Assembly: GCF_004210375.1 (NCBI RefSeq)
Contig: NC_134829.1
Span: 53,994,107-54,058,106, forward strand
Length of the DNA stretch: 64,000 nucleotides
Direction of reading: 5' to 3'
Source: Tachypleus tridentatus
Lineage: Eukaryota; Arthropoda; Merostomata; Xiphosura; Limulidae
The notes under the pieces: generated by a model
What the model was told of the DNA's origin: nothing
Database searches by the model: none
Seen by the model: the letters and a program-made list of their open reading frames with translations, nothing else
In this document: positions 1 to 64,000 of the stretch, piece by piece
How the letters are laid out: each line of letters opens with the position of its first letter
Position numbering within the stretch: position 1 is the stretch's first letter
Program-made: the position numbers and the translations under genes

Positions 1-2404
1 ATAATAATTAATGTTTTATTTAAGTTTGCTTTACGTTCAAATTCCGTTTCATGCTCTACAGGCCTAAATCTAAAGAAACAAATCTAGACTATAGCTCCAA
101 CGCTTACTTATATTTCCATAATGGTGTGAAAACAAAAAAATGACATATAAATGACATGTACTAAAAATATAAGGTAATTAAGGAATATTATATGTTGTGG
201 TATATTATATCTATATTTTGTTTTATAATTACTATGTGTGAAGTCAAAGAAATGACATCGTAAGTGTAATTTTTTTAAGAATATATTTTACGTGTTTATG
301 TGACATACAATTCTTTTATTCTCGCGTATTAATTCACATTACGTGCGTTACTCTCACAACATATAGGCCTAGTAATACTTTTGTTTTCAAAATTTAGTTC
401 CCCTGAAAAATACATACTTTACTGTAGAACAACAAATCTTCACAATATTTATATTCATGTTTAATATAAATATGCATTATTATTTCATGCGTTAATAGAA
501 TGTAAAATTATACCGGATATTTCCGTTTCTTGGTTGTGTTGTTTCTACAACCTTAAAATTATAGCGGGCGCAAAATTCCTCAAGTTTGTTATAATAGTAG
601 AATCACTAGAATTAAATTATCTAATTTTTTGGAACTTTTCTCTAAAGTAAAATTATTACATTATATTTGTAATGAAAATAACTAATATACCTATAATAAT
701 ACGCAAGTAAACAGTTACTGACGCTCCATTGTATCGTAAGCTATGATCGAACGTTTGAAGAAGAGATTGTAACTTTTTATCCGGCGGCAGCCTATGATGA
801 AATAAGGCCTGTCATGGTCATGTGGTTAGTGCGCGCTACTTGAAATCCGATCGTTACGGATATCCCCTTCATACTAAACATGGTGGCCCTTTACAGCCGT
901 GTGGGTGTTATAACTTTTTATCTTTGTTAACAACTGGTACCATTTTCTAAGTTACAGGTTGAGTTGCTTGTATATTATCTTAAATTCAGTTGTCAGTTTA
1001 TAGGATAAGTTTTGTTAAAAATCGAACTCTTGGTATATAAATATTTAGGTTAGATATAAGTAAATAACAAAATTTTTTTAGCAAATCAAGAAAGAAAACT
1101 AATAGCGCATGACCACAGAATCCAATGGACAGTTGATTATAGCCTACTTTGTTGAGTGCTCTATATATGTTATTCTAAATTCGGTACACCATAATTCTAA
1201 CAATAAGACTGGTAAAAACTGGTTTTGTGCACCACCTTGCTTTCCTAGTTCAAAGAACACCGTTAACTCATGACCTCTCTTCTCTGTTAAAATTACAATT
1301 TTACTCAGTACGATATCACTTTAGTTTGGTTATAGCTCTAGTGTTTAGCTGAAATAATATTATAGCTAGTACAGCTTGAAGTACAAGTACAGTATTATAA
1401 TAAATGTTTGTATTAGATTAGTATATTTTTGAAATACGTAAATACATCTGTCTGACACACGAAGCAGTTTACTGGCAAGAGAAGTTCCACTGATAATATA
1501 CTGGATAGTAGTTGTAACAAGAAAGCAAATGAACCTCTGGATAAAGGTGAAATGACAATCATAATATGAATCCTGAAGCAGTACAACAATAGTTGGCGGG
1601 AACTCATGATAACTAGCTGCCTTCTTTCCAGTTTTTTTACTATTAAATTACAGACACCTAAGGCAAACAACACTCGTGTAAATTTAAACATTAAAAATAA
1701 ATACTGAATATCAAATTGAAAATTTAGAAATTTCTCATCTTATTTCAAATTACACTGTGGTAATGATGATGAATTTTTATACAAAAAATCCGTGTGTTTT
1801 TTTTAAGACACAAACTGTACGTTAGCCTTTTTGCACTAAGTATTGAAAAAATAGAAGTCCACATTCTGATATTATACGACGAAGAATACTGGTGACCAAT
1901 GAATGTTTATACAAGAATTTCATGTAGTTTATTTTATTAATTCAACATCACAACATTGTATTCTTAAAAGCCACTATACTTCTTATATTGATTACTCATT
2001 CACAAATCTAATGGTGCTAGTCTGTTGATGGTACAAATATTAAATTGAAAAAACATTATAAAACCAATTAACATTTTGACTTCACTATGTTTGATGTATC
2101 TAGATAGCTAATTGTTTAAATAATTATCTATCATCAATTAAACATTTAAACTTTATATAATCACATTTATCAAATTGAAAAGAGAACCAACATACATTAA
2201 TCCGTATTCGGTTTGGTATAGTACTAACCGTCTCTCTAGAATACAGTGAATTATATGAAAAATACTTATTACAATTTTAAATTACGTTTTTCATCTTAAA
2301 ATTAATTTTCTCTTGCTGTTAATTCATGCCATCAATTTACGAGTTTCAGTCAAATAATTCACCATCATTAAAATTTCAGTAGTATGGGATAAGTCCTTTC
2401 ATCT
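1..2404. other. Downstream flank of exon A, unit 1 (no gene)
   Basis: No coding signal is seen. From about 700 the sequence is paralogous to the flank of exon B at about 3090-4730; shared words include the stretch around 1310-1340 and 3450-3480. This marks an old duplication of terminal exon plus 3' flank. A tRNA-like SINE head lies at about 807-915. Counterparts are 18483-20972 and 33307-35616. Confidence 0.6.
807..915 (+). repeat. tRNA-derived SINE head fragment (unit 1)
   Basis: A short stretch resembles a tRNA head: a box-A-like part with GTGGTTAGTG, then GGATATCCCC where a B box would be, then the SINE phrase CCGTGTGGGTGTTATAAC. The copies in units 2 and 3 are better preserved and read GGGTTCGAATCCCC. 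The rest of the SINE body is missing. Confidence 0.6.
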
Positions 2405-2556
2405 TTAACACTCACAAGTGACAGTACATTTATCATTTCCGTCTTTACAACACTCAGAACTGTTATCCTTGGAGTTACAAACACATTTCATCTTTCCGTC
2501 TTCACAGCAACAAGTAACGACACATGTACAGCAGTTATCGTCTCTCATCGTTTCAT
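2405..2556 (-). CDS. Terminal exon A1 of cysteine-rich metallothionein-like gene, one-module form
   Basis: The exon reads from an AG acceptor at 2558-2557 to TAA at 2407-2405. It encodes ETMRDDNCCTCVVTCCC..., then GKMKCVCNSK, QCC-like ECC, and ends CTVTCEC, 49 residues. Entry phase 1 matches the leader exon at 5722-5734; a first ATG at residue 3 could also serve as start. Relative to A2 and A3 (365 nt) it lacks 213 nt, exactly 71 codons, equal to one cysteine module, so the frame is kept. The first exon base is A instead of G, changing the junction codon from Gly to Asp. Function is inferred as metal binding from Cys-X-Cys and Cys-Cys spacing and the lack of a signal peptide. No leader exon specific to A was found upstream. 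Confidence 0.5.
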
Positions 2557-3060
2557 CTATATAAAAGATTCAGGAACACTTTTAGTACAATAAAAATTGC
2601 TGCTTAATTTTCTTTTCAATATTACTTATGTATTATATTTGTTACTCATGTCTTTCAATAGTTTTAAAACTTATGTTGTGACCGATACTCGATCGTATAA
2701 TCTGTTTTTGTCAAAAATGGACCTTTTACAAAATTAATTTACAAAATTAAAGGTACGTAAATTACAGAAACATGTGTTAAAATAACACATTCTATTTCGT
2801 AGAATTAACACTCGTCTGTTGGATGAAATGCAACATCTAATATTCAGATTTAAGATGACAGCATCATCCTGAACTGATAAAATTATATCAGTTCTGTTCA
2901 CTGACGTAAAATATGTTTGGTCAGTTTCACAAAATTTCGAAGCATGACAAACATGTGGGTGGTTTCTTGAGATAATCATGTATTTAAATAAACTAACTAT
3001 TCATTTTGCAACCATAAGTAATTTACTTATTGATAAGCGTTTTGTAACTCTCCTTTCTAA
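2557..3060 (-). other. Intron-like sequence upstream of exon A1
   Basis: This is paralogous to the intron of gene B (about 5110-5560). Both share the region around the 17-nt word GTCTGTTGGATGAAATG and the word ATTCATTTTGCA. Homology ends near 3030-3060, inside what corresponds to the B intron, so the duplicated copy stops before reaching the leader exon. Counterparts are 21340-21840 and 35985-36490. Confidence 0.6.
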
Positions 3061-4732
3061 AATAATTAAGTTACGTCTCTAACGAAACGTACAGAAATAA
3101 GTAAATAGTTACTGATGGTTCGTGTGTCATAAGAATTGATCGACAGTTTGAAGTAGAGAAGGTGCCTTCCCACCGACGCGAGCCTTTGTTACATAAAGAA
3201 ATTAGAATATGTTGCACTTGACGAACCCTAAGCTCTAGGGTGTTAGTAATTTTCGATCCATGTAATATAAATATCGGTCTGCAAGTTGTTGTAAAATATC
3301 TTGATTCAGCTATACTAACATCTAGTATTTTACACATTATTACATATTTAATTTCGCTGTTACCAGTTTAAATGTTACAGACCTAGACAGCGCTGGCTCA
3401 TGACCTGTATTTTCTGATCATATCGGTCAGTTATCAAATTGTACTAGGTACGATATCACTTTGGTTTGGTTATAGCTCAATATTTAGCTTTAACTATGTT
3501 AGGTTACATGTACATCAGTTTACATCTAATATATGTAAGGGCATCTGTCTGAGACATGAACCAATCTACTGGCAACGAATTCCACTGTTAACCTTCTGAA
3601 TAGTAGTTGTTGCATTAGATTAGATAGAACTGTGGATAAAAAGAGCAACGGTAAATACAATTTCGATCTTCAAGGTGAACCAGATCATATCCACAATTAC
3701 TGTGTAGATTAGCAACAATAAACAGATACTCCATAAACATCTGTTGCTTTCTCTTCTAATGAAATGACCCCGTTATGGCCACAATGTAAAACGTTCGACT
3801 AGTAATATTTGAGTCACCGATTCGAATATCACTTCCACACAATATCCTTTACTATTTCATCGTGGAAGTGTTTTATGTGTAGGTTAGTCTTACAATTTGT
3901 CGATGATGACCGGTAGCCTTCCCTCTGGTATTTCCCTCGTAAATCTCAGAAGAATATTAGAGAAGTCCTCGTGTAGTTTAGCGCGAATATCAAAACAAAT
4001 AAAAAAAAATAAATATCTGTCAATGATAAAAGAGCATAGTAATTTTAAATTAAATCAATTTCCTGTATGGTAATAGGGATAATATATTAAAATTATGTGT
4101 TTTGTTTGTACGCAAAACTGCATACAAGTCTACCTGAACTTACCATCGTAAGGATCGAACTCCATATTCTGATATTATCAGAATAAGGTTACTGCCGATT
4201 CAATAAAACTTTTATACAGTAATTTGGTATCATCCTTGTTTTATTAATTTAACATCGTAAAATTATATTCTTAAAAATATTCTCTATAGTTTCTTGTATC
4301 GATTCCTTTGTCACGAATTTGTTTTAAGACGTTATAAAAATCCTAAAGTACCCGTCTGCATAAGGTATAATGATTAAAGAAAAATATATTAAAGTAATTA
4401 ACATTATATTTAAGCATGTTTGATATATCTAGCTAATTATATAACAAATCCTCATGAGCCCTTAACTGAAAAGTTCAAATATATATAATAATATTTATCG
4501 AATTAGAAAGAGAACCAATATACTTTTATCGGTATTCAGTGTGATAAACTGCTGTCTCTCATTCTGTGAAAGATTTGAAAAATATTTACGTTAAAGTTAC
4601 ACATTTGAAGTACGTATATCATAATAAAATTAATATCCTCTTATTGATCAGTACCATTCAATTTAAGTGTTTCTCACTCAAACAATTCACAAACATTGAA
4701 AGTTCAGTAATATAGGATTAATCCTTCCTTTT
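3061..4732. other. Downstream flank of exon B, unit 1 (no gene)
   Basis: Non-coding. Paralogous to about 700-2400. It contains a decayed SINE (about 3768-4012) and, on the minus strand, a possible polyadenylation signal AATAAA at 4245-4240, about 490 nt after the stop of gene B. The equivalent position after exon A2 also has AATAAA (20503-20498). A tRNA-like B-box word lies near 4150 on the minus strand. Confidence 0.5.
3768..4012 (+). repeat. Decayed tRNA-derived SINE, unit 1
   Basis: The order of phrases matches the main SINE family of this window: a tRNA-like head, then GATGATGACCGGTAGCCTTC, CCCTCTGGTATT, and a tail with TGTAGTTTAGCGCGAA followed by an A-rich end. It is strongly diverged. 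Confidence 0.6.
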
Positions 4733-5734
4733 TCAACACAGACAACTAACAGTACATTTATCCTTTCTCTTCTTACCTTCTTCACAACACTGAGAAGTGT
4801 TATCCTTACAGTTACAAACACATTTCATCTTTCCGTTTTCACACCAGCAGGTAACGTTACAAACACAACTGTTCTTCTTTCTGGTTTCTACACAATCCTC
4901 GCATGACTCCTTCTTACAGTCTGGACTACAACATGTATCTCCGCATTCACAAACGACAGTAACTGTACATTTGTTTTTCCCTTCTTTAGCTTCTGTACAA
5001 CATTGAGATGTGTCATCCTTACAGTTACAGACGCATTTCATCTTTCCATTTTCACAGCGACAAGTAACGACACATGTACAACAGCTGTCGTCGGTCTTTG
5101 ATTCACCTATTTTAAAATAAACTTTAGTTACATCTTACATACAATAAAAAACTTCCTGCTTAATTTTTTTTCAAAATTATTTATTTATTCTTGGTCGCAT
5201 AACTTACTTCTTTTTGTCAAAAATGAAGCTTCAATATTTAAGTCTACAAAATTAAAAGGTACGTCTGAAATAATTAGGAAAATCTTTTTTAAAATAACAC
5301 TTTCTATTCCGTAGAATTAATACACGTCTGTTGGATGAAATGCAACATCGAATATTCAGATTTAAGATAACAGCATCATGATGGACTGATAAAAATAGCT
5401 CAGTTCTGTTAACTGACGTAAAATATGTGTGGTTAGTCTTACCAACTGGGGAACGGAACAAACATGTAGGTGTTTTCTTGATACACATGTATTTACATAA
5501 ACTAACTATTCATTTTGCAGCTAATTTACTTAAATTGATATAAGTACAAAACTCCTGTATTTATATCTCTACAACTATCAATATTATTACAGTTCAGACA
5601 TGTGTGTTTATGGAACTCAGTATTGTTATCAGGTAAAAGTGTTTGTATTATTCTCTAAACCTAAGTTTTAACAGTTTACCCCATGAGTAGCAACTTTCAC
5701 ATAGACAAGAAAATAACTTACCAGCTTTTTTCAT
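4733..5734 (-). CDS. Gene B1: cysteine-rich metallothionein-like protein (two exons)
   Basis: Leader exon 5734-5722 (ATG AAA AAA GCT G) ends at a GTAAGT donor. Exon 2, 5106-4733, follows an AG acceptor after an AT-rich tract and enters in the matching phase. The predicted protein is 128 residues starting MKKAGESKTDDSCCTC, with 30 cysteines (23 percent) in two modules that share GKMKCVCNCK, QCC, and KCTV near the module ends; it closes with CTVSCLC. There is no hydrophobic signal peptide, so a cytosolic protein is expected. Dense Cys-X-Cys and Cys-Cys pairs suggest metal binding as in metallothioneins; a VWC-like reading (C-x-C-x2-G-x3-C) is the alternative. The tryptophan in CWC is unusual for metallothionein. 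The short first exon with a phase-1 intron resembles metallothionein genes. The three unit copies keep almost all cysteines. Confidence 0.6.
5107..5721 (-). other. Intron of gene B1 (615 nt)
   Basis: The intron is bounded by GTAAGT (5721-5716) and AG (5108-5107) on the minus strand. It is AT-rich with no coding signal. The exon-2-proximal part is duplicated upstream of exon A1. The same intron is at 23889-24501 in unit 2 and 38540-39153 in unit 3. Confidence 0.6.
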
Positions 5735-5829
5735 CTTCAGGGTAATTCTACTCAACTAACAACTACGGTTTGTAAACTGTTTCGTGTATTACAATAGTAA
5801 TAACTAACTTTCCTTTTCTCAACAACCTC

Positions 5830-5836
5830 TATTTAT
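5830..5836 (-). promoter_or_regulatory. TATA-like box of gene B1
   Basis: On the minus strand ATAAATA lies about 96 nt before the leader ATG. The same word is at 24616-24610 and 39268-39262 in front of the other two leader exons. The spacing would place the start of transcription near 5800 and give a 5' UTR of about 70 nt. No experiment supports this. Confidence 0.4.
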
Positions 5837-5895
5837 TGAAACAATTCTTGTAACAAAATGTGCCGTGTGAAACATTCGAGATAATCCCGCGGTTC

Positions 5896-5902
5896 GTGTG
5901 CA
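5896..5902 (-). promoter_or_regulatory. Metal-response-element-like core upstream of gene B1
   Basis: The minus strand reads TGCACAC, which fits the MTF-1 binding core TGCRCNC, about 165 nt before the leader ATG. It is kept at 24682-24676 and 39334-39328. A 7-base degenerate word is weak evidence alone, and the copies are recent duplicates. Confidence 0.25.
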
Positions 5903-5959
5903 GCTTCTTGAATGATCTGCTCGGGAACAATTAGTCATCACATCCATTATCTAATCTTG

Positions 5960-6510
5960 TTTGTAGTGGTACGTGCCAGTTAATGACCACAGCAACTTGT
6001 TATCTTATGGTATTTATCGAAGTATTGACCCCAGAGTGGACTTACAGGATAGGTCAGTATCATCCTGCGCTACCATGGGGTGTTATTTGGGGCCGAGTGA
6101 CGGTTCGCCATATTGATGGTTACTTACAAGTTTGAAACTGGCACGTCGTTCACAAAGTACTCCCGATGAGAGAAAGTTTGAACGTGTTTAATCGGATAGG
6201 ATAACGAAATTGGTATCTCGCATTTCTAATGACCCTTCGATCTCGGCGAAAACCATACTCTATCACGTGCCTGTCCAGGTTCCCAGTCACCAAAGAATTT
6301 ACATTTCATTACACCATGTCGGTGTTTAAGTACATAATTTTGCTTGTCCGGAATCGATATATATTTGCACGAGTTCCTGGGGTGTACTATAGAATCCTAT
6401 CTAAGGCTAGGTATAAGTTGTTACTCCGGCTTGAGACGGACCACCAGCTGCTGGAGCCGAGAGACTTTTTAAAATCACTGTTTTCCCCTACGTCACATCA
6501 ATATTGACCA
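5960..6510 (+). mobile_element. 3' fragment of a LINE (C-terminal end of the polyprotein), unit 1
   Basis: On the plus strand a decayed reading frame gives WGVIWGRVTVRHIDGY, WHVVHKVLPMRESLNVF, then FPVTKEFTFHYTMSVFKYII and RNRYIFARVPGVYYRILS. This resembles the tail after the reverse transcriptase of LINE proteins, with a degraded zinc-finger-like part, and parallels the tail of the Tx1-like element at 50.2 kb (LARQVICSAR...). There are at least two in-frame stops. It begins about 60 nt beyond the metal-response-like motif of gene B1. Confidence 0.45.
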
Positions 6511-6667
6511 TCAGTAACAACAAGGTTGCTTTAATAATTTAACATTACTCTGTGTGTTTATTGTTTTGTAAATATGAAAAATTCAACTGAAAATTTATTA
6601 TTTCCAATTTGTATTATAATTTTCTTTATATTCCTTCTTATTTCAGTTGTCACCCACTGTTACAGCT

Positions 6668-6742
6668 GTAAGTCTACGGATTTCCAACGCTAAAATCAGG
6701 CGTTTGATTCCCCTCGGTGGAGTCAGAAGATAATCCCCGTAT
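6668..6742 (+). repeat. SINE family II fragment
   Basis: It holds the phrase CTGTAAGTCTACGGATT, then CAACGCTAAAATCAGG, then GTTTGATTCCCCTCGGTGG, a tRNA-like head typical of a SINE abundant in horseshoe crabs (recognised from memory). The tail is cut where the next SINE starts. Confidence 0.65.
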
Positions 6743-6980
6743 GGTTAAAGCTCGTAATCTGAGGGTTGCGAGTTCTAATACCTGTCGCACCAAATATGCG
6801 TGGGGTCGTTATAATGTCACAGTCAATCCCACTATTCGTTGGTAAAAAATAAGCCCAAGAGTTCGTGGTGGGTGGTGATGACCAGCTGTCTTCTCCCAAT
6901 CTAACACTACTAAATTATGAACGGATAATGCACATAGCTCTTGTGTAGCTTTGCACGAAATATTAAAACAAAATACATTA
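6743..6980 (+). repeat. SINE family I copy
   Basis: It starts with a tRNA-like head (GTAATCTGAGGGTTGCGAG), continues with CAATCCCACTATTCGTTGG and GTGGGTGGTGATGACCAGCT, and ends in TGTAGCTTTGCACGAAAT with an A-rich tail. It lies in the unit 1 spacer at the edge of the first sub-repeat. Confidence 0.85.
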
Positions 6981-6989
6981 AAATTCAAG

Positions 6990-9780
6990 TACAACCTATT
7001 AAAATGTTTATAAACTGTCTGAAATTTATCCTTGTAATAAATATCAACATTTGTTTTGTTGTTATTAACACAAAATTACATAACGACGTGATTATGTTTT
7101 TCCCATAACAAGTATCCAAACTGTCGTTTCAATACCGTTAGCCACAAAGCTTAGTGTTTTGAGCTAAAGGTTAAGAAACATTTTTCTGTATAGTACATGT
7201 TTCTGACAGGGATTGTGTTAACCATTCCATTCATTCACGTTCAGGTACTCTTTCACTGTGTCACTGTACAATAAAGAAAAAAATGAAACTGTTATTCATT
7301 GTTAGTGTTTCAAAACTGTGTTTTTAGCTGAAATCTATCAGAGAATGTTCGTACAAGATGGAGAAAATTAACGCTTTAAAAATGTATCAGAATGTCTGGA
7401 ATACTTTAACAATAGCCGAACATTATTTCTGAATGAAGATCGACCAAAATACTCAAACAATTCCATCAATGATTAAACACTGATGTGTCTAATTCGTGAA
7501 TTATGAAGTCACATTAAATTGTTTCATTTATTAAATTATTTTACTTCTTGAAACACACCAGTAAAATATAATTGTCCCTCGTCCATTCTGTAAATATGTT
7601 TTGTTTTTCGTTTTTCCATTTTCGCGCAAAGCTACACGAGGGCTATCTGTGTTAGTCGTCCCTAATTTGGCAGTGTGAGACAGTGTAGGGAAAGCAGTTA
7701 GTCATCACCACCCACCGCCAACTCTTGGGCTACTATTTTACAAATAATTGTGGCATTGATCGTCACATTATGATGCCCTCACAGCTAAAAGAGCGAAGAT
7801 GTTTGGTGCGACGGGTATTTGAACCCGCGACCCTCGGATTACGAGTCGAACGTCTTAACCCACCTGGCCATGCCAGACCTATATATGTATGTGCGTATGT
7901 GTTTCTCCTTTTTAAGAGGTTATACAAATTAATATCCTACTCGTTTCTTTAAGTTTTATTATTTCCAAAGAGTAAGTTTATATCTATTTACTTTTTGTAT
8001 TTAAATTGTAACTTATATTTTTTTATTTCCTTCACTTATTTTTATTTTAAGCTTTCGCGAAATTACTATTCGACATTTTAAAACCAATTTACTTAAGAAT
8101 CAGTTTGTAAAAGAATAGCTGAATAAAAATAAACAGTTTAAAATTGTTGTGAATATCCAGTTGTCACATTCATGTGTTTCACAAATTCACTGAGCTTTGA
8201 CTTTTCATGTTCAGACAACATCAACCTATATCTGTACAGAATTTTATTTTTATTTAATGTTAAGCTACCAAACATCTCAAGTCTTTTAAAAGTACCATAA
8301 TTTTTCTATACACATTAAATTACAGTGGAACCCCTCTAATCAGGCCAGTTTGTCTCAGTCCTGAAGGTGGCTGCTTCAGAAGGGTTCAACTGTATGTGAC
8401 AATCTAAAAATTTACTGTTCTCTCTATTTCAAATTAAGTGAGTAAAACGAGTACAATAAATTTGAAACACAACAATCATACTTCGATATTTTGTAGTATG
8501 AACATTAACTTTTAATTATTTATATCATCTCTTAAGTATTTCTCCATAAAATGGTGATTCAGCAAAATATATGAATATTTCATACCACACCCTTGTTTAT
8601 TTGTCTATAACTATGTCTGGGAAAATTTTCGTTATTTGCAGTTTTACTACTAGAGCCAATCAACTCACAATAACTTTGCAAATCTAGAATATATTTCAAA
8701 CATTATATAATATTTTTAGGATTTAAACTAGTTAGATACTTATGGTTCTCGTCTGGGAGTTAACTAGTAAAGTGAAATAAACAAAAGTAAACCTAAAAAT
8801 TCATGAATGTCAAAATATAAGGACCCAGTAGACATAGTTCTCGAGTGTCCAGACTAAATCCGAGATTTCGTGGTTTGTAACTCTCTGATGCGGAAAAGAT
8901 GAACTATTTTATGCACGCAGATGCAGAACTAAGATGAAAATAAAAACCTACTGTTCAATCATACAAAACTAATCCAAAAATGGGAAGGTACCATAGATTC
9001 TGAGCAACTAGCTCTACATTATTATCCATTTATCAAGTTTCCCGAAAAATTCAAGACAACATAGATTATTTAACTCTAAACCAATTCCCAAAGTGTTCGG
9101 CCACAAAGATGCGAAGCTTACAGTTAATACACTTATCTCTTTTTATAAAAGAAAGATATCTTCGTCGGCTTTTCTTCGTCAAATTCTATGACGGATTTCG
9201 CAATGACAACTAAAAAAACGAACTTTTCTATTGTGATCTCCATCTACTAATAAGCAAGTATTTTAGCTGCGTACTTTGACACTTAACCAGGCCTTGAAAT
9301 TAGTCTACTCAAAGTAAAGCCCAAGTGCAGAGGTAATCATTAGAAATCTAATGAGAACATAGTGATCAGTAAGCCATGCTATTAACATTCGTAATATGTA
9401 TTTTGTCTTTTCAAACAACAAGAGTTAAGGTTACTTTAACTATATCAGATAAAATATGAGTTGAATCTAAGCTCTAAGAATTTCAAGATTTTACTATTTT
9501 CATAAAGACATTTAATTTTATTCTTAATTTACTGCAGGTATGTAATTCAAATTATTTTAAGCCTACGTAGTCAAACTTGAGACTGTAAATTTTATCTTTA
9601 ATTAGGCTTACGTTTCTTAGTCCTTGAACTATAGTGTCAAGTACGTAGTATATAGTAAGCCTACATAACTATTTCTGTATTTTTAAGTATTGATCAAGAT
9701 TTTATTAAATATAATCATAGTAAAAATAATTATTTCCCATTTTATCAGGAGGAAGGTTGAGAAGATACTCATATTATTTT
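6990..9780. repeat. Spacer sub-repeat S1 (unit 1)
   Basis: AT-rich non-coding DNA paralogous to S2 (about 10.27-12.48 kb) and S3 (about 14.34-18.48 kb). Landmarks shared by all three include TTATCCTTGTAA near the start and the segment around 8030-8300. S1 and S3 also share the GCCACAAAGATG landmark (about 9100 and 16995) and their end part (about 9540-9690 and 18230-18390). A minus-strand SINE is inserted at 7605-7885. No gene is seen. Confidence 0.7.
7605..7885 (-). repeat. SINE family I copy, nearly full length
   Basis: On the minus strand it begins with a tRNA-like head containing GGGTTCAAATACCCG-like B-box sequence, carries the body CACCACCCACCGCCAACTCT (plus-strand sense), and ends with GCTTTGCGCGAAAATGG. 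About 280 bp long. Confidence 0.85.
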
Positions 9781-9784
9781 CTAA

Positions 9785-9893
9785 TTAAGCACAAAGCCAC
9801 ACATTGGACTATCTCTTCTCTGCCCACCACGGGTATCGCAACCCAATTACCAGTAGTATAAGTTCACAGATATACCGCTGGGCCATTAGAAGA
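9785..9893 (-). repeat. SINE family II copy
   Basis: The minus strand reads GGCCCAGCGGTATATCTGTG, then a B-box-like GGGTTGCGATACCCGTGG and the tail GGCTTTGTGCTTAATTAG. It matches the second SINE family also seen at 6668 and 12218. Confidence 0.75.
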
Positions 9894-10269
9894 AAAAGAG
9901 AAACGGACAGGTAACTAATACATTGAAGTCATTTGGTTTTTATCTCCTATCTGCTTATCTGTGACTTAACTCAAAAGACCAGACGTTTATATCGCTGATG
10001 GTCACGCCACAGAAAGCTTACTGTGTAACTTTTTAACAACAAGGAAGCCAAAAATAGTTTAAATCCAGTAACACGTTTTTCTTTAAATCAATAAGATATC
10101 AAAACACAAACAAGTAATAAACGTAAAATAAATGTTTTAAAATTATATTTTTATAATTTTTATGTTTTAAAAGTAACTTCTATATTTTGACAATGTTAAC
10201 TATTTTTCGTTTCATCTGCGTGTAAGGTTTTTATTAAATTATTAACATTTCAAATGTAACACAAAGATT
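9894..10269. other. Unit 1 spacer, no gene
   Basis: AT-rich DNA without coding signal. The part from about 9995 is repeated at about 39920-40200 in unit 3, including CACGCCACAGAAAGCTTACT. Confidence 0.5.
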
Positions 10270-11185
10270 TTTTTTACACCCTTTTTGACATTTCGTCAAA
10301 TTTGAAAGTTAGTTGGGCTGCGTAACTAATAAATTAAAAAAAACTAAAATTCGACCACGAGGTATTAAAATGTTTATAAACTGTGAGACATTTATCCTTG
10401 TAAAAAATCTCAACATTGTTGTCGTTGTTTTTAAACACAAGATTACATAATGACGTATTTATGGTTTTCCCATCACAAGTATCCAAACTCAAGGTTTATT
10501 GCCTTAAGCCGGAAAACTTATCGTTCGATATTAAAGGTAGAGAAATATTTTTGTATATATTACATATTGCCGAAAGAGATTGTATTAACATTTGCATTCA
10601 TTCACGCGCAGATAGCTCTTGTGTAGCTTTGCGCACAAAAAAACAAACTATTCACTCGTCAAAGTTAAAATTCAGGATGTCTTTCAATGTGTCACGGTGT
10701 AAATAAAAAGAGAAGAAATATGTAATTTATTTTTTGTCTTTCAAAACTGTGTCACTGGCTGAAATCTATTAGAGGATGTTCGTACAGGATCGTGAAAATT
10801 AACGCTTTAAAAATATATCAGAATGTCTGGAATACTTTAACAATGGCCGAACGTTATTATTGAATAAAGATCGACCAAAATACTCAAACAATTCCATCAA
10901 TGATTAAACACTGATGTGTATAATTCGTGAATTATGAAGTCACATCAGATTGTTTTATTTATTAAGTTACTTTACTTATTTAAACACACTAGTAAAATAT
11001 AATTGTTTGTAGTCTATTCCCTATATATAAATGTGTTTCTACTTTAACAAGTTATATAAATTAATATCCAAGTCGTTTCACAAAGTTGATTCCTATTTCA
11101 CTTTTATATTCCAATTTTAAAATATTTTTTTCTATTTCTTTCACTTATTTCTATTTTAAGCGTTCTTGATATCATGTTAATTTCG

Positions 11186-11455
11186 CCAAATGGGTTAACG
11201 CGTTCGACACATAATCTGAGGGTCACGGTTTCGAATCTCAATCGACCAAATATGCTCGCCCTTTCACCCGTGGGTTCGCTATAACGGTACGATCAATCTC
11301 ACTATTAGTTGGTAAAAGAGTACCCCAAGATTTGGTGGTGGGTGGTGATGACTAGCTGCCTTCCCTCTAGTATTACACTGCTAAATTAGCGACGGCTCGC
11401 GCATGTAGCCTTCGTGTTGCTTAGCGCGAAATTAAAAAAACAAACAAATAAACAA
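11186..11455 (+). repeat. SINE family I copy
   Basis: tRNA-like head (GGGTTAACGCGTTCGACAC, GTAATCTGAGGG-like, TTTCGAATCTCAA), body GGTGGTGGGTGGTGATGACT, tail GCTTAGCGCGAAATTAAAAA. Near full length. Confidence 0.85.
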
Positions 11456-11470
11456 TTTATAAATTAAAAC

Positions 11471-11603
11471 GGCTCGTTAGGGTTGAGAACATTTTTTACG
11501 TAAGGCTTCTCTACGTAAAAAATTTTTCTCAACCCAAACGAGCCTTTTTACATGTATATTTTTCTCCACAAGTGGGTTTTCTCGACATCACCAAACAAAC
11601 AAT
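11471..11603. mobile_element. Terminal fragment of a Penelope-like element with a long hairpin
   Basis: An inverted repeat pairs 11471-11502 with 11512-11544: about 32 bp of stem with few mismatches around a loop of about 9 nt. The right arm continues into sequence similar to the end of the Penelope-like remnant at 41.45 kb (ATTTTTCTCAAC, then GAGCC and TTTTTACAT). It is read as two element ends in inverted arrangement. This is a fossil fragment. Confidence 0.6.
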
Positions 11604-12217
11604 TTCGCGAAATTATTATTCCACGTTTCAAAACCAATTTGCTTAAGGATCAGTTTGTTAAAAAAAAGTAACAGCACAGGGACACTGAATAAAAATAAAT
11701 AGTTCAAAATTGTTTTGAATACCAGATGCTACATTCTCGAGTTTCACAAATTTCATAGACGATTACCTTTTAGTTCAGAAAACAGTATCATGTATCTATA
11801 GTGCAATTTTTTTATATATAATGATACGTTTCAAATCAGCTCAAGTCTTTTATAAGTGCCATATTTTATTCTACGCACATTAAATTATGCTAAATTGTAT
11901 AACAACATAAAACGTTACTATTCCTGCTATTTCAAATCAAGTTAGTAAAACTACTGCAATAAATCTCAAATACCACAATCCTAAGTCGATATCCAATTGT
12001 TTAACCATTACCTTTTAATTATTTAGATTAACATTAAAGTATTTCTCCATAAATGGTGACTCAGCAAAATGTATAAAGATTTAATATTACACCTTTGTTA
12101 ATTTGTCTCTGACTATGACGAGGCAAATTTTCTTTATCTGCAATCTTTAGTACTTGAACCTATCAATTCAACAATGACTTTGCAAATCTAGAATATATTT
12201 GATACATTAAATAATAT

Positions 12218-12429
12218 CATGCCCCACGCTAGTCCAGCGGTATGTCTCCGGATGTACAACGCTACAATGAGAGGTGCAATTCTCCTGGGTGATCTGAGAA
12301 ATTGTCCTCCAGGTTGTGGGTTTTACAGTAGGCTAACACCTTACTCACTTAAAGACCAGCTTGTTGCAGAATCCGCAGCGATTGCGGCCCTGTGTTCCTT
12401 CAGGAATCAAGAGGCATAAGTACGTTAAG
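12218..12429 (+). repeat. SINE family II insertion with target-site duplication
   Basis: The insertion is flanked by TAAATAATAT at 12208-12217 and 12430-12439. The head reads AGTCCAGCGGTATGTCTCCG, then CAACGCTA. Its counterpart lies at about 58212-58425 in unit 3, while unit 2 has the empty site near 25150. The open frames covering it (12219-12419 and the antisense) are not genes. Confidence 0.75.
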
Positions 12430-12480
12430 TAAATAATATTTTTAGGTTTTAAACTAGATAGAAATTTATGGCTTTCGTCT

Positions 12481-14300
12481 TGGCGTGAAGCCATGCTAGG
12501 GGGGTCGTGTGGCATGGCCTCCCAGGGAAATTTTTTAATAAAACCATAAAAAAAACCCTGGATTATGCATTCTGAGACCACCTTTTTAGCAAATTTCAGC
12601 ATGGCACAGTGAGGTGTTTGTCTTATTTTTTAATCATAAATAAATATATAGGCCTATATATATATATAATATATAACTTAAAGTTATCAGGCCCAGCAAA
12701 GAAGGTCTACAGTCCTCTCATCAACATATAAAACATATTTTCACTCAGGAGAGTGCAAATATATGTATAGTGCCTATAATCTGTATTCAAATATCATGGA
12801 CAGTGTATGTTTAGATTCACTGGATTTCAAGAATTAACTTCACAAATAAACAGTCGGTGGCACCGTGGCGGGCTGGCAGCACCATGGCACTAACCTAGTG
12901 CCTATGACGCCATCTATTGTGAATCGTTCACTATAGGTGGCGCCAATAGTACTGTGAATGTGATGTTGACAAACATGTTGTCAAGCCTGAAAAAGCAAAA
13001 GACACTGCATCGGTTCTTTAAACACATTCATGAGGCTGAACCTGATCAATCTGCTGAAGCCAATCAGATTGAATCAGAATTGTCAACTGAATTGTCAGAG
13101 TCATCACCTTGGTCAATGCTACCACTACCACTTCAGAACCAGTCTGAGATATTGAAACTTTCATTTCTGATGATGTCAGCATTGGTAAACAGGTAGGTCG
13201 ACTCCTCATAAAATTAATTTTGTATTAAAAATCATGCAAACACTCTGCATCGTTGGCTTTCACAGTGGAGATGGCTACTCTACAGTCAACATGCAAAGGG
13301 TTCTTTCTGCAAGTATTGCTGTCTTTTTGCTCCTGATGGTGCTTGTGTTGGAAGTCAGAAATTAGGACAACTAGTGAAACTTCCATACCCAAACTGTAAA
13401 AAGGCTGTTGAATACTTCAATGCACATGAATTGAAATAGTATTACCAAGACAGCAAAAACAAAGCTAACAATCTTCTACAGGTCGTAAACACAAGTTCAC
13501 CTGAGCACTTTCAGCTTGATGCAACTTACAAGCAAGAAATTGAACAGAACCGGCAATATTTAATGCCTATTACTAATATTGTATTGCTGTGTGGGAGACA
13601 AGGTTTAAATATGAGGGGAAAATATGTTTGTAGTCCAATATTTCTTGGTGAAACTGATGAGGAGCCCATCAATAACTATGGGAATTTTTTAGTACAAAGA
13701 GAAATGCTACGTATCTGAGTTCTTAAATTCAAAATGAAATCATCTACACCTGTAATACTCAAGTTCTTGATGGTTTGGTCAACAGGGTAATGCTGCAAAG
13801 TGTTACTCAATATTAGCTGATGAAACAACAGATATTTCAGGCATTGAACAGTTTTTGCTCTGTGTTAGATATTTGCATGCCAATGACAACTCTGTTGCAA
13901 TAAGAGAAGATGTTTTGCAATTTATACCTGGTTGTGATGTGACAGACAGAAACTTGGCTGGTTTTATCATAAACAGTCTGACAAAATATGGTACTAACAT
14001 GGCTTACCTGCGAGGACAAGGGTACGAAGGGGCTACCTCTATGAGTAAGGAATTCAATGGTGTCCAGAGACAGATAACTGATTATTTCCCAATTGTACCC
14101 TATGTACACTGGAGTGCTCATTCCCTAAACTTGGCAATTTCTGATCCTTGTAAAGAAGTTCCTGTGCGAAATTGCGTGAGAGTAATTTCTAGCATTGAAA
14201 ACTTTCTCAATACATCCAAAATAAAGCACATTTTGGCTCTTTCGGTAGAGAGTAAAGCACCTAAATCAAAAAAAAAGTTTGAAAGATCTCTGGAATAAGA
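12481..14300 (+). mobile_element. hAT DNA transposon remnant 1 (ZMYM1-like type)
   Basis: The left end reads GGCGTGAAGCCATGCTAGG, the remains of a terminal repeat that is better kept in copy 3 (CAGGCGTGAAGCC). The coding remnant starts about 12973 with MLSSLKKQKTLHRFF, followed by a TTF-type zinc-finger region (FCKYCCLFAPDG) and the transposase core ILADETTDISGIEQFLLC, which holds the first catalytic Asp. The right terminal repeat was not found; homology ends near 14300. One in-frame stop follows YFNAHELK, and frame changes lie between the finger and the core. It is dead, yet it retains the longest core frame of the three copies. Confidence 0.8.
13855..14298 (+). pseudogene. hAT transposase core fragment, copy 1
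   Basis: A 147-residue frame without stops carries LCVRYLHANDNSVAIREDVL, then LRGQGYEGATSMSKEF and YVHWSAHSLNLAISD. These are the hAT core motifs around the GQGYDGA box and the C/S-AH-LNL segment. Upstream the frame continues to the ADETTD motif. The usual C-terminal dimerisation region with the last catalytic Glu is absent. The matching regions of copies 2 and 3 are broken by a frameshift after GTNMAT. Confidence 0.75.
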
Positions 14301-14334
14301 TATTTATTAAAATACTAGCTCTTCAAAACGTGGC

Positions 14335-17300
14335 ATAAATATTTGTTTTTTACGCTAATTTTCTGACACTTCGTCAAATTTAAAAATTAGTTGGGCTCTA
14401 TAACAAATAAAGATTACAAAGATTAAAACAAAACATAATAAAACTCGACTACAACGTACTAAAATGGAATTTATCCTTGTAATAAATATCAACATTTGTT
14501 TTCTTGTTCTAAACACAAATTTACATAACGACTGTATTATGTTTTCCCATCACATGTATCCAAACCGAAGTTGTAGTACCGTTAGCCATGAAACTTTCGT
14601 AACGAGCTAAAGGTAGAGAAACATTTTTGTGTGTAGTACATGTTTCTGATAGAGATTGTATTTAACCATTACATCCATTAACGCGCCCATAACAATTAGA
14701 TTGTTTCATTTATTGAATTATATTACCTCTTGAAATACACTACTAAAATATAATTGTTAGTAGTCTATCCTAGATATATTTGTAGTCTCCTTTTTTAACA
14801 CGTTGTATAAATCAATATCCAAGTCGTTTCATAAAGTTTTATTATTTCCAAACATTAAGTTTATATCTATTTACATTTTATATTTAAATTTTAAATTATA
14901 TTTTTATTTCCTTCACTTATTTCTATTTTAAGTTTTTTAATATCATGTTAATTTCAGGAAATTATTATTCCACGTTTGAAAACCAATCTGCTTAATCATT
15001 AGTTTGTGAAAGAATAAAAGTTTTAAGACACTGAATAAAAATAAATAGTTCAAAATTTTTGTAAATATCTAGTTGTCACACTCTGGACTTTCACAAATTT
15101 GATTAACTATGACATTTTTAATTCAGCCAACAGTATCATGTATATATTCTGAATTCTATTTTTATTTAATGTCATGCTACCAACCACCTCAAGTGCTATA
15201 AAAGTACCGTAAGTTTATCATATATAATTAAGGTTATCCTGAATTGAATGACAATCCACAAATTTATTATTGCCTCTATTTCAAATCAAATAAAACACAT
15301 CTAATAAACAATAATCATAACTCGGTATTTTACAGTTTAAACATTACCTTTTAATGATTTATATTAACTATAAAGTATTTATCCAGTAAATGGTGACTCA
15401 GCAAAATGAATGAAGATTTAATATCACACCTTTGTTTATTGGTCTCTAACTATGACAAAGCAGATTTTCTTTATCTCCAATCTTTACTAATTGACTCTAT
15501 CAATTCAACAATGACTTTGCAAATCTAGAATATATTTCAAACATTAAATAATATTTTTAGGATTTAAACTGGTTAGAAATACATGACTCTCGTCTCGGAT
15601 TTAACTAGTAAGGTGAAATAAACGAAACTAAACTAAAATATTCATGAAAGTCAAAATATATGGCTGCATTAAACGTAGTTTTCGTTTGTTAAGACTAAAT
15701 TCGAGATTCCGTGGTTTGTAACCGTCTAATGCGGAAAATGTGTTACCCATTTTATGGACAAAGTACAAAGGTGACAGGAGAAACTGTTCTTCAAGCATAC
15801 AATAGTCCAAAAATAAAAGTGTACATTAATACCATGGTCTCTAAGTCATTAGCTCTACATTATTATCCATCAATTGCCTTTAACGGAAAATTGTAAAAAA
15901 CTACATAGAATATTTAGCGTTTACACAAATTACCAAAATGTTAAAATTTCTCTCCATGTAAAATGTTCTCTTGATCAGTTTTATGCTATAAAGTTCTCCA
16001 TTGAAAAACAAAACCTAAAACATTCAGCACTTTAGTATAATATGAAGAATTTACATTTACAAGAAAAACAGGAAATAAATATAAATCACAAAAGTTTTGT
16101 AATTTTTGGTAATGGCCCAATTGAACAGTCATTAACCTACTGCTTGTAACATATATATATGTATATACACGCCCAACATTACAGACAATAAAAAGAATCA
16201 AGGTAGGAACAGTATTTATGAAGCTTCTCACATCCAACTTTTCCATTACGTCGAACAAAGAAACAAAATTGCTATACAGATATCATTCTAAGATTGCCAC
16301 AGACTTTCAAATTTAAGATTAAAAGATGGGCAAAAGCACCATTCTTAATTACAATATAAAATTCCCCTGTATTCAAATTAATATAAACACATTAAAAATA
16401 AAATCTAATTATTTCTGAAATTATTGTAAATTATGTTTTAAGTTTGATGAGTGATCTAAGACTTAATAAATCTTGAAACAAGACATTTATAACAAAAACA
16501 GAACGACTACATATTTTAATAGTATTATCCCAGTCAGTGAATGTTGAAACTGAATAGAAAACTATCCAAAACTTCACACCCAGCGAACTGATTTTCAGTA
16601 GTTCACAATAAGGTAAATGTTTTCAACAATTCATACCCATCTTAATGCTGTTCAAAACTTAACACTCAACTGAATAATTCTGTCAACTTCACAAAAAGTC
16701 AAAACTGAAAGTTCTTCAAGAATGTTTTCGTTTCAAACTTAAATGAGTTTTTTTTCATAGTTCGTACTCTGTGAATATTTTACCAATGCTTCATACTTAA
16801 GTGAAATCTATCCAACACTTGAATTTTAACAAGGTCTGAAAGTACATGAGACTAAATTCAGGATATTGGGTGGTATACGAAAGTGTGTCACTGTGTCTAC
16901 TATAACAAAGTTAAAAATAAAAACATGTATTTTTATTATAGGAAATAATTCGATCGTTTAACTTGAAAAACTATAATTTAATACCGAAAGTGTACCGCCA
17001 CAAAGATGGCGAGTTTACAGGAAATTGCAGAAGTACACATGTTCAACACAGTTAATACACTTATCTGTTTATCAAGAGTAACATATCTTCGTCGATTTTT
17101 CCTCGTTAAATTCTATGACAGTTTCGCAATGACCACAGAGAAAACAAATTTATAGATCTAAAAATGAACTTTTTTATTGAGCATTGTATCATTTTCTATT
17201 GTGGTACTTTGATACAACACCACATTAATTCAACAATAACTTTACAAATTTCAAATAAGTTTCAAAATTAAACTGGTGTTTGTGTAATTTGAAATAACGA

Positions 17301-18482
17301 GAAACATCTTTTACTTTTTCTTTCACAAAAATGGTTTCTTTGTTTTTCACTTTCGCGCAAACCTACAGTAAGGCTATCTGCACTCGCCGTCCCTGTTTGT
17401 GCAGTGTCAAACGAAGGCAGATAGTCATCACTAACAACCGCCACCTCTTGGGATACTCTTTTACCAGCTACTCTTTCACCTTAATGCTTCTTCATAGTTA
17501 AAACAAAGTGAATAGTTTCAACAATTAAATTTTTATATAGAATGCAAGTCAACGAGACTGATATTTGGAGAGATAAAGAAAGATATCACAGCTTCTGGTA
17601 TTAGGAAAATCAAAATATTTATATACTCTAATAAAGAATTAGATATTGTTACCCCCAAAAAATACACTTTACTTCCAGAGGTGTTGGACCACGAAAACAC
17701 GGGATTCAGAAGGCTGGACGGATTGTGTTCCACTTTTATAATTTACTAAAAGTGTTCGTGTTCAGAGTATTGTGGCATTTATAAATTTTACAGAAAAAAA
17801 TTGTCGTGGAACTTTTCTCCCACACATCTTAGAGATTACGCCGAAAATGACGTTATAGCACTAAGCAACGAGATTTTGTATTGAATATTATATTGCCTTC
17901 TTTTTTGCCTTATCAAATTTTGACTTTTTATAATAAACTGGTAATTGTGTATAAACTAATCACAAGTTTGTTTCAATTTTCTGATAATAAAATAAAAATT
18001 CACAAAAAATTAAAACCTCCATGAAATCCAAAACATCAAGCCTTATGTGATTCGTGTCTCAAGATAAAATCACAAGATTCGTTGGTTCACTTTAAAAAAA
18101 ACCTTTATAAATGTTGTTGAACTATATAATGACGATCAAATCCAACTATAAAACAAAAGATTGTTGATGTGCATAGCTATCATTCCCTCTAGAAATTTTA
18201 GGATATTGGTATATTTATAAGGCATTTTAGTAATCTTAATTTACTACAAACATTTAATTCTTTAAGTAACATTGTGTTAAAGTACTCAACTTTAGACTAA
18301 ATTTTATCTTTAATTAGGCTTATGATTTTTAGCTGTTGTTGTATAGTGTCAGTCATATAGTCGGCCTAATGAATACTGGCACGCAGATACGTTATGTTTT
18401 GGAATACCAGGCCTACTTCTTAAATATTCTTTATTTACTTGAATCAACGTTTCAATATTACGACTCTGTCGGAGATGTTGTG
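14335..18482. repeat. Long spacer sub-repeat S3 (unit 1)
   Basis: Non-coding, conserved at about 29220-33306 and 61250-64000 and, more distantly, in S1 and S2. It contains a minus-strand SINE fragment (17335-17470). Short open frames in it (15628, 15711, 15986, 17533, 18336) lack protein-like composition, and where they recur the DNA around them is equally conserved. Confidence 0.75.
17335..17470 (-). repeat. SINE family I fragment (unit 1)
   Basis: The plus strand reads TTTCGCGCAAACCTACAGTA, CTATCTGCACTCGCCGTCCC, and ends in the middle of the SINE body near GATACTCTTTTACCAGCTAC. The tRNA head is missing. Its counterpart is 32210-32345. Confidence 0.8.
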
Positions 18483-19300
18483 ATAATAATTAATGTTTTA
18501 TTTAAGTTTGGCATACGTTCAAATTCCGTTTCATGCTCTACAGGCCTAAATCTAAAGAAACAAATCTAGACTATAGCTCCAACGCTTACTAATATTTCCA
18601 TAATGGTGTGAAAACAAAAAAAAATGACATATATATGACATGTACTAAAAATGTAAGGTAATTAAGGAATATTATATGTTGTGGTATATTTTATCTATAT
18701 TGTGTTTTATAATTACTATGTGTGAAGTCAAAGAAATGACATCGTAAGTGTAGTTTTTTAAGAATATATTTTACGTGTTTATGTGACATACAATCTGGAG
18801 TAGAAAATTCTTTTATTCTCGCGTATTAATTCACATTACGTACATTACTCTCACAACATATAGGCCTAGTAATACTTTTGTTTTCACAATTTAGTTCCCC
18901 TGAAAAATACATACTTTACTGTAGAACAACAAATCTTCATAATATTCATATTCATGTTTAATATAAATGTGCATTATTATTTCTTGCGTTAATAGAATGT
19001 AATTACACCGGATATTTCTGTTTCTTGGTTGTGTTGTTTCTACTACCTTAAAATTATAGCGGGCGCAAAATTCCTCAAGTTTGTTATAATAGTAGAATCA
19101 CTAGAATTAAATTATCTAATTTTTGGAACTTTTCTCAAAAGTAAAATTATTACATTATATTTGTAATGAAAATAACTTATATACCTATAATAATACGCAA
19201 GTAAACAGTTACTGACGCTCCATTGTATCGTTAGCTATGATCGAACGTTTCAAGAAGAGATTGTACCTTTTTACCCGACGGCAGCCTATGACCAAATAAG

Positions 19301-19440
19301 GCCTGTCATGGTCATGTGGTTAGTGGACGCTACTCGAAATCCGATCGTCACGGGTTCGAATCCCCTTCATACTAAACATGGTGGCCCCTTACAGACGTGT
19401 GGGTGTTATAACTTTATGGTCAATCTACTGTTCGTTTCAT
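19301..19440 (+). repeat. tRNA-derived SINE head fragment (unit 2)
   Basis: Best preserved of the three copies: GCCTGTCATGGTCATGTGGT followed by GGGTTCGAATCCCCTTCAT, an almost perfect B box, then part of the SINE body (GTCAATCTACTGTTCGTTTC). Confidence 0.7.
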
Positions 19441-20972
19441 GTAATCTAAATAATGGCCTAACAATTTTTGTAAAATATCTTGATTCAGCTTTGTTAACAA
19501 CTGGTACCATTTTCTAAGTTACAGGTTAAGTTGCTGGTACATTGTCTTGAATTCAATTGTCAGTTTATAGGATAAGTTTTGTTAAAAAATCGAACTCTTG
19601 GTATATAAATATTTAGGTTGGATATAAGTAAATAACAAAAATTTTTTAGCAATTCAAGAAAGAAAACTAATAGCGCATGCCCACAGAATGCAATGGACAG
19701 TTGATTATAGCCTACTTTGTTGAGTGCTCTATATGTTATTCTAAATTCGGTACACCATAATTCTAACAATAAGACTGGTAAAAACTGGTTTTGTGCACCA
19801 CCTTGCTTTCCTAGTTCAAAGAACACCGTTAACTCATGACCTTTCTTCTCTGTTAAAATTACAATTTTACTCAGTACGATATCACTTTAGTTTGGTTATA
19901 GCTCTAGTGTTTAGCTGCAACAATATTATAGCTAGTACAACTTGAAGTACAAGTACAGTATTATAATAAATGTTTGTATTAGATTAGTATATTTTTAAAA
20001 TACGTAAATACATCTGTCTGACACACGAAGCAGTTTACTGGCAAGAGAAGTTCCACTGATAATATCCTGGATAGTAGTTGTAACAAGAAAGCAAATGAAC
20101 CTCTGGATAAAGGTGAAATGACAATCATAAACTGAATCCTGAAGCAGTACAACAATAGTTGGCGGGAACTCATGATAATTAGCTGCCTTCTTTCCAGTTT
20201 TTTACTATTAAATTACAGAAAGCTAAGGCAAACAACACTCGTGTAAATTTATACATTAAAAATAAATATTGAATATCAAATTGAAAATTTAGAAATTTCT
20301 CATATTATTTCAAATTACACTGCGGTAATGATGATGAATTTTCATACAAAAAATCCGTGTGTTTTTTTTAAGACACAAACTGTACGTTTGTCTTTATGCA
20401 CTAAGTATTGAAAAAATTAAAGTCCACATTCTGATATTATACGATGAAGAATACTGGTGACCAATGAATGTTCATACAAGAATTTTATGTAGTTTATTTT
20501 ATTAATTCAACATCACAACATTGTATTCCTAAAAGCCACTGTAGCTTCTTATATTTATTACTCATTCACAAATCTAATGGTGCTAGTCTGTTGATGGTAC
20601 AAAGATTAAATTGAAAAAAAACATTATAAAACCAATTAACATTTTGACTTCACTATGTTTGATGTATCTAGATAGCTAATTGTTTAAATAATTATCTATC
20701 ATTAATTAAACATTTAAACTTTATATAATCACATTTATCAAATTGAAAAACGAACCAACATACACTAATCCGTATTCGGTTTGGTATTGTACTAACCGTC
20801 TCTCTAGAATACAGTGAATTATATGAAAAATAATTATTACAATTTTAAATTACGTTTTTCTTCCTAAAATTAATTTAAATTTGCTGTAAATTCATGCCAT
20901 CATTTTACGAGTTTCAGTCAAATAATTCACCATCATTAAATTTTCAGTAGTATGGGATAAGTCATTTCATCT

Positions 20973-21337
20973 TTAACACTCACAAGTGACAGTACATTTA
21001 TCCTTTCCGTCTTTACAACACTGAGAAGTGTTACCCTTGGAGTTACAAACACATTTCATCTTTCCGTCTTCACAGCAACAGGTAACGGTACAAACGCAGC
21101 TGTTCTTCTTTCTGGCTTCTACACAATCCTGGCATGACTCCTTCTTACAGACTGGACTACAACGTGTATCTCCGCATTCACAAACAACAGTAACTGTACA
21201 TTTGTGTTTCTCATCTTCAGCTTCAGTACAACATTGAGATGCGTCATCCTGACAGCTACAGATGCATTTCATCTTTCCATTTTCACAGCAACAAGTAACG
21301 ACACATGTACAGCAGTTATCGTCTCTCATTGTTTCAC
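20973..21337 (-). CDS. Terminal exon A2 of cysteine-rich metallothionein-like gene, two-module form
   Basis: It runs from an AG acceptor (21339-21338) to TAA. Spliced to the unit 2 leader (24514-24502) it would give 125 residues and 30 cysteines, beginning MLKAGETMRDDNCCTC. Module 1 carries GKMKCICSCQDDASQCC and CTVTVVCECGDTRC; a linker has KKESCQDCVEARKKNSC; module 2 has CTVTCCCEDGKMKCVCNSK and ends CTVTCEC. The neighbour B2 lies upstream on the same strand. No own leader exon was found: the paralogous intron ends before it, so A is either a second terminal exon of the B promoter or starts at the internal ATG (MRDDN). Function as a cytosolic metal-binding protein is inference. Confidence 0.55.
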
Positions 21338-22543
21338 CTATATAAAAATTTCAGGAACGCTTAGTACAATAAAAATTGCTGCTTAATTTTGTTTTCAATA
21401 TTACTTATGTATTATATTTGTTACTCATGTCTTTCAATGGTTTTAAAACTTATGTTGTGACCGATACTCGATCGTATAATCTGTTTTTGTCAAAAATGGA
21501 CCTTTTACAAAATTAATTTACAAAATTAAAGGTACGTCTTAAATAATTACAAAAACATGTGTTAAAATAACACTTTATATTTCGTAGAATTAACACTCGT
21601 CTCTTGGATGAAATGCAACATCTATTATTCAGATTTAAGATGAGAGCATCATCCTGAACTGATAAAAGTAGATCAGTTCTGTTCACTGACGTAAAATATG
21701 TTTGGTCAGTTTCACAAAATTTCTAAACGGGACAAACATGTGGGTGGTTTCTTGAGATAATCATGTATTTAAATAAACTAACTATTCATTTTGCAACCAT
21801 AAGTAATTTACTTTTGATAAGCGTTTTGTAACTCTCCTTTCTAAAATAATTACGTTACGACAATAACGACACGTATAGAAATAAGTAAATAGTTACTGAT
21901 GGTCCGTGTGTCATAAGTATTGATCGACAGTTTGAAGTAGAGAAGGTGCCTTCCCACCGACGCGACCCTTTGTTACATGAAGAAATTAGAATGTGTTGCA
22001 CTTGACGAACCCTAAGCTCTAGGGTGTTAGTAACTTTCGTTCCATGTAATATAAATATCGGTCTGCAAGTTGTTGTAAAATATCTTAATTCAGCTACACA
22101 TCTAGTATTTTACACATTATTACATATTTAATTTCGCTGTTACCAGTTTAAATGTTACAGACCTAGACAGCGCTGGCTCATGACCTCTATTCTCTGATCA
22201 TATCGGTCAGTTATCAAATTGTACTAGGTACGATATCACTTTGGTTTGGTTATAGCTCAATATTTAGCTTTAACTATGTTAGGTTACATGTACATCAGTT
22301 TACATCTAATATATGTAAGGGCATCTGTCTGAGACATGAACCAATCTACTGGCAACGAATTCCACTGTTAAGTTTCTGAATACTAGTTTTTTGCTTTAGA
22401 TTAGATAGAACTGTGGATAAAAAGAACAACGGTAAATACAATTTCGATCTTCAAGGTGTACCAAATCATATCCACAATTACTGGGTAGATTAGCAACAAT
22501 AAAAAGATACTCCATAAATATCTGTTACTTTATCTTCTAATGA

Positions 22544-22792
22544 AATGACCCCGTTACGGCCCCAATGTAAAACGTTCAACTAGTAATATTTGAGTCACCG
22601 ATTCGAATATCACTTCCACACAATATCCTTTACTATTTCATCGTGGTAGTGTTTTATGTGTAGGTTAGTCTTACAATTTGTCGGTGATGACCGGTTGCCT
22701 TCCCTCTGGTATTTCCTTCGTAAATCACAGAAGAATAGTAGAGAAGTCCTCGTGTAGTTTAGCGCGAATATCAAATCAAATAAACAAATAAA
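22544..22792 (+). repeat. Decayed tRNA-derived SINE, unit 2
   Basis: Counterpart of 3768-4012, with GATGACCGGTTGCCTTCCCT and the tail GTAGTTTAGCGCGAATATC. Confidence 0.6.
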
Positions 22793-23514
22793 TATCTGTC
22801 AGTGATAAAAGAGCATAGTAATTTTAAATTAAATCAATTTCCTGTATGGTAATAGGGATAATATATTAAAATTATGGGTTTTGTTTGTACGCAAAACTGC
22901 ATACAAGTCTACCTGAACTTACCATCGTGAGAATCGAACTCCATATTCCGATATTATCAGAATAAGGTTACTGCCGATTCAATAAAACTTTTATATAGTA
23001 ATTTGGTATCATCCTTATTTTATTAATTCAACATCGTAAAATTATATTCTTAAAAATATTCTCTATAGTTTCTTGTATCGATTCCTTTGTCACGAATTGG
23101 TTTTAAGACGTTATAAAAATACAATAGTACCCGTCTACAGAAGGTATAATGATTAAAGAAAAATATATTAAAGTGATTAACATTATATTTAAGCATGTTT
23201 GATATATCTAGCTAATTATATAACAAATCCTCATGAACACTTAACTGAAATGTTCAAATATATATAATAATATTTATCGAATTAGAAAGAGAACCAATAT
23301 ACTTTTATCGATATTCAGTGTGATAAACTGCTAACTGTTTCTCATTCTGCGAAAGATTTGAAAAATATTTACGTTAACGTTACACATTTAAAGTACGTAT
23401 ATCATAATAAAATTAATATCCTCTTATTGATCAGTACCATTCAATTTAAGTGTTTCTCACTCAAACAATTCACGAACATTGAAAGTTCAGAAATATAGGA
23501 TTAATAATTTATTT

Positions 23515-24514
23515 TCAACTTTGACAACTAACAGTACATTTATCCTTTCTTTTCTTACCTTCTTCACAACACTGAGAAGTGTTATCCTTGCAGTTACACA
23601 CACATTTCATCTTTCCGTTTTCACACCAGCAGGTAACGTTACAAACGCAGCTGTTCTTCTTTCTGGTTTCTACACAATCCTCGCATGAATCCTTCTTACA
23701 CTCTGGACTACAACGTGCATCTCCGCATTCACAAACGACAGTAACTGTACATTTGTTTTTCCTGTCTTTAGCTTCTGTACAACATTGAGATGTGTCATCC
23801 TTACAGTTACAGACGCATTTCATCTTTCCATTTTCACAGCGACAAGTAACGACACATGTACAACAGCTGTCGTCTTTCTTTGATTCACCTAATTTAAAAT
23901 AAACTTTACTTACATCTTACATACAATAAAAAACTTCCTGCTTAAATTTTTCAAAATTATTTCTTTATTCTTGGTCGTATAACTTACTTCTTTTTGTCAA
24001 AAATGAAGCTTTCAAAATTTAAGTCTACAAAATTAAAATGTACGTCTTAAATAATTAGGAAAACCTTTTTAAAATAACACTTTCTATTCCGTAGAATTAA
24101 TACACGTCTGTTGGATGAAATGCAACATCGAATATTCAGATTTAAGATAACAGAATTATGATGGACTGATAAAAATAGCTCAGTTATGTTAACTGACGTA
24201 AAATATGTGTGGTCAGTCTTACCAACTGGGAAACGGAACAAACATGTAGGTGTTTTCTTGATAAACATGTATTTACATAAACTAATTATTCATTTTGCAG
24301 CTAATTTACTTACATTGATAAGAGTACAAAACTTCTGTATTTATATCTCTACAACTATCAATATTATTACAGTTCAGACAAGTGTGTTTATGAAACTCAG
24401 TTTTGTTATGAGGTAAAAGTGTTTGTATTATTCTCCAAAACTAAGTTTTAACTGTGTACCCCATGAGTATCAACTTTCACGTAGACAAGAAAATAACTTA
24501 CCAGCTTTTAACAT
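23515..24514 (-). CDS. Gene B2: cysteine-rich metallothionein-like protein (two exons)
   Basis: Leader exon 24514-24502 (ATG TTA AAA GCT G, donor GTAAGT) joins exon 2 at 23888-23515 in phase. The product is 128 residues, MLKAGESKKDDSCCTC..., with two modules around GKMKCVCNCK. Relative to B1, the linker reads CECGDARCSPECKKDSC, and the last residues are CQS, so the C-terminal Cys is lost. TATA-like (24616-24610) and metal-response-like (24682-24676) words lie upstream. The family call rests on cysteine spacing, the short leader exon and the missing signal peptide; a secreted or VWC-like protein is less likely. Confidence 0.6.
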
Positions 24515-24609
24515 CTTCAGGGTAATTCTTCACAACTAACAACTACGGTTTGTAAACTGTTTCGTGTGTTACAATAGTAATAATTAACTTTCTTTTTCTC
24601 AACAACCTC

Positions 24610-24682
24610 TATTTATTGAGACAATTGTTGTAACATAATGTGCCGTGTGAAACATTCAAGATAATTCAGCGGTTCGTGTGCA
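24610..24682 (-). promoter_or_regulatory. Predicted promoter of gene B2
   Basis: It contains ATAAATA at 24616-24610 and TGCACAC at 24682-24676 on the minus strand, at the same spacing as in units 1 and 3. Confidence 0.35.
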
Positions 24683-24734
24683 GCTTCTTGAATGATCTGC
24701 TAGTGGAGAATTAGTCATCACATCCATTATCTAA

Positions 24735-24833
24735 TCATGTTTGTAGTGGTACGTGCCAGTTAATGACCACAGCAAGTTTTTATCTTATGGTATTTATCGA
24801 AGTATTAACCCCAGAGTGAACTTACGGGACAGT
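24735..24833 (+). mobile_element. Truncated LINE 3' fragment, unit 2
   Basis: The left 100 bp of the LINE fragment at 5960 and 39385 are present (GGTATTTATCGAAGTATTAA), then the sequence jumps into a SINE body, so most of the fragment was lost in this unit. Confidence 0.5.
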
Positions 24834-24950
24834 CATGACGGTCAATCCCACTATTCGTTGGTAAAAGAGTACCCCAAGATTTGGTGGTGGGTGGAGACGA
24901 CTAGCTGCCTTCCCTCTAGTCTAACACTGCTAAATTAGGGACGGCTAGTT
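24834..24950 (+). repeat. SINE family I body fragment at a deletion junction
   Basis: It begins with GACGGTCAATCCCACTATTC, continues with AAGATTTGGTGGTGGGTGG and ends TTAGGGACGGCTAG, after which sequence equal to S2 position 12003 follows. Both SINE ends are missing, consistent with a deletion between two SINE copies. Confidence 0.75.
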
Positions 24951-25398
24951 TAACCATTACCTTTTAATTATTGAGATTAACATTAAAGTATTTCTCTATT
25001 AAATGATGACTCAGCAAAATATATAAAGATTTTACGCCCTTGTTTATTTGTCTCTAACTATGACGAGGCAATTTTCGCTATCTGCAATCTTTAGTACTTG
25101 ACCCTATCAATTCAACAATGACTTTTCAAATCTAGAATATATTTCAAACATGAAATAATATTTTTAGGATTTCAACTGGTTAGACATTTATGGCTTTCGT
25201 CTCGCATTTGACCAGTAAGGTGATATAAACAAAACTAAACTAAAAACTTCATGAATGTCAACATATAAAACCGCATTAGACATAGTTTTCGTGTGTCCAG
25301 ACTAAATAAAAGGAATCAAGATAAAAACAGTGTTTACAAAAATTCTAATATTCAATTTTTCCATTACATCAAACAAAGAAACAAAAATGCTATATATA

Positions 25399-26851
25399 CA
25401 CTGCTGGCCAAATTCTTCGAAAGGTGAAAATAAGAAAAGAGAAAATAAAAATAAAAAACGTTTTTAGCATTTAATAGGAAAATGTGAACACTATGAACTT
25501 AATTTAAATACTAGCTGGTCAAAAGTTTAAGACCATACTCAAACGAAGCGTTAATCGGTAAACATGTAAGATAATTTTGTTATTTTTGTTCGAACATTAG
25601 CGTTGTCAACATCTCCCACTGACATCTCCTGTGTTACATTGGGTAAAAACATGGGAAAAGCTGAAAAGCTGACAGAATTTGAACGTGGCAGAATTGTTGA
25701 GGTTCAAGAGCAAGGTTTCTCTTAACGTGCCATAGATGGTGAGATTGGATGTAGTAAAACTGCTGTTGCAAATTTCGTAGAATACCCTGAGTTATACGAA
25801 ACGAGAATTTCAAGAAGTCCGCCCAATGATATTTAGCCGGAGTTGAGCAGGATGATTCGATGGATTGTCCGGCAAGACACCAGGCTATAGTCGAACCAGA
25901 TTAAGGCCCTTACGCACGTAGACTGCAGCTCAAGAACAATAAGACGCCATCTACGAGCGAAAAGCTTTAAAAACCGTAAACGTCTTCAAAGGCCACGCCT
26001 CCCTACACACCACAAAACGGCTTGGTTAAACTTTGTTGAGAAGCACCAAACATGGGACGTAGAAAAGTGGACAAAAGTTTAGTTCTCTGATGAGAAAATA
26101 TTCAAGCTGGATAGTCCAAATGTTTTCAATGTTACTGGCACGATAAGGAGGTTCCATCATGATCTGGGGTGCTTTCTCCTTTCATGGAACAATGGAGCTT
26201 CAAGCTATACTTGGGTGTCCAACAGCAGCTGTCGACATGGGCATGTTGGAGAGAGCATTCTTATTGACTGAAGGCCATCGCTTGAATAAAAATGACTGAA
26301 TCTTTCAGCAGGACAAAGCTGCAATCAACAATGACCGCAGGAAAAAGGACTTTCTCGTGGCGAATAACGTGATTCTTTTGGACCATCCAGCGTGTTTGCC
26401 CGAATTGAACCCCTTTAAAAATGTTTGAGAATGGATGGCATGGAAGTTTATAGAAATAAACATCAATTCCAAACAGTGCATGATCTTCGTGAAGTCATCT
26501 TAGGATTAAAAAAACCATCCAACCTTCTGCAAATTCTTATATCAACCATGCCAAAGCGAATGTTTGAAGTTATTCGCAATGACGGCTGTGCAACACACTA
26601 CTGAGACCTTTTGTTGGGCATTTTCTACCCTGTTTAGAGTTGTTTTTGATATGGTCTTAAACTTTCGACCAGCTTGTTTTAGACTAATTTCATAGTGTTA
26701 ACATTTTCCATATTAAATGCTGAAAAGTTCTTTTTTTCCCTTTTCTTATTTTAATATTTCGAATCTCCACTGAAATACGTGGTTGAGTTTAACAGAGCAA
26801 ATGCATATTTTATCTTTATGTTCATTGCCCTTAAGATTTTGGCCAGCAGTG
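25399..26851 (+). mobile_element. Tc1-like DNA transposon with IR/DR-type long inverted repeats, inactive
   Basis: The ends read CACTGCTGGCC and its complement, flanked by TA at 25397-25398 and 26852-26853. Each arm holds an outer word (CTGGCCAAAATCTTAAG, right arm) and an inner copy (CTGGTCAAAAGTTTAAGACC, left arm at about 25520), the two-direct-repeat layout known from Sleeping-Beauty-type Tc1 elements. The left arm is shorter than the right because about 80 bp near its tip are missing. The element is 1453 bp long. Confidence 0.85.
25651..26604 (+). pseudogene. Tc1-like transposase pseudogene
   Basis: Starts MGKAEKLTEFERGRIVEVQE (helix-turn-helix region). Later it shows RTIRRHLRAKSF, FSDEKIFKLDSPNVFN (first Asp region), and FQQDKAAINN where active relatives have QQDNA, then HPACLPELNPFKN near the DDE glutamate. 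Several in-frame stops (for example after QEQGFS) and small deletions are present; about 318 codons remain against the usual 340. The element cannot encode an active transposase. Confidence 0.85.
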
Positions 26852-27370
26852 TATATCATTCTAAGAATGCACTGATTGAAACAGACTTTCAAACTTAAAA
26901 TTAAAAGATGTGCAAAAGCGCCATTTCTAATTGCAATATAATATTCACATATAATTAAATCAATATTATCATATTAAAAATAAAATCCAGATATTTCTGA
27001 AATTATCTCTAAAGTTTAATGAGTAACCTAAGACTTAATAATTCTTGAAACAAGACATATATAACTACAAACTTGAAAATGAACAGAAGCCTTTTCAAAA
27101 CTTCTTACCCAGTTGAATGGTGTTTAGGAATTCACAATAAATTAAAAGTTTTCGGTAACTGACATCCATCTCAATACTTTTCAATAATTCATACCCAACT
27201 CATAAGTTACTCTCTCAAATGGATGCTTCTTAATAGCTTAAAACAAGGCGAATTGTTTGAACAATTAAATTATAACATAGAATGCAAATCATTGAGACTT
27301 ATCTTTGACAGGGACATGGCCAGAAATGGCCATTGAGGAGGGTTAGTTTGAGTGTTTGACACATGCGCCG

Positions 27371-29180
27371 TAGGCGTGAAGCCATGCTAGGGGTCGTGGC
27401 ATGTCCTCCCAGGGAAATTTTTAATAAAACGTAAAAGAAAACCCTGAATTATGCATTCTGATACCACCTTCTTAGCAAATTTCAGAATGGCACACTGAGG
27501 TGTTTGTCTTATTTTTTAATCATAAATAAATATATAGGCCTATATATATATATATAATATATAACTTAAAGTTATCAGACCCAGCAAAGTAGGCCTACAG
27601 TCCTGTCATCAACCTATAAAATATATTTTCACTCAGGAGAGTGCAAATATATGTATAGTGTCTATAATCTGTATTTAAATATCATGGACAGTGTAGGTTC
27701 AGACTCCCTGGATTTCAAGAATTAACTTCACAGATAAACAGTGGGTGGCACCGTAGCGAGATGGCAGCACCATGGCACTAACCTACTGCCTTTGGCGCCA
27801 TGTATTGTGAATCGTTCACTATAGGTGGCGCCAATGGTACTGTGAATGTGATGTTGACAAACATGTTGTCAAGCCTCAAAAAGCAAAAAACACTGCACGG
27901 GTTCTTTAAACACATTCATGAGGCTGAACCTGATCAATCTGCTGCAGCCAATCAGATTGAATCAGAATTGTCAACTGAATTGTCAGAGTTATCACCTTGG
28001 CCAATGCTACCACTACCACTTCAGGGTCAGTCTGAGACATTGAAAATTTCATTTCTGGTGATGTCAGCATTGGTAAACAGGTAAGTCGACTCCTCATAAA
28101 ATTAATTTTGCATTAAAAATCATGCAAACACTCTGCATCGTTGGCTTTCACAGTGGAGATGGCTACTCTACAGTCAACATGCAAAGGGTTCTTTCTGCAA
28201 GTATTGTTGTCTTTTTGCTCCTGATGGAAGTCAGAAATTGGGACAACTAGTGAAATTTCCATACACAAACTGGAAAAAGGCTGTTGAATACTTCAATGCA
28301 CAAGAATTGAAATAGTATTACCAAGACAGCAAAAACAAAGCTAACAATCTTCTACAGGTCGTAAACACAAGTTCATCTGTGCACTTTCAGCTTGATGCAA
28401 CTTACAAGCAAGAAATTGAACAGAACCGGCAATATTTAATTCTTATTATTAATATTATATTGCTGTGTGGGAGACAAAATTTAAATACGAGGGGGAAAAT
28501 ATGATTCTAGTCCAATGTTTCTTGGTGAAACTGATGAGGAGCCCATTAATAACTATGGGAATTTTTGAGTACAAACAGACAGTTCAGATAAGACCTATCT
28601 GACTTCATAAATTCTAAATGAAATCATCTACGCCTGTAATACTCATGTTCTTGATGCTTTGGTTAACAGGGTAATGCTGCAAAGTTTTACTCAATATTAG
28701 CTGATGAAACAACAGATATTTCAGGCATTGAACACTTTTTGCTGTGTGTTAGATATTTGCATGCCAATGACAACTCTGTTGCAACAAGCGAAGATGTTTT
28801 GCAATTTATACCTGGTTGTGATGTGACAGACAGAAACTTGGCTGGTTTCATCATAAACAATCTGACAAAATATGGTACTAACATGGCTACCTGCGAGGAC
28901 AAGGGTACGAAGGGGCTACCTCTATGAGTAAGGAATTCAATGGTGTCCAGAGACAGATAACTGATTATTTCCCAATTGTACCCTATGTACACTAGAGTGC
29001 TCATTCCCAAAACTCGGCAATTTCTGATACTTGTAAAAAAATTCTGTGCGAAATTATATGAGAGTAATTTCTAGCATTGAAAACTTTCTCAATACATCCA
29101 AACTAAAGCACGTTTTGGCTCTTTCGGTAGAGAGTAAAGCACCTAAATAAAAAAAAAGTTTGAAAGATCTCTGGAATAAG
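27371..29180 (+). mobile_element. hAT DNA transposon remnant 2
   Basis: Copy in unit 2, left end TAGGCGTGAAGCCATGCTAG. It contains KKQKTLHGFFKHIHEAEPDQ at about 27880, FCKYCCLFAPDG, ILADETTDISGIEHFLLC and a frame broken after GTNMATCEDKGTKGLPL. It is more damaged than copy 1 and has no right terminal repeat. Confidence 0.8.
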
Positions 29181-29189
29181 ATATTTATT

Positions 29190-32100
29190 AAAATACTAGC
29201 ACTTCAAAACGTGGCATAAATATTTGTTTTTTTACGCTAATTTTCTGACACTTCGTCAAATTTAAAAATTAGTTGGGCTCTATAACATATAAAGATTACA
29301 AAGATTAAAACAAAACATAATAAAACTCGACTACAACGTACTAAAATGGAATTTATCCTTGTAATAAATATCAACATTTGTTTTCTTGTTCTAAACACAA
29401 ATTTACATAACGACGTTATTATGTTTTCCCATCACATGTATCCAAACCGAAGTTTTATTGCCGTTAGCATGTAGCTTATCGTAACGAGGTAAAAATAGGT
29501 AGAGAAACATTTTTGTGTGTAGTACATGTTTCTGATAGAGATTGTATTTAACCATTCCATCCATTAACGCGCAGATAACAATTAGATTGTTTCATTTATT
29601 GAAATATATTACCACTTGAAATACACTACTAAAATATAATTGTTAGTAGTCTATCCTAGATATATTTGTAGTCTCCTTTTTTAACTTGTATAAATCAATA
29701 TCCAAGTCGTTTCATAAAGTTTTATTATTTCTAAACATTAAGTTTATATCTATTTTCATTTTATATTTAAATTTTAAATTATATTTTAGTTTCCTTCACT
29801 TATTTCTATTTTAAGTTTTTTAATATCATGTTAATTTCAGGAAATTATTTTTCCACGTTTGAAAACCAATTTGCTTAATCATTAGTTTGTGAAAGAATAA
29901 AAGTTTTAAAACACTGAATAAAAATAAATAGTTCAAAATTGTTGTAAATATCTAGTTGTCACACTCTGGACTTTCACAAATTTGATTCACTATGACATTT
30001 TTAATTCAGCCAACAGTATCATGTATATATTCTGAATTCTCTTTTTTTTTAATGTCATGCTACCAACCACCTCAAGTGCTATAAAAGTACCGTAAGTTTA
30101 TCCTATACAATTGAGGTTATCCTGAATTGAATGACAATCTACAAATTTATTATTGCCTCCATTTCAAATCAAATAAAACATATCTAATAAATAATAATCA
30201 TAACTCAGTATTTTATACTTTAAACATTACCTTTTAATGATTTATATTAACTATAAAGTAAATGGTGACTCAGCAAAATGAATGAAGATTTAATATCACA
30301 CCTAATTTATTTGTCTCTAACTATGACAAAACAGATTTTCTTTATCTCCAATCTTTACTAATTGACCCTATCAATTCAACAATGACTTTGCAAATCTAGA
30401 ATATATTTCAAAGATTAAATAATATTTTAGGATTTAAACTGGTTAGAAATATATGACTCTCGTCTCGGATTTAACTAGTAAGGTGAAATAAACGAAACTA
30501 AACTAAAATATTCATGAAAGTCAAAATATATGGCTGCATTAAAGGTAGTTTTCGTTTGTTAAGATTAAATTCGAGATTCCGTGGTTTGTAACCGTCTAAT
30601 TCGGAAAATGTGTTACACATATTATGGACAAAGTACAAAGGTGACAGAAGAAACTGTTCTTCAAGCAGACAATAGTCCAAAAATAAAAGAGTACATTAAT
30701 ACCATGGTCTCTAAGTCATTAGCTCTACATTATTATCCATCAGTTACCTTTACCGGAAAATTTTAAAACCTACATAGAATATTTAGCGTTTACACCAATC
30801 CCCAAAATGTTAAAATTTCTCTCTATCTAAAATGTTCTCTTGATAAGTTTTATGCTATAAAGTTCTCTATTGAGAAAAGCAAAAAGATAAAACTTTCAGC
30901 ACTTAAGTATAATATGAAGAATTTACATTTACAAGAAAAACAGGAAATAAATATATATCACAAAAGTTTTGTGATTTTATGTAATGGCCCAATTGAACAG
31001 TCATTAACCTACTGCTGGTGACATATATATATGTGTATATACACGCCCAACATAACAGACAATAAAAAGAATCAAGGTAAGAACAGTATTTATGAAGCTT
31101 CTAATATTCAACTTTCCATTACGTCAAACAAAAAAACAAAATTGCTATACAGATATCATTCTACGATTGCCACAGACTTTCAAATCTAAGATTAAAAGAT
31201 GGGCAAAAGCACCATTCTTAATTACAATATAAAATTCCCCTGTATTCAAATTAATATAAACACATTAAAAATAAAATCTAATTATTTCTGAAATTATTGT
31301 AAATTATGTTTTAAGTTTGATGAGTGACCTAAGACTTAATAAATCTTGAAACAAGACATTTATAACAACAAACAGAACGACTCCATATTTTAATAGTATT
31401 ATCCCAGTCAGTGAATGTCGAAACTGAATAGAAAACTATCCAAAACTTCACAACCAGCGAACTGATTTTCAGTAGTTCAAAATAAGGTAAATGTTTTCAA
31501 TAATTCATACCCATCTTAATGCTGTTCAAAACTTAACACTCAACTGAATAATTCTGTCAACTTCACAAAAAGTCAAAACTGAAAGTTATTCAAGAATGTT
31601 TTCGTTTCAAACTTAAATGAGTTTTTTTTTCATAGTTCGTACTCTGTGAATATTTTACCAATGCTTCATACTTAAGTGAAATCTATCCAACACTTGAATT
31701 TTAACAAGGTCTGAAAGTACATGAGACTAAATTCAGGATATTGGGTGGTATACGAAAGTGTGTCACTGAGTCTACTATAACAAAGTTAAAAATAAAAACA
31801 TGTATTTTTATTATAGGAAATAATTCGATCGTTTAACTTGAAAAACTATAATTTAATACCGAAAGTGTACCGCCACAAAGATGGCGAGTTTACAGGAAAT
31901 TGCAGAAGTACACATGTTCAACACAGTTAATACACTTATCTGTTTACCAAGAGTAACATATCTTCGTCGATTTTTCCTCGTTAAATTCTATGACAGTTTC
32001 GCAATGACCACAGAGAAAACAAATTTATAGATCTAGAAACGAACTTTTTTATTGAGCATTGTATCATTTTCTATTGTGGTACTTTGATACTTCACCACAT

Positions 32101-33306
32101 TAATTCAACAATAACTTTACAAATTTCAAATAAGTTTCAAAATTAAACTGGTGTTTGTGTAATTTGAACTGACGAGAAACATCTTTTACTTTTTCTTTCA
32201 CAAAAATGGTTTGTTTGTTTTTCACTTTCGCGCAAACCTACAGTAAGGCTATCTGCACTCGTCGTCCCTAATTGTGCAGTGTCAAACGAAGGCAGATAGT
32301 CATCACTAACAGCCGCCACCTCTTGGGATACTCTTTTACCAGCTACTCTCTCAACTTAATGCTTCTTCATAGTTAAAACAAAGTGAATAGTTTCAACAAT
32401 TAAATTTTTATATAGAATGCAAGTCAACGAGACTGATATTTGGAGAGATAAAGAAAGATATCACAGCTTCTGGTATTAGGAAAATCAAAATATTTATATA
32501 CTCTAATAAAGAATTAGATATTGTTACCCCCAAAAAATACACTTTACTTCCAGAGGTGTTCGACCACGAAAACACGGAATTCAGAAAGCTGGACGGATTG
32601 TGTTCCACTTTTATAATTTACTAATAGTGTTCGTGTTCAGAGTATTGTGGCATTTATAAATTTTACAGAAAAAAATTGTCGTAGAACTTTTCTCCCACAA
32701 ATCCTAGAGATTACGCCGAAAATGACGTTATAGCACTAAGCAACGAGATTTTGTATTGAATATTATATTGCCATCGTTTTTTGCCTTATCAAATTTTGAC
32801 TTTTTATAATAAACTGGTAATTGTGTATAAACTAATCACAAGTTTGTTTCAATTTTCTGATAATAAAATAAAAATTCACAAAAAATTAAATTCTCTATGA
32901 AATCCAAAACATCAAGCCTTATGTGATTCGTGTCTCAAGAGTAAATCACAAGATTCGTTGGTTCACTTTAAAAAAAAAACCTTTATAAATGTTCTTGAAC
33001 TAAATAATGACGATCAAATCCCAGTATAAAACAAAAGATTGTTGATGTGTATAGTATTCTTAATTTACTACAAACGTTTAATTCTTTAAGTAACATTGTG
33101 TTAAAGTAGTCAACTTCAGACTAAATTTTATCTTTAATTAGGCTTATGATTTTTAGCTGTTGTTGTATAGTGTCAGTCATATAGTCGGCCTAATGAATAC
33201 TGGCACGCAGATACGTTAAGTTCTGGAATAGCAGGCCTACTTCTTAAATATTCTTTATTTACTTGAATCAACATTTCAATATTACGACTCTATCGGAGAT
33301 GTTGTG
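29190..33306. repeat. Long spacer sub-repeat S3 (unit 2)
   Basis: Colinear with 14335-18482 with small indels. No gene is seen; the SINE fragment is at 32210-32345. Confidence 0.75.
32210..32345 (-). repeat. SINE family I fragment (unit 2)
   Basis: Counterpart of 17335-17470, with TTTCGCGCAAACCTACAGTA and the same truncation point, so the insertion predates the duplication. Confidence 0.8.
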
Positions 33307-33967
33307 ATAATAATTAATGTTTTATTTAAGTTTGGCATACGTTCAAATTCCGTTTCATTCTCTACAGGCTTAGACTATAGCTCCAACGCTTGCTTATATT
33401 TCCATAATGGTGTGAAAACAAAAAAATGACATATAAATGGCATGTACTAAAATATAAGGTAATTAAGGAATATTATATGTTGTGGTATATTTTAGTTATA
33501 TTTCGTTTTATAATTACTATGTGTGAAGTCAAAGAAATGACATCGTAAGTGTAATTTTTTTAAGAATATATTTTACGTGTTTATGTGACATACAATCTGG
33601 AGTAGAAAATTTTTATTTTCGCGTATTAATTCACATTACGTACGTTACTCTCACAACATTTTGGGCTAGTAATACTTTTGTTTTCAAAATTTAGTTCCCC
33701 TGAAAAATACATACTTTACTGTAGAACAACAAATCTTCCTAATATTCATATTCATGTTTAATATAAATATGCATTAACATTTCATGCGTTAATAGAATGT
33801 AAAATTATACCGGATATTTCCGTTTCTTGGGCTGTGTTTTTTTCTACATACCTATAATAATACGCAAGTAAACAGTTACTGACGCTCCATTGTATCGTTA
33901 GTTATGATCGAACGTTTCAAGAAGAGATTGTACCTTTTTACCCGACGGCAGCCTATGACGAAATAAG

Positions 33968-34075
33968 GCCTGTCATGGTCATGTGGTTAGTGGGCGCTAC
34001 TCGAAATCCGATCGTCACGGGTTCGAATCCCCTTCATACTAAACATACTGGCCCCTTACTGCCGTGTGGGTGTAA
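33968..34075 (+). repeat. tRNA-derived SINE head fragment (unit 3)
   Basis: Same as 807 and 19301; the B box GGGTTCGAATCCCC is intact, and the body ends soon after CCGTGTGGGTGTAATA. Confidence 0.7.
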
Positions 34076-35616
34076 TATAATCATGTAATCTAAATAATGG
34101 TCTAACATTTGTTGTAAAATATCTTGATTCAGCTTTGATAACAACTGGTACCATTTTCTAAGTTACAGGTTAAGTTGCTTGTACGTTGTCTTAAATTCAG
34201 TTGTCAGTTTATAACATAAGTTTTGTTAAAAATCGAACTCTTGGTATATAAATATTTAGGTTGGATATAAGTAAATAACAAAATTTTTTTAGCAAATCAA
34301 GAAAGAAAACTAATAGCGCATGCCCACAGAATCCAATGGACAGTTGATTATAGCCTACTTTGTTGAGTGCTCTATATATGTTATTCTAAATTCGGTACAC
34401 CATAATTCTAACAATAAGACTGGTGAAAACTAGTTTTGTGCACCACTTTGCTTTCCTAGTTCAAAGAACACCGTTAACTCATGACCTCTCTTCTCTGTTA
34501 AAATTACAATTTTACTCAGTACGATATCACTTTAGTTTGGTTATAGCTCTAGTGTTCAGCTGAAATAATATTATAGCTAGTACAACTTGAAGTACAAGTA
34601 CAGTATTATAATAAATGTTTGTATTAGATTAGTATATTTTTGAATTACGTAAATACATCTGTCTGACACACGAAGCAGTTTACTGGCAAGAGAAGTTCCA
34701 CTGATAATATCCTGGATAGTAGTTGTAACAAGAAAGCAAATGAACATCTGGATAAAGGTGAAATGACAATCATAAAATGAATCCTGAAGCAGTACAACAA
34801 TAGTTGGCGGTAACTCATGATAACTAGCTGCCTTCTTTCCAGTTTTTTACTATTAAATTACAGACAGCTATGGCAAACAACACTCGTGTAAATTTAAACA
34901 TTAAAAATAAATACTGAATATCAAATTGAAAATTTAGAAATTTCTCATCTTATTTCAAATTACACTGTGGTAATGATGATGAATTTTTATACAAAAAATC
35001 CGTGCGTTTTTTTAAGACACAAACTGTACGTTTGTCTTTTTGCACTAAGTATTGAAAAAATAGAAGTCCACATTCTGATATTATACGATGAAGAATACTG
35101 GTGACCAATAGATGTTCATACAAGAATTTCATGTAGTTTATTTTATTAATTCAACATCACAACATTGTATTCCTAAAAGCCACTGTAGCTTCTTATATTG
35201 ATTACTCATTCACAAATCTAATGGTGCTAGTTTGTTGATGGCACAAAGATTAAATTAAAAAAAAACATTATAAAACCAATTAACATTTTGACTTCACTAT
35301 GTTTTATGTATCTAGATAGCTAATTGTTTAAATAATTATCGATCATTAACTGAACATTTAAAATTTATATAATGACATTTATCAAATTAAAAAGAGAACC
35401 AACATAGATTAATCCGTATTCAATTTGGTATAGTACTAACCGTCTCTCTAGAATACAGTGAAATATATGTAAAATACTTATTACAATTTCAAGTTACGTA
35501 TATCATCTTGAAATTAATTTTCTCTTGCTGTTAATTTATGCCATCAATTTACGAGTTTTAGTCAAATAATTCACCATCATTAAAATTTCAGTAGTATGGG
35601 ATAAGTCCTTTCATCT

Positions 35617-35981
35617 TTAACACTCACAAGTAACAGTGCATTTATCCTTTCCGTCTTTACACCACTCAGAACTGTTACCCTTGGAGTTACAAACACATTT
35701 CATCTTTCCGTCTTCACAGCAACAGGTAACGGTACAAACGCAGATGTTCTTCTTTCTGGCTTCTACACAATCCTGACATGACTCCTTCTTACAGTCTGGA
35801 CTACAACGTGTATCTTCGCATTCACAAACAACAGTAACTGTACATTTGTTTTTCCCGTCTTCAGCTTCAGTACAACATTGAGATGTGTCATCCTTACAGT
35901 TACAGATGCATTTCATCTTTCCATTTTCACAGCGACAAGTAACGACACATGTACAGCAGTTATCGTCTCTCATCGTTTCAC
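35617..35981 (-). CDS. Terminal exon A3 of cysteine-rich metallothionein-like gene, two-module form
   Basis: It runs from an AG acceptor (35983-35982) to TAA; 365 nt, same phase and length as A2. Encodes ETMRDDNCCTCVVTCRC, GKMKCICNCKDDTSQCC, CTVTVVCECEDTRC, a linker with KKESCQDCVEARKKNIC, then CCCEDGKMKCVCNSKGNSS and CTVTCEC. One conserved Cys is replaced by Trp (SSEWCKD instead of QCCKD), giving an odd cysteine count. The leader would come from 39166-39154 (MEKAG). It lies downstream of B3 on the same strand. Metal binding is inferred. Confidence 0.55.
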
Positions 35982-37195
35982 CTATATAAAAATTTCAGGA
36001 ACACTTTTAGTACAATAAAAATTGCTGCTTAATTTTGTTTTCAATATTGCATATGTATTATATTTGTTACTCGTGTCTTTCAATAGTTTTAAAACTTATG
36101 TTGTGACCGATACTCGATCGTATAATCTGTTTTTGTCAAAAATGGACCTTTTACAAAATTAATTTACAAAATTAAAGGTACGTCTTAAATAATTACGAAA
36201 ACATGTGTGAAAATAACACTTTCTATTTAGTAGAATTAACACTCGTCTGTTGGATGAAATGCAACATCTAATATTCAGATTTTAAGATGACAGCATCATC
36301 CTGAAATGGTAAAATTAGATCAGTTCTGTTTACTGACGTAAAATATGTTTGGTCAGCTTCACAAAATTTCGAAGCGGGACAAACATGTGGGTGGTTTCTT
36401 GACATAATCATGTATTTAAATAAACTAACTATTCATTTTGCAACCATAAGTAATTTACTTTTTGATAAGCGTTTTGTAACTCTCCTTTCTAAAATAATTA
36501 CGTTACGACAGTAACGAAACGTATAGAAATAAGTAAATAGTTACTGATGGTCCGTGTGTCATAAGCATTGATCGACAGTTTGAAGTAGAGAAGGTGCCTT
36601 CCCACCGACGCGAGCCTTTGTAACATAAAGAAATTAGAACCTGGTGCACTTGACGAACCCTAAACTCTAGGGTGTTAGTAATTTTCGTTCCATGTAATAT
36701 AAATATCGGTCTGCAAGTTGTTGTAAAATATCTTGATTCAGCTATACTAACATCTAGTATTTTACACATTATTACATATTTAATTTCGCTGTTACCAGTT
36801 TAAATGTTACAGACCTAGACAGCGCTGGCTCATGACCTGTATTCTCTGATCATATCGGTCAGTTATCAAATTGTACTATGTACGATATCACTTTGGTTTG
36901 GTTATAGCTTAATATTTATCTTTAACTATGTTAGGTTACATGTACATCAGTTTACATCTAATACATGTAAGGGCATCTGTCCGAGACATGAAACAATCTA
37001 CTGGCAACGAATTCCACTGTTAACTTTCTGAATACTAGTTTTTTGCTTTAGATTAGATAGAACTGTGGATAAAAAGAGCAACGGTAAATACAATTTCGAT
37101 CTTCAAGGTGAACCAGATCATATCCACAATTACTGTGTAGATTAGCAACAATAAAAAGATACTCCACAAATATCTGTTACTTTCTCTTCTAAAGA

Positions 37196-37444
37196 AATGA
37201 CCCCGTTATGGCCACAATGTAAAACGTTCGACTAGTAATATTTGGGTCACCGATTCTAATATCACTTCCTCACAATATCCTATACTATTTCATCGTGGTT
37301 GTGTTTTATGTGAGGTTAGTCTTACAATTTGTCGATGATGACCGGTTGCCTTCCCTCTGGTATTTCCCTCGTAAATCACAGAAGAATAGTAGAGAAGTCC
37401 TCGTGTAGTTTAGCGCGAATATCAAATCAAATAAACAAATAAAT
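37196..37444 (+). repeat. Decayed tRNA-derived SINE, unit 3
   Basis: Counterpart of 3768 and 22544, with GATGACCGGTTGCCTTCCCT. Confidence 0.6.
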
Positions 37445-38165
37445 ATCTGTCAATGATAAAAGAGCATAGTAATTTTAAATTAAATCAATTTCCTGTATGG
37501 TAATAGGGATAATATATTAAAATTATGTGTTTTGTTTGTACGCAAAACTGCATACAAGTCTACCTGAACTTACCATCGTGAGGATCGAACTCCATATTCT
37601 GATATTATCAGATTAAGGTTACTGCCGATTCAATAAAAACACTTTTATACAGTAATTTAGTATCACCTTTGTTTTATTAATTTAACATCGTAAAATTATA
37701 TTCTTAAAAATATTCTCTATAGTTTCTTGTATCGATTCCTTTGTCACGAATTGGTTTTAAGACGTTATAAAAATCCAATAGTACCCGTCTGCATAAGGTA
37801 TAATGATGAAAGAAAAATATATTAAAGTAATTAACATTATATTTAAGCATGTTTCATATATCTAGCTAATTATATAACAAATTCTCATCAGCCCTTAACT
37901 GAAAAGTTAAAATATATATAATAATATTTATCGAATTAGAAATAGAACCAATATACTTTTATCGGTATTCAGTGTGATAAACTGCTAACTGTCTCATCTG
38001 TGAAAGATTTGAAAATATTTACGTTAACGTTACACATTTAAAGTACGTATATCATAATAAAATTAATATCCTCTTATTGATCAGTACCATTCAATTTAAG
38101 TGTTTTTCACTCAAACAATTCACGAACATTGAAAATTCAGTAATATAGGATTAATCCTTCCTTTT

Positions 38166-39166
38166 TCAACAATGACAACTAACAGTACATTTATCCTTTC
38201 TCTTCTTACCTTCTTCACAACATTGAGAAGTGTTACCCTTGCAGTTACAAACACATTTCATCTTTCCGTTTTCACACCAGCAGGTAACGTTACAAACGCA
38301 ACTGTTCTTCTTTCTGGCTTCTACACAATCCTGACATGACTCCTTCTTACAGTCTGGACTACAACGTGCATCTCCGCATTCACAAACGATAGTAACTGTA
38401 AATTTGTTTTTCCCCTCTTTAGCTTCTGTACAACATTGAGTTGTGTCATCTTTACAGTTACAGACACATTTCATCTTTCCATTTTCACAGCTACAAGTAA
38501 CGACACATGTACAACAGCTGTCGTCTTTCTTTGATTCACCTATTTTAAAATAAACTTTAGTTACATCTTACATACAATAAAAAACTTCCTGCTTAAATTT
38601 TTCGAAATTATTTCTTTATTCTTGGTCGTATAACTTACTTCTTTTTGTCAAAAATGAAGCTTTCAAAATTTAAGTCTACAACATTAAAAGGTACGTCTGA
38701 AATAATTAGGAAAATCTTTTTTAAAATAACACTTTCTATTCCGTAGAATTAATACACGTCTGTTGGATGAAATGCAACATCGAATATTCAGATTTGAGAT
38801 AACAGAATCATTATGGACTGATAAAAATAGCTCAGTTCTGTTAACTGACGTAAAATATGTGTTGTCAGTTTTACAAACTGGGAAACGGAACAAACATGCA
38901 GGTGTTTTCTTGATACACATGTATTAACATAAATTAACTATTCATTTTGCAGCTAATTTACTTACATTGATAAGAGTACAAAACTTCTGTATTTATATCT
39001 CTACAACTATCAATATTATTACAGTTCAGACAAGTGTGTTTATGGAACTCAGTATTGTTATGAGGTAAAAGTGTTTGTTTTATTCTCTAAACCTAAATTT
39101 TAACTGTGTACCCCACGAGTAGCAACTTTCACGTGGACAAGTAAATAACTTACCAGCTTTTTCCAT
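38166..39166 (-). CDS. Gene B3: cysteine-rich metallothionein-like protein (two exons)
   Basis: Leader exon 39166-39154 (ATG GAA AAA GCT G, donor GTAAGT) joins exon 2, 38539-38166, in phase. The product is 128 residues, MEKAGESKKDDSCCTC..., two modules with GKMKCVCNCK, linker CECGDARCSPDCKKESCQDC, and end CTVSCHC. One module-1 Cys is Phe (KNKFTVTIVC). The second leader residue differs in each unit (Lys, Leu, Glu) while the rest of the leader is identical. TATA-like and metal-response-like words precede the leader. Same family call and caveats as B1. Confidence 0.6.
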
Positions 39167-39261
39167 CTTCAGGGTAATTCTACTCAACTAACAACTACGG
39201 TTTGTAAACTTTTTCGTGTGTTACAATAGTAATAATTAGCTTTCTTTTTCTCAACAACCTC

Positions 39262-39334
39262 TATTTATTGAGACAATTCTTGCAACATAAAGTGCCGTGT
39301 GAAACATTCAAGATAATTCAGCGGCTCGTGTGCA
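39262..39334 (-). promoter_or_regulatory. Predicted promoter of gene B3
   Basis: ATAAATA at 39268-39262 and TGCACAC at 39334-39328 on the minus strand, spaced as in the other units. Confidence 0.35.
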
Positions 39335-39384
39335 GCTTCTTGAATGATCTGCTCGGGAACAATTAGTCATCACATCCATTACCC

Positions 39385-39920
39385 AATCGTGTTTGTAGTA
39401 GTACGTGTCAGATAATGACCACAGCAACTTGTTATCTTATGGTATTTATCGAAGTATTAACCCCGGAGTGGACTTACAGGATAGGTCAGTATCATCCTGT
39501 GCAACCATGGGGTGTTATTTGGGACCGAGTGACGGTACGCCATATTGATGGTTACTTACAAGTTTTAAACTGGCACGTCGTTCACAAAGTACTCCCGATG
39601 AGAGAAAGTTTGAACGTGTTTAATCGGATAGGATAACGAAATTGGTGTCTCGCATTTCTAATGACCCTTCGATCTCGGCGAAAACCATACTCTATCACGT
39701 GCCTGTCCAGGTTCCCAGTCACCAAAGAATTTACATTTCATTACACCATGTCGGTGTTTAAGTATATAATTTGGCTTGCCCGGAATCGATATATATTTGC
39801 ACGAGGTCCTGGGGTGTACTATAGAATCCTATCTGAGGCTAGGTATAAGTTGTTACTCCGCCTTGAGACGGAACACCAGCTGCAGGAGCCGAGAGACTTT
39901 TTAAAATCACTGGCGTCCAG
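39385..39920 (+). mobile_element. 3' fragment of a LINE, unit 3 copy
   Basis: Better kept than the unit 1 copy. One frame from 39415 reads TPEWTYRIGQYHPVQPWGVI, WHVVHKVLPMRESLNVFNRI, one stop, then FPVTKEFTFHYTMSVFKYII, WLARNRYIFARGPGVYYRIL and ARYKLLLRLETEHQLQEPRD. The pattern is that of the C-terminal tail following the reverse transcriptase in Tx1-like LINEs. The 5' part of the LINE is absent. Confidence 0.5.
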
Positions 39921-40600
39921 ACGTCACGCCACAGAAAGCTTACTGTGTAAATTTTTAACAACAAACAAACCAAAAATAGTTTAAATCCAGTAACACGTTT
40001 TTCTTTAAATCAATAAGATATCAAAACACAAACAAGTAATAATCGTAAAATAAATGTTTTAAAATTATATTTTTATAATTTTTCTGTTTTAAAAGTAACT
40101 TCTAATTCTTCACAGTGTTAACTATTTTTCGTTTCATCTGCGTGTAAGGTTTTTATTAAATTATTAACACGTTCAAACGTAACACAAAGATTTTTATTGC
40201 ACCCTTTTTGACATTTCGTCAAATTTGAAAGTTAGTTGGTCTGCGTAACTAAGCCTGGCATGACCTAGCGCGTTAAGGCGTGCGCTTCGTAATCTGAGGG
40301 TCGCGGGTTCGCGCCCTAGTCGTACCAAAAATGGTCGCCCTCCCAGCCGTGGGGGCGTTATAATATGACGGTCAATCCCACTATTCGTTGGTAAAAGAGT
40401 AGCCCAAGAGTGGGCTGTGGGTGGTGATGATTAGCTGCCTTCCCTCTATTCTTACACTGCTAAATTAGGGACGGCTAGCACACATAGCCCTCGAGTAGCT
40501 TTGTGCGAAATTCCAAAAAAACAAAGAAAACTGCGTATCTAATAAATTAAAAAAATTAAAATTCGACCACAATTTATTAAAATGTTCTTATAAATGTAGA
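39921..40600. repeat. First part of the S2-type spacer in unit 3
   Basis: Matches about 9995-10400 of unit 1, interrupted by the SINE at 40253-40530. Homology stops near 40600, where the Penelope-like remnant begins. Confidence 0.65.
40253..40530 (+). repeat. Full-length SINE family I with target-site duplications
   Basis: It starts GCCTGGCATGACCTAGCGCG with A box, then B box GGGTTCGCGCCCTAG, body GGTCAATCCCACTATTCGTT, tail GTAGCTTTGTGCGAAATTCC and an A-rich end. It is flanked by CTGCGTAACTAA (40241-40252) and CTGCGTATCTAA (40531-40542). The empty site is at about 10319-10330 in unit 1. Length 278 bp, the reference copy for this window. Confidence 0.92.
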
Positions 40601-40609
40601 TCAGTTAAA

Positions 40610-41490
40610 TTCAATTATTGAAACAAACAAAAACTCAACATACTAAGAAACTAAATAAACACAGCCATAAAACTACGTTCACCAGATAAAAGTAACGATG
40701 AATAAGATAAAATAAAACAATACTTCATCAACATCAATAAGTTTCCTTTACAAACTGTAGAAAACATTATACGCACACACCTAGACAGAAAGCAAAATCA
40801 ACCACCAACTAAAGTAAATATATCTCACGAATCAAAAAATCACGAAACCATATACTGCTGCCTACCATATATTCCCGACATCACCAGAAAAATAACCAAC
40901 ATTTGGCAAAAACTATTAACAAAATATGACATTTCAGTTAATACCAAATTTATTCAAAAACCCGGCACAAAACTTAGGTCTATACTATGTAAAAACTACA
41001 CTGACAAACAACACACCAACATTATTTATAAAATACAATGTGATAACTGCCACGACTTTTATATTGGAGAAACAAGTAGAAAAATCAAATCCAGATTCAA
41101 AGAACACAAAAAGTCACCTTCACACGTTTTCGAACACTGCAAGTCAAATAAACACAACATAACCATAGAAAACACTCAAATACTAAATAAAGAAACAAAC
41201 ATAAACAAACGCAAAATTAAAGAAGCCTTACTTATACAACAACTCAAGCCCAAAATAAACCAATACAAATAACACCTTTATATCCATATTAATAAATATA
41301 AACAACCATCAAGCACGTCCTCTACATTCCTGCACTTAGTTACACAACCCCCTTCAAACATGTGGTCAGCTATCGGTCAGTTACCTCTTTCTTCCTTTGT
41401 GAACCTGACGATAACTGAAGAATGTCGAAAAGTTGTTCGCTCCTATACATAAAAATTTTCTCAACACAAACCAGCCGTTTTTACATATAT
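40610..41490 (+). mobile_element. Penelope-like element remnant (3' part with GIY-YIG endonuclease)
   Basis: A plus-strand frame near 41020-41165 reads NIIYKIQCDNCHDFYIGETS then RKIKSRFKEHKKS, the GIY-YIG endonuclease of Penelope-like retroelements; the upstream part shows the end of the reverse-transcriptase linker. The reverse transcriptase itself is mostly absent, so this is a truncated fossil. The distal end (41.40-41.49 kb) resembles the terminal repeat seen at 11.5 kb. Confidence 0.8.
41405..41430 (+). ncRNA. Hammerhead-ribozyme-like core in the Penelope-like terminal region
   Basis: CTGACGA is followed after 14 nt by CGAAA, the two conserved core blocks of a hammerhead. Penelope-like terminal repeats are known to carry such ribozymes. 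The intervening helix looks weakly paired here, so activity is doubtful. Confidence 0.35.
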
Positions 41491-43230
41491 AATTTACTTC
41501 ATGTATTGTTTGGTTTCCATTTTGATGAATGGTAAAAAATACATATACAATAATATTTGGGGTAGGTAACTATCACAGTGAATCAGCCAATAAAACACAT
41601 TGTTTGTATAACCTTATTGTTACTGACAAATCATACAAATCACAGGCAGTTGAGTACCGCGATTGATTTAGTAATTAATGTTATGTTACTACAGGATATA
41701 TCAACTTGTATCATCTTTATGAACACAGATACCCTGTTACCTTAAAGCTGAAAACACGACAAAGTAAACGATTAGTGGATTTAAAATATTTATAAAAATA
41801 TAAGGTTTTATATAGAAAGTTTAATAGCTTATAGATTTTGTTTTAGAAATGGCAGACATTTATAATAGTTTTGTAAAATGTTAACGTTTGTGAAACTAAA
41901 ATAGTGTTTTCTTGGAACTGATGTATAAATATATAATAAACACGTTCACACAAACACTTGTTAGCATGCTGTTTGGCAACCTTTATCTCTAGACATCAAT
42001 GTTTACATAGTAGTGGACATAGTAACAATAGAACAAAATTTTATATGAAAAATAAAAATAGCAAGTTACAATAATAAATTTTAAGTTCTGGAAAACTTAT
42101 TTCAGTTTAACAAAACTGGTAAATCAGTTCATATAATTTCTTATATCCTGAGACTGGTTATTTCCAGTTAGTATATTAACATTTAAATACTTTTCATGTT
42201 ATGGTAATTATAAGAACGCATAATTGAAAGCAAAGGAGAATGTTATATGTTAGTCACATTACATATGTCATCTCAGGCGTTAAAGAGGCCTCTCGCCAAA
42301 CACTAGCAATATAGTTAATACGTCAAAAGGTTTCTAATGTATTAACCAGTCAGTGAGACACCAGCAGTACTGCGGTATGTTTACGGACTCACACCACTAA
42401 ACGCAAACTATAACATCATACTTTAGACGAAACTTTGTATAAACCCAACCAAATATAAGAGAGAAACAAAAATGGGAGAAATAAATAAAAACAAATCACA
42501 AACTACAGACGATATCCTGAGGTATTCTGATGTTTGTTTCACCGAGTTCTCTATATGTATTAACAACTTCCTCTGTTAGTTAATAAACAATTATACTGCT
42601 TCGATATATTTCACTGCAATTTTTTGTTTTGAATTTCGCGCAAAGGTACATGAGGGCTATCTGCGCTAGCCGCCCCTAATTTAGCTGTGTAATTTGAAAA
42701 TGTAGGTCAGTAAACTTTTAGTTAAACCACCGAGGAACAAAGAGCGTAGTGTTCACTTATAGGAATAACATAATCAGCCTTATCTTTATCCACTTATGTG
42801 CTATACCTTTTGTTAAGACAGTGTAAAATTATTTTATATGTGTCTACAAAACAAGTTTAGAATTAACGAACTTTCTTCTACAAGTACACAATAAACTTTT
42901 ATTTTACAATTGAAGAAACACTGCTCTTAGGAAAGTGCAAGACCTCTATTAACAGAAAGGTTAGATGGGCCTAAAACAACGAATTAAATTCCTACTCATA
43001 CATTTTACTTTAAAATGAAGTCCATGTTTAAGAGAGTTGTTATTTCAAACTATTGAATCTCATTTTTACACTTTTGCGATGGTAAAACTTATTAATATAT
43101 TTTAATTTCAAATGTTTCGTGTAAATCCCTTTCGCAAAACCTTAAAACCATTTGTTTTGCTCAATAACATTCAAATTCAATGAATAGCAAAGAAATTATT
43201 GTCTATTCTTCATAGTCTTGTTAACGATTT
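41491..43230. other. Single-copy AT-rich DNA, no gene recognised
   Basis: No coding signal or repeat of the units is seen, apart from two SINE scraps at about 42363-42410 (CTGCGGTATGTTTACGGACT) and 42622-42690 (minus, TTTCGCGCAAAGGTACATGA). Confidence 0.5.
42622..42690 (-). repeat. SINE family I tail fragment
   Basis: The plus strand reads TTTCGCGCAAAGGTACATGA and GGGCTATCTGCGCTAGCCGC, the complement of the SINE tail; the rest is missing. Confidence 0.7.
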
Positions 43231-43236
43231 GACAAC

Positions 43237-43670
43237 CAAATCTCTATTCTTGTCCTTCTATATATCTAACACCCAAATCGTTATTCTTGTCTTTCTATAT
43301 ATCTAACACCCAAATCGTTATTCTTGTTCTTCTATATATCTAACACCCAAATCGTTATTCTTGTTCTTCTATATATCTAACACCCAATCTCTATTCTTGT
43401 ACTTTTATATATCTAACACCCAAAATCCTTATTCTTGTCCTTCTATATGTCTAACACCCAAATCGTTATTCTTGTTCTTCTATATATCTAACACCCAAAT
43501 CGTTATTCTTGTTCTTCTATATATCTAACACCCAATCTCTATTCTTGTCCTTTTATATATTTAACACCCAAAATCCTTATTCTTGTCCTTCTATATGTCT
43601 AACACCCAAATCTCTATTTTTGTCCTTCTATATGTCTAACACCCAAATCGTTATTCTTTCTTGTTTTTTC
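43237..43670. repeat. Minisatellite, about 37-40 bp unit, about 11 copies
   Basis: The unit contains TCTATATATCTAACACCCAA followed by ATCGTTATTCTTGT or TCTCTATTCTTGT. Two sub-types alternate, suggesting higher-order copying of several units. Looser, diverged units continue to about 44300, for example at 43965-44020. The 93-residue open frame at 43509 is a by-product of the repeat. Confidence 0.9.
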
Positions 43671-44282
43671 CACAACCTTCCACCAACATCTCGATTCTTC
43701 TTTGTCTTGCTATTTGAAATACATTTAAATATTCTTGATATTTTTATAGAAATCTGGCATCCAAATCTTTATTTTTCACCTTCATTTTAACTTTTTGACA
43801 TCCATATCTCTATTCTTCATTGCCTTGCTAATTGTTTGAGGTCAAAATCTTTATTCATACCATTTTCTAAGTATTTATTCCTCAGATCTCCATTTTGCAT
43901 TATCTTTCCCACCGCTTGACATCCAGGTCTCTGTTATTGAACGTCTTCCTAACTATTTGACACTCAAATCTCTATTCTTGCCATTCTATATATCTAACAC
44001 CCAATTATCTATTCTTCAATGTACAACCCACCACTTCCACCCGCACATGTATTGTTCTCATCTTGCTATTTGAAATTCATATATATATTCTTAATATTAT
44101 AAAAATATGGCATTCAGATCTTTATTTTCCACCTACCTTTAACTGTATGACATCGATATCTATATTCTTCATAACATTGCAAAGTACTTGATATCGAAAT
44201 CTCTATTCATACTTGTTATCTAAGTATTTATTCTTGAGATTTTCATTTTGCATTATCTTACCCACCGCTTGACATCTAGGTG
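43671..44282. repeat. Diverged flank of the minisatellite
   Basis: Degenerate units continue, and a longer duplicate pair is visible: the word CATTTTGCATTATCTT and CCCACCGCTTGACATC occur at about 43890-43925 and again at about 44245-44278. Confidence 0.6.
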
Positions 44283-45760
44283 TCTATTTATACTGGGGAG
44301 ACTTCTGATCAGTCAGACCTTGACATTCTTCTTGAAAATTTGCTGTATCCCCCCCCTTTATTAAATGTATATTGTGGGAGATGTTAAAGGATGCAATCCC
44401 CTCTGGTGTGCTGATATTGATAGGAGGGTTCTTTCTGTGGAGTATATGCTCTCAGTTCATGAACTGTCTTTGATGCTATTTTTCTACATATTTTTAGGCA
44501 CCTACTCAATATCTAACTTCTAATGATCTGTTTGTTTTCCTTCATTTTTCTTGGAGGGTTATTGTAACTCATGGTGCAGTGATAATTTTCCTATAGTTTT
44601 GAGGGAAATTAGCCATGGTTGATGCACTCCGACTCAAATGCTACAGTGGAAGTGGTACCAGACCAACTGATTCCATCATGCATAACTGATTCATCATTCA
44701 AGCAAATATTCATTTTGTACCTAAAACTTTGACATGTTTCTCACTATATCCTTGTCCATAGTGGTTTCAAGCCTGCCGGCAGGCATAGGAGGCTCAGAAA
44801 TGGACTTAAGATACCTATTACAGACATCCCACACTTTCTAACTACATTGCTTTCCAGCAGACCCCTTTTCATATCTGACAGATCAGGTATTGAAGCCGAA
44901 ACGAAACTTGGATTAAGTAGCAACTCTTCTACTGGAAATTCAAGTCATATGACCAGGAAGTTGCTGTATAAAATATTTCCAATACTCTCATCAAAAACTT
45001 ATTTTTACAACACTTCCATCTGTTCCTCTGTTTTCTTGCCCATCATGTCTTGGACGAAGTGATTGCCTCTTTCCTATTGGGCCAATTATGTCAATGACTG
45101 TAATTGCCCCTAAACACTGATGGAACTCCAGCTTGCTCTTCATTTGTCTGGCAGTGCATGAGTCAGACCAGATGACGTTCACTATGAGATGATGCACCAT
45201 CTTTCTTTCTTGCTTTTCTTATGGTTGTTTTTTTACTAGTTTTGGAAGGAAGAACATTTTTCTTGATGCTTGGTGCAAATCTATTGTTCTATGTTTTCCA
45301 AAGCTTGGGAAGTATTCCAAAATTCCTTTTAATTATCATCCAGTAGCTTTGATAACCTGTCTGTGTAAGATCTTAGAGAGGATTGTTAATGCTTGTCTTG
45401 TTTGGTTCCTTGAATCAAACAACTTTTTCTTGGCCACCAAGTATGGGTTCCATTGATAGCACTCCATCTTGGACCACCTGATTCGACTTGAAACAGTGAC
45501 GATCACAGAAGACTTCAACAATGAGAGATCACCTTGTTTCTGTCTTCTTCAATCTTGAGCTTTATATCGGTGATGTTGTTCTTCCCATGGTCCTTAAGGC
45601 AAAATTCTTGAGGTTTATTTTTTACCATAACTTACTTTCATTCATCGTATCAAACAGCTATGTTCTTATATTAGTGAGAGATTCAGTTATATTCTTATCT
45701 CCATCTAAGCTACACTTCAGTAAATTATCAAAAGGATTAATTCTCAAATGCTGGGCTTGG
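44283..45760 (+). mobile_element. Decayed Jockey-clade LINE (endonuclease and reverse transcriptase parts)
   Basis: Pieces in several frames: IVGDVKGCNPLW at about 44371 (endonuclease GDFNAHNPLW-type motif), DNFPIVLREI at about 44580 (SDHFPI-type motif), FNYHPVALITCLCKILERIV at about 45325 (reverse transcriptase NYRPI region), FLESNNFFLATKYGFH, and HLVSVFFNLE at about 45530, where the active motif FDLEKAYD has lost its Asp-containing part. Many frameshifts and stops; the YADD region and 3' tail are not recognised. It is an old, dead copy. Confidence 0.75.
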
Positions 45761-46821
45761 CCTAGTCATTAGCTTACCATACTATAACTTGAGTCCATAG
45801 TTTGCATCAAACTGTGTAAAATCATTCTTTGTGCTTTTGGATTGTGTGTGAATTATAAAAGTAACAACTCTGATCTTATTTTCTGAACATAATAACTCAA
45901 GACATAATGGTGATTTCTGTCAATTAGTTGAATCTCCTTTAGTTAGAACCATATAGTTCTTTATGTAGCTTTTCACATACCACCTAATCAACTACTTAAA
46001 AAGCTGACTGTATCAGTTTTGTTCTTAACTGTTTATTTTGCTTATTCCTTATAAAGATGATGTTTATCATATAAGAGATGAATAAGTGTTTCTTGACCCA
46101 ACCAACAACTGTTCTTAGTGTTGATTCTCCTGACATTGAGAGCTACCACTGTTGTTATACTAGTAGGATGAATTTCACTGAATTGAATCCTTCCATTACA
46201 TTGGTACGTTTTGTTTTTTAAAGCACTCTATTTTATACTTTTTAAATGAAACAAAGAAACAGTTTTAAAAGCATCAGTTCTCTATACGTTGGTCTCATCT
46301 TGCTGTTTACTGTTGACAAAACATAAACCTACTTTTTTATACTAATGGTTCTACTACATTAAATAATTTATTTAATTAAATACTGTACCAAAGAACACAA
46401 TAATAACTTGCAAAAAGCACACAATGCCACATAACTATTGTTATTTGTCTGGCTTTCTGATAGTACAGTAGGAGCCGTTAAAATCATTTAGGTGATTCCC
46501 ATGAGAGGAAATTGAAACTGGTTGATGAAATAGACAATTCTCTGTTAAGAAAACAGCATAATATAATATGTCTCTAAATTGATGCTGTTTCTTGAAGATG
46601 GTCAAAGAAATTGAAATTGCAGTAAAACTGTTCAACACATGCTTATCACATCCTAAGGTGCATCTCCAATAGACTTGTGGGCCTTTGTTCTACTTAAATA
46701 TGGTCTTGGTAGCCAAACTTCATATGTGGTATTGGAAAATACATCAAGATGCTTGGGCTGTGATTGGCCCCACAAATTATTACAGAATCTTAACATGTTG
46801 TGGAAATAGTGTTGAATAATA
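45761..46821. other. Single-copy DNA, no gene recognised
   Basis: Several short minus-strand frames (46441-46638, 46653-46841) have no recognisable family and no supporting splice signals. Nothing else is seen. Confidence 0.4.
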
Positions 46822-47061
46822 CAGGGTGTTTGGAAAGTCACTGTGCACTTATATATTTATTAACAGACGTGTTTCAATATAGAATACAGGAGGTAAATAT
46901 GAATGACAATCATAAACAATGTTGAAAGTATCCTCGTTGGTATCAATACAGGCCTGGATCCTTCTTATTTTGTTTGTAAACACCGCTATCAGTTGCTGGC
47001 TTGAAATAGACTGAATAGATATGTGATAACAAAACTTCACGGTGACTTTCCAAACACCCTG
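46822..47061. mobile_element. 240-bp MITE with 26-bp terminal inverted repeats
   Basis: The left end CAGGGTGTTTGGAAAGTCAC and the right end, its complement (GTGACTTTCCAAACACCCTG), pair over about 24-26 bp. TA flanks both sides (46820-46821 and 47062-47063), which fits the Tc1/mariner superfamily. No transposase is inside. Confidence 0.85.
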
Positions 47062-49235
47062 TAGAACATAATCATGGCACTCGGGTTGACCTTTTGAACA
47101 CTGTTTTTAATATAGTACAGTTAACCTAAACAGTATAAAAGCTATTTTTAATTTTTATAAACTTCAGTTTCTTTTCATATATTCTTTTGCATTCCACATG
47201 CTTATGTAAATGTGCCATAACTTATTATAAATACATGTAAAAAGAATTTATCCACTTACAAACTTAAGTCACAAAAGAATCTGTATATGTACTTCAAACA
47301 CCATCCCAGGAAGACTGTTTTTATAATTCATTTTCTAACAGTTTTCAATATCCAGTGAGAAAATGCCTTTATTTGAACTAAGTAAAGACAGACCACTCCA
47401 CTGGCCAACTTGAATCTGAAGAAGCTGCAGGTAAACAAGTTTTGAAATTTATAGTCTAAAGTTTACCAGTTTGTTTTAAATTATTTATTGTGCTAAATAC
47501 TAAATAATTTTGCATGCATAAATGATTTAAGCTTTTCTTAACATTTTCTCTAGCTGTAGCTCATCTGTAAAACAAAAAACACATTCAAATGGTATATTTT
47601 TGTTAATTTTTAATAAGTTTCTCTGCAGCAATGAGATGCAAACCATGTATCCTCAGATTCATTGTCTAATCTGCTAACTGTTATTCTTTAGCCTAGACTA
47701 GACCTAGTAGTTATCATGCAGGATTGTGAATTTGAGAGTCCGTGGTTTGCATTCCATTGTTGTAAAAAATAATGCTGTGTGTTTTTGTCTGTGAGTGTAT
47801 AGACATGACAAAAGTAATCCATCAATTTCTTCTTTCAGACCTGTCAGCTCTTGAGATATAGCTCTTCATATTTTTCTTTCCATATTTCCTTTCCACAGTT
47901 GGAACTTTGTCTGTGTGGTTGTCTCATTTGCAAGCTCAATGAGGTGACAGCATATGAGCTCAGAATTAAGAACCTTTTTAAGGAATATAGCATCTGTAAC
48001 TTTTTTAGGAAGTTTATCAAATTCTCATAATTCCATATGTGCACTTATAAATAATTACCACATATCATATGTTCTCAAATACATATAACAGAACAAGTAC
48101 TTAAAAGTTTCAGCTTCCTGGCCTTGCCTTCCCAGTAATACATATTTGTTTCTCATTGTCAGCCAAACATTGTGATCTGTGTTAGAGTAATAACAAAAAA
48201 TAAGTTTGAGAATTGGACCATTGCTAACTGTGAACAAACAATACAAACAAGTGTGTGTATCTATATATATAAATGTATATATACACTTAAGTAGTATATT
48301 TAATGTAAGCAAATTAAAGATCTGAACAGTTGTTTAACAGTATTTTTTATAATTAAATAATACTAACAGAAACATTCTAAAACAGTGATTATAATAATAA
48401 TGACTTTAGAAAGATATCCATTTAATCACACAAGACTTAAAAACCTAGTAGCTGCATAAAAAATGAAATTAACAATAAATAAGCATAAGAATAATTCTGT
48501 ATTGTGTTTGTTTGCGACCCAGCTAAGATGGACATAATAGAGTGTAACACACGTGCCACATAATTTTCGAAATAACTTGATGTGACAGGTATAACACATC
48601 ACATGTGTCAAACTGAACTTTGGACATCACTTGTTGTTTGTACATATTTGTTTAAAATTAATTTGTTTTATTAAATAGCAAACACAAATTGAAAGGTTAA
48701 TACACAGTTTTTCATGTACAGATAACCCCTTCACACTTTCACATGCAGTGAATAGTATTGCACTCTTTGTGAAGGAATATATGCTGATTTCAGTTTTCAG
48801 ATACATTTCTACTTGTAAACAAAGAATCTTTTTTCATTAAATGTACAGATTCTGTAGTGTACCTGTCAAATCATGAGTGAAACTAGTTTAACTGTATTCC
48901 TGTACAAATGCGTGGTAACACAGGAGTATGTTCTTTTGGGTGAATGAAAATTTTCCTCACTTATTTAATATCAACTAACTTAAATCATTTTGGTATCTCT
49001 TTAATAGTTAATAAATGTATTCTAATATTAAAAATAACTTCCCTTAAAACTACCAACTCTATTAAAATTCAAACCAACCTTTTACTTGACCAACTACATG
49101 TTAGGACAAGAGCTATGATATTAGTTTTTAAACAGTTTGAAAATAGTGTAGTTAAAGGGTCTGCTGTACTACTTTTAGTTGGGTTTAGTTTTGGGTTTTA
49201 GGTATTGTACAACCCAAAAAACAGGGAAGTACAAA

Positions 49236-49395
49236 AAAGTCTTTGTAAAAGCATCATCCTAGTGGTTAATGTACACAGTCTGTAACTTTAGGGATTCATA
49301 GTTTGTAACTCATTATCACAAAAATACCCCTCACTTAGGGATGGCTATCTGTACATAACCCTTATGTAGCTTTGCACAACAGTTTAGGTTATTTC
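49236..49395 (+). repeat. Strongly decayed tRNA-derived SINE
   Basis: Head-like CTAGTGGTTAATGTACACAG, then TAGGGATGGCTATCTGTACA and the tail TATGTAGCTTTGCACAACAG. Confidence 0.5.
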
Positions 49396-49573
49396 TAGTT
49401 TTATTGAGTTAAAACACAGCCACAAAAATCAGTATCTGACTCTGAAAAAGCCTCGAATAAAAATTCAATAAAAATATTGGGAAATAAGTGAATGTACTTA
49501 GAAACTGAATTATTATTTTTTGTCAATTTAACATCTGTAAAGGAGAAAAAATATTGTGTGTCAGGCTTAGCTA

Positions 49574-49596
49574 CATATATATATATATATATATAG
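49574..49596. repeat. (AT)n microsatellite
   Basis: Eleven perfect AT dinucleotides in a row. Confidence 0.85.
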
Positions 49597-49654
49597 TGAT
49601 TTTATTAATGGATTCCATTAAAAATTTCTTTTGTTAGTTAATCCCAAAAAAATT

Positions 49655-50239
49655 TTTCCAATGTGCTAACGTGTCTTTAAACGACTTTATCGAGCCCACA
49701 GTATCAAACGTTTTCACACCTCGTTCAATTGCCCTTAAACGTAAAATCGGAGAGTTTAGTTTCCTCAGTCTTTTCTCTTTCTATCAAAAACTGAACAGAA
49801 CATTTTCAAATAAGATCGCGTGCATCAACGTTTCAAACTATTCACGCATTTAAGAAAAATAAAGCTCATAAACCCATTCTATCGAAGAGTTGTAAACTGC
49901 TGGTCAGATATTTCGTCGAACGTGACATGATTACGCGAAGGCCGTTTCAGCACATCAAATTTCGCAGCAGTGCACGCATTATATTCAAAAGTAATAACGT
50001 TCCTGTTTTGATTTATCACACAACAATCACACGAATTTCTGAAAGTAGTTACAAGTGTAGGGGGAAACACGATAAATTCTGTGATATCTCTCAGCCGTCT
50101 CACGCTCTGACACAGATATTATGAAGAAAATATGTTTCCACGTTCTCACCATCTGATTTAAAAGAAAACGAATGGTTTAAAATATTAATATGTGCCTATC
50201 AGGGATCGTACCTAGGACCTTCCGCGTGTTAGGCGGATG
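49655..50239 (-). repeat. tRNA-Val repeat unit, copy interrupted by a LINE
   Basis: It is about 90-95 percent identical by eye to 56910-57351 plus 57530-57680. It carries the spacer (CCAATGTGCTAACGTGTCTT near 49657) and the 3' two thirds of a tRNA-Val at its right edge. Open frames at 49879 and 49927 are spacer sequence readable on both strands. Confidence 0.7.
50192..50239 (-). pseudogene. tRNA-Val(AAC) 3' fragment, split by LINE insertion
   Basis: 48 nt, from linear tRNA position 25 (3' edge of the D stem) to the discriminator side, including anticodon loop CTAACAC and the B box. It differs at four places from the intact gene at 57303, including a changed B box (GGTACGATCC). Box A and the acceptor 5' strand are absent, so it cannot be transcribed as a tRNA. 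Confidence 0.85.
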
Positions 50240-50493
50240 TTTTTTTTTTTTCTCTTTATTGATCCCAGCTATACACAGAAATACAACAAATAAAACAGAA
50301 GTTAATCAATTAGCATGTAACAACAACTCAACAGATTACCATGCTGAAAATTACCACAAAGTTAATAAAATTAAGTAAAAAATATAAAATAGGTAATTTG
50401 AACAGCAGGTAATCCACCAAACATTACAGTGAACATTAACAAAACAAGAAACCAATGGATCTTTCATTGGTAACAAAAAAAAGAAAGAAGAAA

Positions 50494-51996
50494 TTATGTT
50501 AACAAATCAAATAAGAAATAACCTTGAGCCCCTTGGGTTACCAAGGTGCCAATATAAGAATACACAGAATAAAAAACATTTAATGAGTTATGTAACAAAG
50601 ATCTATTACAATGGAGATTTATATGTTTACGTACACGCACTTTAAACATGGAAATTAAATGAATTTCGCGATGACTTGTCAAATAAACTGAACGAGCAGA
50701 ACATATAACCTGACGTGCCAAACTAGTAATCAAACGGAATATGTACCAGCATCTCCCGGGTAACGAAGGATGAGATCCCACTAAGAGGCATCTCCTCCAT
50801 ACCCAGGTAGATATGGGACAAGGAAAATAAAACGCCAATAATTTATATACATATGACCAAAAAGGCTATACAAAATGACATTGGAAAAACAGATGGTCTA
50901 TGGTTTCTCGCGCCTGTGAACAGAAAGTGCACAACCCTGTGGGATAACTGTCCATATGTACCAGCTTGACATTAGTGGTTATCGCCCGCAACCACAGTAA
51001 ATAATCCACATCACAAACATGAAAACCCACAAAAGAAGAATAAGCGTATTTTCGAATGCGTTTCTAATCTCCAGGAGGAACAATATCCGCCCATAAGAAT
51101 GGAGCAGGTAAATTAGTAGCTAGTGAACACTGTAAATGACCCACCAGTTGCTTCACAGATAAACCCTGAAAATGAACCCGGTTATCAGAGTGGTCCAAAA
51201 AGTATAATCCACAACACGTGTGGACAATGGGAGAGGAGCCGGCTGGTTGGACAAAACCGTCAACAAGTCCACAGGCAACGCCTCCTTAAGCATATTAAAA
51301 TGTGAAACAATTGCGCGGACATTGGCCAACGGGTCAGCGTCCGTACACATTTCAATCACTGCCCCCACCGGAAGAAAGACAGGGAGCACCTCGTACAATA
51401 AATGTCGGACTTGAACCAAACCTGCGTTAATAAATTCAGGAAAATGAAATGTTCGGTGGCGAACATCAACAATAGCCGGATTGAAAAACAAAGGTTGATC
51501 AAAAATTTGTGGGTAAAGAGGAGCTGGGACAATCCCTTTATCCCAAAGAAGAACCTTCCAGGCTTGAAACATTTCCTGAATATACAAAGGTAACGATTTC
51601 ACAAAACGTGGCAAAATTCGGCATTGAAGAATCCGAAAGCCCAAAGAGAGATTGCCATAACAAGAAAAAAAATCCAGAAAGAAGTTGTCGCAAGGTGGAA
51701 GGACAAGAAGCATCCAAACAACGCTGCAACAATTTCAAACGGAATGTGAGTTTACGAGTGTTAACATCAACCAAGTTGATACCTCCACAATCATAACTCC
51801 GGATCAGAATACCGTATGCCACTTTATGTATACCTCCCCGCCAAATAAAATCAAGTATACATTTGCGAAATCGAGCCTCAAACTGTCTTGGCAACGGGAG
51901 AATATTCAACGGGTACCATAACACCGATGCCACCAAAGAGTTCACCACAAGAGATTTACCCTTTAGCGACAAAGAACGAAATCGCCACGACACCAA
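50494..51996 (-). pseudogene. LINE ORF2 C-terminal region
   Basis: Starts with SLSLKGKSLVVNSLVASVLW then LDFIWRGG and GGINLVDVNTRKL, the region that follows the reverse transcriptase in Tx1-like proteins. A second frame (51713-51153) gives EMFQAWKVLLWDKGIVPAPL and LFFNPAIVD. A third part near 50.9 kb contains CTFCSQARETIDHLFFQC, the terminal CCHC zinc finger, and ends in the 114-residue frame 50838-50494. At least one frameshift separates the first two parts. Confidence 0.75.
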
Positions 51997-52026
51997 GATA
52001 CGAGATACCCTTCGCTAAACACCCTG

Positions 52027-53421
52027 CTACGTATCTTGCAGCATGACATCGAAATGAGAGTGGAAAACTATTCCCAAAATCCGAATAGGATCCTGGAAAA
52101 TTCTCAACTCACCAAGGACAAAGTCTGCAGAAGAGGCCAAACACCCAACCCACAAACCCTGACTCTTGGTCCAGTTGATCCTCCCCCCAGTAGCTTTGCC
52201 AAAAATTTGGCATACATCCAACACATGCGGCAAAGATTCGGCGTCTCGTAAAGTTAAAGTGGTATCATCAGCATGCTGATAAGTAAGTGATGGCGTGGTG
52301 AGTAACACATCACCACCAATACCAGTAATATGTACATTATGAACTAACATATTTCGTAACGGTTCGACACTGAGAACGTAAAGTAGAGCAGACATTGGGC
52401 ATCCTTGACGAATACCCCGAGTTACATCAAAATCATTAGTGAGAAATCCATTAAACTTAACACAACTAGAAATTGAAGTATAGCAAAGACGAACCCAATG
52501 AACAAAAGTAGAACCAAAACCCATACGCAGAAGAAGTTGAAATAGATAGTCATAGGCCACCCGATCAAAGGCTTGCATCTGATCGAGCTTCAAAAAGATT
52601 CCACCCTGGCCGGTACGTGCTAAAGATTGCAATAGCAAAACGAGTGTTAACGGAGTATCAGCAACGTCCCGTCCAGATATACACCCGGATTGGTCATCTG
52701 AAACTAAACTGGAGATCACAGACGAAAGGCGACGAGCCAGCACTTTGGCCAAAAGCTTATAGTCAGAACAAAGCAATGTCAAAGGCCCGCTGTTGGCCGC
52801 CAACCGTCGATACCCGCCTTTCGGGATAGGAACAATTACCCCAGAACACATTGTACGGAGAAACTGTGGAGAGTGGAACTGTTCAGACAAGACAGATAAA
52901 AAGTCGTCAACAAACAGAGGGAGAAAATATTTGTAAAATTCGGACGTAAAACCATCCAAACCAGGAGATTTGCCCAGCGGTAAACTGTCTAGAGCAGCGA
53001 GAACTTCCGGAACCGTGATTGGAGCATCACAAATATGAGCTTGTTCATGGGAAAGAGTTCGATCAACAAATGAGATAACGAACTCGATGTCTGCCTGCAG
53101 AACGATATCCTTAGAGTACAGTGCGGAATAATACTGATGTAAAACAGCAGCGATATCTTCCACACCGGACACCTCCACACCCCTATCAGTGAGCATGGAT
53201 CGAAACTCAATTCTGCTTTGACGGACCTTTTCCATACGAAGAAAGTAAGACGTAGATCTCTCACCCTCCTCAAACCAACGAATATGAGATCGAATCCTCG
53301 CCCCCTCTATGGTATCGTGATCCAAAGTCTCCAATGCATCTTCAAGTTCATACAATTTTACCGTTGGACCTACCATGGTAACGGGACAGTTTTCGAAGCT
53401 CACGAGTGATGGACGACTCAA
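52027..53421 (-). pseudogene. LINE ORF2 reverse transcriptase domain
   Basis: An open stretch of 464 codons. Motifs in order: LPLGKSPGLDGFTSEFYKYF, VIVPIPKGG, LLCSDYKLLAKVLARRL, SDDQSGCISGRD, KLDQMQAFDRV (first catalytic Asp), TRGIRQGCPMSALLYVLSVE and YQHADDTTLTL, the catalytic ADD box with His instead of the more usual Tyr/Phe-Ala context. Then GGRINWTKSQGLWVG. It continues in the same frame past stops at about 52025 into the C-terminal part. RNA template binding and target-primed reverse transcription is the known role of the family. Confidence 0.88.
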
Positions 53422-54373
53422 GCTGACATTTGCGAGAACGGGATGCCCGCGCTCGAAGAATCGAATAACGCTCGATAAGTAAACGGAACGCGCATTTTAA
53501 TTGTTCATACCACGTAATTTTATCAGTCCCATTTACTGACCAACTACGACTTCTGGCGAGCAACAGCTTAATGGCTTTCACATATTCGGCATCCCTCAAT
53601 AACTGGTTATTGAAGTGCCAGAAATTAGGACCTCTGACAACGGGCCGCAGCGTAAGTTCGAAGCCCAATAAAGCGTGATCTGTAGCAGGAAACCACAACG
53701 TACGTAAACGTTGGACAGTCCCCTGCAAGGTAGAAGAAAGCAAAACCCTATCAATACGAGACGACATCATCTCACCATTAACAAAACGCTTCCATGTGAA
53801 ACCAGGTGTAGTCGGAGATATGAGTGAATGCGCATCAAGCAAATCAAACCTATTAAGAAACTGGACAAAAGCCGAACGGCTGGCGTCACGGTGGAAACGG
53901 ACCGGAAATCGATCGCGTGCCACATCCACCACACAATTAAAATCTCCCACAACAAGCAATCCCGTGCAACCATCCAAACAATACTCCAAGCTTAGGAAAA
54001 ATTGCCGTCGCTCGGAGATATCGCGAGGAGCTAACACAGATGATAACAGATAAGACAAAGACTCGAAACTGAATTTTACAGTCAGAACCCGACCCACCCC
54101 ATCAGAAGAAACGAATGTAACATTATCACTCAAAAACTGCTGTAACAAGATGGCAACCCCTTGTCGGCCAGTAGGAGAATTATTAACAAAAGCTACACCT
54201 GGCCAAAATTTCAGAACGACATCATGAAAATCATCAGTAAAAAACGTTTCCTGTAAACAAACAACATCAAAATTAGTAACAAAGTACTCCAAATAATAAG
54301 CCAGCTTACTAACATTACGCAACCCATTACAATTCAAAACTCCCACCCTTAGTAAATGTACCATGCCAAACAC
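53348..54373 (-). pseudogene. LINE ORF2 endonuclease domain
   Basis: A 341-codon frame beginning MFGMVHLLRVGVLNCNGLRN. APE-type motifs: LQETF, LLVVGDFNCVVD, SSRIDRVLLS and ATDHALLGFEL, covering the catalytic Asn, Glu, Asp and His positions. It overlaps the reverse transcriptase frame, and a single frameshift near 53350-53420 separates them. This enzyme nicks the target DNA, and here that may include tRNA-Val. Confidence 0.88.
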
Positions 54374-54625
54374 AAATTAAAAATACAAGAATTGAAAGGA
54401 AACTGTCACAAACACAAAAATAACAAGAATAAATGTAAAGATCTAAGCAAATATGCACAAAGTACAAATAACAATAAATGACAGTCTTGCACTAACTGAA
54501 ACAAACAAACTGTCACAAAAAACACATTTAAGGCTGCGACAACGCCTTCGCCCGAGATATCCGTAGTATTGGCACGTCCGACACCCGTTTTCGTCCACTG
54601 CCTTTCTTTGAGTTGTCACCAGGAG

Positions 54626-55618
54626 TCATCGCCACCACACTAGCATACCTCCAACGACAAGGAAGAGGCACCTCCACATCGCCGGCAGGACACTCACCAC
54701 TAACCGGAAGTGGGGGGATGTGACGATCAAAATTGCAGCAGGGGGGTGACTACTAGCCCGTTCCCTGGCCCCACCAGAAACCGTCGATCGTCGGGCAGAA
54801 ACATCGTACACCACCCAATGGGTAGCTGCAGCCTCCCCTGAAAGGGGAACCTCCGAATCAACGCGAGGGCAAACAGATATTGTGAAAACATCATGAGGCA
54901 CTGTACGAGAGGGAGCAGCCGTGACTACTTCAGCGGCGTCACGATTAGTAGTAGGCGTGGCCACTTCAGCGTCGTCACTAGAGGAAGTTCGAGGAACAAC
55001 AAGCTTGGGACAACGTTGACGGACGTGTCCTTGCACATGACAATGTCGGCAAATAAACTGGGGGCAATCGCGATATAAATGATCCGTCCCCAAACATAAA
55101 TTACACACTTTTGACTGGCGATCATGCTTCACCTTCAACATAACCGCCTTGCCCAAAGGATCAAAAACTTTCACAACATACTGCAAAGAGATACACTTCT
55201 CACTAAAAGACACACGAACATGGCGTATACCTAAATATATGCCCTGGTCCCGCTTCCACACAATAGGGCTTTTCACTTCACAATCAAAATCTTAAAGTTT
55301 ATTTAGTATAATATCATCGTCTATATATTCAGGGACGTCCATAAATGACACAGTAATAGTGCGTTTAGTGACACCATTAGCCGAACAGTGCACACCATTT
55401 ACAACTAGACCAGCATCTATAGCCAAGTCCACATCGGCAGGAAGAACAAAAGTTACCTCATAACCACCCAGGCGAGGAACAACAGCAGTGAACAAAGCAG
55501 CACCAAACGTAGAAATAACTGAATGGATAACGTCCTCATGGCTTGAATTTGTCGTTTCCACAAAAACTGTACGACGCATAACTTCCATTACCTTCTTGGA
55601 AGATGAAGACATTGTCAA
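54626..55618 (-). pseudogene. LINE ORF1 (RNA-binding, double zinc knuckle)
   Basis: It starts MTMSSSSKKVMEVMRRTVFV and continues to one in-frame TAA at about 55292-55294, then DFDCEVKSPIVWKRDQG, YVVKVFDPLGKAVMLKV, and two CCHC knuckles: CNLCLGTDHLYRDC and CRHCHVQGHVRQRC. The layout with an N-terminal RRM-like region, a PEY motif (VPEYIDDD) and paired knuckles is that of Tx1-clade ORF1 proteins. About 331 codons. The C-terminal part is rich in Ser, Thr, Ala and Val. Confidence 0.85.
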
Positions 55619-55679
55619 ACAACTTGAAAAAACACAAAAACTATCAAAAAAAAGAGAACTACACGCTCACTAGGCTTAG

Positions 55680-55940
55680 CTGCTAAACTCACAGTTTTGT
55701 TTCCTCAAGCTTTTCTCTTTCTATCGAAAACTGAACAGAACATTTTAAGAGCTTTAATTTTTTTATCAGAATTATTAAACGATAACGTAATAAGCGATTT
55801 AATACGACTATTAAATCCATTAACAAAATTAGGGATCGTCTGAAATAATATTTAATCTTCGTTATTTTGTGACCAATTCTGGGATTGCACTCTGGCTGAT
55901 GTTTTCTTATCACACACAACTTGTTCAAGGTGTTCAATAC
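55680..55940. repeat. tRNA-Val unit spacer fragment beyond the LINE
   Basis: Matches 57618-57850 (TCTTTCTATCGAAAACTGAA and following). It has no tRNA. Its left edge is the LINE 5' end. Confidence 0.75.
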
Positions 55941-56889
55941 GACAAAGTTGCATGGTGACTCTCAAACTCCTAAAATGATAACCTTGTTGAAGCGCGCTTT
56001 AGTTGTAATAGTACGTTGACAGTTGTGGGTTGTAGGATTTCACAGCGGTGGAATAAAGCCCAATGTACAGAAGAGGTCTTATCTGTGTTGCAACATCTCT
56101 CTTCGGAAACCATCTGCTCTTCGAGACTATCGTCCTCTCTCTAGGTTACACATCGTTCTTCACGTTCAAAATGCCATTACCAAAACAAAGAATTCTTGTT
56201 TAAGAAAAAGTTTACATGAACCAGCTGCACCTAGAAGGAGGAAACACATCAGAATAACAAATATTCTCCGGTCTTGGCATCGTAATTTCCTTTTATCTGT
56301 CTAGTCTGTACTATATTCAAGTGAACTAAATACAATTCTTAAATGAGTACGTAAAACAGGAGATTCGATCATGACGAGAATACATTAACCATCGCAAAAC
56401 ATCTTTACTTAGTGAAGAAACTCTATAAAAATGAATAAATCAGACAAAAATGGGATAAACAGAACAAGGAGTCTTCAAGAAAACAATGCTGTCTATAGGC
56501 GGACGCTCCTTCTCTTCTTTAGACTGGATAGACATGGTGGTAAGGACATTTGAGTCGCTCTCTGAGGGGCGTGTATTCCCAATTCAAATGAAATAACATG
56601 TAAGCATTTTCAGACGTAGGAGGAGTTAGGATATGATGGAAAATTTCACTGTTCGGTAAAAATTAAGTACATCAAATAGTTGGTGGTGAATGATGTTGTA
56701 GATTTGCCTTTCCTCTTTTTCGTCACTGGTAAGTTGGAGATGATAACGCTCATAACCATCCAATAGTTCTGACCGGAATTTAAAAGAATAGGTTAAAGAA
56801 TGAAACATCTAGTGTGATTAGTTGTCACAGCATGAAGAGTTGTTTTCAACACACACTGACGGAGTCGTGATCTCCAGATATTACCTGTA
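55941..56889. other. Single-copy insert within the tRNA-Val array, no gene recognised
   Basis: No family was recognised. A weak tRNA-like word pair lies at about 56533-56585 (GTGGTAAGGACATTTGAGTC, GGGGCGTGTATTCCC), probably a SINE scrap. The open frame at 56023 (93 residues, Arg/His/Leu-rich) has no supporting evidence. Confidence 0.35.
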
Positions 56890-57302
56890 CAACCTGGCAA
56901 ATACGTTAACTTATCTTCAAATAAGATCGCGTGCATTGACGTTTCAAACTATTCACGCATTTAAGAAAAATAAAACTCATAAACCCATTCTATCCAAGAG
57001 TTGTAACCTGCTGGTCATATACTTCGTCGAACGTGACATGATTACGCGAAGGTCGTTTCATCACATCAAATGTCGCAGCAGTGCACGCATTATATTCAAA
57101 AGTGATAACGTTCCTGTTTTGATTTATCACACAACAGTCACACGAATTTCTGAAAGTGGTTACAAGTGTAGGGGGAAACTCGGTAACTTCTGTGATATCT
57201 ATCAGCCGTCTCACCCTCTGAAACAGATATTATGAAGAAAATATCGTTCCACGTTCTCACCATCCGATTTGAAAGAAAACGAATGTTTTAAAATATTAAA
57301 AT
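56890..57302. repeat. tRNA-Val repeat unit 2, spacer downstream of the tRNA
   Basis: Nearly identical to 49815-50191. The frame 56822-57235 is open through it, and the complementary strand is open too, as in the other copy; read as spacer. Confidence 0.7.
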
Positions 57303-57374
57303 GTGCCTGCCAGGGATCGAACCTGGGACCTTCCGCGTGTTAGGCGGATGTGATAACCACTACACCACAAGCAC
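57303..57374 (-). tRNA. tRNA-Val (anticodon AAC)
   Basis: 72 nt, starting GTGCTTG and ending CAGGCAC; acceptor stem has seven pairs including one G-U. D arm GTGTAGTGGTTATCAC; anticodon stem TCCGC/GCGGA with loop CTAACAC (AAC, Val); T arm CCAGG-TTCGATC-CCTGG. Box A and box B are intact, and TTTT lies a few bases after the 3' end on the minus strand (CATTTTAATATTTT), as needed for RNA polymerase III stop. No intron. It is more than a SINE head because all four stems form and the flanks are the array spacer. Confidence 0.93.
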
Positions 57375-57910
57375 CTCGGTTTCGCGATTTTTGGTGTTCA
57401 AGTTTTTAAAATAAAACGATAACGTTCCAAAATTTTATCTCGCAGTCTAAACAAACACAAATATAACGACAGCTTAACGTTTGACTTTAAATACTATAAC
57501 ACCCTCCTTTGTCTACCAAATCCAAAGGTATTTTCCCAATGTGCTAACGTGTCTTTAAAAGACTTTATCGAGCCCACAGTATTAAACGTTTTTACATCTC
57601 GTTCAATTGCCCTTAAACGTGCCAAACGCACAGTTTAGTTTCCTCAGTCTTTTCTCTTTCTATCGAAAACTGAACAGAACATTTTAAGATCTTTAATTTT
57701 TTTATCAGAATTATTAAACAATAACGTAATAAGCGATTAAATACGTCTATTAAATCCATTAACAAAATTAGCGATCGTCTGAAATAATATTTAATCTTCG
57801 TTATTTTGTGACCAATTATGGGATGGCACTCGGGCTGATGTTTTTCTTATCTCACACATCCCTACAAGTGTAGGGTGAAACTCGGTAACTTCTGTGATAT
57901 CTCTCAGCCG
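57375..57910. repeat. tRNA-Val unit spacer (upstream side) and truncated next unit
   Basis: 57525-57850 matches 49655-49800 and 55690-55900. At about 57862-57910 a short piece of the tRNA-proximal spacer (ACAAGTGTAGGGTGAAACTC) is joined directly to unit 3 sequence, marking the array end. Confidence 0.7.
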
Positions 57911-58211
57911 TTACTATTCCTACTATTTCAAATCAAGTGAGTAAAACTACTGCAATAAATCTCAAATACTACAATCCTAAGTCGATATCCTATAGTTTAA
58001 CCATTACCTTTTAATTATTTAGATTAACATTAAAGTATTTCTCCATAAATGGTGACTCAGCAAAATGTATAAAGATTTAATATTACACCTTTGTTAATTT
58101 ATCTCTGACTATGACGAGGCAAATTTTCTTTATCTGCAATCTTTAGTACTTGAACCTATCAATTCAACGATAACTTTGCAAATCTAGAATATATTTCATA
58201 CATTAAATAAT

Positions 58212-58425
58212 CTTGTACCCCACGCCAGTCCAGCGGTATGTCTCCGGATGTACAACGCTAAAATGAGAGGTTAATTTCTTCTGGGTGGGCTGAGAAATTG
58301 TCCTTCAGATTGGGGGTTGTGCAGTAGGCTAACACCTTACTCACTTAAAAACCAGCTTGTTACAGAATCCGCAGCGATTGCGGAACTATGTTCCTTCAGA
58401 AATCAAGAGGCATAAGTACGTTAAG
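58212..58425 (+). repeat. SINE family II insertion, unit 3 copy
   Basis: Same insertion as 12218-12429 (CAGTCCAGCGGTATGTCTCC); absent from unit 2. Confidence 0.7.
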
Positions 58426-58657
58426 TTAATAATATTTTTAGGTTTTAAACTAGATAGAAATTTATGGCTTTCGTTTCGGATTTGACTAGTAAGGTGAAGT
58501 AAAGAACACTTCATGAAAATCAACATATAAAACCGCAATAGACATTTTTGTGCGTCTAGACTAAATAAAAGGAATCAAGATAAAAACAGTGTTTACAAAA
58601 CTTCTAATATTCAATTTCTCCATTACATCAAACAAAGAAAAAAAAATGGTATATATA

Positions 58658-58864
58658 CACTGCTGGCCAAAATCTAAAGGCCAATAAACATAAAGAAAAA
58701 TATGCATTTTACGTTGTTAGACTCAACTACTTATTTGAGTAGAGCTTTTAAAGATGAAAATAAGAAAAGGAAAAATAAAAATAAAAATCGTTTTTATCAT
58801 TTAATAGGAAAATGTGAACACTATGAAATTAGTTTAATTGCCCTTAAGATTTTGGCCAGCAGTG
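58658..58864. mobile_element. Internally deleted Tc1-like element (MITE-like), 207 bp
   Basis: Same ends and same insertion site as the 1453-bp element at 25399. It keeps the full left arm, including about 80 bp missing from the unit 2 copy, and only the outer tip of the right arm; transposase is gone. Confidence 0.85.
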
Positions 58865-59384
58865 TATATCATTCTAAAAATGCACTGATTGAAAGAGACT
58901 TTCAAACTTAAAATTAAAATATGTGCAAAAGCACCATTCCTAATTGCAATATAATATTCACATGTAATTAAATCAATATTATCATATTAAAAATAAAATC
59001 CAGATATTTCTGACATTATCTCTAAAGTTTAATGAGTAACCTAAGACTTAATAATTCTTGAAACAAGACATATATAACTACAAACTTGAAAATGAACAGA
59101 AACCTTTTCAAAACTTCTCACCCAGTTGAATGGTGTTTAGGAATTCACAATAAATTAAAAGTTTTCGGTAACTGACATTCATCTCAATACTTTTCAATAA
59201 TTCATACCCAACTCATAAGTTACTCTCTCAAATGGATGCTTCTTAATAGCTTAAAACAAGGCGAATTGTTTGAACAATTAAATTATAACATAGAATGCAA
59301 ATCATTGAGACTTATCTTTGGACAAGAACATAGCCAGAAATGGCCATTGAGGAGGGTTAGTTTGAGTATTTGACACATGCGCCG

Positions 59385-61212
59385 CAGGCGTGAAGCCATG
59401 CTAGGGGGGTCGTGTAGCATGTCCTACAAGGGAAATTTCTTAATAAAAACGTAAAAGAAAACCCGAAATTATGCATTCTGAGACCACCATTTTAGCAAAT
59501 TTCAGAATGGCACACTGAGGTGTTTGTCTTATTTTTTAATCATAAATAAATATATAGGCCTATATATATATATAATATATAACTTAAAGTTATCAGACCC
59601 AGCAAAGTAGGCCTACAGTCATGTCATCAACATATAAAATATATTTTCACTCAGGAGAGTGCATATATATGTATAGTACCTATAATCTGTATTCAAATAT
59701 CATGGACAGTGTATGTTCAGATTTACTGGATTTGAAGAATTAACTTCACAACTAAACAGTGGGTGGCACAGTGGCGGGCTGGCAGAACCATGGCACTAAC
59801 CTAGTGCCTTTGGCGCCATCTATTGTGAATCGTTCACTATAGATGGCGCGAATGGTACTGTGAATGTGATGTTGACAAACATGTTGTCAAGCCTGAAAAA
59901 GCAAAAGACACTGCATGGGTTCTTCAAACACATTCGTGAGGCTGAACCTGATCAATCTGCTTCAGCCAATCAGGTTGAATCAGAATTATCAACTGAATTG
60001 TCAGAGTCATCTCCTTGGCCTTCTACGAATGCTACCACTACCACTTCAGATCCAGTCTGAGACATTGAAACTTTCATTTCTGATGATGTCAGCATTGGTA
60101 AACAGGTAGTTCGACTCCTCATAAAATTAATTTTGTATTAAAAATCATGCAAACACTCTGCATCGTTGGCTTTCACAGTGGAGATGGCTACTCTACAGTC
60201 AACATGCAAAGGGTTCTTTCTGCAAGTATTGTTGTCTTTTTGCTCCTGATGGTGCTTGTGTTGAAAGTCAGAAATTGGAACAACTAGTGAAATTTCCATA
60301 CACAAACTGGAAGAAGGCTGTTGGATACTTCATTGCACATGAATTGAAATAGTATTACCAAGACAGCAAAAACAAAGCTAACAATCTTCTACAGGTCGTA
60401 AACACAAGTTCATCTGAGCACTTTCAGCTTAATGCAAATTACAAGTAAGAAATTGAACAGAACCGGCAATATTTAATGCTTATTACTAATAGTGTATTGC
60501 TGTGTGGGAGACAAGGTTTAAATATGAGTGGAAAATATGATTCTAGTCCAATATTTCTTGGTGAAACTGATGAGGAGCCCATCAATAACTATGGGAATTT
60601 TTTAGTACAAAGAGAAATGCTACCTATCTGAGATCTTAAATTCAAAATGAAATCATCTACGACTGTAATACTCATGTTCTTGATATTTTGGTTAACAGGG
60701 TAATGCTGCAAAGTGTTACTCAATATTAGCTGATGAAACAACAGATATTTCAGGCATTGAACACTTTTTGCTGTGTGTTAGATATTTGCATGCCAATGAC
60801 AACTCTGTTGCAATAAGAGAAGATGTTTTGCAATTTATACCTGGTTGTGATGTGACAGACAGAAACTTGGCTGGTTTTATTATAAACAGTCTGACAAAAT
60901 ATGGTACTAACATGGCTACCTGCGAGGACAAGGGTACGAAGGGGCTACCTCTATGTGTAAGGAATTCAATAGTGTCCAGAGACAGATAACTGATTATTTC
61001 CCAACTGTACCCTATGTGCACTGGAGTGCTCATTTCCTAAACTTGGCAATTTCTGATACTTGTAAAGAAGTTCCTGTGCGAAATTGCATGAGAGTAATTT
61101 CTAGCATTGAAAACTTTATCAATTCATCCAAACTAAAGCACATTTTGGCTCTTTCGGTAGAGAGTAAAGCACCTAAATAAAAAAAGAAGTTTGAAAGATC
61201 TCTGGAATAAGA
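59385..61212 (+). mobile_element. hAT DNA transposon remnant 3
   Basis: Left end CAGGCGTGAAGCCATGCTAG, the best kept terminal repeat. It contains KKQKTLHGFFKHIREAEPDQ, FCKYCCLFAPDGACV, ILADETTDISGIEHFLLC, a frameshift after GTNMAT, then FNSVQRQITDYFPTVPYVHW. Right end missing at the same place as in the other copies, so truncation predates the duplications. Confidence 0.8.
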
Positions 61213-64000
61213 TATTTATTAAAATACTAGCACTTCAAAACGTGGCATAAATATTTGTTTTTTACGATAATTTTCTGACACTTTGTCAAATTTAAAAATT
61301 ACTTGGGCTCTATAACAAATAAAGATTACAAAGATTAAAACAAAACATAATAAAACTCGATTACAACGTACTGAAATGGAATTTATCCTTGAAATAAATA
61401 TCAACATTTGTTTTCTTGTTCTAAACACAAATTTACATAACGACGTTATTATGTTTTCCCATCACATGTATCCAAACCGAAGTTTTAGTACCGTTAGCCA
61501 TGTAACTTATCGTAACGAGCTAAAGGTAGAGAAACATTTTTGTGTGTGGTACATGTTTCTGATAGAGATTGTTTTTAACCATTCCATCCATTAACGCGCA
61601 GATAACAATTAGATTGTTTCATTTATTGAATTATATTACCTCTTGAAATACACTACTAAAATATAATTGTTAGTAGTCTATCCTAGATATATTCATTGTC
61701 TCCTTTTTTAACTTGTATAAATCAATATCCAAGTCGTTTCATAAAGTTTTATTATTTCCAAACATTAAGTTTATATTTATTTACATCTTATATTTAAATT
61801 TTAAATTATATTTTTATTTCCTTCACTTATTTCTATTTTAAGTTTTTAATATCATGTTAATTTCAAGAAATTATTATTCCACGTTTGAAAACCAATTTGC
61901 TTAATGATCAGTTTGTGAAAGAATAAAAGTTTTAAGACACTGAATCAATATCAATAGTTCAAAATTGTTGTAAATATCTAGTTGTCACACTCTGGACTTT
62001 CACAAATGTGATTAACTATGACATTTTTAAATCAGCCAACAGTATCATGTAAATATTCTGAATTTTCTTTTTATTTAATGTCATGCTACCAACCACCTCA
62101 AGTGCTATAAAAGTACCGTAAGTTTGTCCTATACAATTAAGGTTATCCTGAATTGAATGACAATCTAAAAATTTATTATTACTTCTATTTCAAATCATGT
62201 TAAAAACATCTAATAAACAATAATCATAACTCAATATTTTATAGTTTAAACATTACCTTTTAATGATTTATATTAACTATAAAGTATTTATCCAGTAAAT
62301 GGTGACTCAGCAAAATGAATGAAGATTTAATATCACACCTTTGTTTATTGGTCTCTAACTATGACAAAGCAGATTTTCTTTATCTCCAATCTTTACTAAT
62401 TGACTCTATCAATTCAACAATGACTTTGCAAATCTAGAATATATTTCAAAGATTAAATAATATTTTTAGGATTTAAACTGGTTAGAAATATATGACTCTC
62501 GTCTCGGATTTAACTAGTAAGGTGAAATAAACGAAACTAAACTAAAATATTCATGAAAGTCAAAATATATGGCTGCATTAAACGTAGTTTTCGTTTGTTA
62601 AGACTAAATTCGAGATCCGTGGTTTGTAACCGTCTAATGCGGAAAATGTGTTACACATTTTATGGACAAATTACAAAGGTGACAGGAGAAACTGTTCTTC
62701 AAGCATACAATAGTCCAAAAATAAAAGTGTACATTAATACCATGGTCTCTAAGTCATTAGCTCTACATTATTATCCATCAATTGCCTTTACCGGAAAATT
62801 GTAAAAAAACTACATAGAATATTTAGAGTTTACACCAATCACCAAAATGTTAAAATTTCTCTCCATGTAAAATATTCTCTTGTTTAGTTTTATGCTATAA
62901 AGTTCTCTATTGAGAAAAACAAAAGGATAAAACTTTCAGCACATTAGTATAACATGAAGAATTTACATTTACAAGAAAAACAGGAAATAAATATATATTA
63001 CAAAAGTTTTGTGATTTTATGTAATGGCCCAATTGAACAGTCATTAACCTACTGCTGGTAACATATATATATGTGTATATACACGCCCAACATAACAGAC
63101 AATAAAAGGAATCAAGGTAAGAACAGTATTTATGAAGCTTCTAATATTCAACTTTTCCATTACGTCAAACAAAGAAACAAAATTGCTATACAGATATCAT
63201 TCTAATATTGCCACAGACTTTCAAATCTAAGATTAAAAGATGGGCAAAAGCACCATTCTTAATTACAATATAAAATTCCCCTGTATACAAATTAATATAA
63301 ACACATTTCTGAAATTATTGTAAATTATGTTTTAAGTTTGATGGTTGACCTAAGACTTAATAAATCTTGAAAAAAGACATTTATAACAACAAACAGAACG
63401 ACTCCATATTTTAATAGTATTATCCCAGTCAGTGAATGCGAAACTGAATAGAAAACTATCCAAAACTTCACAACCAGCGAACTGATTTTCAGTAGTTCAC
63501 AATAAGGTAAATGTTTTCAACAATTCATACCCATCTTAATACTGTTCAAAACTTAACACTCAATTGAATAATTCTGTCAACTTCACAAAGAGTCAAAACT
63601 GAAAGTTCTTCAAGAATGTTTTCGTTTCAAACTTAAATGAGTTTTTTTTCATAGTTCGTACCCTGTGAATATTTTGCCAATGCTTTCCAACACTTGAATT
63701 TTAACAAGGTCTGAAAGTACATGAGACTAAATTCAGGATATTGGGTGGTATACGAAAGTGTGTCACTGTGTCTACTATAACAAAGTTAAAAATAAAAACA
63801 TGTATTTTTATTATGGGAAATAATTCGATCGTTTAACTTGAAAAACTATAATTTAATACCGAAAGTATACCGCCACAAAGATGCCGAGTTTACAGGAAAT
63901 TGCAGAAGTACACATGTTCAACACAGTTAATACACTTATCTGTTTACCAAGAGTAACATATCTTCGTCGATCTTTCCTCGTTAAATTCTATGACAATTTC
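61213..64000. repeat. Long spacer sub-repeat S3 (unit 3, cut by window end)
   Basis: Colinear with 14300-17150. No gene. The SINE fragment of the other copies would lie beyond the window. Confidence 0.75.

Follow-up and report, generated by a model that had tools for sequence, protein, structure and literature searches.

A LINE in a 64,000-nucleotide window of the Tachypleus tridentatus genome, the window being the whole stretch of DNA analyzed here, ends inside a tRNA-Val gene, and this locus raises the question of whether such a junction reflects targeted insertion and, if so, what the element recognizes.

The LINE–tRNA-Val junction

The poly(A) end of the minus-strand L1/Tx1-type LINE is joined directly to tRNA-Val at nt 24/25, in the orientation of the tRNA, as a sequence-only reading of the window had proposed. 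The arrangement was confirmed by the sequence and by a blastn match of nt 24–73 of the intact tRNA-Val(AAC) to window positions 50191–50240 on the minus strand (92% over 50 nt, E = 1.5e-14), in which the first A is common to the poly(A) tail and the tRNA. The parts of the locus are as follows.

49627..50101, plus strand: flank of a tRNA-Val array unit downstream of the target (repeats D1, D4 and D5, common with the unit at 56913–57844)
50191..50239, minus strand: 3' part of tRNA-Val (nt 25–73), forming the target flank on the 3' side of the LINE (sequence; 92% to the window's intact tRNA by blastn)
50240..50251, minus strand: LINE poly(A) tail of 12 A, joined to the tRNA (sequence; similar tails precede other targets read)
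50240..55693, minus strand: LINE copy with ~60 nt of the family 5' end missing (alignment, 86–94% to full-length copies; 5' ends compared)
52027..53421, minus strand: part of ORF2 with reverse transcriptase (Pfam RVT_1, 90.7 bits)
53348..54373, minus strand: part of ORF2 with AP-type endonuclease (Pfam Exo_endo_phos, 41.5 bits; L1-type endonucleases in the PDB)
54626..55618, minus strand: ORF1 region, two broken frames (ORF list; 296-aa frame in locus L021)
55681..55905, plus strand: tRNA-Val array spacer at the LINE 5' end (repeat D2, 94% to 57620–57844)
57302..57374, minus strand: intact tRNA-Val(AAC) gene in the neighbouring array unit, a target without insertion (ARAGORN)

The surroundings of the LINE are a tRNA-Val array, whose unit flanks recur at 49627–50101, 55681–55905 and 56913–57844. 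The copy itself is atypical; the first ~60 nt of the LINE are missing, and its 5' end (55693) is joined to array spacer ~270 bp upstream of the target, with the loss of ~270 bp of target, across a short stretch common to spacer and LINE. The 5' part of the interrupted tRNA-Val was looked for in the window and was not found there. Beside the array lies a second repeated segment (57954–59085 and 62203–63394, ~4.0–4.5 kb spacing, 80–88% alike), and pieces of both target tRNA-derived SINE families occur at 6675–6732, 7746–7849, 11204–11306 and 40287–40386.

The 2.17-Gb genome (205 contigs) was searched for the junction. The junction pattern AAAAAACATCCGCCTAACACG occurs at 30 places with ≤1 mismatch, against 0 for the reversed control, and 33 of the 40 places scored with a 151-base junction query span the junction, that of the window included. 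A chance junction is therefore excluded, and the earlier view of a targeted insertion rather than an accident is upheld.

Proteins and classification of the LINE family

The ORF2 of the LINE carries the Pfam domains Exo_endo_phos and RVT_1, i.e., an AP-type endonuclease and a reverse transcriptase, which in the window copy lie in different frames (ORF list). The best relative in the PDB is human L1 ORF2p (E = 1.7e-62), ahead of R2 (2.6e-09), and the best match among single-domain endonucleases is 2v0r ('LTX', an L1-Tx1 hybrid). Two CCHC knuckles were recognized by eye in the ORF1 region of the window, and the 296-aa ORF1 frame of L021 gave no Pfam match. A-rich tails stand at nearly all 3' junctions read, with exceptions such as L029 and L152, and target duplications of 6–121 bp in part of the flank pairs give TPRT-like junctions. 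By its AP endonuclease and reverse transcriptase, its L1-nearest proteins, its poly(A) and its duplications, the LINE belongs to the L1/Tx1 group of AP-endonuclease LINEs, in agreement with the initial assignment at the level of this group, and is a candidate member of the Tx1 clade proper (L1-clade groups are treated in PMC3747384).

No ORF2 intact from endonuclease start to end was found in the long loci, some of which hold truncated copies; the longest open stretch among them is 929 aa (L010). Copies in 5S arrays (L018–L028) have ORF2 frame breaks in common, as expected if dead copies multiply with the array. Identical 3' UTRs, described below, together with a SINE-located copy that is 99.4% like the L016 copy over 490 bp, indicate that the family has moved recently; present activity is not claimed.

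Targets of the main family

The pattern TTGAGGTGGGATAAATAAAGA from the 3' end of the LINE was found at 302 places with ≤2 mismatches, against 11 for the reversed control, and a near-equivalent 20-base 3'-end pattern at 151 places. The census comprises 100 exact TTGAGGTGGGATAAATAAAGA matches listed, of about 150 exact ones, and draws on 40 small 3' flanks at listed places and on further flanks within 20 long loci. Coordinates, compared with the lists of tRNA-Val and 5S junctions, assigned 69 copies (43 5S, 26 Val, 0 on the opposite strand), and reading of the flank assigned the other 31. Among the matches listed, 99 of 100 run in sense into Pol III genes or tRNA-derived SINEs, a count that represents fewer than 99 independent events, since array duplication accounts for many of the 5S, Val and Leu copies. 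All flanks read have the sense orientation. Among the 100 matches listed, the targets are:

5S rRNA: 45
tRNA-Val: 28
tRNA-Leu: 10 (6 TAG/AAG, 3 CAG, 1 CAA with intron)
tRNA-Ile, Tyr, Ser and Asp: 2 each
tRNA-Met and Thr: 1 each
7SL RNA: 2
tRNA-derived SINEs: 4
Pol III gene not recognized: 1 (L029, satellite-like DNA)

tRNA-Phe is a further target outside the 100 (L084, L092 and L096). The sequence-only reading had expected a majority of 3' ends to continue with CATCCGCCTAACACG; with tRNA-Val after 28 of the 100 matches listed, this did not hold. tRNA-Val is a target, as proposed, but one of many, alongside 5S, 7SL, SINEs and the other members of a set of nine tRNA isotypes, and as the sole target it is rejected, the flanks of other copies being 5S, 7SL, other tRNAs and SINEs. 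Taken literally, the flanking by unrelated sequence that was to speak against site specificity does occur if the target is restricted to tRNA-Val, but what flanks those copies is again Pol III genes, of other kinds.

Program support from ARAGORN or Rfam exists for Val, Leu, Asp, Phe, 5S and 7SL, with weak Rfam hits for Thr and Met. Four of the nine isotypes were confirmed by ARAGORN and the others were read by eye; the Ile, Tyr, Ser, Met, Thr, Leu-CAG, Leu-CAA and SINE calls are readings of the sequence, helped for the SINEs by repeat matches. In 20 uncut flanks, Rfam detected 5S and SRP, with scores under or barely over the gathering threshold, and missed the tRNA halves; in 20 junction-cut flanks it gave 6 plausible hits (5S, SRP, Val, Asp, weak Thr, weak Met), of which those of 5S and Val reached the gathering score. 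At L078, ARAGORN reported no gene and typed the joined site as an intron-bearing Met, and another joined site was typed as Phe; both are read here as Leu. The L044 target is a degenerate SINE with a single repeat match. The LINE 3' end was absent from the fetched stretches L089–L091 and L093–L095, and a search with an older LINE copy as query returned mostly already-known array copies.

Genes of type 3 were represented by U6, found at 25 places with ≤3 mismatches (two clusters on C10 account for 20); no exact match among the 100 listed lies near any of these places. Type 3 Pol III genes may be spared, and 25 U6 places say little on this point. The U6 snRNA genes form two tandem arrays with a repeat of ~727 bp (C10:188515042-188518724 and C10:193849583-193861198). 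At L105 (C1:110936900-110939900), a tandem array of ~58-bp units lies next to the listed main-family copy without a Pol III target.

A sister subfamily

A sister pattern with a changed base in the 3' end, GAGGTGGGATBAATAAAGA, occurs at 66 places, mostly as dispersed copies; one of the 66 is the tRNA-Met copy of L010, already part of the main reading. From these, 20 copies, about every third, were sampled separately, after the main census. By eye, 15 of the 20 fit Pol III-type targets:

SINE type A: 7
SINE type B: 4
tRNA-Leu: 1
tRNA-Ser-like: 1 (junction ~8 nt further in)
tRNA-like sequence with box B: 2 (near-identical loci)

In the remaining 5 of 20, two of which are near-identical, no target was recognized by eye. 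The 3' flanks of L142 and L158 are near-identical and by eye resemble the cysteine-rich C-terminal end of the ORF2 of another LINE; to judge from these flanks, some sister copies may sit in other LINEs. In total, of the 302 3' ends, the analysis covered the 100 listed copies, the 20 sister copies and members met in the loci examined.

One lineage in many targets

A tree of 475 columns of the 3' UTR was built from 50 copies carrying 15 target labels. The labels need 23 changes on it, against a shuffle mean of 28.4, and are more clustered than in shuffles, as near-copies in arrays would give; support within the young part is low and the bootstrap unsettled. Identity of 3'-UTR rows across gene kinds stands without any tree: 11 identical rows cover 5S (8), tRNA-Met (1), tRNA-Val (1) and a SINE (1). 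For the young copies, this identity in different gene kinds rules out both array expansion alone and a set of target-specialized subfamilies.

Position of the nick and the surrounding motif

Within tRNA genes and the SINEs derived from tRNA, the poly(A) joins the target immediately 3' of the D arm. On junction-cut flanks, the Rfam tRNA model starts at 24 for Val and Asp and, in weaker hits, at 26 for Thr and 34 for Met, the 5S model at nt 27 (63 bits) and the SRP model at 36. The nick is at nt 26/27 in 5S and at nt 35–37 in 7SL, where the 3' flank starts at nt 36 or 37 of the complete upstream gene, depending on an ambiguous A. The start of box A (TRGY) precedes the nick by 16–19 nt in ten tRNA/SINE targets with the 5' side read; several have more than one TRGY before the nick, and the canonical one was chosen. 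The distance from the nick to box B is 26–28 nt in plain targets, 35 nt in Ser and 74 nt in the Leu gene with an intron (for Leu-TAG the script gave 10, a false match, and for Thr it found none). In 5S the nick lies upstream of the textbook position of box A. The one landmark common to tRNA/SINE, 5S and 7SL targets is the transcription start, roughly 27–36 nt upstream of the nick if tRNA leaders of 5–10 nt are assumed.

A loose motif around the nick is common to 9 of 12 targets after the ambiguous A is shifted, a shift that lends the motif more strength, with Val, Asp and 7SL as misfits. It was modeled from the 12 targets, each left out in turn and scored against window positions, at lengths of 20, 16 and 10 nt. 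The Thr, Leu, Ser, SINE-B, Phe, 5S and SINE-A sites score highly when left out. For Val, Asp and 7SL, respectively, the share of window positions that match the left-out score is 6%, 4% and 70% with the 20-nt model, 7%, 5% and 54% with the 16-nt model and 16%, 11% and 4% with the 10-nt model. For the median left-out target this share is 5e-5 to 7e-4, equivalent to ~2e5 to 3e6 sites in the whole genome. The motif may help; given the left-out scores of Val, Asp and 7SL, however, it cannot by itself yield the 99 of 100 copies in Pol III-type targets among the matches listed. Both the motif and the box A spacing reflect in part the common descent of tRNA-like sequences, and letters shared among targets so related do not count as independent support for a motif.

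LINE 5' ends, upstream gene copies and probable re-use

Full-length copies outside 5S start with GGAAAGCGCCGGTTCTCGTC, 19 nt of which equal 5S nt 21–39, as read in the 5' flanks. The copies in L069–L096 were found with a pattern holding part of these 5S-like 19 nt, and those in L016, L021 and L027 independently; L110 (Met) has the 19 nt with one change. This suggests that an ancestor living in 5S genes picked up the 5S piece and that the tRNA-hitting copies descend from a 5S-located source. Most copies (L016, L021, L027, L110, L069–L096) also show one extra G before the 19 nt, which could be cap-derived.

ARAGORN found a tRNA gene beside the LINE 5' end at 11 loci (L015, L016, L021, L071–L074, L080, L081, L084 and L096), and in L097 and L098 full 7SL genes (264 bits each) end at the LINE start. 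Many tRNA insertions, and those in 7SL, have a complete gene upstream of the LINE and the remainder of that gene again after the poly(A). Comparison of 20 flank pairs gave the following duplications:

Leu-CAA: 104 bp, 103 identical; ends ACTTTT
Asp: 60 bp, 55 and 58 identical; ends at a T-run
Phe: 65 bp, 59 identical; ends TTCTTT
Val: 53–57 bp; ends without TTTT
Leu: 61 and 79 bp, the latter with filler
Ile: 48 bp, its start 30 nt inside the 3' flank; the upstream half of the gene is missing
7SL: 121 bp aligned, 120 identical; an AT repeat then interrupts the 3' copy
Ser 21 bp, SINE-B 17 bp, SINE-A 14 bp
5S: 13 bp, ambiguous, as the LINE itself carries these bases
By eye, not script: L011 9 bp; Thr 6–7 bp

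The two Tyr copies, Leu-CAG, the C7 SINE and the C1 copy yielded no duplication, and the LINE 5' end of the second Ser copy was not located. Repeated gene parts of 53–104 bp end at or near T-runs, and the upstream copy tends to stop at the terminator whatever the gene length, with duplications of ~57 and 104 bp; the upstream 7SL gene is complete to its end, 263 nt past the nick. Copies ended at the terminator would fit either a jump to the transcript 3' end or a second cut at the terminator. Against a terminator rule stand the Val duplications, in lacking TTTT, and tRNA-Met, whose repeat continues ~127 bp beyond the gene and fits the rule only given read-through. Rebuilding is not universal, as the SINE, Ser, Thr and 5S duplications are short (6–21 bp).

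Often the LINE has an intact tRNA or 7SL gene on its upstream side, which leaves the site available for another hit. Among the matches listed, 7 pairs by coordinates form tandems of LINE, gene 3' part and LINE, with 76–92 bp between the 3' and 5' patterns, and L138 and L035 are further tandems by sequence. Such tandems are expected if a rebuilt gene is struck again; unequal exchange can also make or spread them.

Proposed mechanism and its rivals

Guidance of the LINE by the Pol III transcription complex is the best explanation of these data, and we consider it probable. Tethered to the initiation machinery of Pol III, through TFIIIB or the polymerase itself, the LINE complex would nick the template strand with its ORF2 endonuclease ~27–36 nt downstream of the Pol III start, tRNA starts being assumed, and a weak preference for sequence would tune the exact base. 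Reverse transcription would then start on the poly(A) tail. The gene would often be rebuilt through its terminator, either by a second-strand cut there or by a jump of the reverse transcriptase onto the 3' end of the Pol III transcript of the same gene, and the rebuilt gene would survive, open to another insertion. A more specific version, in which a Pol III-tethered LINE renews its own landing pad as the reverse transcriptase jumps from the LINE RNA to the U-rich 3' end of the target's transcript, rebuilding tRNA and 7SL genes for re-use, is offered tentatively, as a possibility with somewhat less than even chances. Guidance by the machinery is supported by the Pol III-type targets of 99 of 100 main copies among the matches listed and of 15 of 20 sister copies. 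Against it count the 5 of 20 sister copies and the 1 of 100 listed main copies outside recognizable Pol III genes, and the loose nick motif shared by 9 of 12 targets, by which sequence could do more than merely tune.

That motif is the basis of the main rival, a relaxed sequence-specific LINE whose endonuclease and ORF proteins read a short motif, approximately RAGNC/R followed by YGG, with Pol III uninvolved. The resemblance of 5S (AAAGC/GCCGG) to tRNA-Leu (AAGGC/GCTGG) is in line with it, as is the precedent of known site-specific LINEs and Dada transposons, which read DNA sequence according to PMC3706591 and PMC8869645. However, Val, Asp and 7SL score poorly when left out, 4–70% of window positions matching them, and the median-level sites abound in the genome, yet nearly all listed copies are in Pol III-type targets; we regard this rival as unlikely, while taking it seriously. 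Far less credible is a scenario free of targeting, in which the tandem expansion of arrays would have multiplied a handful of chance insertions into tRNA-Val and 5S genes. Arrays with like flanks do contain most of the 5S, Val and Leu copies, but twelve target kinds (5S, 7SL, nine tRNA isotypes and SINEs), spread over many chromosomes, are hit in sense and at the same position; different gene kinds carry identical 3' UTRs, duplications of 14–21 bp occur outside arrays, and dispersed sister copies sit at the same spot in SINEs. Least probable of all, and barely worth retaining, is the joining of a tRNA or 5S piece to the LINE RNA before or during insertion, so that it would not be target DNA. 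L1 chimeras with tRNA halves, 5S and 7SL exist (PMC13174262), but here the piece sits after the poly(A), is followed by the genomic DNA native to that gene's downstream side and has its counterpart on the other side in a target-site duplication or array flanks.

Comparison with known systems

Mutsu of zebrafish (PMC11202950) is a ~5.5-kb element with two ORFs that inserts into 5S genes. The present LINE shares 5S insertion (45 of 100 among the matches listed) but not a restriction to 5S, as 54 of the 100 are in other Pol III-type targets; compared by description alone, Mutsu is described for 5S, whereas here 5S, 7SL, tRNAs and SINEs are hit by one lineage. TRE5-A and TRE3 of Dictyostelium are likewise L1-type and, according to PMC5391098 and PMC5911963, target many tRNA genes and 5S, their position being thought to be set by box A and not by box B. 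Targeting of many tRNA genes is common to both systems, with nine isotypes here. In contrast, the TRE elements integrate at a set distance outside the gene, TRE5 ~47 bp before it and TRE3 on its downstream side, whereas the present LINE nicks inside the gene, which is often rebuilt. Fungal LINEs may also be Pol III-guided, according to the review PMC5911963.

The sequence-only reading had suggested that tRNA-Val may be an undescribed target; non-LTR elements at tRNA loci are already in print, with families in tRNA-Pro, tRNA-Arg and tRNA-Glu (PMC4640811) and one in a tRNA-Leu spacer (PMC3706591). These elements, NeSL-1_TV, LIN15_SM, LIN25_SM and Dewa (tRNA-Leu spacer), resemble the present LINE in residing at tRNA loci and differ in using one tRNA type each, as described in both papers. 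The first three are placed there near NeSL, a clade encoding an RLE (PMC4640811), in contrast to the AP-type endonuclease found here. Dada DNA transposons also occupy fixed positions inside tRNA and 5S genes, and snRNA genes as well; unlike this LINE, they have a DDE transposase and 6–7 bp duplications, and they target primary sequence, mostly one kind per family, at tRNA nt 8–13 or the anticodon region (PMC8869645 and PMC3706591). In U6/L1 and other L1-RNA chimeras, a small RNA is joined to the LINE by template switching or ligation and is ectopic (PMC13174262), whereas here the upstream copy is the very gene struck. A literature search, with Repbase and most subscription papers outside its scope, found no LINE inserting inside several Pol III gene kinds; a database entry for this family may exist already.

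Biological significance

As described in PMC3706591 and PMC4640811, site-specific animal LINEs use one gene kind per family and read DNA sequence, and the Pol III-guided LINEs described in PMC5911963 and PMC5391098 are those of slime moulds, which land outside the gene. The junction set assembled here makes the choice between motif and machinery directly testable. If guidance by the Pol III complex is true, the horseshoe crab harbors an animal LINE that inserts at one place in 5S, 7SL, tRNAs and SINEs and often spares the gene, which would explain how LINEs build up in 5S and tRNA arrays without destroying every gene. It would also offer a natural system for studying how LINEs find transcription complexes and a guide to harmless insertion sites.
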